DNA of 26,405 nt, from IMG/VR virus record IMGVR_UViG_3300044646_001858, positions 1 to 26,405 of that record, one strand, 5' to 3'. Within the stretch, counting starts at the first letter, position 1. Every line of letters begins with the position of its first letter. The notes below the pieces were generated by a model. It was given only the letters and a program-made list of their open reading frames with translations. It did no database searches and was not told the DNA's origin. The stretch is from a virus. This document shows positions 1-26,405 of this stretch, one piece after another. Both the position numbers and the translations under genes were made by a program.

Positions 1-176
1 TCACTCCGCTTCACCCACCCCGCCCAGGTCCAGGTCTTGCGGTTGCCAGCAGATGCGGGGGTGCGGGACAAGTAGGCACTGTCACTACTATTGAATCTGA
101 GACTCCTAGAAATCCCAGTAGCAGCCGCTGCTGCAGCCGAACTAAGTAATAACTGCCGACCCGAAACTATGCTCAT
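1..176 (-). CDS. Tail/fibre-type protein, N-terminal fragment (runs off the left edge)
   Basis: This open frame begins with ATG at 176-174 and stays open to the window edge, giving about 58 residues. Its start overlaps the TGA stop of the upstream fibre gene as ATGA, which is typical of translationally coupled phage genes and supports the start. After an Ala-rich stretch (residues 12-19) comes SLRFNSSDSAYLSRTP followed by a Trp-rich segment (TWTWAGWVKRS). That pattern is familiar from the N-terminal edge of LamG/concanavalin-like lectin domains in phage tail proteins. The role is therefore probably carbohydrate or receptor binding in the tail, but this is inference because most of the protein lies outside the window. 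Confidence 0.75.
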   Translation of the reverse strand, partial: MSIVSGRQLLLSSAAAAAATGISRSLRFNSSDSAYLSRTPASAGNRKTWTWAGWVKRS

Positions 177-1156
177 GAAACAGTACCCGAACCGTAATTC
201 AGATTGCTAACAAGGTTAATACGATTAGGGTTCACGACATAATATGCCAGCATATCTATACCGCTAGCCGTCGTCGTAAGTGTTGGCGCTGTATTAGATA
301 CAAAACTCCAAGCACCGCTGTAAGTCAGCAGACGGCTGCCCACGCTGTCTTGACGGAAAATAAGGGCGCCGCACTGGCCGCCGCTAGCATTCGTCGGAGA
401 AGCTAAGGTCGAAGTCGAAGCCGTTAAAACGACTTCAAAGTTATCGCGGGCGCCAAAATTTAAAATAATAACGCCAGATCCCTGAATGGTACCGCTAGGA
501 ACACCAAAAGTCTGCGATTGAGCGACGACAGGACCCGAAATGGGGCCGCCGGTTTTATCGTATTTTCCGCCAACAGCACTTAAAGCTGCGTTGCCGCTGG
601 CTAAAGCAGCAGTTGCAACTGTATTGGCAGCACTAGCAGAAGCAGAAGCTGATGCAGCTGCAGAAATACCTGCATTACCGCTTGCAAGAGCGGTTGCAGC
701 ATTTACAAGTGCGGCATTTCCACTTGCAAGAGCGGTAAGGCCAGTCGAAATACCTGCGTTACCGCTGGCAAGAGCGGTTAAACCGGTGGAGATACCCGCG
801 TTACCACTAGCTAAAGCCGTTAAACCAGTAGAAATACCGGCATTACCGCTCGATAAAGCGGTGGCTGCATTAACAAGAGCTGCGTTGCCGCTGGCTAAAG
901 CTCCGGCCCCAACCACGAGGGCCGCATTACCGCTGGCAAGCGCAGTTAAACCGGTCGAAATACCTGCGTTACCGCTGGCAAGAGCAGTCGCGGCATTTGT
1001 AATCCCTAAATTACCGCTTGAAAGAGCATTTTGTGCAACTACAAGCGCAGCGTTACCACTAGCTTGCGCAGTATTATCTTGACCCGGTACAAGATCACCA
1101 GGAGGAAGTTGCGATGTAACACCGCTGATTAAAACTAATGCGTTGCGGACAACCAT
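173..1156 (-). CDS. Tail fibre protein with 14-residue Ala/Ser/Gly/Asn repeats
   Basis: This 327-residue protein has a short head (about residues 1-30), a long repeat region (about 31-200) built on a 14-residue period around ASGNA and ISTGLTAL, and a beta-rich C-terminal domain (about 205-327). The C-terminal domain resembles the end domains of phage fibres that carry a VLTAS...GGQCGALIFRQD...GSRLLTYSGAW pattern. The repeats suggest a fibrous trimeric shaft and the C-terminal domain a tip or chaperone-like region; this is inference from composition. The start ATG at 1156 has AGGAGG about 9 bases upstream. The gene is followed by an ATGA overlap into the next tail gene. An open frame antisense to the repeats is a composition artefact. 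Confidence 0.8.
   Translation of the reverse strand: MVVRNALVLISGVTSQLPPGDLVPGQDNTAQASGNAALVVAQNALSSGNLGITNAATALASGNAGISTGLTALASGNAALVVGAGALASGNAALVNAATALSSGNAGISTGLTALASGNAGISTGLTALASGNAGISTGLTALASGNAALVNAATALASGNAGISAAASASASASAANTVATAALASGNAALSAVGGKYDKTGGPISGPVVAQSQTFGVPSGTIQGSGVIILNFGARDNFEVVLTASTSTLASPTNASGGQCGALIFRQDSVGSRLLTYSGAWSFVSNTAPTLTTTASGIDMLAYYVVNPNRINLVSNLNYGSGTVS
590..1060. repeat. Degenerate 42-bp tandem repeats coding the fibre shaft
   Basis: The shaft-coding part of the fibre gene consists of about ten degenerate 42-bp units (14 codons), each carrying a version of ASGNA. Synonymous differences between units are frequent, so these are old or actively diversified repeats rather than a recent exact expansion. 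Such arrays can change length by recombination and so alter fibre length. Confidence 0.75.
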
Positions 1157-1185
1157 TTGGAACCTCCTCTAGTTAAATAATAGCG

Positions 1186-1695
1186 TCAATCGTACAGAAC
1201 GATTTCGGGTTGAATTTCAATATTGAACTCAGTAAGGCTGACAGCCTGACCGACAGGAACAAAGGCTTGATATTGATTATATCCCGAGTTACTGACTGTG
1301 CCCGACGACGAGCTATAAGGAACAATTTGACCAGAATATTTAGAAAGATAATATTGAGTACCGGGAACCAACACGCCAGAAGCAGTGATGTTTGCGCTGC
1401 TTAAAACAACCACGCCGTCGGTAGAAACGGAGACTGTTCCGCCTTGCGCAGCAGCTTCCGTAGTGGCACCGATTACTGCATAGTTTGCAGGAGCCAATCC
1501 ACTGAGAGCAGTGGCTTTAACAACGTAAGTTCCACTAACCCGAACAAAACTTCCTTGAGCGAGAGCTTCACCTGCCGTAAAAGATACGGTCGATGTCGGA
1601 TCAGTTGTTACTCCCGCACCATTAACGAGCCAAACAGTCGTTCCGCCCGAATTAAATGAGGTATATTTTCTGTTAAAAATCGCCCGATCTGTCAT
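1186..1695 (-). CDS. Virion decoration/tail-associated beta protein (paralogue A)
   Basis: This 169-residue protein is rich in Ser, Thr, Gly and Val and has no predicted helices or membrane segments. It shares an ordered pattern with the next gene upstream (1749-2144): AGEAL...G.FV near residue 42, a VYKA/VVKA-like strand, a GT.YYL block near residue 115, and an acidic EFNIEIQPEI-type ending. The two therefore look like diverged copies of one beta-sandwich or decoration-type domain. A role on the capsid or tail surface is inferred from the neighbouring fibre genes. The exact structure decorated is not identifiable. Confidence 0.7.
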   Translation of the reverse strand: MTDRAIFNRKYTSFNSGGTTVWLVNGAGVTTDPTSTVSFTAGEALAQGSFVRVSGTYVVKATALSGLAPANYAVIGATTEAAAQGGTVSVSTDGVVVLSSANITASGVLVPGTQYYLSKYSGQIVPYSSSSGTVSNSGYNQYQAFVPVGQAVSLTEFNIEIQPEIVLYD

Positions 1696-1748
1696 TTAGA
1701 GGCGATAGCGAATATCTCACCCTATTTTAACACCCGACTCCTATTTAA

Positions 1749-2144
1749 TCAGAGTAAACCAGATGTAGTTACAAAAATAGGGCGCTCGATCTCAATATCC
1801 AAACTGGTGGAGTTTAAAGCTGTACCTATAGAGCTTAAAAAAGCTCCGTTACTAAACCCGTCAACAACAGTGGTCGCCCACGCGGAATAACCGCTCGCAA
1901 GTGTGCCTGATGTTGTGCCTAAATAATACGTTTCCCCTGTAGTTAAACCTGTAAAGTCTGAAATAATATCGTCTGTTTGCACACGAATTTGACTATTTAC
2001 AGATCCTGAATTAAGGGCAATACCTGTGCTGTACGAAGTGTTGGGATCTAAAGCAGAAGCTTTATAAACTAGGCCCCCGCTAGTTACAACAACAGGATTT
2101 AACCGATCAATCGGTTCTCCAGCTAAGAAGGTAACGAGGGCCAT
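1749..2144 (-). CDS. Virion decoration/tail-associated beta protein (paralogue B)
   Basis: This 131-residue beta-rich protein begins MALVTFLAGEPIDRLNPVVV and contains GLVYKASAL, GETYYLG and an ending LDIEIERPI. These blocks fall in the same order as in the 169-residue neighbour, which looks like a longer paralogue. The AGEP..RLNPV opening resembles small phage surface proteins that cover capsids or baseplates. No catalytic motif is visible. Function beyond 'structural' is inference from fold type and position. Confidence 0.7.
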   Translation of the reverse strand: MALVTFLAGEPIDRLNPVVVTSGGLVYKASALDPNTSYSTGIALNSGSVNSQIRVQTDDIISDFTGLTTGETYYLGTTSGTLASGYSAWATTVVDGFSNGAFLSSIGTALNSTSLDIEIERPIFVTTSGLL

Positions 2145-2167
2145 GTTAAAAAGAGTCTTCTATAAGT

Positions 2168-2293
2168 TTACTTACCCTGACCCCTCATTAATTTGCGACC
2201 ATGTGAAGGTTTGCTATTCATTCCAGAGCCTTGTTTGGTTTTTTTAGGCTTAGATTCAATTTTCTGAGTGACAGATGATTTGGGTTTGACCAT
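2168..2293 (-). CDS. Small basic protein (41 aa)
   Basis: ATG at 2293-2291 opens a 41-residue frame with about a dozen Lys/Arg residues and almost no acidic ones; it ends MRGQGK. It fills most of the 215-bp gap between two virion genes on the same strand, so it is likely a real member of the operon. The start sits in the TTAATCATG context seen at three other minus-strand genes here, without a clear Shine-Dalgarno site. A nucleic-acid-binding or minor virion role is possible but cannot be shown. Confidence 0.55.
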   Translation of the reverse strand: MVKPKSSVTQKIESKPKKTKQGSGMNSKPSHGRKLMRGQGK

Positions 2294-2359
2294 GATTAAA
2301 AAGTAACGTGATCAGATTAGTGCAATGAGAGAGACTGTCAAGTAGTAAAAACAGCAGAA

Positions 2360-3256
2360 TTATACAGTAATCCAAGTTGAACCATTCCAGACCTTTAAGA
2401 CGCTGACAGATGAATCTAACCAACCGGCACCCTCGACAGAAGGAGATGGAGCGGTTGAACTGTAAGCAAAAGATCGCGAAGGGCCGGTTTCATACCAGCC
2501 GCTTGTTGTCGCGTCGTAAATAAATAGAGATCCTAATAAATTATTAAACCAAAGTTGTCCGTCTCTGGGTGGGGAATTTAAACCGGCGCCAGAAGGTGGA
2601 ACTTCACCTTTAACTGCAAATGCTTCTGCGTTTGTTTGATACCACTCGGGGTAGGCTGTGCCATTTCCACTCGCATAAACAAAGAGACGTCCTTCGGTTG
2701 TATCAAACCAGAGGCTGCCATTGCCGTATCCGGGCGCCGGATTTCCGGAGACAGTTATTGGTGTATCGCGCCCACTAATCGCTACATTTGACCCGTTGTA
2801 AGTAACCGTTGTACTACCTTCTCCGTAAGCGCCTAAATTAAACTTAGTGCCGCCGTCAGAAAGATATAAACCAGAACCAGCGGTAAACGCGACACCCGAT
2901 GTAGAAAGGACAGTGGCGTTAATAAACGCATATCGTCCACTATAAGTTACGTAAATACCTGATCCGCCTTCGACGGCGGCGTTAACAACCGTAAACGCTC
3001 CGCTTGTGGTGGTGTATATGCCAGAGCCTGCGATAACAGCGCCGCCCGAGTTAACACCACTCAGTGTCCAGTTAAGGTCCTCAATGACCTGGACCAATCC
3101 CTCAAAATTGGCGGCATATCCCGAGGGGTCGATGGTGAAAGATGCTGTTCCCACGCCGCTAATTGTGTAAATACATTCAACGAGGGCATCGACTGCCCCC
3201 CGAAAATTGGGAGTGTGAAGACTATGACGAGATGGGTAGTGACCGCACGCGGACAT
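2360..3256 (-). CDS. Tail structural protein with repeated beta modules
   Basis: This 298-residue protein begins with a possible alpha/beta head, then has three or four units of about 30 residues that carry GSGIY.T.SG.F..(I/V)NA (about residues 70-145). The C-terminal half contains three WF/WL-type modules: GSLWFDTTEGRLFVYASGN, then DGQLWFNNLLGSLFIYD, then a shorter copy ending VLKVWNGSTWITV. These last modules are common in phage fibres and baseplate-attached proteins. It is followed by the small basic gene and the decoration-like pair. Receptor-proximal tail protein is the best guess. Confidence 0.7.
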   Translation of the reverse strand: MSACGHYPSRHSLHTPNFRGAVDALVECIYTISGVGTASFTIDPSGYAANFEGLVQVIEDLNWTLSGVNSGGAVIAGSGIYTTTSGAFTVVNAAVEGGSGIYVTYSGRYAFINATVLSTSGVAFTAGSGLYLSDGGTKFNLGAYGEGSTTVTYNGSNVAISGRDTPITVSGNPAPGYGNGSLWFDTTEGRLFVYASGNGTAYPEWYQTNAEAFAVKGEVPPSGAGLNSPPRDGQLWFNNLLGSLFIYDATTSGWYETGPSRSFAYSSTAPSPSVEGAGWLDSSVSVLKVWNGSTWITV

Positions 3257-3273
3257 TAGTTTTCTTAAAAATA

Positions 3274-3636
3274 CTACCCTCCAACGTAAAGTCTAGCGCA
3301 CTCGGTTCTTTTTTCTTTGTTCAACTTAGCTGAAACCCTTTTTACAAAACTGACATTGCAGCCCAGATTTTTAGAGACCGTGTTGCAGCTGTGTCCCGCA
3401 TTCAACTGAGCGATAACTTCTTTACCTAGGAATGTCGAGAGTGCCCGTTGTTCGATACGTTTACGAATTTCAGCGTACTGACCGGCAGAAGCAAAGCTTT
3501 TTATAATCTGCTGAACCCGTTGCTTCGAAATATTGAATTTTTTACCTATTTCAGCGTAGCTCTTTCCCTCCATCAAATAATCGTAAATATCCGCAAAACG
3601 CTGTTTAGCTTCCGGCGAAGGACAAAGACGACCCAT
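3274..3636 (-). CDS. DNA-binding protein with sigma region 4-like helix-turn-helix
   Basis: This 120-residue protein has a clear helix-turn-helix at about residues 22-48: MEGKSYAEIGKKFNISKQ, then RVQQI. The pattern matches the HTH of sigma-factor region 4 and of LuxR/Trp-repressor-type proteins. A second, weaker HTH lies at about 78-105 (AGHSCNTVSKNLGCNVSFVK). It sits just inside the control region as the second gene of the leftward unit, a sensible place for a regulator of the fibre genes. No other sigma domain is present, so it is not a full sigma factor. The direction of control is unknown. Confidence 0.65.
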   Translation of the reverse strand: MGRLCPSPEAKQRFADIYDYLMEGKSYAEIGKKFNISKQRVQQIIKSFASAGQYAEIRKRIEQRALSTFLGKEVIAQLNAGHSCNTVSKNLGCNVSFVKRVSAKLNKEKRTECARLYVGG

Positions 3637-3660
3637 AATCAGCTTGAAACTGAGTCGACC

Positions 3661-3825
3661 TTACCCAGCATCTACTTTGGTGTCAACCTCACGATGCTGA
3701 TAAAACTCTTCAGCTATACGCCAAGCTGGGATATTTAACTTCATAGCCCTGCGGCGACACTCCGCCCAGAACTCCTCATCAGACAGGTCTATAGCTGCAC
3801 TTGGTTTTAAGCTTGCTGTAGGCAT
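3661..3825 (-). CDS. Small helical protein at the head of the leftward unit (54 aa)
   Basis: ATG at 3825-3823 opens a 54-residue frame; the sequence AAGGA lies about 8 bases upstream. The translation contains LSDEEFWAECRRRAMKLN and AWRIAEEFYQHREV, both good amphipathic helices, and it has balanced charge. It ends 24 bases before the HTH gene on the same strand, so the two are probably co-transcribed from the control region. No family is recognised; a small DNA-binding partner or regulator is possible. Confidence 0.6.
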   Translation of the reverse strand: MPTASLKPSAAIDLSDEEFWAECRRRAMKLNIPAWRIAEEFYQHREVDTKVDAG

Positions 3826-3886
3826 GACCCATCCTTAGAAGATGTTGTTCGTATATTACCAGATATTCCAGAAAAAGCGTAGTTTT

Positions 3887-3914
3887 GTACTGCTTGCCCT
3901 ATAGTCGACAGTAC
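3887..3914. promoter_or_regulatory. Inverted repeat GTACTG/CAGTAC, operator-like
   Basis: GTACTG at 3887-3892 is mirrored by CAGTAC at 3909-3914 with 16 bases between them. The spacer read on the minus strand contains CGACTATAGGGC. The element lies 62 bases upstream of the first leftward gene, a suitable place for an operator or promoter. No consensus -35/-10 pair overlaps it clearly. Confidence 0.35.
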
Positions 3915-3978
3915 GCAGGTTGCCACGGCTGCAAAAACCAAAACACCGTGTTCCAAAACTATCTCCAGAAGCTCGTTT

Positions 3979-4114
3979 ACTTAACGTAAATTTCGTTTTA
4001 AATCGTGCTTAGTTATATATTTTAAAATTATATTATAAGTAGTATGCTCTAACGTAAATTTCGCTGCAGTTAAATACTGTAAAACTTGCCGGTCAGGCGA
4101 AATTTACGTTAAGT
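3979..4114. promoter_or_regulatory. Three-copy TAACGTAAATTTCG repeat around an AT-rich core
   Basis: The 14-mer TAACGTAAATTTCG occurs at 3982-3995 and 4050-4063 on the plus strand and at 4098-4111 inverted. The outer copies extend to a shared 17-mer (ACTTAACGTAAATTTCG, 3979-3995 and the complement of 4098-4114). Between copies 1 and 2 is a nearly pure A/T stretch (about 4010-4037). Copies 2 and 3 can form a stem with a 34-base loop. Spaced exact sites beside a melting-prone core fit either iterons of a replication origin or operators of the early promoter. The sequence cannot decide between these. Confidence 0.6.
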
Positions 4115-4211
4115 AATCTAATGATTGAGGAGAAAATCAAAAAAGGGAGCACGAACGGCTAAGCTACCTACATGGTGCGCTGTGTGCGTTCCGTGCGTTG
4201 TGTGAACCTAA

Positions 4212-4898
4212 ATGAGTACATCCGTATTCCTAACCCAGTACCTCGGGATCCTTGAACCCGTCCTTTCAGAGCCTCCAGGAGGCATTCCGGACGAAACACG
4301 AGAGCTAGGCAACTTCGAGTTGGCCGTCTACGGGCAGACCGGTGTCCTTCGCTGCCAGTGCGGGCGCCAGGACCCGATAGCCCTTCGGATGCGCGACGTG
4401 GCCCACGCTGCTCCGATTCGCGGCCTGATGGCCTGTCCTGCCTGCGTTGCCGAATCCCGCACCAACCCTGGTCGTTCGAAGCTGATCCAGGCTTGGTTCC
4501 GGCGCCGCAAACTGGCGATAAACCCTGATCAGCACTTATATCTTCCTGAGTCCTTGCACCGCCTGGTCGACGACGAGGAGATCATGCGCCCGCGTCGCTA
4601 CATATATAAGGTGTTTTTTGATTGCGACTTGACTACGGAAGATAAAGTTCTGTGTTCGTGCGGGGATCAATCCTGTTTAAATCCTTATCACATGATGATC
4701 GGTAAAAGTCCTGCGCGTAAAATGACACCAGAAATGCTGGAGGCTGTACAAGCATGGCTAAAGAACGGCAAAACGACCAAATCGGTGGTGGAATTGCTCA
4801 AAATAAAATTTCAAAAGTCGTTTTCTATTCGGACTATACAATTGCTAAAAAAAGAGTTTCAGCAATCAGGCTTTACGAAGAGCTCGTTCAGCTGTTAG
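4212..4898 (+). CDS. Zinc-binding HNH-like protein with C-terminal HTH
   Basis: This 228-residue protein has an N-terminal cysteine set (C48, C50, C75, C78) that looks like a zinc ribbon. A second cluster, CSCGDQSCLNPYH (C148, C150, C155, H160), resembles the zinc-binding end of HNH endonucleases, where C..NP.H(L) is common. Residues 170-220 form a possible HTH. A complete HNH catalytic histidine pair is not visible, so a DNA-binding role is as likely as nuclease activity. The first 400 bases are visibly richer in G+C than the rest of the gene and its neighbours. There is no Shine-Dalgarno site at the ATG, so the start is uncertain. Its last 145 bases overlap the next gene. Confidence 0.65.
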   Translation: MSTSVFLTQYLGILEPVLSEPPGGIPDETRELGNFELAVYGQTGVLRCQCGRQDPIALRMRDVAHAAPIRGLMACPACVAESRTNPGRSKLIQAWFRRRKLAINPDQHLYLPESLHRLVDDEEIMRPRRYIYKVFFDCDLTTEDKVLCSCGDQSCLNPYHMMIGKSPARKMTPEMLEAVQAWLKNGKTTKSVVELLKIKFQKSFSIRTIQLLKKEFQQSGFTKSSFSC

Positions 4899-5086
4899 TA
4901 TTTCGCCAACCTCTTTCCACGAAAGAGATACGCAGTGAGTTGTATTCACCTAAGGACAACTTACTGAGGGCTTTAAAATCCCTAGTACAACTTGATTTGG
5001 TACGAAAAATCTCTTTCGAAACGCATACGCTGTATGTGCTAAATGGAGAGTACAATTCGTTAATTAAAACTACACTTGGATTATGA
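4754..5086 (+). CDS. Small winged-helix DNA-binding protein
   Basis: This 110-residue frame carries a good winged-helix pattern from about residue 34: two helices around LYEELVQLLVFRQ, then LSTKEIRSEL, then NLLRALKSLVQLDLVRKIS and a short wing strand. ATG at 4754 is preceded by GGAGG with 11-base spacing. That start implies a 145-base overlap with the preceding gene in another frame. The first 33 residues look non-domain, so a non-standard start near 4850 cannot be excluded, though I see no ATG, GTG or TTG there. The last bases overlap the next gene as ATGA. Probably an early regulator. Confidence 0.6.
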   Translation: MAKERQNDQIGGGIAQNKISKVVFYSDYTIAKKRVSAIRLYEELVQLLVFRQPLSTKEIRSELYSPKDNLLRALKSLVQLDLVRKISFETHTLYVLNGEYNSLIKTTLGL

Positions 5087-5514
5087 ACACAGAACTCGAT
5101 AAGAAGCCCTTTCGGTGGGATGACGAATACGTTATTGAAAATCTTCCTACATGGATTTACACAGATAATGATCAACCACGCTCGATAAACGAGTGCAGGG
5201 CCAAGATCTCCTCTGTCGAATACACAATCGAAGACATCGACTTACAGATTCAGATACGAGATCTGGAATTAAAAACAGGTAACAGTCGTCATCAGTCCTC
5301 TTTCGATTTCGATAAGTGGAAAACTCAAGCGTTGCGAGCTAGGCAGACACATCTGTATCTTCTGAACGCTTATAAATACTGGTTGATCCTTAACGAAAAA
5401 GAACCGGATCCTAAGTATTTAGATAAAAAACTGAATCAGATCATTAAACTGCTAATAGAGGAGCCTGCTGATTTTGAACAACAACTCGCAGCACTCTACG
5501 ATTTGCCTGCGTAA
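5083..5514 (+). CDS. Hypothetical helical protein
   Basis: This 143-residue protein starts in an ATGA overlap with the previous stop and is mostly helical, with a likely coiled-coil between about residues 36 and 60 (CRAKISSVEYTIEDIDLQIQ). It has many charged residues, no membrane segment and no Cys cluster. I do not recognise a family. Its place in a tightly overlapping rightward cassette with DNA-binding proteins suggests an early-expressed accessory or takeover protein; that is inference. Confidence 0.6.
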   Translation: MNTELDKKPFRWDDEYVIENLPTWIYTDNDQPRSINECRAKISSVEYTIEDIDLQIQIRDLELKTGNSRHQSSFDFDKWKTQALRARQTHLYLLNAYKYWLILNEKEPDPKYLDKKLNQIIKLLIEEPADFEQQLAALYDLPA

Positions 5515-5923
5515 CAGGAATCACATAAAAACCGATACGGTTTGCGAGGAGTGCCTGAAAACAATAAATAATTTTGCCTGCGAACCACAGCTGCAGGACG
5601 TTGAGCCCGAACTCCGGGCTCTTTTTACGCAGCTAACTGCTCAAAACCGAGACCTATATACGTGTTGGAAAAGCTCTTACAAAACAATTACGGTTCTTGG
5701 TAAACGCCTGAATATAGAGAACGTCTACTACAACTTTTATAAGGGTGACATCGGAAACTTTGCTTTAAAACGAATTTGCGGAACAATTGGGTGTGTAAAT
5801 CCAGCTCACCACAAATCACGCTTTGAGGCTGAAACAATCAAAAAGAAAGTGCAAAGTGGATTTAACAGAAAATTAAAAAACATGAGTGAGCTATCCACAG
5901 CGGAATGGCTACGCCAACCTTAG
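5474..5923 (+). CDS. HNH-like zinc-binding protein
   Basis: This 149-residue frame begins at TTG 5474, with GAGGAG about 10 bases upstream, and overlaps the previous gene by 41 bases. It has a CEEC pair (C24, C27) and a second cluster CGTIGCVNPAHH (C102, C107, H112, H113). The CG...C(V/L)NP.H core is the same as in the 228-residue protein at the start of this cassette, so the two share a zinc-binding module. The C-terminus is basic. The family resemblance is to phage HNH-type zinc proteins; nuclease activity is unproven because no full His-Asn-His triad is clear. Confidence 0.6.
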   Translation: MNNNSQHSTICLRNRNHIKTDTVCEECLKTINNFACEPQLQDVEPELRALFTQLTAQNRDLYTCWKSSYKTITVLGKRLNIENVYYNFYKGDIGNFALKRICGTIGCVNPAHHKSRFEAETIKKKVQSGFNRKLKNMSELSTAEWLRQP

Positions 5924-5932
5924 ACTTCTGTC

Positions 5933-6049
5933 ACTGGCTTTCGTAAGAAAGGCCGAAAGTCAGTATATTGGGGTACGCTCGGTTTTAGCCTTTTCCCGAG
6001 TGTGGCAACTGAACTCCATTGCCCGGCGCCGGGGGATGGGGCAGCCCCA
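5933..6049. other. Chain of four hairpins in a 139-bp gap
   Basis: Four consecutive inverted repeats fill the gap. They are ACTGGCTTTCG/CGAAAGTCAGT (5933-5964, one G-T pair), ACGCTCGG/CCGAGTGT (5975-6003, one G-T pair), the 12-bp palindrome CCCGGCGCCGGG (6022-6033) and TGGGG-CAG-CCCCA (6037-6049). None is followed by a T-run, so these are not standard terminators. They could be a structured leader for the next gene, an RNase processing site or a protein-binding region. Confidence 0.55.
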
Positions 6050-6062
6050 AATTACTTAAATT

Positions 6063-6386
6063 ATGGAAATTGAATCCCGAGAACTCCTGAGTCTGCTGCA
6101 AAGCATCGATGTATCGCTGCAGATTTTGGCGCAAAACAAAACAAAAGCAGCAAAAACTGTATTTGTGTCAAAGAAAGTGATCGCCTCTCGCTTAGGCGTG
6201 CCTCCTGTAACAATCGACAAGCTGATCTACCAAGGAATTACATCAGGTGGTAAATCCGGCCTTGTTGAACTGCGCCATTACTGTAAGCTAGATCCGACAG
6301 AACAAAATACTTCTAACTTTCTGTTCGATCCCGTGCAAATAACCACGGACGCTTGGGCTTCTTTCACTAACTACGACAATGTTTAA
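6063..6386 (+). CDS. Small HTH protein
   Basis: This 107-residue protein has an N-terminal helix (SRELLSLLQSIDVSLQILAQ) that could dimerise. An HTH follows at about residues 53-80 (SKKVIASRLGVPPVTIDKLI), followed by a short basic/Gly wing. The pattern resembles MerR/excisionase-type HTH proteins. It opens the second half of the rightward cassette after a hairpin-rich gap. Its stop overlaps the next start (ATGTTTAA). A regulator role is inferred. Confidence 0.55.
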   Translation: MEIESRELLSLLQSIDVSLQILAQNKTKAAKTVFVSKKVIASRLGVPPVTIDKLIYQGITSGGKSGLVELRHYCKLDPTEQNTSNFLFDPVQITTDAWASFTNYDNV

Positions 6387-6795
6387 TTCAAACAAAACAA
6401 AACAAGCATTTAAAAACGTCTTTGGATTCTCGGAAATTCAAAATCGCATCGCTTTAAACACGGTCAAGATGATCGTGGGCGATATGGTGACTTTGTACTC
6501 AGAGTTCAAGAAAAATGAAGGGTCCGGAGCTCTGTTTTTTATCCCTTCGAATCCGAAGTGTTCACGCTATGTGACAATCTCGGACATCCAAAAAGACATC
6601 ATTTTGTCTGAGGAGTTGATGGACAAACCTCTGACAGAATTTCTACGCAAATTGGGAAATATCGTCGAAAAACACGAAGACGAAGAGAAACCCATCGTGG
6701 TGCTGGTGACAGAGAGCGGTATGAGTATTCATATCGTTAATCCTGACGAAGTTTCTGACAACATTACGGATTATTTGACCGATGCCGCTAGCTAG
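6379..6795 (+). CDS. Hypothetical alpha/beta protein
   Basis: This 138-residue protein overlaps its neighbours at both ends (8 bases upstream, 14 downstream), which supports translation as part of the cassette. It has helices at the N-terminus and an IVVLVTE...SIHIVNPDE strand pair near residues 105-125, with an acidic linker (KHEDEEKP). No cysteine cluster, signal or transmembrane segment is seen. I do not recognise the family. Confidence 0.55.
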   Translation: MFNSNKTKQAFKNVFGFSEIQNRIALNTVKMIVGDMVTLYSEFKKNEGSGALFFIPSNPKCSRYVTISDIQKDIILSEELMDKPLTEFLRKLGNIVEKHEDEEKPIVVLVTESGMSIHIVNPDEVSDNITDYLTDAAS

Positions 6796-7360
6796 TGTCG
6801 ATTTTGTTTCCCCGCCAGAAGTTATTGCAACTACGACGGCATTTTTTGACGGGGAAATAGCACTCGATCCGGCATCAAGTGTCAGCGCCAATAAGTTAGT
6901 CTGTGCATCTAAATTTTTTACGTACGAAGACAGCGGATTAAATCAAATTTGGCGAGCTAAAAACGTTTATTTGTTTCCGCCACGGGATTTTTTACTAGGT
7001 AACGAGCAACCAGCGGACGCCTACTTGTTTAGAAAGCGGAGGCGCTTTCAAAAGTCTGCACAGCGGGTGTGGTTAGAGGAATGCAAACGAAAGTATATTA
7101 GACAAGAGTTCGACGAAGCGATCGTTTTTTTAACTTCTACAGAAGTGGCTTTGTTGACGACTCAAAAACTTGAAATTGACTTTCCGCTGTGCATACTTAG
7201 AGACAGACCAAATTTGTATATAGATACACCTGAGTTAAATAAACTTGATAACACAAGATGCCTTGGATTTGTTTATTACTTTCCCAGCTCTATAAACACT
7301 GAGAAACGTATATACGACTTTAGTAACCTCTATAGTAACCTTGGTCGGGTGTTTGTTTGA
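6782..7360 (+). CDS. Dam-like N6-adenine methyltransferase homologue with degenerate active site
   Basis: This 192-residue protein matches the phage Dam (DNA N-6-adenine methyltransferase) family in order: SPPEVI at residues 10-15, FFDGEIALDPASS at 21-33 (AdoMet-binding LDPA.S), YEDSGLNQIW at 48-57, and the strand NVYLFPPRDF at 61-70. In active members the last block carries (N/D)PP(Y/F). Here it reads FPPR, so both the catalytic Asn/Asp and the stacking aromatic are replaced. Methylation is therefore unlikely. A DNA- or cofactor-binding role, or a decaying enzyme, is the alternative. It is the last gene of the rightward cassette and its 3' end overlaps a convergent virion gene by 41 bases. 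Confidence 0.7.
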   Translation: MPLASVDFVSPPEVIATTTAFFDGEIALDPASSVSANKLVCASKFFTYEDSGLNQIWRAKNVYLFPPRDFLLGNEQPADAYLFRKRRRFQKSAQRVWLEECKRKYIRQEFDEAIVFLTSTEVALLTTQKLEIDFPLCILRDRPNLYIDTPELNKLDNTRCLGFVYYFPSSINTEKRIYDFSNLYSNLGRVFV

Positions 7361-7625
7361 TTGGATCAGGCGTATCGTAAGTTTCGTCTGGTCCAAACTT
7401 ATCATTCGCTCCAAAACCTAATCCCACGGCGGCGTTACGCATTTTGCGGAACATTCGCGTACGCATTAATCTACGGGTTCTTTCGTCAGAACCTTCCGCC
7501 CAGACTTTACCGGCTAAACGAATATCGGATCGCTGTCGATAACGGTAATCATGTTTAGCAAACGGCGCTTCGGCGTGAAAATTAACTTCACGCTCATGAA
7601 ACGAAGGACGTTTTACATTAAACAT
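7320..7625 (-). CDS. Small basic virion-cluster protein
   Basis: This 101-residue protein is rich in Arg and His, with helices around ERTRRLMRTRMFRKMRNA and a Pro/Tyr-rich tail ending QGYYRGY. It overlaps the upstream gene by 8 bases on the same strand (ATGTTTAATG), and its end converges on the rightward cassette with a 41-base overlap. No terminator separates the two units. The basic core may contact DNA or RNA. No family is recognised; a minor virion component is likely from context. Confidence 0.6.
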   Translation of the reverse strand: MFNVKRPSFHEREVNFHAEAPFAKHDYRYRQRSDIRLAGKVWAEGSDERTRRLMRTRMFRKMRNAAVGLGFGANDKFGPDETYDTPDPIKQTPDQGYYRGY

Positions 7626-8175
7626 TATATTGCATGTACTGCGAATAACCCAGCTTACCTGGATTCAACTCAGTCTTAATTGGAGGGTTAGTAGCTAACC
7701 TCATAATCTCGGGATCTAAAGCTAAATTAGTTGCGCTGCTTTCAGCCAAGCTTCGCGCTATTTGAGGACCCGCTAAAAGAGTGCGGTAAAGATCCGCAGA
7801 AGTCTTACGCCCCACATCACTTACACCTTGTGTAAAAGCTCCTGCAGATTGTAGAAGAGATTTATTTAAACCCTCAGCAGATTCTGAACCGATAAGTCCA
7901 GGTCTAAAATTTAATAATGCTGGTTCATATTTCTTTGTTAAATCCGCTAAATAATTTTTATAATCTTCACGGGTTCCAGTGACATATTCGGTCGGAGTTC
8001 TTCCGGCCATCGCACTTAAAACAGGAATAGCCTCTTTAGCTTTGGTTTCGTACGTAGTGGCTTTGTCCCCGACGTCTTTTACAAGTTCTTTTTGACGTTC
8101 ATAGGCTTCATTAGCAGCATTTTGAATTGCTTCTCGCGCAGCACGACTTTCTCTAACAGCTGGTGACTCGCCCAT
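7618..8175 (-). CDS. Helical virion protein, possibly internal/ejected
   Basis: This 185-residue protein is largely alpha-helical and Ala-rich, with long amphipathic stretches such as EAYERQKELVKDVGDKATT, and has no Cys. AGGAG lies about 14 bases before the ATG. It follows the lysozyme gene directly and overlaps the next gene. Helical, Ala-rich proteins beside a virion lysozyme are often internal or tail-tip proteins delivered with the DNA. That role is inferred from composition and place only. Confidence 0.6.
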   Translation of the reverse strand: MGESPAVRESRAAREAIQNAANEAYERQKELVKDVGDKATTYETKAKEAIPVLSAMAGRTPTEYVTGTREDYKNYLADLTKKYEPALLNFRPGLIGSESAEGLNKSLLQSAGAFTQGVSDVGRKTSADLYRTLLAGPQIARSLAESSATNLALDPEIMRLATNPPIKTELNPGKLGYSQYMQYNV

Positions 8176-8235
8176 GTGTACAAAAAACTCCTAGCTTTAG
8201 TTTACAGAAATTACCGATAAACAGTCGAGTTTCAA

Positions 8236-9483
8236 TTATCCTCGTCCGCTTAAAGGACTTGATCCTCGGGTTAGGTGCAGCAGCTGCACTTCACCTTTTC
8301 CAGGAATCTGAACACCTACAGTGTACCCACCGGCTCCTGTATCGCCATAGCTCCTGACTAATTTAGCTCCACCTGTTGTATAAATAGGGGTTCCGGCACC
8401 GACACCTATGTCGATTCCTCTGTGAAACGAACTAGCACCCGCAGTTGGGGCAGTTCGTGGACCATAAGGGCTGGTTAATGGAAGCTCGCTAGGGCGTTTA
8501 TTTCCAATGAGTAAATACTGATCTAATTCTTGAGGCGAAATAGGTTGACCACTTGCGTATCGAATATCTAAATGTGGTCCCGTACTAACACCTGTACTAC
8601 CTGTACGGGCGACAAACCCCATACCAGTCGTAGGTGTGTTTCTGCTAACTACATCATTCTCGTTTAACGATGCTTCAAGTTGAGCTGCTCGATCGTTAAA
8701 CGATTTTACAGTCGCATAACCTTCAATCAGTTGTCCGGGTATCTGCGTAATACTGGAAACAAGATCCGTATCGTCTGCCCCTGCTGCTTGAATAGCCAAC
8801 TGTTGATATTTCGCAGCAACTTCAGGATCTTCAGCAAGAGCCGCAGCTTGTAAATAATCAGCAGCTTTGTCGCCCACGGAGCTCTGAGGCCCCATCACCT
8901 TGGTGCCGAACTGTTTTAAAACATTCCCCATTGTCTCAACAAAGCTCATCCGAGGAAGTTTTGCGGGAGCTTTAGCCGTCGTAGTCGGTTGCCCTTCTAA
9001 TCCGATCGGAGATGCTTGTCCGTAAACACGCTGTAAATCACTAAAGGATTTAACAGGTTGGCCGTAATAGCTAGCACCACTTAATGTGGGTAATGATGCC
9101 CACTCTGGGGCTAATGCGGCGGACACTCGCGGACTAAAACCCTCTTTCTGAAGGACAGCGAGACCTCCTAAAGGCATTAAGCGGTTCCGGATCCCACGCA
9201 AAGCTGCTAAATCTTGTTCACGCGGACCAAAAGATCCGAGACCAAGCGCTTTTGCGTGAGATTGCCAAGTGCCAGGAAGAAATTGATACGCTCCTGCGGC
9301 AGCACTCCTATTTTTAAAAACTGTGTCGGGGTGGCGACTTAAATCGCTTAAAGTTCCACCACCAAAAGCAACGGCATAGGGATTTTTAGCTCCGGCAGTA
9401 CCTTCGGCATAACGAAGCACAGCCAATATTCGCTGAGCTTCCGGCGTAAAACGAGCTTTTTCTAAAAATTCTCTTTCGTTCAT
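8236..9483 (-). CDS. Cell-wall hydrolase: lambda-R-like lytic transglycosylase plus M23-type domain
   Basis: Residues 15-155 match the lambda endolysin R family (GH104): RYAEGTAG with the catalytic Glu at 27, FGGG at 40-43, the HP pair at 51-52, AAGAYQFLPGTW at 62-73, and EWASLP...YYGQ at 127-141. Residues about 280-415 carry M23-peptidase motifs. GSTGVSTGPHLDIRY (295-309) corresponds to the usual C-terminal HLH motif. It comes before SPYGPR...FHRGIDIG (338-360, the HxxxD zinc motif) and LLHLT (401-405), so the order is permuted. The second His of HLH is Asp306. The joining region (160-275) is helical. Two wall-degrading activities in one chain suit either a virion-associated lysin or an endolysin; no holin is visible. 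No signal peptide is seen. Confidence 0.8.
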   Translation of the reverse strand: MNEREFLEKARFTPEAQRILAVLRYAEGTAGAKNPYAVAFGGGTLSDLSRHPDTVFKNRSAAAGAYQFLPGTWQSHAKALGLGSFGPREQDLAALRGIRNRLMPLGGLAVLQKEGFSPRVSAALAPEWASLPTLSGASYYGQPVKSFSDLQRVYGQASPIGLEGQPTTTAKAPAKLPRMSFVETMGNVLKQFGTKVMGPQSSVGDKAADYLQAAALAEDPEVAAKYQQLAIQAAGADDTDLVSSITQIPGQLIEGYATVKSFNDRAAQLEASLNENDVVSRNTPTTGMGFVARTGSTGVSTGPHLDIRYASGQPISPQELDQYLLIGNKRPSELPLTSPYGPRTAPTAGASSFHRGIDIGVGAGTPIYTTGGAKLVRSYGDTGAGGYTVGVQIPGKGEVQLLHLTRGSSPLSGRG

Positions 9484-9517
9484 TGTGCGCCCTAATTTTT
9501 ATCGCCGTAATTCGATT

Positions 9518-9778
9518 CTAGACGCTTTCAGTTTGCGGTTCTTCATCGTCAAAAATACTCATGTTGGTATCTATAAGGACACCAACTTCTTGCATCACAG
9601 TCTTATAAGCTCGCTCACGACAGATCAGACGAAACACCGTGGTCCAAAAGAAGGTGTCACGCTCAGGCCCAGATTTCAGCGCGTGAGCCTTGCTTCGTAT
9701 GCGTGTCAGCGTGAACTCGTCTTCCAGGGTCAACCCGCAGGAGAGGTGGTTATGCCCCTTCGAATTTTTCCGGCCCAT
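9518..9778 (-). CDS. Small virion-cluster protein
   Basis: This 86-residue protein is mixed helical with a basic first half (MGRKNSKGHNH, RIRSKAHALKSG) and an acidic tail (DDEEPQTE). It ends 34 bases before the lysozyme gene on the same strand, so it probably belongs to the same transcript. A longer plus-strand frame covers the same DNA but lacks any domain pattern. I do not recognise the family; a structural or assembly role is inferred from position. Confidence 0.55.
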   Translation of the reverse strand: MGRKNSKGHNHLSCGLTLEDEFTLTRIRSKAHALKSGPERDTFFWTTVFRLICRERAYKTVMQEVGVLIDTNMSIFDDEEPQTESV

Positions 9779-9796
9779 GATCCGAGGTCATCTAAA

Positions 9797-9856
9797 TACA
9801 GCATAGCTGTAACAAAAAATTTCCGCTCTAGCCGTATACTAACGTTTTCTTAGTAT
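9797..9856. other. Two small hairpins in an intergenic gap
   Basis: TACAGC-ATA-GCTGTA (9797-9811) and ATACTAA-CGTTTTC-TTAGTAT (9836-9856) are perfect inverted repeats in the 104-bp gap between two minus-strand genes. Neither has a proper T-run directly after it on the minus strand. They could modulate transcript processing. Their AT content makes chance formation quite possible. Confidence 0.35.
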
Positions 9857-9882
9857 TTCTATTTAACACTATGTTACTAAAA

Positions 9883-10140
9883 TCACCACATTTTACAAGA
9901 CCAGTAACCTGGCGTTAGCTTGCTCTTCTTTTCATCGCAGTTATGACGTGCTCTGAAGTTCTTTCTACGTTCTGGATCGTCACTACGATTCTCCATGTTT
10001 GCATCACCGAAGCGAACTAAGCGCACCTGATCGCCTTCTTTTGCAGCCACAGCGTATTGTTTCCCGCCCTGAATATCACGTTTTGGAGAGTTGTAGTTTT
10101 TGAAAACTTCTCCAGCAAGACGAATTGTCATGAGACTCAT
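9883..10140 (-). CDS. Conserved small phage protein with RARHNC and YWSCK motifs
   Basis: This 85-residue protein has a short beta start, then YAVAAKEGDQVRLVRFGD, ENRSDDPERRKNFRARHNCD and the ending YWSCKMW. The ordered set (K..V.FGD, DPERR..F.ARH.C, G.WSC..W) is a pattern I associate with a widespread short family found in the morphogenesis regions of marine phages. The two cysteines and the His could bind a metal. The Shine-Dalgarno AGGAG lies 6 bases before ATG. Its precise function is not known to me; a capsid-assembly link is only suggested by context. Confidence 0.65.
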   Translation of the reverse strand: MSLMTIRLAGEVFKNYNSPKRDIQGGKQYAVAAKEGDQVRLVRFGDANMENRSDDPERRKNFRARHNCDEKKSKLTPGYWSCKMW

Positions 10141-10259
10141 GAGCTCCTAATTGATTATACCGATTGAAACCTTAAAAAGGCATTACGATCAACTTCTAAC
10201 GTTGCAACACATGAAATCAGGGTTACTATGTCACAGTTGCTTCCTGTTAAAAGCACCAA
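10141..10259. promoter_or_regulatory. Divergent intergenic region before the HTH/Dps unit
   Basis: The gap separates the leftward small protein (start 10140) from the rightward HTH gene (start 10260). It must carry a rightward promoter for the two-gene unit, because no rightward gene lies upstream for 2.9 kb. I see no convincing -35/-10 pair or hairpin. An antisense frame here looks like a shadow. Confidence 0.3.
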
Positions 10260-10529
10260 ATGACGGACAGTAAAACCCTTCTCACGATTGCGGAAACGGC
10301 AGAACTTCTTAATTGCAGCTCTGGGTTTGTCCGTAAGCGCATCGCGCTCTCTGAAGCCAACCAGCCCGGTGGGTGGCCTAAGTCGATCTATGTAAACCTT
10401 CAACCTAATGGTGCGAAGTCGCTGTATCGCGTTAATCGCACTGCTCTCGAAGAATACCTTCAAAACGCAGCACCCGCTAAAGTAGAAACGGAAGAAAACT
10501 TCGAACCCGCTGCAGCCTGCAGCTTCTGA
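10260..10529 (+). CDS. Excisionase/AlpA-type HTH DNA-binding protein
   Basis: This 89-residue protein carries a MerR/excisionase-like HTH: LTIAETAELLNCSSGFVRKR at residues 7-26, a variable loop, a YVNL..NGAKSLYRVNR wing and the closing helix TALEEYLQNA. This is the usual architecture of HTH_17-type proteins. Lambda Xis and AlpA are the known examples. No integrase accompanies it, so transcription control is more likely than excision. Its TGA is one base from the ATG of the Dps-like gene. The two form an operon, and this protein may regulate it. No clear Shine-Dalgarno site precedes the ATG. Confidence 0.7.
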   Translation: MTDSKTLLTIAETAELLNCSSGFVRKRIALSEANQPGGWPKSIYVNLQPNGAKSLYRVNRTALEEYLQNAAPAKVETEENFEPAAACSF

Positions 10530-10530
10530 A

Positions 10531-11070
10531 ATGGTTTACTCAACTTCGAGCCCTGAAGATATTTCGGGGATGCTTCAACGGCAACCTGTTGCAGTAGAAA
10601 CAATCGAAGTTGAAACGCAAGAAAGGGTCACAGTGGAGGGACTAGCTTCTCTTCTGGTGACCCTTTCATCTGCTCTAACACATTTGTACATACAATCACA
10701 TTTAATTCATTTGAACGTTGAAGGGCCTTTATTTTTGCCCGTACACGAATTTTTAAAAGGGCAGTACGAAGCCCACGTCGATCAGCTTGATAAAACCGCC
10801 GAGTTTGTTCGCACTCTCGACGTGTTCATGCCGATGTGCGAAAAAGGACTTCTTGGAGCGTGCAAGCCTTTTAAGCATGTTAAGAGCTACGAATGTCGCG
10901 ATATGCTAATGACGTATTTAAAAAACTTAGAAGATATTGGTATGCAGGCTAAAGACGTCGGTGAGTACGCGAAAGAACTGAAAGCTCCCGATGTTGAAAA
11001 TTATATGGCCGAACTCGTGGGCGAAATGTTCAAAGCTGCTTGGTTTATCAAGAGCACTCTTCGGGGTTAA
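10531..11070 (+). CDS. Dps/ferritin-like protein
   Basis: This 179-residue protein aligns with Dps four-helix bundles (usual length about 150-190). The signature is HLIHLNVEGPLFLPVHEFLK, then DQLDKTAEFVRTL. By spacing, H60, H72, D87 and E91 match the ferroxidase ligands H51, H63, D78 and E82 of E. coli Dps. The position matching D67 is Lys76, so the iron site is incomplete. The C-terminal DVENYMAELVGEMFKAAWFIKSTL fits the last Dps helix. Dps proteins oxidise iron with peroxide, and some bind DNA. The N-terminal tail (1-38) is acidic rather than Lys-rich, so DNA binding through it is doubtful. It is co-transcribed with an HTH protein inside the virion region. Its stop codon overlaps the stop of the convergent fibre gene at TTAA. 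Confidence 0.75.
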   Translation: MVYSTSSPEDISGMLQRQPVAVETIEVETQERVTVEGLASLLVTLSSALTHLYIQSHLIHLNVEGPLFLPVHEFLKGQYEAHVDQLDKTAEFVRTLDVFMPMCEKGLLGACKPFKHVKSYECRDMLMTYLKNLEDIGMQAKDVGEYAKELKAPDVENYMAELVGEMFKAAWFIKSTLRG

Positions 11071-11804
11071 ATAAGAGCCCACGCGTCAGCCGCTCGCACG
11101 TATAATCCACTTGGAAAACTACCTGAAGTAACGGTTAAGTAAACCAAAGAACCTGACGGACTTGTGCTAGCAGCTGGAAGACCGCCAGGCAATACAGATG
11201 AAGTAACAATTGCTCCCGAAGCTGAAATAGCTCCAGAAGCCATTATTGCTCCCGAAGCTGAAATAGCTCCAGAAGCCATTATTGCTCCCGAAGCTGAAAT
11301 AGCTCCAGAAGCCATTATTGCTCCAGAAGCTGAAATAGCTCCGGATGCGGATATAGTTCCGGATGCACGAATAGCTCCAGAAGCTGTTATAGCTCCGGAT
11401 GCTAAAACAGCACCGGAAGCCATAATAGTTGAACCAGCAACAGTAGCGAAACTAGCGCTACCCGCACTCCCGGCAATAGTCGCAGAGTCAGCAAACAAGG
11501 CACCTATTTTTTGCCACGCGGATCCTGTCCAGACACGCAAGTAATATGAGCTTGTGGAGCTGTCGACCCATTGCTCCCCGACAGAATTCCCAGCAAGACC
11601 AACCGGTGAGGAGTTAGGTGCAGTTGCCCCATAATGTGAGGGACCAACTTTACGGATGTTTCCGGCAGAATCTTTTACATATAAACCTGGATCGTTTGCA
11701 CCAAAACATACTGCAGGTTCACCGGCCCCTACGGATATACCACTAGGTCTATCGGAAGAATTACCAGAACGTTTTAATAAAAGAGTAACTGGAGTAGAAG
11801 TCAT
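11067..11804 (-). CDS. Tail fibre protein with hexapeptide ASGAI repeats
   Basis: This 245-residue protein has an N-terminal module (residues 5-55, LLKRSGNSS..PSG....AGEPAV..GLYVKDSAGNIRKVGP) that resembles fibre attachment heads of T4-like and cyanophage fibres. It is followed by a YLRVWTGSAWQKIG module. Residues about 125-195 are a six-residue repeat, (S/M)ASGAI, that could wind as a beta-helix or triple-beta shaft. A short beta tip follows. It lies immediately downstream of the 512-residue structural protein. Host recognition is the likely job, inferred from architecture. Confidence 0.75.
   Translation of the reverse strand: MTSTPVTLLLKRSGNSSDRPSGISVGAGEPAVCFGANDPGLYVKDSAGNIRKVGPSHYGATAPNSSPVGLAGNSVGEQWVDSSTSSYYLRVWTGSAWQKIGALFADSATIAGSAGSASFATVAGSTIMASGAVLASGAITASGAIRASGTISASGAISASGAIMASGAISASGAIMASGAISASGAIMASGAISASGAIVTSSVLPGGLPAASTSPSGSLVYLTVTSGSFPSGLYVRAADAWALI
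11209..11352. repeat. Exact 36-bp tandem repeats in the fibre gene
   Basis: Three identical 36-bp units occupy 11209-11244, 11245-11280 and 11281-11316; a fourth (11317-11352) has a few changes. Each codes for two hexapeptides. Perfect identity at third codon positions points to recent duplication or gene conversion, unlike the older repeats of the fibre at 173-1156. There are no spacers, so this is not a CRISPR array. Confidence 0.85.
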
Positions 11805-11805
11805 A

Positions 11806-13344
11806 TCAGTATGTGCCTCCGTTTATATAAAAAGACAAAGACGAAGGAGGAATTACAACACCATTACTGTACTGACCTCCGTCTAAAATTGCAGTAGCAG
11901 TGCTTGTGGCGACACCATTTGAATATGTACCGCCATCATATGTATCTTGTGGAATCCCTGCAGGATTTAAAGGATTGTATTCATCAAGTGTAAATAGTTG
12001 AAAATTAGTATCTTGTAATTCTGTAAAATCGTCTAGCTGTCCAAAGTTTAGGGTCTTAGCTACGACGTTGTATTTATCTGGATACAACAGATGCTTAGGC
12101 AAACCACTAAGCGACGGACTGTACCGTTGCCACCAAATAAAATCTTCGTTTCGTTTTAAGAAATCCGTTTGTTTTTTTAAATTTTTTTCAAACTTCTCTC
12201 TGTAATATTCATTTAATGGTTCGTCTGATGGCTGTGTAAGGTTGTATGAAGTGTTGTTAGTTAAATTAAATTTGCGCTGTAAATCCCAAAATGCGGCATA
12301 AATGTGTTTACACCATTTTGGTTGGTAGTAATATAAATTAACGTCTGAGTATATAGGCGTATCGTCGTAACTAGGAGTTCTATACGCATTAGTTAAATAA
12401 ATAAAACCGAATGTACGTACATAACCCGGAAAATCATTCGATGTAGAAACACGCTCTGCTTCAAAAGATCCCGCATCATAAAATCCAGGATCTAAATTTA
12501 AAATTTTTGTATAAGGATAACGTTGTTTCAAAGACAAATTGTAAAAGTTAAAACTCTCTCTCGCTAAAAAATCTTGGCAAGTACATTGTGTACGAATTTC
12601 AGTAGATAAAAATTCACCAACAGCCGGTGGACCCAAAGCGGGAACAGATAACTGAGTGCTTGAAACAACAGACCAACTGTTATCTTCGGAAAATGATAAA
12701 AATAAAGTATTAAATTCCGGATTAACACTCGGTTCTTTGGGTACACCGTTTAAACCCACAGCGACAACAGTGTAGTTGTTGTATCCGTAGGGTTTTTCGG
12801 TGCCATCTGAATTAAAACGATTAGAAAGCACCTCTCCTTTAAAGTACGAAATAGGCGAACCAAAATTTTGACTTAAAATAACAGCAAACGTATTTTCGTT
12901 ATATAGACTTACAGAACTTACAGAAATTCCAAAGTCAAGGAAGTTAAATGTATCTCTTGGGCGTATTCCAACGAGGTGCATACGCATATCCGCTCTTTTT
13001 GTTGGATATGCAAAAAATATCCCCGGTATATATCCGCCAACCCCTGCGGTACCAGATACATAATATTTAAAAGACGAATAAACTAAACCGGAATACGCTT
13101 GCTGCGTATACATGCTTAGTTCATAACCACGGCGCCAACGTGCCCACAATGACGCGTAATCATAATCACTAAGTAAACTGAAATCTTTTGTGTTTGTTGC
13201 TGGACGAAATCTACGTTCAAAATGAAGCGGACGTGAAAGTTGACCTTGATTATCTGCTCCAAAAACATCGTGAGGACGTTTAACGCCCTCGTTGGCCTTA
13301 AAAGAGTTGAAGTTAAAATTGTCCGACCCTTTTCGGCGGCTCAT
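11806..13344 (-). CDS. Large tail structural protein with SWIM-like zinc signature
   Basis: This 512-residue protein is rich in Tyr, Phe, Asn and Ser with mostly beta prediction, as in virion proteins. QCTCQDFLAR (C254, C256) and WCKHIYAAFWDL (C345, H347) together form the CxC...CxH arrangement of SWIM zinc fingers, with the second half matching the family's CKHI.A closely. The insert between them is about 88 residues, longer than usual. Near the C-terminus, DGG.YSNGV occurs twice and GGTY recurs at the end, suggesting a repetitive surface segment. It sits between a short virion gene and a fibre gene. Baseplate or tail-hub protein is a plausible role but unproven. Confidence 0.65.
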   Translation of the reverse strand: MSRRKGSDNFNFNSFKANEGVKRPHDVFGADNQGQLSRPLHFERRFRPATNTKDFSLLSDYDYASLWARWRRGYELSMYTQQAYSGLVYSSFKYYVSGTAGVGGYIPGIFFAYPTKRADMRMHLVGIRPRDTFNFLDFGISVSSVSLYNENTFAVILSQNFGSPISYFKGEVLSNRFNSDGTEKPYGYNNYTVVAVGLNGVPKEPSVNPEFNTLFLSFSEDNSWSVVSSTQLSVPALGPPAVGEFLSTEIRTQCTCQDFLARESFNFYNLSLKQRYPYTKILNLDPGFYDAGSFEAERVSTSNDFPGYVRTFGFIYLTNAYRTPSYDDTPIYSDVNLYYYQPKWCKHIYAAFWDLQRKFNLTNNTSYNLTQPSDEPLNEYYREKFEKNLKKQTDFLKRNEDFIWWQRYSPSLSGLPKHLLYPDKYNVVAKTLNFGQLDDFTELQDTNFQLFTLDEYNPLNPAGIPQDTYDGGTYSNGVATSTATAILDGGQYSNGVVIPPSSLSFYINGGTY

Positions 13345-13347
13345 TTA

Positions 13348-13905
13348 TCAATAGAATCCGCCTTGAGACCAGATGGTAATACCCGAAGGACTCAGACCAC
13401 CAGCGACCGATGTAGGTCCGTTACCAAGATAACCGGCACACAGAATGTAACCTTTCTCCAGGTACAGACCTTCGCCCTTACCAATCTGAATAGGAGCGAT
13501 CAGCGTGGTGTCTCCAACCTGGGGCACAGGAGCGTTAACAGCAAAAAGTTGGATTGGAAGTGGATAACCGAAGGTACTACCGCTTAAGCCGACTTCAAAT
13601 CGGCCAATCATCAAAGCAGCAGACGTGGAGGGAGCCGATTGATTCGGCGCGTACACATAGAGTGCAATATCAGCAGTTCGGATACCGCTGTTGTCCGGAT
13701 AATCTTCGTTCGAAACAATGGTTATATCTTCTACAAAAGCACCATCTTCAGTTGGGAGGTCACCCACACGGACTAATTGGATCAGATTCCCGAGACTCGG
13801 GTTGGAAGGATTAGAAACGGTTGAAGTCGCGTTTGTAATCCGAGCACCCCGTAAAAAAGGGCGGTCAATCAGACAAGGAGATTTGTTGGTGCTTGTTGTT
13901 GCCAT
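13348..13905 (-). CDS. Virion structural protein, beta-rich
   Basis: This 185-residue protein has many short hydrophobic strands (LIQLVRVGDLP, DIALYVYAP, LYLEKGYILCAGYLG) and few charges, as in tail or decoration proteins. It ends GITIWSQGGFY. The ATG lies in the TTAATCATG context with no Shine-Dalgarno site. It ends four bases before the start codon of the 512-residue gene, so the two are co-transcribed. I do not recognise a family. A tail or connector role is inferred from place. Confidence 0.6.
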   Translation of the reverse strand: MATTSTNKSPCLIDRPFLRGARITNATSTVSNPSNPSLGNLIQLVRVGDLPTEDGAFVEDITIVSNEDYPDNSGIRTADIALYVYAPNQSAPSTSAALMIGRFEVGLSGSTFGYPLPIQLFAVNAPVPQVGDTTLIAPIQIGKGEGLYLEKGYILCAGYLGNGPTSVAGGLSPSGITIWSQGGFY

Positions 13906-13914
13906 GATTAAATT

Positions 13915-14319
13915 TTAAACAGAGAAGGTGTCAGCAAACATACCCGATAAAAGCGGGCGGATAAGAGGGTTATTCGTAGCGCCTTGTTTTTGAGAAATTT
14001 GCGCCAACATTGCGGTTAGAGGATCTTGTTTCCCCTTATTAAGGTATCGTGCAAGGTTTTCTTGCGCCATACGCACCGGAGGGCCTCCACGGAGGGCGTT
14101 TCCTATTCCTTCAGCTAAAGCCCCTGCACCGTATAAAAAACCAGGAAAGTCAAATTTAGACTCTTCTGCTGTAGGCTTGAAAGATTGACTATAGTCTGTT
14201 TTTGGGACAGCATAGTAATCTACTAAGCCGGGATTTGGTCCGTAATCACGGTAGGCGTCATAATCAGCGCTACCGTAATTATAAAAATTCGAACTGTTGT
14301 AGTTATCGAAATAGCCCAT
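13915..14319 (-). CDS. Virion-cluster protein with Tyr/Asn-rich N-terminus
   Basis: This 134-residue protein starts with a low-complexity Tyr/Asn/Asp segment (residues 1-35, FDNYNSSNFYNYGSADYDAY). A Gly/Ala helix follows (GFLYGAGALAEGIGNALRGG, about 80-100), then helices ending TAMLAQISQKQGA. The Gly/Ala helix could insert into a membrane. This would suit a protein ejected with the genome, but no signal is present. The family is unknown. Confidence 0.6.
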   Translation of the reverse strand: MGYFDNYNSSNFYNYGSADYDAYRDYGPNPGLVDYYAVPKTDYSQSFKPTAEESKFDFPGFLYGAGALAEGIGNALRGGPPVRMAQENLARYLNKGKQDPLTAMLAQISQKQGATNNPLIRPLLSGMFADTFSV

Positions 14320-14354
14320 AGTTTTTTAAAGTAAGGAATTTATCTACAGAAAGT

Positions 14355-15914
14355 CTAGTATCCCATAGGAATACGAGCTCGCGATAGAGCTTTCTGGTAA
14401 TTCGGAGGTAACGGTTGTAAACTTTCAACAAATTGAGGTGTAACAGTAGCTTCAATATCAGCTGCTCCTTGTGACCCAAATGCGGCACCTACAGCAGCGG
14501 AAGCAGACCCAAGAGCATTGTTAGTAAAATTAGTACCCATTGGAGTAGAAATTTCAACGCCACGTGCCTGAGGCATTTGTTGTGATGGCATAGCGCGATT
14601 TCCCTTCATCCGCTCTAATAATTCATAAGTCAACTCGGGATTAGAACCAGCCCAAGTACGAATATCGGTCTCCGAATAACGGGGATCTTGCTGGGCTAAT
14701 TCGCCTACGAGAGCACGAGAAACATTAGGTTGACTAGCGTAACGCTCGCGTTGCGCATAATAAGCAGCAATATCAGGATAATTTTCAGCTGTAGGAGTGC
14801 CGGGCATAAAAGGCATTTTTGAAGTTGCCTTAGCCTGTTGAATAGCTTGAATTAACTCACTCTGCCTGGTACGAGCGGCAGGAGTGCCCATAAATCCTGG
14901 AGAAGGGAGTTGCTGACCGGCTCCCATAGTGGGGAAAGAAGATTCAACAATGCCGGTAACCGCAGGAGTTAAAGGTCCGGTTTCCGGAGTAGCCGTGGGC
15001 TGACCCATTGGGGTCTGAGCCTGCTCAGCTTCCGGCCTAAAGGCGTTAACTAAAGCGGCGGAACCAGCCATTGTTCCAGCAGAAGCAGCACCCAGGCCGA
15101 GTCCGCGAAGGAGTGAGCCGAGATCTAATTGCTGTACACCACCGGTAGCGTTTCGGAAAGCAACATCAACCGGCATTTCCGAAGTTCCGCGAGCACCTGC
15201 GCTAACGGTCTCCATTGCTTCGCGTGATCCACCCAGATTCCTAGCGCCGGGAGTCACGTCGCGGATAGCAGCTTCCAAAATAGAAGCATCGACTGCACGT
15301 CCACCGGGAGACGGAACAAGAGCTCCGGGCCTACCGGCTAAACCAGCAGTAACGCCAGGAGGAGCGATGTCACCCCGTCCGCTACGCATGAGAGCTTGAT
15401 TCTCTAAAGCTTGTAATGTTTTGTTAACATCTCCTCGTAGAAGATCGCCAGGTCGAACTTCAACACCAAAATTTTGTGAAGCGCGGTTAGCTAAATCTTG
15501 AATTGAACGAAAAGTTCCCGGATCGCTTTCTAACAGGGCGGCTTCTTCAGGAGAAAGTGGTTGACGAGTAGTAGTAAACTCAGGCCGAGGAGCAGGATTA
15601 ACTGAAGTGCGAAAAGCGGGTTCTGGTGCAGGGCGCCCCATAGGAACATTCCGAGCGGGCATAGTCGTCGGACGTACAGTCCGAACACCACCGAAAGGAA
15701 TTTCTAACTGACCAGGAGAAGTTCGCATAACTTCTCTGGCGGGAGCTGCAACAGGGCGGACATTCGGTTCAACAGGAGTCGTACGAATAAAGGGTGCGCT
15801 ATTTCCTCTTACAGATTTTTTAAAGTTATAAGCTTCTCCTAGTGTGTTACCTGCTTCTCTTTTAAGAAGCTCACCTTGCATAAATCTGCGGACCTGATCT
15901 AAAAGACTTGACAT
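14355..15914 (-). CDS. Large Pro/Ala-rich virion protein
   Basis: This 519-residue protein is rich in Pro, Ala, Arg, Gln and Thr with long disordered stretches (about residues 40-130 and 300-345). A helical middle (about 130-180, DPGTFRSIQDLANRASQN) is followed by a Gly/Ala stretch near 275-295 (LLRGLGLGAASAGTMAGSAA). The latter could be membrane-active. The composition is like ejected internal proteins of tailed phages. Its C-terminal part repeats the small-residue pattern GSASAAVGAAFGSQGAA. No enzyme motif is visible. The ORF start has AGGAT about 13 bases upstream. Function is inference. Confidence 0.6.
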   Translation of the reverse strand: MSSLLDQVRRFMQGELLKREAGNTLGEAYNFKKSVRGNSAPFIRTTPVEPNVRPVAAPAREVMRTSPGQLEIPFGGVRTVRPTTMPARNVPMGRPAPEPAFRTSVNPAPRPEFTTTRQPLSPEEAALLESDPGTFRSIQDLANRASQNFGVEVRPGDLLRGDVNKTLQALENQALMRSGRGDIAPPGVTAGLAGRPGALVPSPGGRAVDASILEAAIRDVTPGARNLGGSREAMETVSAGARGTSEMPVDVAFRNATGGVQQLDLGSLLRGLGLGAASAGTMAGSAALVNAFRPEAEQAQTPMGQPTATPETGPLTPAVTGIVESSFPTMGAGQQLPSPGFMGTPAARTRQSELIQAIQQAKATSKMPFMPGTPTAENYPDIAAYYAQRERYASQPNVSRALVGELAQQDPRYSETDIRTWAGSNPELTYELLERMKGNRAMPSQQMPQARGVEISTPMGTNFTNNALGSASAAVGAAFGSQGAADIEATVTPQFVESLQPLPPNYQKALSRARIPMGY

Positions 15915-15940
15915 CTAAGTACAAAAATCCTGTAGTTATC

Positions 15941-16561
15941 TTAGCGCCAGTTTGCATAGAAGTACAAACGATCAGATCGCGAAATATCAGGAGGTCCAGG
16001 TATAGCTTGAATAAATTCAGCACCACTACGTTCAAAACGATACCGAGCTGCCACGGGGTCTCTGTAATTTGGGACGTAGAGCATGTGCGCTAAACGATCA
16101 CACTCATACAGATAGTTTTCTCGCCAAATACGAGCAGTTTCACGCTTATCTTGAATATTAATTGAACGACTAACGTCACCAAGAATTGTTTCCTGACGGC
16201 TAGTTGCTCGACCCGTGGCAAGCTCAGTTAGCCTCTCAGCTTCCTCACAGCGCTCAATTTGCTGGACAATTTTATCGTAGTAGAATTCACTAGGAATACT
16301 ATTACACGCTTCCATTAACCTGGCGTAATCACCAGCAGGAACAGTAGCGATGTTATATCCTAGGTGATATGCTGTACGACTAAAGTTAAAATCGTCAAGC
16401 CTATAACCAAATACCTGTGCCGGATTACGCGTTAGCTGATTAATCGCGGCATAAACTACTTCGCGCTTAGTAGCGTCTGTAGTATCAGGTTGAAAAACAA
16501 CACCTTGCTGAGCTAGGTAACTTTGAATTTGTTCTAGCTCTTGCGTGCTTAACTGTGCCAC
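15941..16561 (-). CDS. Helical virion protein, possible head-tail connector
   Basis: This 206-residue protein starts at GTG 16561 (GTG GCA CAG). It is mainly helical: LSTQELEQIQSYLAQQG, AAINQLTRNPAQVFGY, YYDKIVQQIERCEEAERL. It has a Tyr/Arg-rich ending. The length and helical content suit adaptor or neck proteins, and it lies among virion genes, but no motif fixes the role. It ends about 26 bases before the large Pro/Ala-rich gene starts. Confidence 0.55.
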   Translation of the reverse strand: MAQLSTQELEQIQSYLAQQGVVFQPDTTDATKREVVYAAINQLTRNPAQVFGYRLDDFNFSRTAYHLGYNIATVPAGDYARLMEACNSIPSEFYYDKIVQQIERCEEAERLTELATGRATSRQETILGDVSRSINIQDKRETARIWRENYLYECDRLAHMLYVPNYRDPVAARYRFERSGAEFIQAIPGPPDISRSDRLYFYANWR

Positions 16562-16603
16562 GGGTGTTGTTATCCTCTTTTTTTATTCTAAATTACTTAA
16601 AAA

Positions 16604-17038
16604 TTATTCGACATAAACGTGATCGCCTTCTAAAACTTCGTCCCAGTTGATGTTTTTAATGGACTTCAACTGATCAAGTTTGGTAAAGCGCTCACCCGGT
16701 TGAGCTTGTTGTAGCTCCTTAATTTCAGTAGCGGTCTTCATTCCTACGCCTTTAAGAACCTGCGTTAAAAGCTGCGGTGTGGCGCTATTGATGTTGATGC
16801 GGGTGAATGCTTGCACCTCCGGCTTAACTACCTGCCGACCACGACGTTGCTTAACGTGTTTTTCGCTCTCCTTGGTTTCTGTAACTTTTTCATCAATCTG
16901 GTTCTTGTGGGCAAAGAAAACTTTTCCAGTCGTTAAAGAACGCACCATGAAGTATTCTCCTTCATCGTGTGAGCTGACAACCTCTACTTTTACACCGTTG
17001 GGGGTGTAAGTGAATTCTTTGGCCTGTGTAGCAGTCAT
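16604..17038 (-). CDS. Helix-hairpin-helix (ComEA-like) DNA-binding protein
   Basis: This 144-residue protein has a small beta N-terminal domain (residues 5-50, EYFMVRSLTTGKVFFAHKNQ) that looks like a short SH3-like barrel. A basic linker with KQRRGRQ follows, and then a ComEA-type helix-hairpin-helix tandem (about 78-140): RININSATPQLLTQVLKGVG, then KTATEIKELQQ, then FTKLDQLKSIKNINWDEV. This family binds DNA through its GVG hairpins. It opens the leftward group below the terminator and diverges from the rightward gene at 17097. A role in genome handling or regulation is inferred. Confidence 0.7.
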   Translation of the reverse strand: MTATQAKEFTYTPNGVKVEVVSSHDEGEYFMVRSLTTGKVFFAHKNQIDEKVTETKESEKHVKQRRGRQVVKPEVQAFTRININSATPQLLTQVLKGVGMKTATEIKELQQAQPGERFTKLDQLKSIKNINWDEVLEGDHVYVE

Positions 17039-17060
17039 TATGTGAACAGTATCTGTGACA

Positions 17061-17075
17061 ATTTTACATTAAAAT
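17061..17075. promoter_or_regulatory. Palindrome ATTTTA-CAT-TAAAAT between divergent genes
   Basis: The 58-bp gap between divergent genes holds a perfect palindrome, ATTTTACATTAAAAT. TAAAAT on either strand could serve as a -10 hexamer, but no matching -35 is clear. It is a plausible shared operator or promoter. Confidence 0.35.
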
Positions 17076-17096
17076 GACTTAAGAGCTTGAGAAAAA

Positions 17097-17621
17097 ATGC
17101 CTGCTTTTAAATTCGCGGGAAACTTGCGTGGACTATTAAGGGCTACTCCTGGTGTCGGTGACATATTAAATACAGTTTTGGAAGCAGCTGATCAAATTCA
17201 AGCTGGAGTTCCTATACAGAGAGCTGTAACTAGAGCAATTCCTGTTGGTGCAGTTGGATTAGCTACCAATATTTATGATCCGTTGGGAGTTACTAATATG
17301 GCACCTACGGTAGTTAGATTAGCTGGAGATGTTGCTAAGCAATTAGATTTCGCAAAAAAAGCGCGATTACAAAGCCCTCCAATAACTTCAGGGAGAGATC
17401 CGAGAATTGTGAATGCTGCAGAAAATATTATGCTTCAAATGTGGCAGGATCCCCAAGAAGTTGAAAAAGCAGCAAAAGTTCTAGATAAATTTAACAGCGA
17501 AGCAGCAGCGCGTTATATTGTCGATAAAACTGATCCGTTAACAAAAGAAGGACAATTTTCCGCCGACCCTACTGAACGATTACAACAATTACAAGAATTT
17601 TTGTCCAGAACAAATAGATAA
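17097..17621 (+). CDS. Hypothetical protein on the opposite strand within the virion region
   Basis: This 174-residue protein has a Gly/Ala/Val-rich stretch (about residues 40-60, VTRAIPVGAVGLATNIY) that may be a short hydrophobic segment. Helices follow: VRLAGDVAKQLDFAKKARL, PQEVEKAAKVLDKFNSEAA. Codons are AT-rich compared with the capsid genes next door. It stands alone on the plus strand and ends two bases before a strong bidirectional terminator, so it is a single-gene insert with its own promoter. No family is recognised. A small membrane-interacting or internal virion role is possible. Confidence 0.6.
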   Translation: MPAFKFAGNLRGLLRATPGVGDILNTVLEAADQIQAGVPIQRAVTRAIPVGAVGLATNIYDPLGVTNMAPTVVRLAGDVAKQLDFAKKARLQSPPITSGRDPRIVNAAENIMLQMWQDPQEVEKAAKVLDKFNSEAAARYIVDKTDPLTKEGQFSADPTERLQQLQEFLSRTNR

Positions 17622-17622
17622 T

Positions 17623-17656
17623 AAAAAAGCCCCTCCGAAGAGGGGCCTTTATTTTT
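17623..17656. terminator. Bidirectional rho-independent terminator
   Basis: GCCCCTC (17629-17635) pairs perfectly with GAGGGGC (17640-17646), giving a 7-bp G+C stem. On the minus strand the loop is the very stable C(UUCG)G and the stem is followed directly by TTTTTT. On the plus strand the stem is followed by CTTTATTTTT. It can end both the rightward gene at 17097-17621 and the leftward capsid unit ending at 17667. Confidence 0.9.
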
Positions 17657-17666
17657 CCTAAATTTA

Positions 17667-18545
17667 TCAGGCCGGGACAGTCGAAGTGTACACACTCGAT
17701 TCCACGAGGCCGCCAGGCTGCAGGGCCAGATCGTCGCGCTTGGGCGCTTCGTCCGGAACAATCCAGCAAACTTCGCAGATACCAAGAGCTTTGTTCTTGC
17801 CAGCCAGTTTGCCAGACTGAGCGCGGGGGTCGTAGACACCCGAAGCCAGAGTCAAACCGGAAGCAGCAACGCCGCCCAGGTTGCGAGTAGCGAACAGGTT
17901 CCAAGTGGTGTCTGCAGTCAGAGCAGACAGGTTGTTGGAGTTGATGATGTTGACCGAGTTGAACGTACCGTTTTCGATGCGGCTGTTCGAACCAGTAACC
18001 GAAACACCAAACTTACCGGAGACCACAGTGCCATCAGCACGCAGACCTTGGTTCATTGCGGGAACAAGGGTCAGCTGAGGCGTGGCCGAACCACCACCAA
18101 CACCGCTGCTGATCACGTCGCCGCCGTCAACACGGAGTGAAGTCCGGTAAACGTAAGCGCCCGAAGGAACGGTAATACCGTTCGTGATGTCAGCCCGAAT
18201 ATCTTTGTGATAATCGGGGGAGGGGATGATGACGTTGGCGCTGCTGAAGGAACCGTTGGAACCGTTCAGACCCGAACCGTAGGGTTGGGTGTAATACTCA
18301 AGCTGGTTAACGCTACCCAGAGCCTGATAAGACAGGTCGACGTAGCCGATAGCCTGCTGAGCAATCCAGCCGGGCTGGAAGATAACACCAACCGGACCGC
18401 CAACGGGCTGGCTGGTCAGAGTTTCCGAAGTACCGTTTTCGTTCAGATAAACGACGGACTTCTCTTCGTGCCAATAACGAAGAACGTTGGTGTAGTTACC
18501 AGGATAAATCTTGGCAACCGAGATTTGTGCGGGATTAACAGTCAT
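17667..18545 (-). CDS. Abundant head/tail structural protein paired with the capsid gene
   Basis: This 292-residue protein is beta-rich and Gly/Ser/Asn-rich, with YPGNYTNVLRYWHEEKSVVY near the start and a Cys-containing GICEVCWIVPDE near the end. GAGGAGGTAATTAATCATG at the start is the strongest Shine-Dalgarno site in the window. The gene is G+C-richer than most neighbours, both typical of a highly expressed virion protein. It lies 14 bases after the capsid stop and before the terminator. A decoration or second capsid protein is the simplest reading; a major tail protein is the alternative. Confidence 0.65.
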   Translation of the reverse strand: MTVNPAQISVAKIYPGNYTNVLRYWHEEKSVVYLNENGTSETLTSQPVGGPVGVIFQPGWIAQQAIGYVDLSYQALGSVNQLEYYTQPYGSGLNGSNGSFSSANVIIPSPDYHKDIRADITNGITVPSGAYVYRTSLRVDGGDVISSGVGGGSATPQLTLVPAMNQGLRADGTVVSGKFGVSVTGSNSRIENGTFNSVNIINSNNLSALTADTTWNLFATRNLGGVAASGLTLASGVYDPRAQSGKLAGKNKALGICEVCWIVPDEAPKRDDLALQPGGLVESSVYTSTVPA

Positions 18546-18559
18546 GATTAATTACCTCC

Positions 18560-19609
18560 TCAAGCGTTGAATGAGTAGGCAATGGTGGCGAAGTCAGCGT
18601 TCAGGAGTTCGAAACCTGCGTACAGGCTCCAAATCATCATGATGAAACGGCTGAAATCGTCATTGTTGTTGAGCAGCACTTGGGCGTTGTTACCGCCGAT
18701 GCCGACACCAACAGACTGCGGACCGAAGAACATACCGATAGCAGACTCGTACGAAGACGAAGTACCGCCGATGGTCGCAGTTTGGCTCTGCGAAGGCATG
18801 TTGGTCGATTCGAAGAAGCGAACACCTTCGAACACGAAACCGGTCGGCATGATCGGCTCACCGGCCACGAAGGTGGCTTGGCCGAAGCCCTGACCCATGT
18901 AGATGGCAGCGTTGGGCTGCATCGAGGACATCAGGGGGTTGATCTGCCCATTGCCGGGATAACGAGCAACTTCACGGAAGTCGCTGTTCTGGCGCAGGTG
19001 CATCAGGAAAGTAGGATCGCAAACGCAGCGATAGAAACCATCCTGGTAGGTAGGAGTGTTCCGCTTACGCAGGCTCTTCACCACGCGCAGCAGGTCATCC
19101 TTAACGTCGAACTTAGCTTGCTCGGCGTTGGCGTAGGTGAGGCTACCGACGGCGAGATCACCGGGGTAGTAGTAACCGCCTTGGCTGTCAGAAGACTGAC
19201 CCTTGGAAACAGCTTTCAGGAGTTCGTTGATGAACACCCGATCACGCCAACGACGATAGTCGTCGAGCAGAGTCAGGGAGCCGATCGACTGGTGGAAAGC
19301 GGTAAGGTTACCGGTATCCAACAAGAGGCGTTGAGCAGTAATAAGGGTTTCGCGAGCAATCTTAAAGGTGCTCGGCTGAGTGGGATCGGAAGGGTCCGCA
19401 GGACCGGTGTACTCACGAAGAGTAACCAGTACTTTGTCCTTCACAATGTTTCTGCTGTTGGCAGTACCGATGGTCTGCTCAGCAGTGCGCTCCCGAGACT
19501 CCTTAGAGCCAGGGTTGCCCCAGAAACGATAACGGTCAAGCTGAACGGTCTGGCCGGGTTGTTTGGAAAAGTCGTGAACAACACGTGTTAGGATTTGCGG
19601 GTTCAAATC
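18560..19609 (-). CDS. Major capsid protein, exon 2
   Basis: This 349-residue segment starts DLNPQILTRVVHDFSKQPGQ, continues TVQLDRYRFWG and RETLITAQRLLLDTGNL, and later has VKSLRKRNTPTYQDGFYRC, HLRQNSDFREVARYPG and GFVFEGVRFFEST. This ordered set resembles N4 gp56-like, HK97-fold major capsid proteins. An apparent GTG at 19612 could open it, but no Shine-Dalgarno site precedes that codon. Group I intron core elements end just upstream, and exon 1 at 20710-20802 supplies the missing N-terminus. Joined, the protein has about 380 residues. High G+C and codon choice suit strong expression. The structural family is inferred from pattern. Confidence 0.75.
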   Translation of the reverse strand, partial: DLNPQILTRVVHDFSKQPGQTVQLDRYRFWGNPGSKESRERTAEQTIGTANSRNIVKDKVLVTLREYTGPADPSDPTQPSTFKIARETLITAQRLLLDTGNLTAFHQSIGSLTLLDDYRRWRDRVFINELLKAVSKGQSSDSQGGYYYPGDLAVGSLTYANAEQAKFDVKDDLLRVVKSLRKRNTPTYQDGFYRCVCDPTFLMHLRQNSDFREVARYPGNGQINPLMSSMQPNAAIYMGQGFGQATFVAGEPIMPTGFVFEGVRFFESTNMPSQSQTATIGGTSSSYESAIGMFFGPQSVGVGIGGNNAQVLLNNNDDFSRFIMMIWSLYAGFELLNADFATIAYSFNA

Positions 19610-20709
19610 CACTCTCTGAGTTTTTCATCCTCAGAGCACTGACTATATCTTGCTCCCAAAATGACTCGTTACAATCGTTTTTCTCCCGACCCTGCTGTTA
19701 TTCGAGAGTTGGCATCAAAAATGCCAGATGTCGAAGCAGCAAAAATTCTAGGAGTAACAATGGTGACGTTCTATAAAGCTAGAAAGCAATTAGGTATTCC
19801 ATCTTATTTTGAGCAAACAGGTAAACGAATAAGAAAATCAGGAGAAACTTACTCTTTTATGAGTTATGATGACCGGTATTTTAAGGTCATCGATTCACCT
19901 GATAAAGCTTATTTTTTAGGTTTGCTGGCATCAGATGGAAACATAAGTCCTAGATTAACGGCTGTACGAATTGCTTTAAAAGAAGAAGATAGTCTAATTT
20001 TAGAGCAATTTAGAAAGTTTTTAGGTGAAGATGCACCTGAACTTAAAACTAAGACTTCTAAGATAAATGGGAAGCTTAGTGCTCCTCAAAAAGTCTTAGT
20101 TCTTAGTAAAAAATCCATGGTAGAAGACTTGTTGAAATTAGGAATAACTCCAAACAAATCACACACCTTAAAACTTCTTTGTGACCTCCGTGAATTTAAA
20201 AAGGACTTCCTCAGAGGCGTGTGGGACGGCGACGGATCCATAACAGAACGACGCTTTAAAGTAACCACTGCTTCTGAAGAATTTGCCAACCAACTTCAAA
20301 CTTGGATTCTCGATGTAAGTGCAGTCAAACTCCTTATAAAAAAGGAAACTACACAACGTGGAAAACAATTGTTTAATCTTCCAGGTTACATCAGGGACGC
20401 TAAAGCAATTAGAGCTATTTACGGAGAATCTAAGTTAGGTATTGAACGTAAATTAAAAAATTACGAACAATACTGGGAGCCCCGGCGCTAGTGGACTTCA
20501 TAATCCGGTCTGGATCGTATGTCCTAGTCGATGAACCTTCCACTCATTCCTGAGAGGCTTGGCTGCTGATTGCCCCAGAATCCAAACTTTTTAACCGTTC
20601 ACGCTTACTGTCACCAGTTACGTTGTAGGGTTTGGATCTTTTAAGAAGGGTTTCCAGCAATTCACCGGGTTGTCACTTTCTGATTACTCAGAAAGGCGGC
20701 TGGGTTGTC
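19610..20709 (-). ncRNA. Group I intron in the major capsid gene
   Basis: Read on the minus strand, the classical core elements occur in order. They are P (GTGAATTGCTGGAAACC, 20649-20665), Q (GGCAATCAGCAGCCAAGC, 20557-20574), R (GGTTCATCGACTAGG, 20523-20537) and S (AAGATATAGTCAGTG, 19637-19651). P4 pairs TGCTG with CAGCA; P7 pairs GACTA (R) with TAGTC (S). Hairpins fit P2 (CTTTCTGA-GTAA-TCAGAAAG, 20676-20695), P5 (ATCCAAAC/GTTTGGAT) with a GTGA-capped ACTG/CAGT stem inside, and P9 (CTCTGAG/CTCAGAG, 19614-19636). A small GGA/TCC hairpin after R suggests subgroup IA. The 3' end at G19610 and the 5' end after T20710 are placed by reading frame; each could be off by a few bases. Confidence 0.85.
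19661..20491 (+). CDS. LAGLIDADG homing endonuclease, antisense within the intron
   Basis: This 276-residue protein has two LAGLIDADG helices: FLGLLASDG at residues 85-93 and FLRGVWDGDG at 183-192. Each carries the acidic catalytic residue (D92; D189/D191), so one chain can cut DNA as a pseudodimer. An N-terminal HTH (about 20-45, MPDVEAAKILGVTMVTFYKA) may help DNA recognition. The gene lies between the R and S intron elements, in the P8 loop region, but on the strand opposite to the intron. It must therefore be read from its own promoter, and no good Shine-Dalgarno site precedes the ATG. AT-rich codons unlike the capsid exons support mobile origin. Its expected target is the intron-free capsid gene. 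Confidence 0.85.
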   Translation: MTRYNRFSPDPAVIRELASKMPDVEAAKILGVTMVTFYKARKQLGIPSYFEQTGKRIRKSGETYSFMSYDDRYFKVIDSPDKAYFLGLLASDGNISPRLTAVRIALKEEDSLILEQFRKFLGEDAPELKTKTSKINGKLSAPQKVLVLSKKSMVEDLLKLGITPNKSHTLKLLCDLREFKKDFLRGVWDGDGSITERRFKVTTASEEFANQLQTWILDVSAVKLLIKKETTQRGKQLFNLPGYIRDAKAIRAIYGESKLGIERKLKNYEQYWEPRR

Positions 20710-20802
20710 AACCGGTTCTGCAGCCATCTCTACAACATACGCGGGATGCGGACGGTAGAGCTCTGCACCGAGCAGCTTCGGAAAATCATTGTCGACGAAC
20801 AA
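20710..20802 (-). CDS. Major capsid protein, exon 1
   Basis: A TTG start at 20802-20800, preceded by GGAGG with 8-base spacing (20815-20811), opens 31 codons: MFVDNDFPKLLGAELYRPHP, then AYVVEMAAEPV. The frame continues into the intron and stops at TGA after about 19 more codons. Joining GTT (20712-20710) to GAT (19609-19607) gives MAAEPV-DLNPQILTRVV in frame with the capsid body. The Pro- and Tyr-rich start fits an N-terminal capsid arm. No ATG is available in this frame, so TTG is the start. Confidence 0.75.
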
Positions 20803-20883
20803 AGCGTCAACCTCCGAAAAACTACATACTTAATTTAACGAAAAAACATCTATGTGAACACTTTCTTGTCGCATTTTTAGCGT

Positions 20884-21633
20884 TTAACCTTTCTGATTGC
20901 TCGAATTAACAGACGCACTAAATGTCCTGACAAGGTTACGTACACCCTCAGAACCTTGGAAGTACACCGAACCCAAGTTCGAAACGTAACGCGTTGAGCC
21001 GCCACGATAGATGGTGCGGATTACAGCCGACATCAAGCCAGGAACTTGAGCCCTAGTGGCTTCCGTGTATGTACGGCAATAGACCGGAGGGTTGTATATC
21101 CAATCAGCTCGTGTAGCAACACCTGAACCAACAGCCGTGGTCAGTAGACCACCTTCGTAGCGACCGTGAGTTACCCCACCTCCTGTAATACCTTCAGCAA
21201 CCGTATTGGACTCCGGTGTTTTATAAGGAGAGTAATCTTGATTATCCGGCGCAACACCTCCGAAATACGTGTAAGGCAATGTTTGCCGAACACCGAAGTT
21301 CGAACTAAAGGAAGTTTGAACTTTGGCGTATGCGATTGTTGAAAAACCTAAAGGTCTATATCCTTCTTCAGCACTAAGAGCCCCGCTTGGTTGATACGCA
21401 ACACCAGGGGTGTAATCAATCCAGTAACCCGAGACAGCCTGTGGAGCTACACGCCAGTCATCCGTTAAATACCAGGAACCGCTATTAGGGGGTCCCGGTG
21501 TAATGCGACCGAGATCAGCTCCGACATCAACGATGCCAGAAGATACAACTAAATAAGATTCATGATTAGGTCCGCTTTGAATCTGATGCAGACCAGAATC
21601 ATATTTATAGTTCGTCAGCGGAATGTATCCCAC
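20884..21633 (-). CDS. Virion structural protein (head module)
   Basis: This 249-residue protein is Gly-, Tyr- and Ser-rich and largely beta, with blocks such as SGSWYLTDDWRVAPQAV and GGSTRYVSNLGSVYFQGSEG. The start is GTG 21633 (upstream in frame there is only a stop), next to a stable hairpin. It lies directly before the capsid gene's exon 1 on the same strand, within the head module. It could be a decoration, head-fibre or minor capsid protein. No family is recognised. Confidence 0.6.
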   Translation of the reverse strand: MGYIPLTNYKYDSGLHQIQSGPNHESYLVVSSGIVDVGADLGRITPGPPNSGSWYLTDDWRVAPQAVSGYWIDYTPGVAYQPSGALSAEEGYRPLGFSTIAYAKVQTSFSSNFGVRQTLPYTYFGGVAPDNQDYSPYKTPESNTVAEGITGGGVTHGRYEGGLLTTAVGSGVATRADWIYNPPVYCRTYTEATRAQVPGLMSAVIRTIYRGGSTRYVSNLGSVYFQGSEGVRNLVRTFSASVNSSNQKG

Positions 21634-21654
21634 GAGGCTATGGCATATAGCCTC
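21634..21654 (-). other. Hairpin abutting a GTG start
   Basis: GAGGCTAT and ATAGCCTC form an exact 8-bp stem with a 5-base loop, ending one base before the GTG start of the 249-residue gene. On the mRNA the only GAGG nearby lies inside this stem, 17 bases from the start, so folding may control access to the ribosome or bring it closer. Confidence 0.45.
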
Positions 21655-21673
21655 ATTCTAAGTTTTAACTAAA

Positions 21674-21844
21674 TCAGATTTGACCTGAAGCTGCAACGAT
21701 ATTGTTCAACGTGCTCATGTCAGCACTGATGTTTGCCATATCGGCGTTGTACTGAGCTTTTAACAGATCCAGTTCCTGCTTCAGTTGCTCAACTTCCTGT
21801 ATAGAAGGAGTCGAAGACCGACGGCGACCAAGAGGATTCGGCAT
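21674..21844 (-). CDS. Small coiled-coil protein (56 aa)
   Basis: ATG at 21844 opens 56 codons: a basic start (NPLGRRRSS), then a heptad-like helix IQEVEQLKQELDLLKAQYN, then a polar helix ending ASGQI. The coil could drive oligomerisation or bind a scaffold partner. It follows the 56-residue basic gene with four bases between and is read in the same direction. Too short for the usual length filters, but codon use and spacing support it. Confidence 0.6.
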   Translation of the reverse strand: MPNPLGRRRSSTPSIQEVEQLKQELDLLKAQYNADMANISADMSTLNNIVAASGQI

Positions 21845-21848
21845 GAAT

Positions 21849-22019
21849 TTATTTATTCTTAGATTCAGTATACTTCTTTGCTTTTTTCTTCGCCTTTACA
21901 CGTTCAGGAAGATCGCCTTTAGTTTCTTTTTCATACTCCTCAACCTTGGCTTTAGATATTTCTCCCCGCTCAGCCATCGCGTAAAATTTGCGTCTTTGGC
22001 TATCTGACACAAAGGGCAT
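21849..22019 (-). CDS. Small basic helical protein (56 aa)
   Basis: ATG at 22019 opens 56 codons starting MPFVSDSQRRKFYAMAERGE, followed by ISKAKVEEYEKETKG and a very basic KAKKKAKKYTESKNK tail. The Q.R.FYAM..RGE.(S/P)....EF pattern is frequent in short proteins of phage head regions and in phage proteins of unknown function. AGAGGT lies about 6 bases upstream. It lies below the scaffold terminator, so it probably starts a new transcript. Confidence 0.65.
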   Translation of the reverse strand: MPFVSDSQRRKFYAMAERGEISKAKVEEYEKETKGDLPERVKAKKKAKKYTESKNK

Positions 22020-22044
22020 AAAAACCTCTAACTGGTTTAATTAT

Positions 22045-22076
22045 AAAAAAAATCCCCGAGATTTTACCCTCGGGGA
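22045..22076 (-). terminator. Rho-independent terminator after the scaffold-like gene
   Basis: On the minus strand CCCCGAG (22075-22069) pairs with CTCGGGG (22060-22054) across an 8-base loop, and the stem is followed by ATTTTTTTT. It ends transcripts of the portal/scaffold unit, about 28 bases after the stop codon at 22105. The capsid genes further on would need readthrough or a new promoter. Confidence 0.9.
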
Positions 22077-22104
22077 CTCCCACGTTTCTTCCGAACAGAT
22101 TCTA

Positions 22105-23016
22105 TCAGGCTTGATCCAGGAAAAGAAGCTTGCTGCGGAAAGCTTCAGGACCCATTTGGCTCAGGTAGCGCCAAGCTTGCTCGGGGCTCTGATTCATGAC
22201 TTGGCCAAAGCCTTGCCATTGGATTTGGGGATCAGCGCTAGGAGCGCCAGCACCAGCCGAAGCCGGAACAGCAGGCAGCTGGTCGTAGCGGGGCTGGTAA
22301 TTTTCGGTAGGAGCAGTCTCATCCACAGGGTAAACCTCGGTAAAGAACCGATTGGTGTAATCGGCCAGATGATCCGGGTCAGTAAGGATGGTCTCCATAG
22401 CCAGACCGCGAGCTGCAACATTCTCCAGCACCGAGTGCTGCTGAATCAGTGCATCCTCAAGCACCGTGGCATACTGATTCAGAATGCCGGGAGCTTCAAT
22501 GCCGAAGTGATTAACGACGGCGGTTGTTGCGGGACTTAACTGAGCGCTCTGTTGCGCGTCCGTAGAAGTCGGAGAGGAAGTTTGGGTCGTATACCCGTTG
22601 CTGTACGAGGTCGGCTGAGCCGATGGTGCCTGGTAAAGATACGGTTGGGCCAGTGAACTCTGACTGTACAGTTGAGTATCCGGCATTTGTGCCGGGCTCT
22701 GCTGATACTGTGCTGTCTGGCTGGGGGACGGGGAGAGGCGTGAGACCACCCGTTCCAAACTGCCCATCGCTGCTTCCCACGGATTGGACGGGGAGTAAGC
22801 CGACGGATACTGGCTGGACTGGTTGCTGGTAGAAGGGGCCGTAACCTGTTGTACCGGCGACGGCGCTTGGGGCATAGTTGCCGAAGGCGCCCCCTGGGTA
22901 GTTGCCACCCATTGCGGGTAGGCGGTTGAGCCCATATCCGCCGAGGGAGCGGCCTGAGGGGCTGCTACCGCCGGGGAGACCGGGCTCGGGATCGAAGCTG
23001 GGATCTGCTGGCTCAT
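22105..23016 (-). CDS. Scaffold-like protein overlapping the portal gene
   Basis: This 303-residue frame has a Pro/Gln/Ser/Ala-rich first half (residues 1-160) and a helical second half (about 163-303). The second half includes EAPGILNQYATVLEDALIQQ, VAARGLAMETILTD and a final QAWRYLSQMGPEAFRSKLLF. Position between portal and capsid genes, low complexity and a helical C-terminal region suit a capsid scaffold; this is inference. The first 168 residues overlap the portal C-terminus by 506 bases in another frame. No start codon lies near the portal stop, so translation must begin inside the portal gene. ATG 23016 has only a weak GGGCAG ahead; ATG near 22769 has GGGAAG ahead and is an alternative. 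Confidence 0.65.
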   Translation of the reverse strand: MSQQIPASIPSPVSPAVAAPQAAPSADMGSTAYPQWVATTQGAPSATMPQAPSPVQQVTAPSTSNQSSQYPSAYSPSNPWEAAMGSLERVVSRLSPSPSQTAQYQQSPAQMPDTQLYSQSSLAQPYLYQAPSAQPTSYSNGYTTQTSSPTSTDAQQSAQLSPATTAVVNHFGIEAPGILNQYATVLEDALIQQHSVLENVAARGLAMETILTDPDHLADYTNRFFTEVYPVDETAPTENYQPRYDQLPAVPASAGAGAPSADPQIQWQGFGQVMNQSPEQAWRYLSQMGPEAFRSKLLFLDQA

Positions 23017-24748
23017 AGCTGCCCGAGTAAGTCAGTTCTTGCGCAAGGTGGTCAAACGTCCTATAAAGCAAGGGCGTTAGGTTTAGCCGAGGATCAGCCG
23101 CTAAGGGCGTATTCGGCGCGAGTGGATGTGGCGCTTGCAACATCTGATTCAATAATAGTAGAAATTGCTGAAAAGCGCCCTGAGTTTGTTGAATCATTCG
23201 GAAGGGAAAACCCTTCAACATTTCTGCACGCTCAGTATCCGTTTTATCCGGGAACAAATACTTCAGAGCTTCGACGCTATCAACACCAAGCTCCTGAAGA
23301 TTTCGAACAACAATAGATTTTTGATTTACGTCATAGGCGGTGTCTTCATAAACATCACCTTGGAACCTATAAGTAACTTCCCGATCACCATCAGGTGGTA
23401 GACCGAAAACACCACGTGGGACTTTGTTCTCGGTGACAGCAGTCTGAATAGCAACCGTAACTTGATCTTCGTACTTATTAATTTTCTTTTGATACCTAGC
23501 AACCGACTCTTCTGTTTCTTCTTTAGGTGCGTTAGGGGGTAGCATCCCCATAACCTGAATAAAACTCTCGCGGAAAACCTGCTCTTGATGGTAGAGAATC
23601 ATCTCCAACAACTTGCAGAATCCGTAGGTCAAGAAGCTCTTGTTTTTACGAAGAGCTGTCGCCTGAGCCCGACCCATCAGACCCTTAATCTCCGTGGCAG
23701 TGGCACCAGCCGAGATCGAAATCTCATCGACGCCACCTAAAGCAGTACGAATCTCTTCACGCAGTAATAAAGCGTAACGATTCATGTCCCCGTTTACCGG
23801 GTCCGGAGTCATGTAGCCCACGCGGTCGGAGGGCTCGACGTTCGCAATAATCCGAGGAACTCTTAATCCGCCAAGAGCGGAATTAGAGCCGAACGGTTCA
23901 GCTACCCGAGTAGACGGAGAATCGATGCCACCAAAACCACTTTGACTACTGATTGTGGGCCTGAAAGTCCGATCAGCGTCAGAAGCTTCGACAAGATCGC
24001 TACGTGGACGCGAACTAATCAGCGTGGGATTGCCAAAGAACTCAATATTCTTCGCAATATTCGAAACCATCTGATCATGAAGCACAATCTGCTCCATGAA
24101 CGGTTCGAATTCTCCTTCGCCGTCTGTTCCGCTTGCGTTCGGCTTGTTTAAAACCTCAACCGCAGGAATAAATCCAAGCGTGTTTGGACGCCTATTTTTT
24201 GGCGTTAAAACAGTGCCAGGGTCGAGCTCAAAACTTAATTCACTATTGGATTCAAACTCAGAAATTGTATCTGCAGTAATCGACAGCCTTACATAGCGTT
24301 TATTTTGCCCGTAAGTCTCTGAAGGCAACCCGAGAGCCGAATTGCGAACTTTATAGCTGTAGATAATGATGACTTCTTCAATCTCGCCGTTAATATCGTG
24401 ATAAACCCTGTACTGGTTTTTATTAAAGAAATAAATTTGATATTTGAGCTTTTCATCTGGACGGAAGTAGAACAAACCACAGCCGTCGATCAGAAAATTG
24501 CGGATAACGGCTGGAAAACGAATGTCCAGCTTGTTAAGCGCAATTAAATCCTGTAAAAACTTGTTTCGAGCTTTGTAGGTGTCTTGCTCGCAGTAGAAAA
24601 ACAGACCCTTCTTCATCATCAGCAGCGTCATTTGCTGCAAATGACTCAGAACAACCATAGTGGCCGCCTGTTTACTGCGATCCTGAGTGCGAGCCGACTC
24701 TAGGATCTCATTAAAACGTTGACGGACACTAAGGTTGTCGGCGGGCAT
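22511..24748 (-). CDS. Portal protein
   Basis: This 745-residue protein has an alpha/beta N-terminal half and a long helical middle. Its middle region reads LREEIRTALGGVDEISISAG then ATEIKGLMGRAQATALRKNK, and then KLLEMILYHQEQVFRESF (about residues 330-395). This resembles the stem and wing of SPP1-gp6/T7-gp8-like portals: an Arg/Gly turn, a GATATEIKG block and long helices. It lies at the head of the capsid module next to the scaffold-like gene. The last ~170 residues (from about 578) are Pro/Gly/Ser-rich and coincide with the overlap. The ending RVYDPNFLSDFYGRATERSV is followed by a basic tail. Portal rings form the DNA channel at one capsid vertex. Family assignment rests on pattern and context. 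Confidence 0.7.
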   Translation of the reverse strand: MPADNLSVRQRFNEILESARTQDRSKQAATMVVLSHLQQMTLLMMKKGLFFYCEQDTYKARNKFLQDLIALNKLDIRFPAVIRNFLIDGCGLFYFRPDEKLKYQIYFFNKNQYRVYHDINGEIEEVIIIYSYKVRNSALGLPSETYGQNKRYVRLSITADTISEFESNSELSFELDPGTVLTPKNRRPNTLGFIPAVEVLNKPNASGTDGEGEFEPFMEQIVLHDQMVSNIAKNIEFFGNPTLISSRPRSDLVEASDADRTFRPTISSQSGFGGIDSPSTRVAEPFGSNSALGGLRVPRIIANVEPSDRVGYMTPDPVNGDMNRYALLLREEIRTALGGVDEISISAGATATEIKGLMGRAQATALRKNKSFLTYGFCKLLEMILYHQEQVFRESFIQVMGMLPPNAPKEETEESVARYQKKINKYEDQVTVAIQTAVTENKVPRGVFGLPPDGDREVTYRFQGDVYEDTAYDVNQKSIVVRNLQELGVDSVEALKYLFPDKTDTERAEMLKGFPFRMIQQTQGAFQQFLLLLNQMLQAPHPLAPNTPLAADPRLNLTPLLYRTFDHLAQELTYSGSYEPADPSFDPEPGLPGGSSPSGRSLGGYGLNRLPAMGGNYPGGAFGNYAPSAVAGTTGYGPFYQQPVQPVSVGLLPVQSVGSSDGQFGTGGLTPLPVPQPDSTVSAEPGTNAGYSTVQSEFTGPTVSLPGTIGSADLVQQRVYDPNFLSDFYGRATERSVKSRNNRRR

Positions 24749-24786
24749 TCGAAATTAGAACCTAAAAAAGGTAAATATGTAGCTTT

Positions 24787-24927
24787 TTAGCCTTTTTGCT
24801 CCATTTTGCGCTTCATTTTAGCTTTTTTAGCTTTGTGAAGGGCTTCTTTGTGCTTTTCTTTTTTGTCTTCTGAAGCGTTTTTCTCCTCAAAATGCTTACG
24901 GAGACCTTCAGGCATACGATCAGCCAT
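24787..24927 (-). CDS. Small very basic protein (46 aa)
   Basis: ATG at 24927 overlaps the stop of the glycosyltransferase gene (ATGGCTGA). The 46 codons give MADRMPEGLRKHFEEKNASE followed by a Lys/Ala/His-rich helix (KEALHKAKKAKMKRKMEQ). RMPEGLRKHF.EK is a pattern I associate with other short proteins in phage head regions. The basic helix may bind nucleic acid. It fills the gap before the portal gene. Confidence 0.65.
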   Translation of the reverse strand: MADRMPEGLRKHFEEKNASEDKKEKHKEALHKAKKAKMKRKMEQKG

Positions 24928-25762
24928 TTGGAAGCAAATACTCTCTTACACGATCTATCTTAAACAATTCTGGAGGCAAAAGATCATGCGAATACGGAAC
25001 TAAAACGTGATCTTTACGCCCTAACGGGTCAGTCCCACCGGCTTCTGGTTGATATTGCTCGATAAAATCAAGCATTTCCTGGCTATAGGCGGGTGCTACA
25101 GCATTAGGGATGTCGTCATAGCAGTGAGAGAACGATGTTACCTTACGTTTTTTACGATTTGCATCCCCCATCCATGAAAAATGCCACCCTGCATCGCAGT
25201 CACCAACGATATAGTCGTTTGGATTGCAACGAATTTGTGAAAGAGTCTGCTCCAGATGCTCGTGGAGCACAACTGTTCCGCAAGTCCAATTTGTCGGAGG
25301 TTTAGAGGAATCCTGTTCGGGATCAACAACCCTCAAATCCGCACGTCCATAAAACATAGGCATAGACAGTCGGATACAACGCTCGGGATTTGCTGTTGCA
25401 AGTTCGACTGCCTCTAACAAAGCTGAAGGTTTTGGAATCTCGTCTACGTCACTAAAGAAGAAAACAGAATCCGGAGGCGTCATCCGCATACCCACAGCAA
25501 GTGCATCGCGTTGGGCGTATTCCCGCATCCAAGGATTAAACACTTCTTCGGGAGAAGGTAGTTCCACATGGAGAACCTGAAGTTTATCTTCAGGCAAACC
25601 AAGCTCACGAATTGTATCTACGCACGTAAAAGGCTTAGGATCGCCCTTAAATGTTCTGTTTGCATCAGTAATAATAAAACCGTCTACAACGTCTTTGAGG
25701 ATGTTGTAGCGAAGCTCTAACAGCTCTTTTTCGTCAAAATAAAGAAAGCAATCAAAGAGCAC
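24920..25762 (-). CDS. Glycosyltransferase family 17 (GnT-III-like)
   Basis: This 280-residue protein matches family GT17. It has MLFDCFLYFDEKELLELR at the start (known in this family as FDCF...E...L..R), WMREYAQRDAL near residue 78, FFFSDVDEIPKP at 100-111 with the DxD-type metal/nucleotide site, and GWHFSWMG near 192. GT17 enzymes transfer N-acetylglucosamine to glycans; related phage and bacterial proteins act on other sugars. The gene lies between small virion-region genes next to the portal. It may modify virion proteins or the host surface. Substrate is unknown. It overlaps the next small gene by eight bases. Confidence 0.85.
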   Translation of the reverse strand: MLFDCFLYFDEKELLELRYNILKDVVDGFIITDANRTFKGDPKPFTCVDTIRELGLPEDKLQVLHVELPSPEEVFNPWMREYAQRDALAVGMRMTPPDSVFFFSDVDEIPKPSALLEAVELATANPERCIRLSMPMFYGRADLRVVDPEQDSSKPPTNWTCGTVVLHEHLEQTLSQIRCNPNDYIVGDCDAGWHFSWMGDANRKKRKVTSFSHCYDDIPNAVAPAYSQEMLDFIEQYQPEAGGTDPLGRKDHVLVPYSHDLLPPELFKIDRVREYLLPNG

Positions 25763-25788
25763 GGTGCCTACATTTAACTGTCAACATA

Positions 25789-26100
25789 TTAGCTCATAGA
25801 TTGGGTAGGAGTTCCGCCTCCAGCTCTGAATTCGATGCCGTTGGAACCATTTTGCTTTGAGAGTGACTTACGAAGCATAAAGCGTTTCATATCCTCTACA
25901 CGACCATCATCTTCCTTATAGGCACCAAACGCACCGAACTTAGGCGGAACGGGACCACCAGTCGGTTGGGACGCAAGATCCGTGGCGTATCCGACATTTT
26001 CAACACCGGGCTGCTGCAGAAATTGTTGAGCATCCGCAGCTTGACTTTGAGCGTCAAAAGCCTGAGCGTAAAAATTAGCGGCGCGACGGAACTGATCCAT
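25789..26100 (-). CDS. Small virion-region protein (103 aa)
   Basis: The protein has a Gln/Ala-rich helical start (NFYAQAFDAQSQAADAQQFL), a Gly/Pro stretch (about 45-58) and a basic helix RVEDMKRFMLRKSLSKQNG. The ATG is in the TTAATCATG context with no Shine-Dalgarno site. It sits between two other small genes at the head of the portal module. Family unknown. A connector or minor capsid role is possible. Confidence 0.6.
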   Translation of the reverse strand: MDQFRRAANFYAQAFDAQSQAADAQQFLQQPGVENVGYATDLASQPTGGPVPPKFGAFGAYKEDDGRVEDMKRFMLRKSLSKQNGSNGIEFRAGGGTPTQSMS

Positions 26101-26102
26101 GA

Positions 26103-26315
26103 TTAAGAGTTCTTTCTTTCAATGTACTTGGAAGCTTTACGTCTTGCTTCTTTAGCCTTCTCGGTATTGGAAACTTGAGTATTTACAGGTTTCCCACGGG
26201 TTGCGGCTTTCTTTTTTTCATCTGTAGCACGACGTTCTTCCGCGCTTAAAGACGCCCACGCGGATTTAGGTAAATACCGTTCTGTTCTTCCGCCTTCACG
26301 AGCCAAATCAGCCAT
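26103..26315 (-). CDS. Small basic protein (70 aa), start re-called
   Basis: The frame could begin at ATG 26342, but ATG 26315 is the better start. It overlaps the upstream stop as TAATG and has GGAGG 11 bases upstream. The resulting 70 residues read MADLAREGGRTERYLPKSAW, ASLSAEERRATDEKKKA and then a basic helix TEKAKEARRKASKYIERK. K.AW.SLS..ER.AT..KK is a pattern of short phage proteins of unknown role. Nucleic-acid contact is possible from the charge. Confidence 0.65.
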   Translation of the reverse strand: MADLAREGGRTERYLPKSAWASLSAEERRATDEKKKAATRGKPVNTQVSNTEKAKEARRKASKYIERKNS

Positions 26316-26405
26316 TACTGTATCGGACCTCCATAAAGCCATGCGTCACAAGTACGTCTGGATGCACACTTGAACTTAAATAACTGACAATATCCTAAGT
26401 CAGCT
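26315..26405 (-). CDS. C-terminal fragment of an upstream gene (runs off the right edge)
   Basis: The frame is open from the window edge to TAA at 26317-26315 and ends ADLGYCQLFKFKCASRR, then TCDAWLYGGPIQ. Three Cys in a short basic segment (YC, KC, TC) suggest a metal-binding tail. It overlaps the next start as TAATG, which supports it as a translated gene. The protein cannot be named; gene order would allow a terminase or another packaging/head gene. Confidence 0.55.
   Translation of the reverse strand, partial: ADLGYCQLFKFKCASRRTCDAWLYGGPIQ

What the first reader, a model, noticed from the sequence alone, without database searches (positions are those of the whole stretch)
10531..11070. 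Phage-encoded Dps/ferritin-like protein with an altered iron site
Spacing of H60, H72, D87 and E91 matches the Dps ferroxidase ligands, but the Asp expected at position 76 is Lys. A phage-borne iron/peroxide protein could protect DNA from oxidative damage during infection of a photosynthetic host, or scavenge iron for progeny. The Lys change may alter or abolish iron oxidation and leave a shell or DNA-packing role.
Basis: partly seen in the sequence, partly recalled or inferred. Interest (0 to 1): 0.75.

Follow-up and report, generated by a model that had tools for sequence, protein, structure and literature searches.

The report
Cyanophage mini-ferritin with conserved iron ligands
This phage, a relative of a known cyanophage, carries a gene for a Dps-type iron-handling cage protein whose four iron-binding residues are intact, so the unusual lysine beside the site is a family trait rather than evidence of a dead iron site.

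Summary
ORF 10531-11070 (+, 179 aa) is a Dps-type mini-ferritin by profile, solved-structure sequence and predicted fold, with H60, H72, D87, E91 at the Dps ligand positions and K76 at the site-B carboxylate position. The inference from K76 is weak. In Pseudomonas PA0962 Dps, a close solved relative, only the residues matching H60, H72, D87, E91 bind iron. The carboxylate is also absent from 11 of 62 cellular and 50 of 71 other viral Dps sampled. The four ligands are invariant in 102 of 102 family sequences and in both of those sets. The family, present in 22 of 25 contigs with a near-identical head protein (16 of 16 of at least 35 kb), never has Asp/Glu at 76 (K 77, G 23, N 1, T 1). It also lacks the Trp beside the iron site (0 of 102; 62 of 62 in cells) and two pore aspartates. 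The N-tail is acidic here, against DNA packing. Most likely it is a working but retuned iron/oxidant cage. Phage Dps is already annotated (S-EIV1, phiEco32-like, Streptomyces, Lactobacillus phages), so this is a lineage-wide variant of a known kind. Activity, assembly and virion presence are untested.

The parts
10531..11070 (+). Dps-type mini-ferritin gene, 179 aa; predicted helices 35-62, 68-95, 104-110, 122-149, 153-178
10531..10635 (+). N-terminal tail, residues 1-35, mostly low confidence in the model, net charge -4; many relatives begin MT[FY][ST]x[ST]F, degenerate here (MVYSTSS)
10708..10710 (+). H60 codon: site-A iron ligand position (Listeria H31, PA0962 H37)
   Evidence: PMC10002758, PMC7762939 passages
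10711..10713 (+). L61 codon: replaces the Trp found in 62 of 62 cellular Dps sampled
10744..10746 (+). H72 codon: site-B iron ligand position (Listeria H43, PA0962 H49)
10756..10758 (+). K76 codon: position of the water-linked site-B carboxylate; K or G in nearly all of the family, never D/E
10789..10791 (+). D87 codon: site-A iron ligand position, supplied to the partner subunit in Dps
10801..10803 (+). E91 codon: iron ligand position shared by sites A and B
10837..10839 (+). C103 codon: 102 of 102 in the phage family, 0 of 62 in cellular Dps sampled
10260..10529 (+). small HTH_17/excisionase-like protein directly upstream (26.7 bits, just under the cut-off of 27); co-transcription is inferred
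   Evidence: its cluster is present in 54 of 81 loci
11067..11804 (-). convergent gene with ASGA repeats whose 3' end overlaps the Dps stop by 4 bases; conserved neighbour
   Evidence: 55 of 81 loci
18560..19612 (-). major head protein, 67% identical to S-EIV1; places the phage near that lineage
22511..24748 (-). portal-like protein, 42% identical to S-EIV1

Best explanation
The gene makes a Dps-type mini-ferritin in the infected cell. Subunits pair so that H60 and H72 of one and D87 and E91 of the other bind Fe(II). The cage oxidises and holds iron, using peroxide or oxygen, and so removes Fenton reagents that would damage replicating phage DNA in a photosynthetic cell. K76 sits at the water-linked site-B position and L61 replaces the nearby Trp; together they probably change the second iron site, the oxidant or the radical handling rather than abolish activity. 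Shown here: fold, ligand identity and invariance, retention in close relatives, purifying selection. Inferred: dimer geometry, 12-mer, iron oxidation, timing, purpose and the photosynthetic host of this particular phage.
For: Predicted fold is Dps with the short BC helix. Top Foldseek matches are Dps chains 8ff9, 2c41, 3iq1 and 2chp, TM-score by target 0.83-0.93; VIA Z 21.8, rmsd 1.5, 145 and 147 aligned to 2chp and 2c41. The four ligands are invariant in 102 of 102 family members, 62 of 62 cellular Dps and 71 of 71 other viral Dps. In PA0962 exactly these four bind iron (PMC10002758, passages). Nostoc Dps4, with Asn at the K76 position, still oxidises Fe(II) with O2 (PMC6675082, passages). 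The gene is in 22 of 25 contigs chosen by head protein; median dN/dS 0.054.
Against: The Trp about 3 A from Fe1 in PA0962 is Leu or Phe in 102 of 102. The positions of two pore aspartates of cellular Dps are Ala and Asn in 73 and 74 of 76, though E161 is acidic in 66 of 76. NCBIfam Dps models score far below their cut-offs (29 against 114 bits). By fold alone, Dps-like proteins with a ferritin-type site inside the subunit are tied (2vzb Z 21.7), so only the ligand positions point to an intersubunit site. The Nostoc Dps4 precedent showed no use of H2O2. No activity, assembly or expression data exist.
Confidence: 0.55

Rival explanations
1. A metal-binding cage that no longer mineralises iron: one metal binds at site A and stabilises the dimer, while K76 and the altered pore prevent turnover. 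It would sequester metal or act as a scaffold.
For: Site A ligands are invariant while the site-B carboxylate, the Trp and two pore aspartates are lost. In PA0962 site A also takes Na and Mn (PMC10002758, passages).
Against: H72, whose known role is site B, is also invariant: 76 of 76, 22 of 22. Pore charge is partly kept by E161, and another viral Dps group that keeps the Trp shows the same D-to-N pore change in 50 of 71. Gly as well as Lys occurs at 76, so no specific blocking residue is selected.
Confidence: 0.2
2. A partner-docked or virion-borne mini-ferritin: a conserved N-terminal peptide tethers the cage to a phage or host component, for example inside the capsid.
For: In 45 of the 76 distinct family sequences, those starting MT or MV, residues 4 and 7 are conserved (S or T 45, F 43 of 45) ahead of a variable linker (T2 was part of the selection). 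In the window's part of the family the gene lies among structural genes, with the same neighbours in 54-55 of 81 loci. Some uncultured phages have Dps-like domains in proteins named prohead protease.
Against: The window's own copy has lost the pattern (MVYSTSS). Of the 22 largest neighbour clusters only Dps itself holds both a window ORF and an S-EIV1 ORF, so the S-EIV1 gene has another context. The pattern was found in no other ORF of the loci then held (64 of 64 matches were Dps).
Confidence: 0.12
3. A DNA-compacting protein that packs phage or host DNA without iron chemistry.
For: PHROG 3636 is named DNA binding protein. 16 of 75 complete family tails are net positive, four of them +5 to +8.
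Against: The window's tail is net -4 and 57 of 75 complete family tails are negative. The iron ligands are among the most strictly kept residues. Tail charge is indirect evidence; DNA could be bound elsewhere.
Confidence: 0.07
4. An iron store that collects host iron, for example released from photosystems, for progeny or phage metalloenzymes.
For: Same cage chemistry; cyanobacterial hosts are iron-rich (general knowledge, no call).
Against: No iron enzyme showed among the ten window proteins scanned with Pfam, which is only part of the window and of the genome; no iron content data.
Confidence: 0.06

Closest known systems
Synechococcus phage S-EIV1 AHV82153.1, DNA-binding ferritin-like protein
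   Same: 55% identity over 125 residues; four ligands, L61, H82 and C103 kept; the only phage record matching the window's head and portal proteins
   Different: Gly at 76, tail net +1, different gene neighbourhood
Pseudomonas aeruginosa PA0962 Dps (8ff9)
   Same: fold, four iron ligands, Tyr at the Y79 position; first-ranked Foldseek match
   Different: Glu53 at the K76 position, Trp38 at the L61 position, Asp134 in the pore where the phage has Asn157 (residue numbers counted by me on the alignment)
Nostoc punctiforme Dps4 / T. elongatus DpsA, His-type ferroxidase centre
   Same: no binding carboxylate at the K76 position; cyanobacterial setting (PMC6675082, passages)
   Different: there His replaces the site-A Asp and a third subunit adds a His; the phage keeps Asp (D87)
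Synechococcus phage S-SRM01 QPX48251.1
   Same: cyanophage Dps with the four ligands and no carboxylate at 76 (Gly)
   Different: keeps Trp at 61; a different phage group (Kyanoviridae)
Dps-like proteins of Grimontviridae (phiEco32-like), Streptomyces, Bacteroides and Lactobacillus phages
   Same: phage-encoded Dps; the four ligands are present in the six I read (Salmonella 7-11, Privateer, ECO319P1, Kenrey, Evy, BS162P1)
   Different: Asp or Glu at 76 and Trp at 61 in those six; Lactobacillus phage sequences were not read

Membership tests
Dps / mini-ferritin family (broad) | ferritin-like four-helix bundle with short helix in the BC loop | tested here: met
   helices 35-62, 68-95, 104-110, 122-149, 153-178; VIA Z 21.8 to MrgA and TeDps
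Dps / mini-ferritin family (broad) | sequence match to the family model | tested here: met
   PF00210 45 bits, cut-off 24.5; phrog_3636 4e-26
Dps / mini-ferritin family (broad) | His, His, Asp, Glu iron ligands at Dps spacing | tested here: met
   H60, H72, D87, E91; 102 of 102, 22 of 22 contigs chosen by head protein
Dps / mini-ferritin family (broad) | ligands meet across the two-fold dimer interface | not testable with these tools
Dps / mini-ferritin family (broad) | dodecameric shell | not testable with these tools
   no complex prediction or experiment
Dps / mini-ferritin family (broad) | acidic ferritin-like pore | tested here: inconclusive
   A152 and N157 replace Asp (73 and 74 of 76), E161 acidic in 66 of 76
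Dps / mini-ferritin family (broad) | Fe(II) oxidation | not testable with these tools
   needs an assay
Canonical Dps ferroxidase centre (five residues, PMC6675082) | Asp or Glu at the site-B water-linked position | tested here: not met
   K76; 0 of 102 family members acidic
Canonical Dps ferroxidase centre (PMC6675082; Trp from PMC10002758) | Trp next to the first His (radical sink); a usual feature, not one of the five residues | tested here: not met
   L61; 0 of 102 Trp against 62 of 62 in cells
His-type cyanobacterial Dps | His in place of the site-A Asp | tested here: not met
   D87, 102 of 102
DNA-binding Dps (E. coli type) | positively charged N-terminal tail | tested here: not met
   residues 1-35 net -4
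NCBIfam Dps equivalogs | score over curated cut-off | tested here: not met
   29.2 bits against 114; 26.4 against 300; 25.3 against 170
S-EIV1-type phage Dps (grouping made here) | one clade apart from cellular Dps | tested here: met
   76 phage-type rows, four from MAG contigs, against 62 cellular rows: one branch, SH-aLRT 100, positions 61 and 76 left out; quick tree, few columns, some long cellular branches, no cyanobacterial rows known to be in it

The most novel reading that the evidence does not exclude
A phage-only class of mini-ferritin, kept throughout a widespread cyanophage lineage, with a Trp-less, carboxylate-poor second iron site (H-H-[K/G]-D-E) and a rebuilt entry pore, so that it handles oxidant or metal differently from cellular Dps, and is docked by its N-terminal peptide to a phage or virion partner.
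Probability: 0.12. Interest if true: 0.7.

Novelty: new variant of a known kind. Interest (0 to 1): 0.42.

Why it matters
A mini-ferritin kept in nearly every longer contig of this phage group implies that iron or peroxide control matters during infection, probably of photosynthetic cells. The natural set (Glu, Gln, Met, Gly, Lys at one position; Trp, Leu, Phe at another; four ligands constant) is a ready-made test of which residues around a Dps iron site set oxidant choice and radical handling.

Tried and rejected
Rejected: K76 as a one-off change or sequencing error. It is the family rule: K 77, G 23, N 1, T 1 of 102. The G count is inflated because one fetch pattern (HKFLGEQY) contained that Gly, and also H72; without that fetch it was K 69, G 5, N 1, T 1 of 76.

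Rejected: K76 as proof of a dead site (literature). Rejected: recent pick-up of a host gene. The phage rows form one clade apart from 62 cellular Dps and identity to Dps on 20 plasmid records is 25-28%. No cyanobacterial genomes were sampled on purpose, so an old cyanobacterial origin is open.

Led nowhere: promoter scan of 9800-11300, 0 sites against 1.7 expected. Photosynthesis families in 18 related contigs: none over cut-off; one weak match each for Chloroa_b-bind (3.5e-4) and AOX (2.0e-4), none for Photo_RC; the AOX search had no positive control genome. The S-EIV1 genome paper (ISME J 2015) is not held, so whether its authors discuss this protein or found it in virions is unknown to me. 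The library holds 0 papers with S-EIV1 and ferritin and 4 with cyanophage, Dps and ferritin. Of those four I looked at passages of PMC6669764; the other three I saw only as titles and abstract starts. PMC5332604, PMC8557907 and PMC10452541, which name S-EIV1, have no passage on ferritin or Dps among the terms I searched in each.

Biases and drops: one search kept the best 80 of 244 and used the pattern QSHL[IL]HLN, which holds H57, H60 and L61; the 22 contigs chosen by head protein are free of it and agree. One search used 25 of the 80 head-protein loci, all over 25 kb but one (L137); all have a head protein at least 95% identical to the window's, so the prevalence is that of close relatives. 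The cellular set is the best-scoring 30 or fewer loci of each of three searches (59 of 299, 36 of 288 and 5 of 292 genomes matched), minus phage-type loci; one of 63 (L093) gave no match and was dropped. In one search, 48 of 124 hits were duplicates or under 135 residues. The phage set includes four rows from MAG contigs; L087, L088 and the non-row L091 carry other genes like these phages, L089 and L090 match only in Dps. Of the phage records hit (165 and 105, some of them short unannotated records), I read seven.

Full report
What is there. The window is a virus record of 26,405 bases. ORF 10531-11070 encodes 179 residues. It belongs to the ferritin family by Pfam (1.4e-11) and to phage family phrog_3636, named DNA binding protein (4e-26; 45 of 45 relatives scanned match it). 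Sequence search of solved structures puts Dps-family chains first: Campylobacter 3kwo (deposited as putative bacterioferritin), Pseudomonas PA0962 8ff9, Helicobacter CAIP 5lbh.

Fold. AlphaFold2 with 45 aligned relatives gave mean pLDDT 84.7, with residues 1-29 nearly all under 50 and the core mostly above 90. Foldseek ranks PA0962 Dps first, then T. elongatus, Vibrio and B. subtilis (MrgA) Dps. Clustering of the ligands across the dimer could not be tested.

Iron site. The alignment to Listeria Dps 1qgh runs from model 36 on chain 7, so H60, H72, K76, D87, E91 correspond to 31, 43, 47, 58, 62 if no chain residue is skipped before E91. A review names Glu62, Asp58 and His31 as the ligands of the observed iron, with His43 the only other potential ligand (PMC7762939, passages). 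In PA0962 two irons are held by H37, H49, D64 and E68 alone (PMC10002758, passages); these align with H60, H72, D87, E91. A study of Nostoc Dps4 counts five residues in the canonical site, says the Glu/Asp at the K76 position reaches site B through water, that Dps4 has Asn there, and that Dps4 oxidises Fe(II) with O2 but showed no use of H2O2 (PMC6675082, passages). So K76 touches the weaker, second site.

Comparison. In the phage family, 102 distinct sequences: ligands 102 of 102; position 61 L 83, F 19; position 76 K 77, G 23, N 1, T 1; C103 102; H82 99. In another large viral Dps group, 71 distinct: ligands 71 of 71, with H60 and Trp forced by the fetch pattern; position 76 acidic in 21. 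Among 18 fully invariant positions of the 141 examined in 76 sequences, finding H72, D87 and E91, none of them in the fetch patterns, has a chance of about 0.002 if invariant positions were random (my arithmetic). Positions 152 and 157, Asp in 61 and 52 of 62 cellular Dps, are Ala and Asn here (73 and 74 of 76), while E161 is acidic in 66 of 76; the other viral group also has Asn at 157 in 50 of 71.

Phage lineage. The only phage record with a hit to this protein as query is Synechococcus phage S-EIV1, which is also the only hit for the head protein (67%) and portal (42%). A scan of IMG/VR found 244 stretches that encode a relative, of which the best 80 were kept. Of 25 contigs chosen by head protein and length, 22 have the gene, including all 16 of at least 35 kb; the three misses are 25-31 kb long. 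A metagenome study places S-EIV1 in a genus-level group with 3.3% of mapped marine cyanophage content and hli and ptoX genes (PMC5332604, passages). My own search of 18 related contigs found no match over cut-off for Chloroa_b-bind, AOX or Photo_RC, so the photosynthetic host rests on S-EIV1.

DNA binding. The tail, residues 1-35, is net -4 in the window and negative in 57 of 75 complete relatives, zero in 2 and positive in 16. Among the 45 family members starting MT or MV, residues 4 and 7 are strongly conserved and the following linker is variable, which hints at a binding partner; the window copy has lost Phe7.

Known or new. Phage Dps is not new: 165 phage records match a cellular Dps query at E 0.01, and Lactobacillus phage authors discuss a protective role (PMC6669764, passages). 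What I have not seen described is the joint loss of the site-B carboxylate and the Trp in S-EIV1-like phages; my literature searches were made, and the S-EIV1 paper itself is not held. I file it as a mini-ferritin of the Dps family in the broad sense, not as a canonical-centre or DNA-binding Dps.

On recount I narrowed the prevalence claim to close relatives, disclosed that T2 of the N-terminal motif was part of the selection, added the tied 2vzb match and the weak sub-cut-off photosynthesis matches, and marked the Listeria residue mapping as conditional.

Noticed in passing
L142/L038, L141/L031, L153/L039 (each pair from one contig): Head protein is 98-99% identical to the window's while Dps on the same contig is only 59-65% identical; Dps diverges much faster or is exchanged, although dN/dS among close pairs is low.
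   Followed up: no
window 10531-10551; loci: Many relatives share an N-terminal peptide MT[FY][ST]x[ST]F ahead of a variable, mostly acidic linker; the window copy is degenerate.
   Followed up: partly
BFVD A0A6J7WPK9, A0A6J7XDU5, A0A6J7WIS1: Predicted structures of uncultured phage proteins named prohead protease contain a Dps-like part, suggesting fusion of a mini-ferritin to a capsid-maturation protein; the names were not checked.
   Followed up: no
   Followed up: partly
window 19661-20491 +: LAGLIDADG homing endonuclease-like ORF (2.1e-11) next to the major head protein gene.
   Followed up: no
window 24920-25762 -: Glycosyltransferase family 17-like gene (2.2e-16) near the portal gene.
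   Followed up: no
window 173-1156 - and 11067-11804 -: Proteins with many ASG repeats, with long antisense ORFs that may be a by-product of the repeats.
   Followed up: no
L089 and L090 (Euryarchaeota MAG SP67): Phage-type Dps genes on MAG contigs with no other match to the phage loci compared; viral misbinning or real cellular copies undecided.
   Followed up: partly

Follow-up and report, generated by a model that had tools for sequence, protein, structure and literature searches.

How does a phage express an endonuclease gene when the opposite strand carries a late gene that is strongly transcribed? This question is raised by the window analyzed herein, the whole stretch of 26,405 nucleotides from an S-EIV1-like freshwater cyanophage, in which the major capsid gene on the minus strand is interrupted by an intron. 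The first-pass annotation had described a group I intron in the major capsid gene, and this assignment was borne out by a match to the Rfam model RF00028, by intron-free alleles, by the placement of the host gene in PHROG 1357, and by conserved base pairs. Taken as a whole, the locus very probably represents a mobile IA-like group I intron in an S-EIV1-like cyanophage capsid gene, carrying an antisense homing endonuclease gene within its P8 loop.

The host gene consists of two exons on the minus strand. Exon 1 (20711..20802; 92 nt) starts with TTG at 20802, preceded by GGAGG, and encodes LFVDNDFPKLLGAELYRPHPAYVVEMAAEP followed by GT; exon 2 is in the same frame once the intron is removed, and intron-free homologues run straight on at this point. 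Exon 2 (18560..19583), which reads T + GTT GTT CAC GAC and continues to the stop codon, encodes 340 residues that matched the major head protein family PHROG 1357 (E = 1.9e-22), and the capsid protein showed 67% identity to the equivalent protein region of Synechococcus phage S-EIV1. In the S-EIV1 genome itself (L002, KJ410740.1), the annotation of the major capsid region at 2833-4059, with a hypothetical ORF on the minus strand and a truncated one on the plus strand, looks wrong. The AlphaFold2 model of exon 2 (pLDDT 28.8) was too poor for a structure search. Elsewhere in the window, genes for a ferritin/Dps-like protein (10531-11067, plus strand; PF00210, E = 1.4e-11) and a family 17 glycosyltransferase (24923-25762, minus strand; PF04724, E = 2.2e-16) were found, together with genes for proteins with runs of short repeats (173-1156 and 11067-11804, both minus strand; ALASGNAA..., GAISASGAIMASGAI...), which are perhaps virion fibre proteins.

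Alignment with uninterrupted capsid homologues, which had been proposed as a check at first pass, delimited the intron. Among the intron-free loci having both exons in reach, exactly one GTN codon separated the exon-1 and exon-2 frames in 139 of 139, and the boundaries are thus fixed at 20710..19584 (minus strand; 1,127 nt), the intron starting after ...CCGGU, at the U.G pair of P1, and ending with the omega-G at 19584. The splice sites read CCGGU^UGACAACCCAGCCG on the 5' side and ...GUG/CAC G^UGUUGU on the 3' side, with exon 1 ending in ...GCAGAACCGGT and exon 2 beginning with TGTTGTTCACGAC; joining of the exons yields EPVVVHDF, which matches the intron-free homologues and restores the host reading frame. 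The limits assigned earlier (20709..19610) were off by one base at the 5' end and 26 nt short at the 3' end, and therefore the nine codons formerly counted as the start of exon 2 (DLNPQILTR) belong to the intron, where they make up the P9.1 hairpin, the 3' strand of P9.0, and the terminal omega-G. A 3' splice site at 19610/19609 was hence rejected, since it would leave these nine extra codons, which are missing from all the intron-free homologues, in the message.

The exact joined-exon sequence of the intron-bearing alleles occurred once in all the viral contigs, in L103/L184 (same record; 2,042 nt), which showed no difference from L089 across 1,113 exon bases. The start of this contig lies approximately 10 bases upstream of the capsid start codon, and its end falls approximately 4 bases short of the intrinsic terminator that follows the next gene. 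To judge from its ends and junction, it has the appearance of a bicistronic mRNA that had been spliced and was assembled from metatranscriptome data, or it may represent a precise intron loss in DNA.

A covariance-model search of the minus strand, likewise suggested at first pass, was positive in part. The Rfam search of the window gave no match at the curated threshold, which is 50 bits for RF00028 (Intron_gpI). When a 1.2-kb stretch was searched alone, RF00028 scored 43.7 bits (E = 1.4e-9) at 20669..20481 (minus strand), a match that extends from P3 to the 5' strand of P7; it remains below 50 bits and stops early because the endonuclease gene splits the core. A sister intron lacking the endonuclease gene (L176) matched the full model with 58.8 bits (E = 6.3e-14), which is above the curated threshold.

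The P, Q, R, and S elements and the P2, P4, P5, P7, and P9 pairings were found in the order originally reported on the minus strand. In P1 (20697..20714; this and all the following RNA elements on the minus strand), exon CGGU and intron UG pair with CAGCCG, placing a U.G wobble at the 5' splice site, and the loop ACAACC holds the P10 partner, in that ACAAC can pair with GUUGU of exon 2. The P2 hairpin (20676..20695; 8 bp) is followed by the 5' strand of P3 (CCCGGU, 20664..20669; partner 20486..20481) and by the P4-P5 domain (20564..20659), in which P4 is formed by 20659-20654/20569-20564 and P5 by 20650-20648/20575-20573, P5 being prolonged by an extension (20637-20630/20587-20580) and an inner GNRA hairpin (20618-20607). 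P6/P6a (20536..20562) and the 5' strand of P7 (GACUA in R, 20525..20529; partner UAGUC in S, 19645..19641) come next. The P7.1/P7.2 stem-loops (20493..20524; GGAC/GUCC and GAUCC/GGAUU), located between the 5' strand of P7 and the 3' strand of P3, were paired in all of the six distinct introns compared, with one G-U variant. Such P7.1/P7.2 stem-loops are a mark of subgroup IA in the established classification, and by its sequence the intron is an IA-like group I intron. The antisense gene extends with its last codons across the 3' strand of P3 (20486-20481) and the 5' strand of P8 (20480-20475), together 20475..20486; at its other end, in the window as in all relatives, a few nucleotides separate its ATG from the 3' strand of P8 (GGGAGC, 19652..19657). 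The P9 hairpin (19614..19636; 7 bp) and the P9.1 hairpin with the 3' strand of P9.0 (19585..19610; CAC pairing with GUG at 19639-19637 and adjoining the omega-G) complete the fold.

All the 79 drawn pairs were standard in the six distinct introns (474 cells), and nine of them had changed on both sides in a compensatory manner (one in P2, three in the P5 extension, two in the inner P5 hairpin, and three in P9). When the partners were slid by 1-3 columns as a control, 31-44% of the positions paired and at most one pair had changed on both sides. The core helices P3, P4, P6 (with P6a), P7, and P8 were invariant, so that covariation tests the peripheral helices only and the support for the catalytic helices comes from the Rfam model. 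The sub-threshold score of the window (43.7 bits) might be taken to mean that the insert is not spliced at all, being either a broken capsid gene or a sequencing or assembly artefact. However, the same site was occupied in 11 contigs from separate records, the structure was kept with compensatory changes, the endonuclease-free form scored above the threshold, and capsid exon 2 was still under strong selection (dN approximately 0.01-0.05), all of which argue for a spliced intron and make an unspliced insert extremely improbable.

The antisense gene (19661..20491, plus strand) encodes a LAGLIDADG homing endonuclease of 276 amino acids followed by a stop codon, with the motifs YFLGLLASDG and FLRGVWDGDG and a weak N-terminal HTH. 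The protein matched PF14528 with 44.4 bits (cut-off 22.5; E = 2.1e-11) and PHROG 4645 with E = 4.7e-39, and its sequence profile also matched the PDB chains 7qsu/7qss (named V-ATPase; E = 3-4e-5); no relatives were found in a scan of genome contigs, and the AlphaFold2 model was of low confidence (pLDDT 51.8) and too poor for a structure search. The two-motif gene that the first-pass annotation had placed on the plus strand between R and S is thus real, but its position is nearer the core than this description implied, in that it fills the P8 loop and its last codons (EPRR and the stop) cross the 5' strand of P8 and the 3' strand of P3. In 11 contigs the gene was intact and of the same length, with both motifs kept. 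Between diverged copies, for which dS reached approximately 1.1, dN/dS was approximately 0.11-0.29, and comparison of the window with L079 revealed 42, 31, and 110 differences at codon positions 1, 2, and 3, respectively, the third positions carrying most of them. Purifying selection and intact frames in 11 contigs therefore point to a real, selected gene opposite the capsid strand, in keeping with the earlier proposal of a functional antisense endonuclease.

Comparison of alleles revealed both loss of this gene and a second intron. In L176, L180, L195, and L178 (the last cut at its 5' end), the site-1 intron was kept and the endonuclease gene had been deleted in frame to MPRFER-YWEPRR, with P8 intact. 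A second group I intron was located approximately 15 nt downstream of site 1 (apparently with a two-base shift in some contigs), both in these four double contigs, where an exon of approximately 15 nt separates the two introns, and in 13 contigs without the site-1 intron (L045, L052, L055, L057, L072, L074-L077, L080-L082, and L179). This site-2 intron (995 nt) resembles the site-1 intron in that it interrupts the same capsid gene, is also of group I, and also bears a LAGLIDADG gene; in contrast, its gene is in the sense orientation, lies between P7 and the 3' strand of P3, and belongs to another LAGLIDADG family (LAGLIDADG_2, PF03161). No contig had both endonucleases intact, which is taken as an observation only because the double alleles constitute one lineage.

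The distribution and divergence of the site-1 intron spoke for its horizontal spread. On the tree of the distal capsid exon, the intron required at least seven gains or losses, and a single clade of its carriers was rejected on the capsid tree (p-AU 1.8e-25). In the diverged lineages L017, L079, L087, and L089, endonuclease dS was 0.16-0.30 versus 0.50-1.00 for the capsid exon, and thus the intron is younger than the split of its hosts. Furthermore, the window differed from its closest intron-free relative, L008, at 25 of 1,113 exon positions, and 11 of these 25 lay no more than 40 bp from the site (p = 9e-11; the near-copies of the window were counted together with it as a single event), whereas the share near the site in control pairs of intron-free alleles (n = 113) averaged 4% and reached 17% at most. 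Read from these alignments, the clustered differences at the insertion site are a co-conversion footprint, which is consistent with cleavage of an intron-free allele by the endonuclease. The patchy tree, the lower dS of the endonuclease relative to its host gene, and the co-conversion tract supported the initial suggestion that the intron spreads among related capsid genes. These results also bear on the possibility that the intron splices while the antisense ORF is a relic or a chance ORF, the intron being no longer mobile in this lineage. Neither a promoter nor a Shine-Dalgarno sequence was found for the ORF, and a sister lineage retains the intron although the gene is gone, as might be expected of a relic; strong purifying selection, the excess of third-position differences, the retention of both motifs at equal length in 11 contigs, and the recent spread between diverged capsid genes nevertheless render this possibility very unlikely.

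We accordingly consider a mobile intron the best description of the locus, and propose that its cycle would proceed as follows. The intron RNA, transcribed within the capsid transcript, would fold and self-splice, with the P1 U.G pair, omega-G, P9.0, and P10 all being present, and would thereby restore the uninterrupted 371-residue capsid protein; splicing in vivo, which we infer, has its counterpart in one mRNA-like contig. When a relative co-infects the cell, the endonuclease would most likely cleave the intron-free capsid allele of that relative close to the insertion site (CCGGT^TGTTGT and variants), both its activity and the exact cut being presumed here, and repair of the break would transfer the intron, along with approximately 10-30 bp of exon on its flanks, to the recipient. 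In this scheme, the intron, its boundaries and structure, the intact selected gene, the horizontal spread, and the co-conversion tract are shown by the sequence comparisons.

The expression of the endonuclease was less readily accounted for. The idea of the first-pass annotation that it is made independently of capsid transcription, perhaps early, found no backing: no plus-strand promoter above chance was detected near its start, a Shine-Dalgarno sequence was lacking, and a strong bidirectional terminator (17625-17650), situated between the capsid operon and the convergent plus-strand gene at 17097-17621, insulates the endonuclease gene from this only plus-strand gene nearby, which had no match in PHROG. 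Read-through from that gene was hence judged unlikely. Because the endonuclease gene fills P8, its transcript and that of the capsid gene necessarily overlap in the 3' half of the ribozyme, and where HEGs lie antisense in rDNA, interference of this kind has been recognised as a concern (PMC9548176). The arrangement might thus be a regulatory device, in which base pairing of the capsid pre-mRNA (at P7, P8, P9, and the 3' splice site) with the endonuclease transcript delays splicing, or strong late transcription of the capsid gene shuts off the endonuclease; nevertheless, the intron persists without the gene in L176/L180/L195/L178, and we regard such a device as unlikely. It is likewise rather doubtful, though conceivable, that endonuclease expression is tied to capsid splicing by the antisense placement and that, together with the sense endonuclease of site 2, the capsid gene has become a battleground of two homing systems for one target. 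Given the complementarity of both RNAs in the 3' half of the ribozyme, transcription of the plus strand would then yield the endonuclease and at the same time impede capsid splicing, and, if this coupling holds, late capsid transcription would silence the endonuclease.

An antisense LAGLIDADG gene in a phage capsid intron is already known from mycobacteriophage LittleE (2013), in which a group I-like intron in capsid gene 13 harbors the antisense gene 14 and splicing was demonstrated by RT-PCR (PMC3706429). The earlier statement that antisense endonucleases are uncommon fits a small sample of annotated phage introns of related core, in which the inner ORF was sense in five of five, but has to be qualified by this precedent. 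Both systems combine a phage major capsid gene with an antisense LAGLIDADG ORF of PF14528, an exon ending in U, and an intron ending in G; they differ in phage group and insertion site, and the LittleE gene lies after S, outside the core, whereas that of the window lies inside the P8 loop and overlaps P8/P3. BLASTP detected no similarity between the two endonucleases, and the LittleE enzyme was therefore rejected as a homologue. What is unusual here is the placement of the endonuclease gene inside P8 and the unusually complete natural series.

Mobile group I introns with an endonuclease gene opposite the ribozyme strand have also been described in myxomycete nuclear rDNA (Dsq.L2066 and Dir.S956-2), where the expression of the antisense HEGs was called an unsolved question (PMC9548176); in contrast to the present case, their host is eukaryotic rDNA, and Dsq.L2066 has a group IE core and a His-Cys endonuclease gene in P9.2 with a spliceosomal intron and polyadenylation signals. 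The td, nrdB, and nrdD introns of T4, with I-TevI/II/III, likewise belong to group I, occur in a phage, carry endonuclease genes in their peripheral loops, and home by double-strand-break repair (PMC2988022), but differ in endonuclease families, sense orientation, and host genes of nucleotide metabolism. Cyanophage Pf-WMP3 possesses a group IA2 intron with the homing endonuclease I-PfoP3I (PMC3428280), again in a freshwater cyanophage gene, although its enzyme is an HNH nicking enzyme and its host gene encodes DNA polymerase.

For this cyanophage group, the present locus implies that capsid annotations can be split or have wrong N-termini. It also provides a well-bounded natural series at one gene, comprising alleles that are empty, that carry the antisense endonuclease, from which the endonuclease has been deleted, and in which the intron is paired with a second one. 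This series makes the homing life cycle testable, from invasion and co-conversion to gene loss and competition between two introns.

Follow-up and report, generated by a model that had tools for sequence, protein, structure and literature searches.

A portal gene and a scaffold-like gene share about 500 bp in different reading frames in S-EIV1-like cyanophages

In a 26,405-nucleotide stretch of viral DNA (IMG/VR record IMGVR_UViG_3300044646_001858, positions 1 to 26,405; hereafter ‘the window’), the 3' end of a portal gene and the 5' part of a scaffold-like gene occupy the same 506 bp in different reading frames. We read this stretch as a dual-coding region of the head genes, in which the second product is initiated independently inside the portal gene and is most probably the scaffolding protein; as a whole, we give this reading a probability of roughly 0.8. 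Judged by its homologous portal, scaffold-like and capsid genes, the window belongs to an S-EIV1-like cyanophage lineage. The features on which the argument turns are listed here in window coordinates.

18560..19612, minus strand: 3' part of the major capsid protein gene, downstream of the overlap (phrog_1357, major head protein, 2.1e-22)
22105..23016, minus strand: scaffold-like gene (303 aa), in the +1 frame relative to the portal
22511..24748, minus strand: portal gene (745 aa), with residues 578-745 inside the overlap
22511..23016, minus strand: dual-coding overlap of 506 bp (168 codons), both frames open
22607..22621, minus strand: GSADL motif of the portal-frame tail (residues 710-714), conserved in the portal frame within the overlap
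22744..22782, minus strand: predicted helix, scaffold residues 79-91 (NPWEAAMGSLERVVSR region; AlphaFold model, pLDDT about 45-53)
23014..23016, minus strand: ATG, probable internal start of the scaffold-like gene, in 105/105 codon-aligned window-clade sequences
23017..23043, minus strand: probable initiation region without a Shine-Dalgarno sequence, in which portal codons are unusually fixed
23032..23034, minus strand: TGA closing the scaffold frame 5 codons 5' of the ATG; such a stop is found in 115/116 window-clade loci

The first-pass annotation had claimed a 506-bp overlap of two open reading frames in different frames, and its coordinates are exactly reproduced. It had also described the overlap as rich in Pro, Gly, Ser and Gln. 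The combined share of these residues with Thr and Ala is indeed higher in the overlapped parts of both window proteins, reaching 58% in the portal tail (36% in the rest of the portal) and 74% in the N-terminal part of the scaffold-like protein (46% outside the overlap). Since Pro/Gly-rich codons give few +1 stops, an open +1 frame is only moderately improbable in the window alone: given the portal protein, two synonymous-codon null models of 5000 draws each returned P = 0.004 or 0.010 for the window, and across six sequences and both nulls P ranged from 0.003 to 0.08.

The 745-aa product is a tailed-phage portal protein by both sequence and fold similarity. Among PHROGs it matches phrog_20475 (1.4e-162) and the portal families phrog_64 (5.7e-10) and phrog_104 (2.1e-05), while a sequence comparison with the PDB returned no match. 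Its AlphaFold model is of low confidence (mean pLDDT 46.5), and all 24 PDB matches that Foldseek returned for it at E <= 1e-3, starting at 5.2e-07, are portals or portal-containing complexes. On the portal side, the shared DNA would encode a flexible, Pro/Gly-rich C-terminal tail beyond the last predicted core helix.

Relatives were gathered by scanning IMG/VR with both proteins, alignments and the S-EIV1 portal as queries, yielding loci of two clades; because the best 80 matches per scan were taken, the sample leans towards near relatives of each query. All 342 loci examined carry the portal. Twelve in which the portal 3' end was cut off were removed, leaving 330, as were 16 further loci with fewer than 900 bases before the portal end, and identical sequences were collapsed. 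This gave 185 unique loci including the window; the window clade contributes 116 and the S-EIV1 clade 69, with a portal identity of 44% between the two clades. In 185/185 of them the +1 frame stays open across the overlap, compared with 0/185 for the +2 frame and 6/185 for one antisense frame, and it is these relatives, rather than the window alone, that supply the decisive evidence for dual coding. Loss of the frame in relatives, looked for as an outcome that would speak against the overlap, was thus seen in none. Moreover, 13 of the 16 loci with fewer than 900 bases show the same overlap in full, the other three running off the contig end, and the second open reading frame is short in nine unique loci solely because the contig ends.

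The sole annotated phage among the matches is Synechococcus phage S-EIV1 (KJ410740), in which the portal is 42% identical to that of the window over 97% and the scaffold-like protein 30% identical over 74%. Counted from the first ATG, its overlap is 554 bp long (KJ410740 positions 59287-59840) and likewise in the +1 frame. The GenBank record places a downstream CDS of 133 codons after the portal stop (AHV82225, 59863-60264; positions 6328-6729 of our locus L002). The second frame, however, is open and homologous back to the ATG at 59287, inside the portal gene, and from the sequence comparison AHV82225 appears to be truncated at its 5' end, with only the last 133 codons annotated.

Were that GenBank start correct, and translation to begin downstream of the portal stop, the open frame upstream would be no more than a by-product of Pro/Gly/Ser-rich coding. 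The chance openness of single genomes, with the P values given above, is not extreme, and the window does hold a GTG at 22464, in the scaffold frame and 47 nt beyond the portal stop. The earlier statement that a start codon is lacking near the portal stop is strictly incorrect on account of this GTG, but its substance stands, as starts in this neighborhood are not conserved: within -30 to +90 nt, 22/113 and 32/60 relatives have none at all. A frame open in every unique locus and under purifying selection inside the overlap (see below) likewise runs against a downstream start, to which we attach a very small chance.

Constraint on both frames among relatives, by which the first-pass annotation proposed to judge the overlap, is evident both in synonymous diversity and in a two-frame test, and we conclude from codon alignments of 105 window-clade and 69 S-EIV1-clade sequences with long portals that both proteins are under purifying selection in the overlap. 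Portal synonymous diversity, expressed as the observed value over that expected from codon usage, is 0.34 inside the overlap versus 0.85 outside in the window clade, and 0.20 versus 0.75 in the S-EIV1 clade. This is a 2.5- to 3.7-fold drop, and segments of equal size outside the overlap never fall below 0.79 in the window clade or 0.68 in the S-EIV1 clade. The two-frame test (our own OLGenie-like script, with 400 random sequence pairs per clade and a bootstrap over codons) gave the scaffold frame a dNN/dNS in the overlap of 0.47 (0.37-0.56) in the window clade and 0.27 (0.20-0.34) in the S-EIV1 clade. Two non-overlapping parts of the portal, serving as controls, gave 0.78-0.92, and the alternative-frame ratio of the overlap's +2 frame was 1.79 and 2.10, respectively. 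Among S-EIV1-clade sequences, the stretch directly 5' of the ATG also has a low +1 control ratio, 0.51 (0.34-0.83), with few differences to count. For the portal frame, dNN/dSN in the overlap is 0.40 (0.30-0.52) in the window clade and 0.58 (0.42-0.76) in the S-EIV1 clade, against 0.04-0.08 in the two control parts, where the ratios are approximate because some site classes (dSN, dSS) are saturated. The portal tail is therefore under weaker but real constraint; within it, G710, S711 and D713 are invariant in 55 sequences.

Low synonymous diversity might alternatively reflect recent recombination, or an element at the RNA or DNA level, with no second protein involved. Consistent with this, synonymous constraint extends 5' of the ATG, where the second frame is absent and the overlap does not account for it; it begins at about codon -63 in the window clade and at about codon -89 in the S-EIV1 clade, running to codon -1 in both. 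The substitutions inside the overlap are nevertheless frame-specific, as the contrast between the +1 ratios (0.47 and 0.27) and the +2 ratios (1.79 and 2.10) attests. An RNA structure at the start was also considered and rejected, the folding energy being no better than that of shuffles (z = +1.2). We regard an explanation by an element or by recombination as extremely improbable, and purifying selection on two proteins as the better account of the overlap itself.

Two stretches of the portal gene upstream of the overlap deserve separate mention. In the window clade, about 60 portal codons at about 23017-23206 (minus strand) are under a milder synonymous constraint, which the overlap does not explain. 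In S-EIV1, a sharp synonymous block lies at positions 5484-5519 of L002, about 225-267 nt before the scaffold-like start, where about 12 portal codons are nearly invariant across the clade (observed over expected 0.11-0.24, compared with about 0.9 just upstream). This block is possibly a promoter or another element within the portal gene; as a repeated promoter or operator it was rejected, since the S-EIV1 genome contains no second close copy.

As for how the second protein is made, we are confident in independent internal initiation over frameshifting, because the ATG is universal and, in the S-EIV1 clade, preceded by an invariant Shine-Dalgarno sequence within the portal gene. The first in-frame ATG stands at a fixed place in 115/116 window-clade and 69/69 S-EIV1-clade loci, with an in-frame stop 1-5 codons before it; the 116th window-clade locus has lost the usual upstream stop, and an ATG in the same sequence context is still present there. 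No in-frame ATG other than that at 23016 is present in all codon-aligned sequences (105/105 and 69/69), and internal starts deeper in the scaffold frame, for example at codons 28 and 84, were set aside as not universal. The portal Tyr codon at the ATG is TAT in 105/105 window-clade sequences, compared with 51% TAT elsewhere. On such sequence evidence, the claim that translation of the second protein begins inside the portal gene, with 168 codons read twice, holds.

The context of this ATG differs between clades. In the S-EIV1 clade, the Shine-Dalgarno sequence aaaaggagatgagttATG lies inside the portal gene ahead of the ATG, and all 69 loci have a motif of this kind; aaaaggagatgagtt precedes the ATG in 68/69, the remaining locus having one variant. 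The portal codons there are Lys AAG and Glu GAG in 69/69, versus 35% and 33% elsewhere in the portal, where AAA and GAA prevail. Shine-Dalgarno-like AGAGG or GAGG also stands ahead of the ATG in two more divergent loci, L344 and L345 (described below). The window clade, in contrast, has no Shine-Dalgarno-like motif before the ATG in any of its 116 loci. The same rule is positive for 5/21 window genes, so starts that lack such a motif are ordinary in the window. In the window clade, the portal codons just 5' of the ATG are nearly fixed, contrary to usage elsewhere in the gene, as TCG (103/105; 16% elsewhere), AGC (103/105; 22%), TAC (100/103; 49%) and GAA (104/104; 54%). Initiation inside the portal gene, at the ATG found at 23016 in the window, would thus draw on a conserved start region lacking a Shine-Dalgarno sequence in the window's clade; in S-EIV1-like phages it would use a clear Shine-Dalgarno sequence, and in the two more distant loci a similar motif, yielding the second protein in each case.

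The first-pass annotation had offered a programmed frameshift as its alternative, whereby some portal ribosomes would shift by +1 and produce a portal-scaffold fusion. The frames are indeed related by +1 over some 500 nt, and a shift anywhere in that stretch would fuse the two proteins. To keep the conserved scaffold N-terminus, however, the shift would have to happen after the upstream stop and before the ATG, a space of 1-5 codons. Neither the universal ATG nor the Shine-Dalgarno sequence found in 69/69 S-EIV1-clade loci is required for a shift, and no classical +1 slippery sequence was seen by eye in the start contexts. The alternative is thus unsupported, and we consider it most unlikely. 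Scaffolds are required at copy numbers far above the twelve subunits of the portal, and a separate start would let the scaffold far outnumber the portal.

The second protein is likely the head scaffolding protein, an assignment based on position and architecture and not on homology. We favor this role because the gene lies between the portal and capsid genes and because its product has a predicted disordered N-terminus and a helical C-terminal part. The position between the portal and the major capsid protein genes is seen in the window and in the distant loci L343 and L348. The AlphaFold model, mostly of low confidence (mean pLDDT 48.9), has a disordered N-terminus followed by helices at residues 162-226 and C-terminal helices at 263-301 with pLDDT near 80; residues 79-91 form the only helix predicted in residues 1-160. 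On the scaffold side, the shared DNA would accordingly be read as a disordered arm rich in Ser, Gln, Ala and Pro, in which a single helix is predicted. Scaffolds usually combine a disordered N-terminus and a helical C-terminus, and scaffold and portal both act inside the procapsid.

Searches of PHROGs, Pfam and PDB sequences and by Foldseek gave no match between the second protein and known scaffold families. Foldseek returned nothing for the model at E 1e-3 or better, and the top Pfam match is to an unrelated family from eukaryotes, at 0.12 with the window protein and 2.3e-4 with the best-matching of 21 relatives. Because scaffolds are very diverse, the missing family match weighs against membership of a known class rather than against the function. 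Still, with dual coding taken as correct, the second protein might be some other inner-head or head-assembly protein, such as an inner capsid or portal-associated protein. This lack of homology to any known scaffold agrees with such a role, as does an extra gene that separates the second gene from the capsid gene in the window and in loci L343 and L349. The canonical portal-to-major-capsid position, kept in the window and in distant relatives, and the scaffold-like order of disorder and helices point the other way, and family searches with 16 window proteins named no other scaffold candidate. We rate a role other than scaffolding as rather unlikely, and retain the scaffolding protein as the probable identity.

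The neighboring genes have features of their own. The window's major capsid gene appears to be split (18560-20880, minus strand) into a 5' part, encoding ...DNDFPKLLGAELYRPHPAY... within 20880-20496, and a 3' open reading frame at 19612-18560, which is 68% identical to the uninterrupted capsid protein of L343, a member of the S-EIV1 clade. The interval separating the two parts contains a group I intron match (RF00028, 20669-20481) that scores 43.7 bits (E 3.2e-9), short of the gathering score of 50, together with an endonuclease open reading frame encoded on the other strand (19661-20491, phrog_4645). Just upstream of the portal gene, positions 24920-25762 (minus strand) encode a glycosyltransferase family 17 domain (PF04724, 2.2e-16).

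A scan of genome contigs added two loci, L344, which is carried by Nodosilinea nodulosa PCC 7104, and L343, a metagenome-assembled contig that belongs to the S-EIV1 clade. More divergent copies lie on the viral contig L345, on plasmid pA of Kovacikia minuta (L348) and on a genome stretch from the cyanobacterial phylum (L349); the portal was found in 2/386 genomes of that phylum. All four divergent loci have the +1 overlap, at 683 bp (L344), 584 bp (L345), 542 bp (L348) and 344 bp (L349), and three of the four lie in genomes or plasmids of cyanobacteria. A profile built from the scaffold-like family matches the Nodosilinea protein at E 9.5e-16, the match beginning at residue 76, within the overlap, and running to the protein's end. 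Motifs within the overlap, judged by eye from an alignment of six lineages and weak in L348 and L349, recur in several of them: a P-x-P-x-P-G-like stretch and a G-S-A-D-L region in the portal frame, the latter having a related motif in most of the divergent lineages, and the segment around helix 79-91 in the second protein.

On which frame is older, codon usage points both ways: it is better in the portal frame in L002 and L275, and better in the scaffold frame in the window and, marginally, in L142. Because both proteins carry cross-lineage motifs within the overlap and codon usage is inconsistent, the overlap could also stem from one gene extending into the other rather than from overprinting in the strict sense. 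More tentatively, the overlap may be an ancestral, selectively maintained trait of a whole lineage of cyanobacterial tailed phages, spanning free phages and genome-borne copies; it would perhaps be kept for tying the portal's flexible inner tail and the scaffold's disordered arm, which would be partners inside the procapsid, to one stretch of DNA and to one internal start that sets their very different copy numbers. We put this forward as a possibility of somewhat less than even odds.

An overlap of about 500 bp joining two head-assembly genes has thus persisted through a portal divergence to about 33-44% identity. The overlap offers a natural data set of hundreds of sequences on two proteins evolving on shared DNA. 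Moreover, it corrects the annotation of S-EIV1 and probably that of many metagenomic relatives, and it names a candidate for the lineage's missing scaffold. S-EIV1-type phages accounted for 3.3% of cyanophage content in one marine survey (PMC5332604).

Within the lineage, S-EIV1 and its environmental relatives have the +1 portal overlap just as the window does, and they differ in the start: S-EIV1 has a strong Shine-Dalgarno sequence before the internal ATG, whereas the window clade has none. Further afield, lambda C/Nu3 has its scaffold and protease in one and the same frame. In-frame nesting of a scaffold gene within a protease gene is described as common, the KS10 protease/scaffold pair being nested in the same frame (PMC2628397). 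The arrangement reported here resembles lambda C/Nu3 and KS10 in that a scaffold would arise from an internal start in another head gene, allowing separate dosage of the two proteins; unlike them, it uses a different frame, has the portal as its partner and involves unrelated protein sequences. For the tail chaperone of the lambda G/GT type, a slippery sequence is described as causing a frameshift (PMC2628397). There, too, one region feeds two products in different frames, but the conserved start codon found here, with a Shine-Dalgarno sequence in one clade, points to separate initiation.

Two proteins are also read from one stretch in different frames in lambda Rz/Rz1, a nested lysis pair, and in phiX174 D/E. 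The latter is an out-of-frame overlap of 279 nt in a small ssDNA phage (PMC8227390). Unlike both, the present case has two head genes that overlap at their ends, over 344-683 bp, in a tailed dsDNA phage. Overlaps in the genomes of large dsDNA viruses are usually short. For surveyed viral +1 overlaps, a median of 14 nt is given (PMC8903798). Among the papers searched, which include few subscription titles and not the S-EIV1 paper, we recognized none that describes an out-of-frame overlap between portal and scaffold genes. The portal/scaffold overlap differs from the known overlaps in its partner (the portal), in its frame and in its length.
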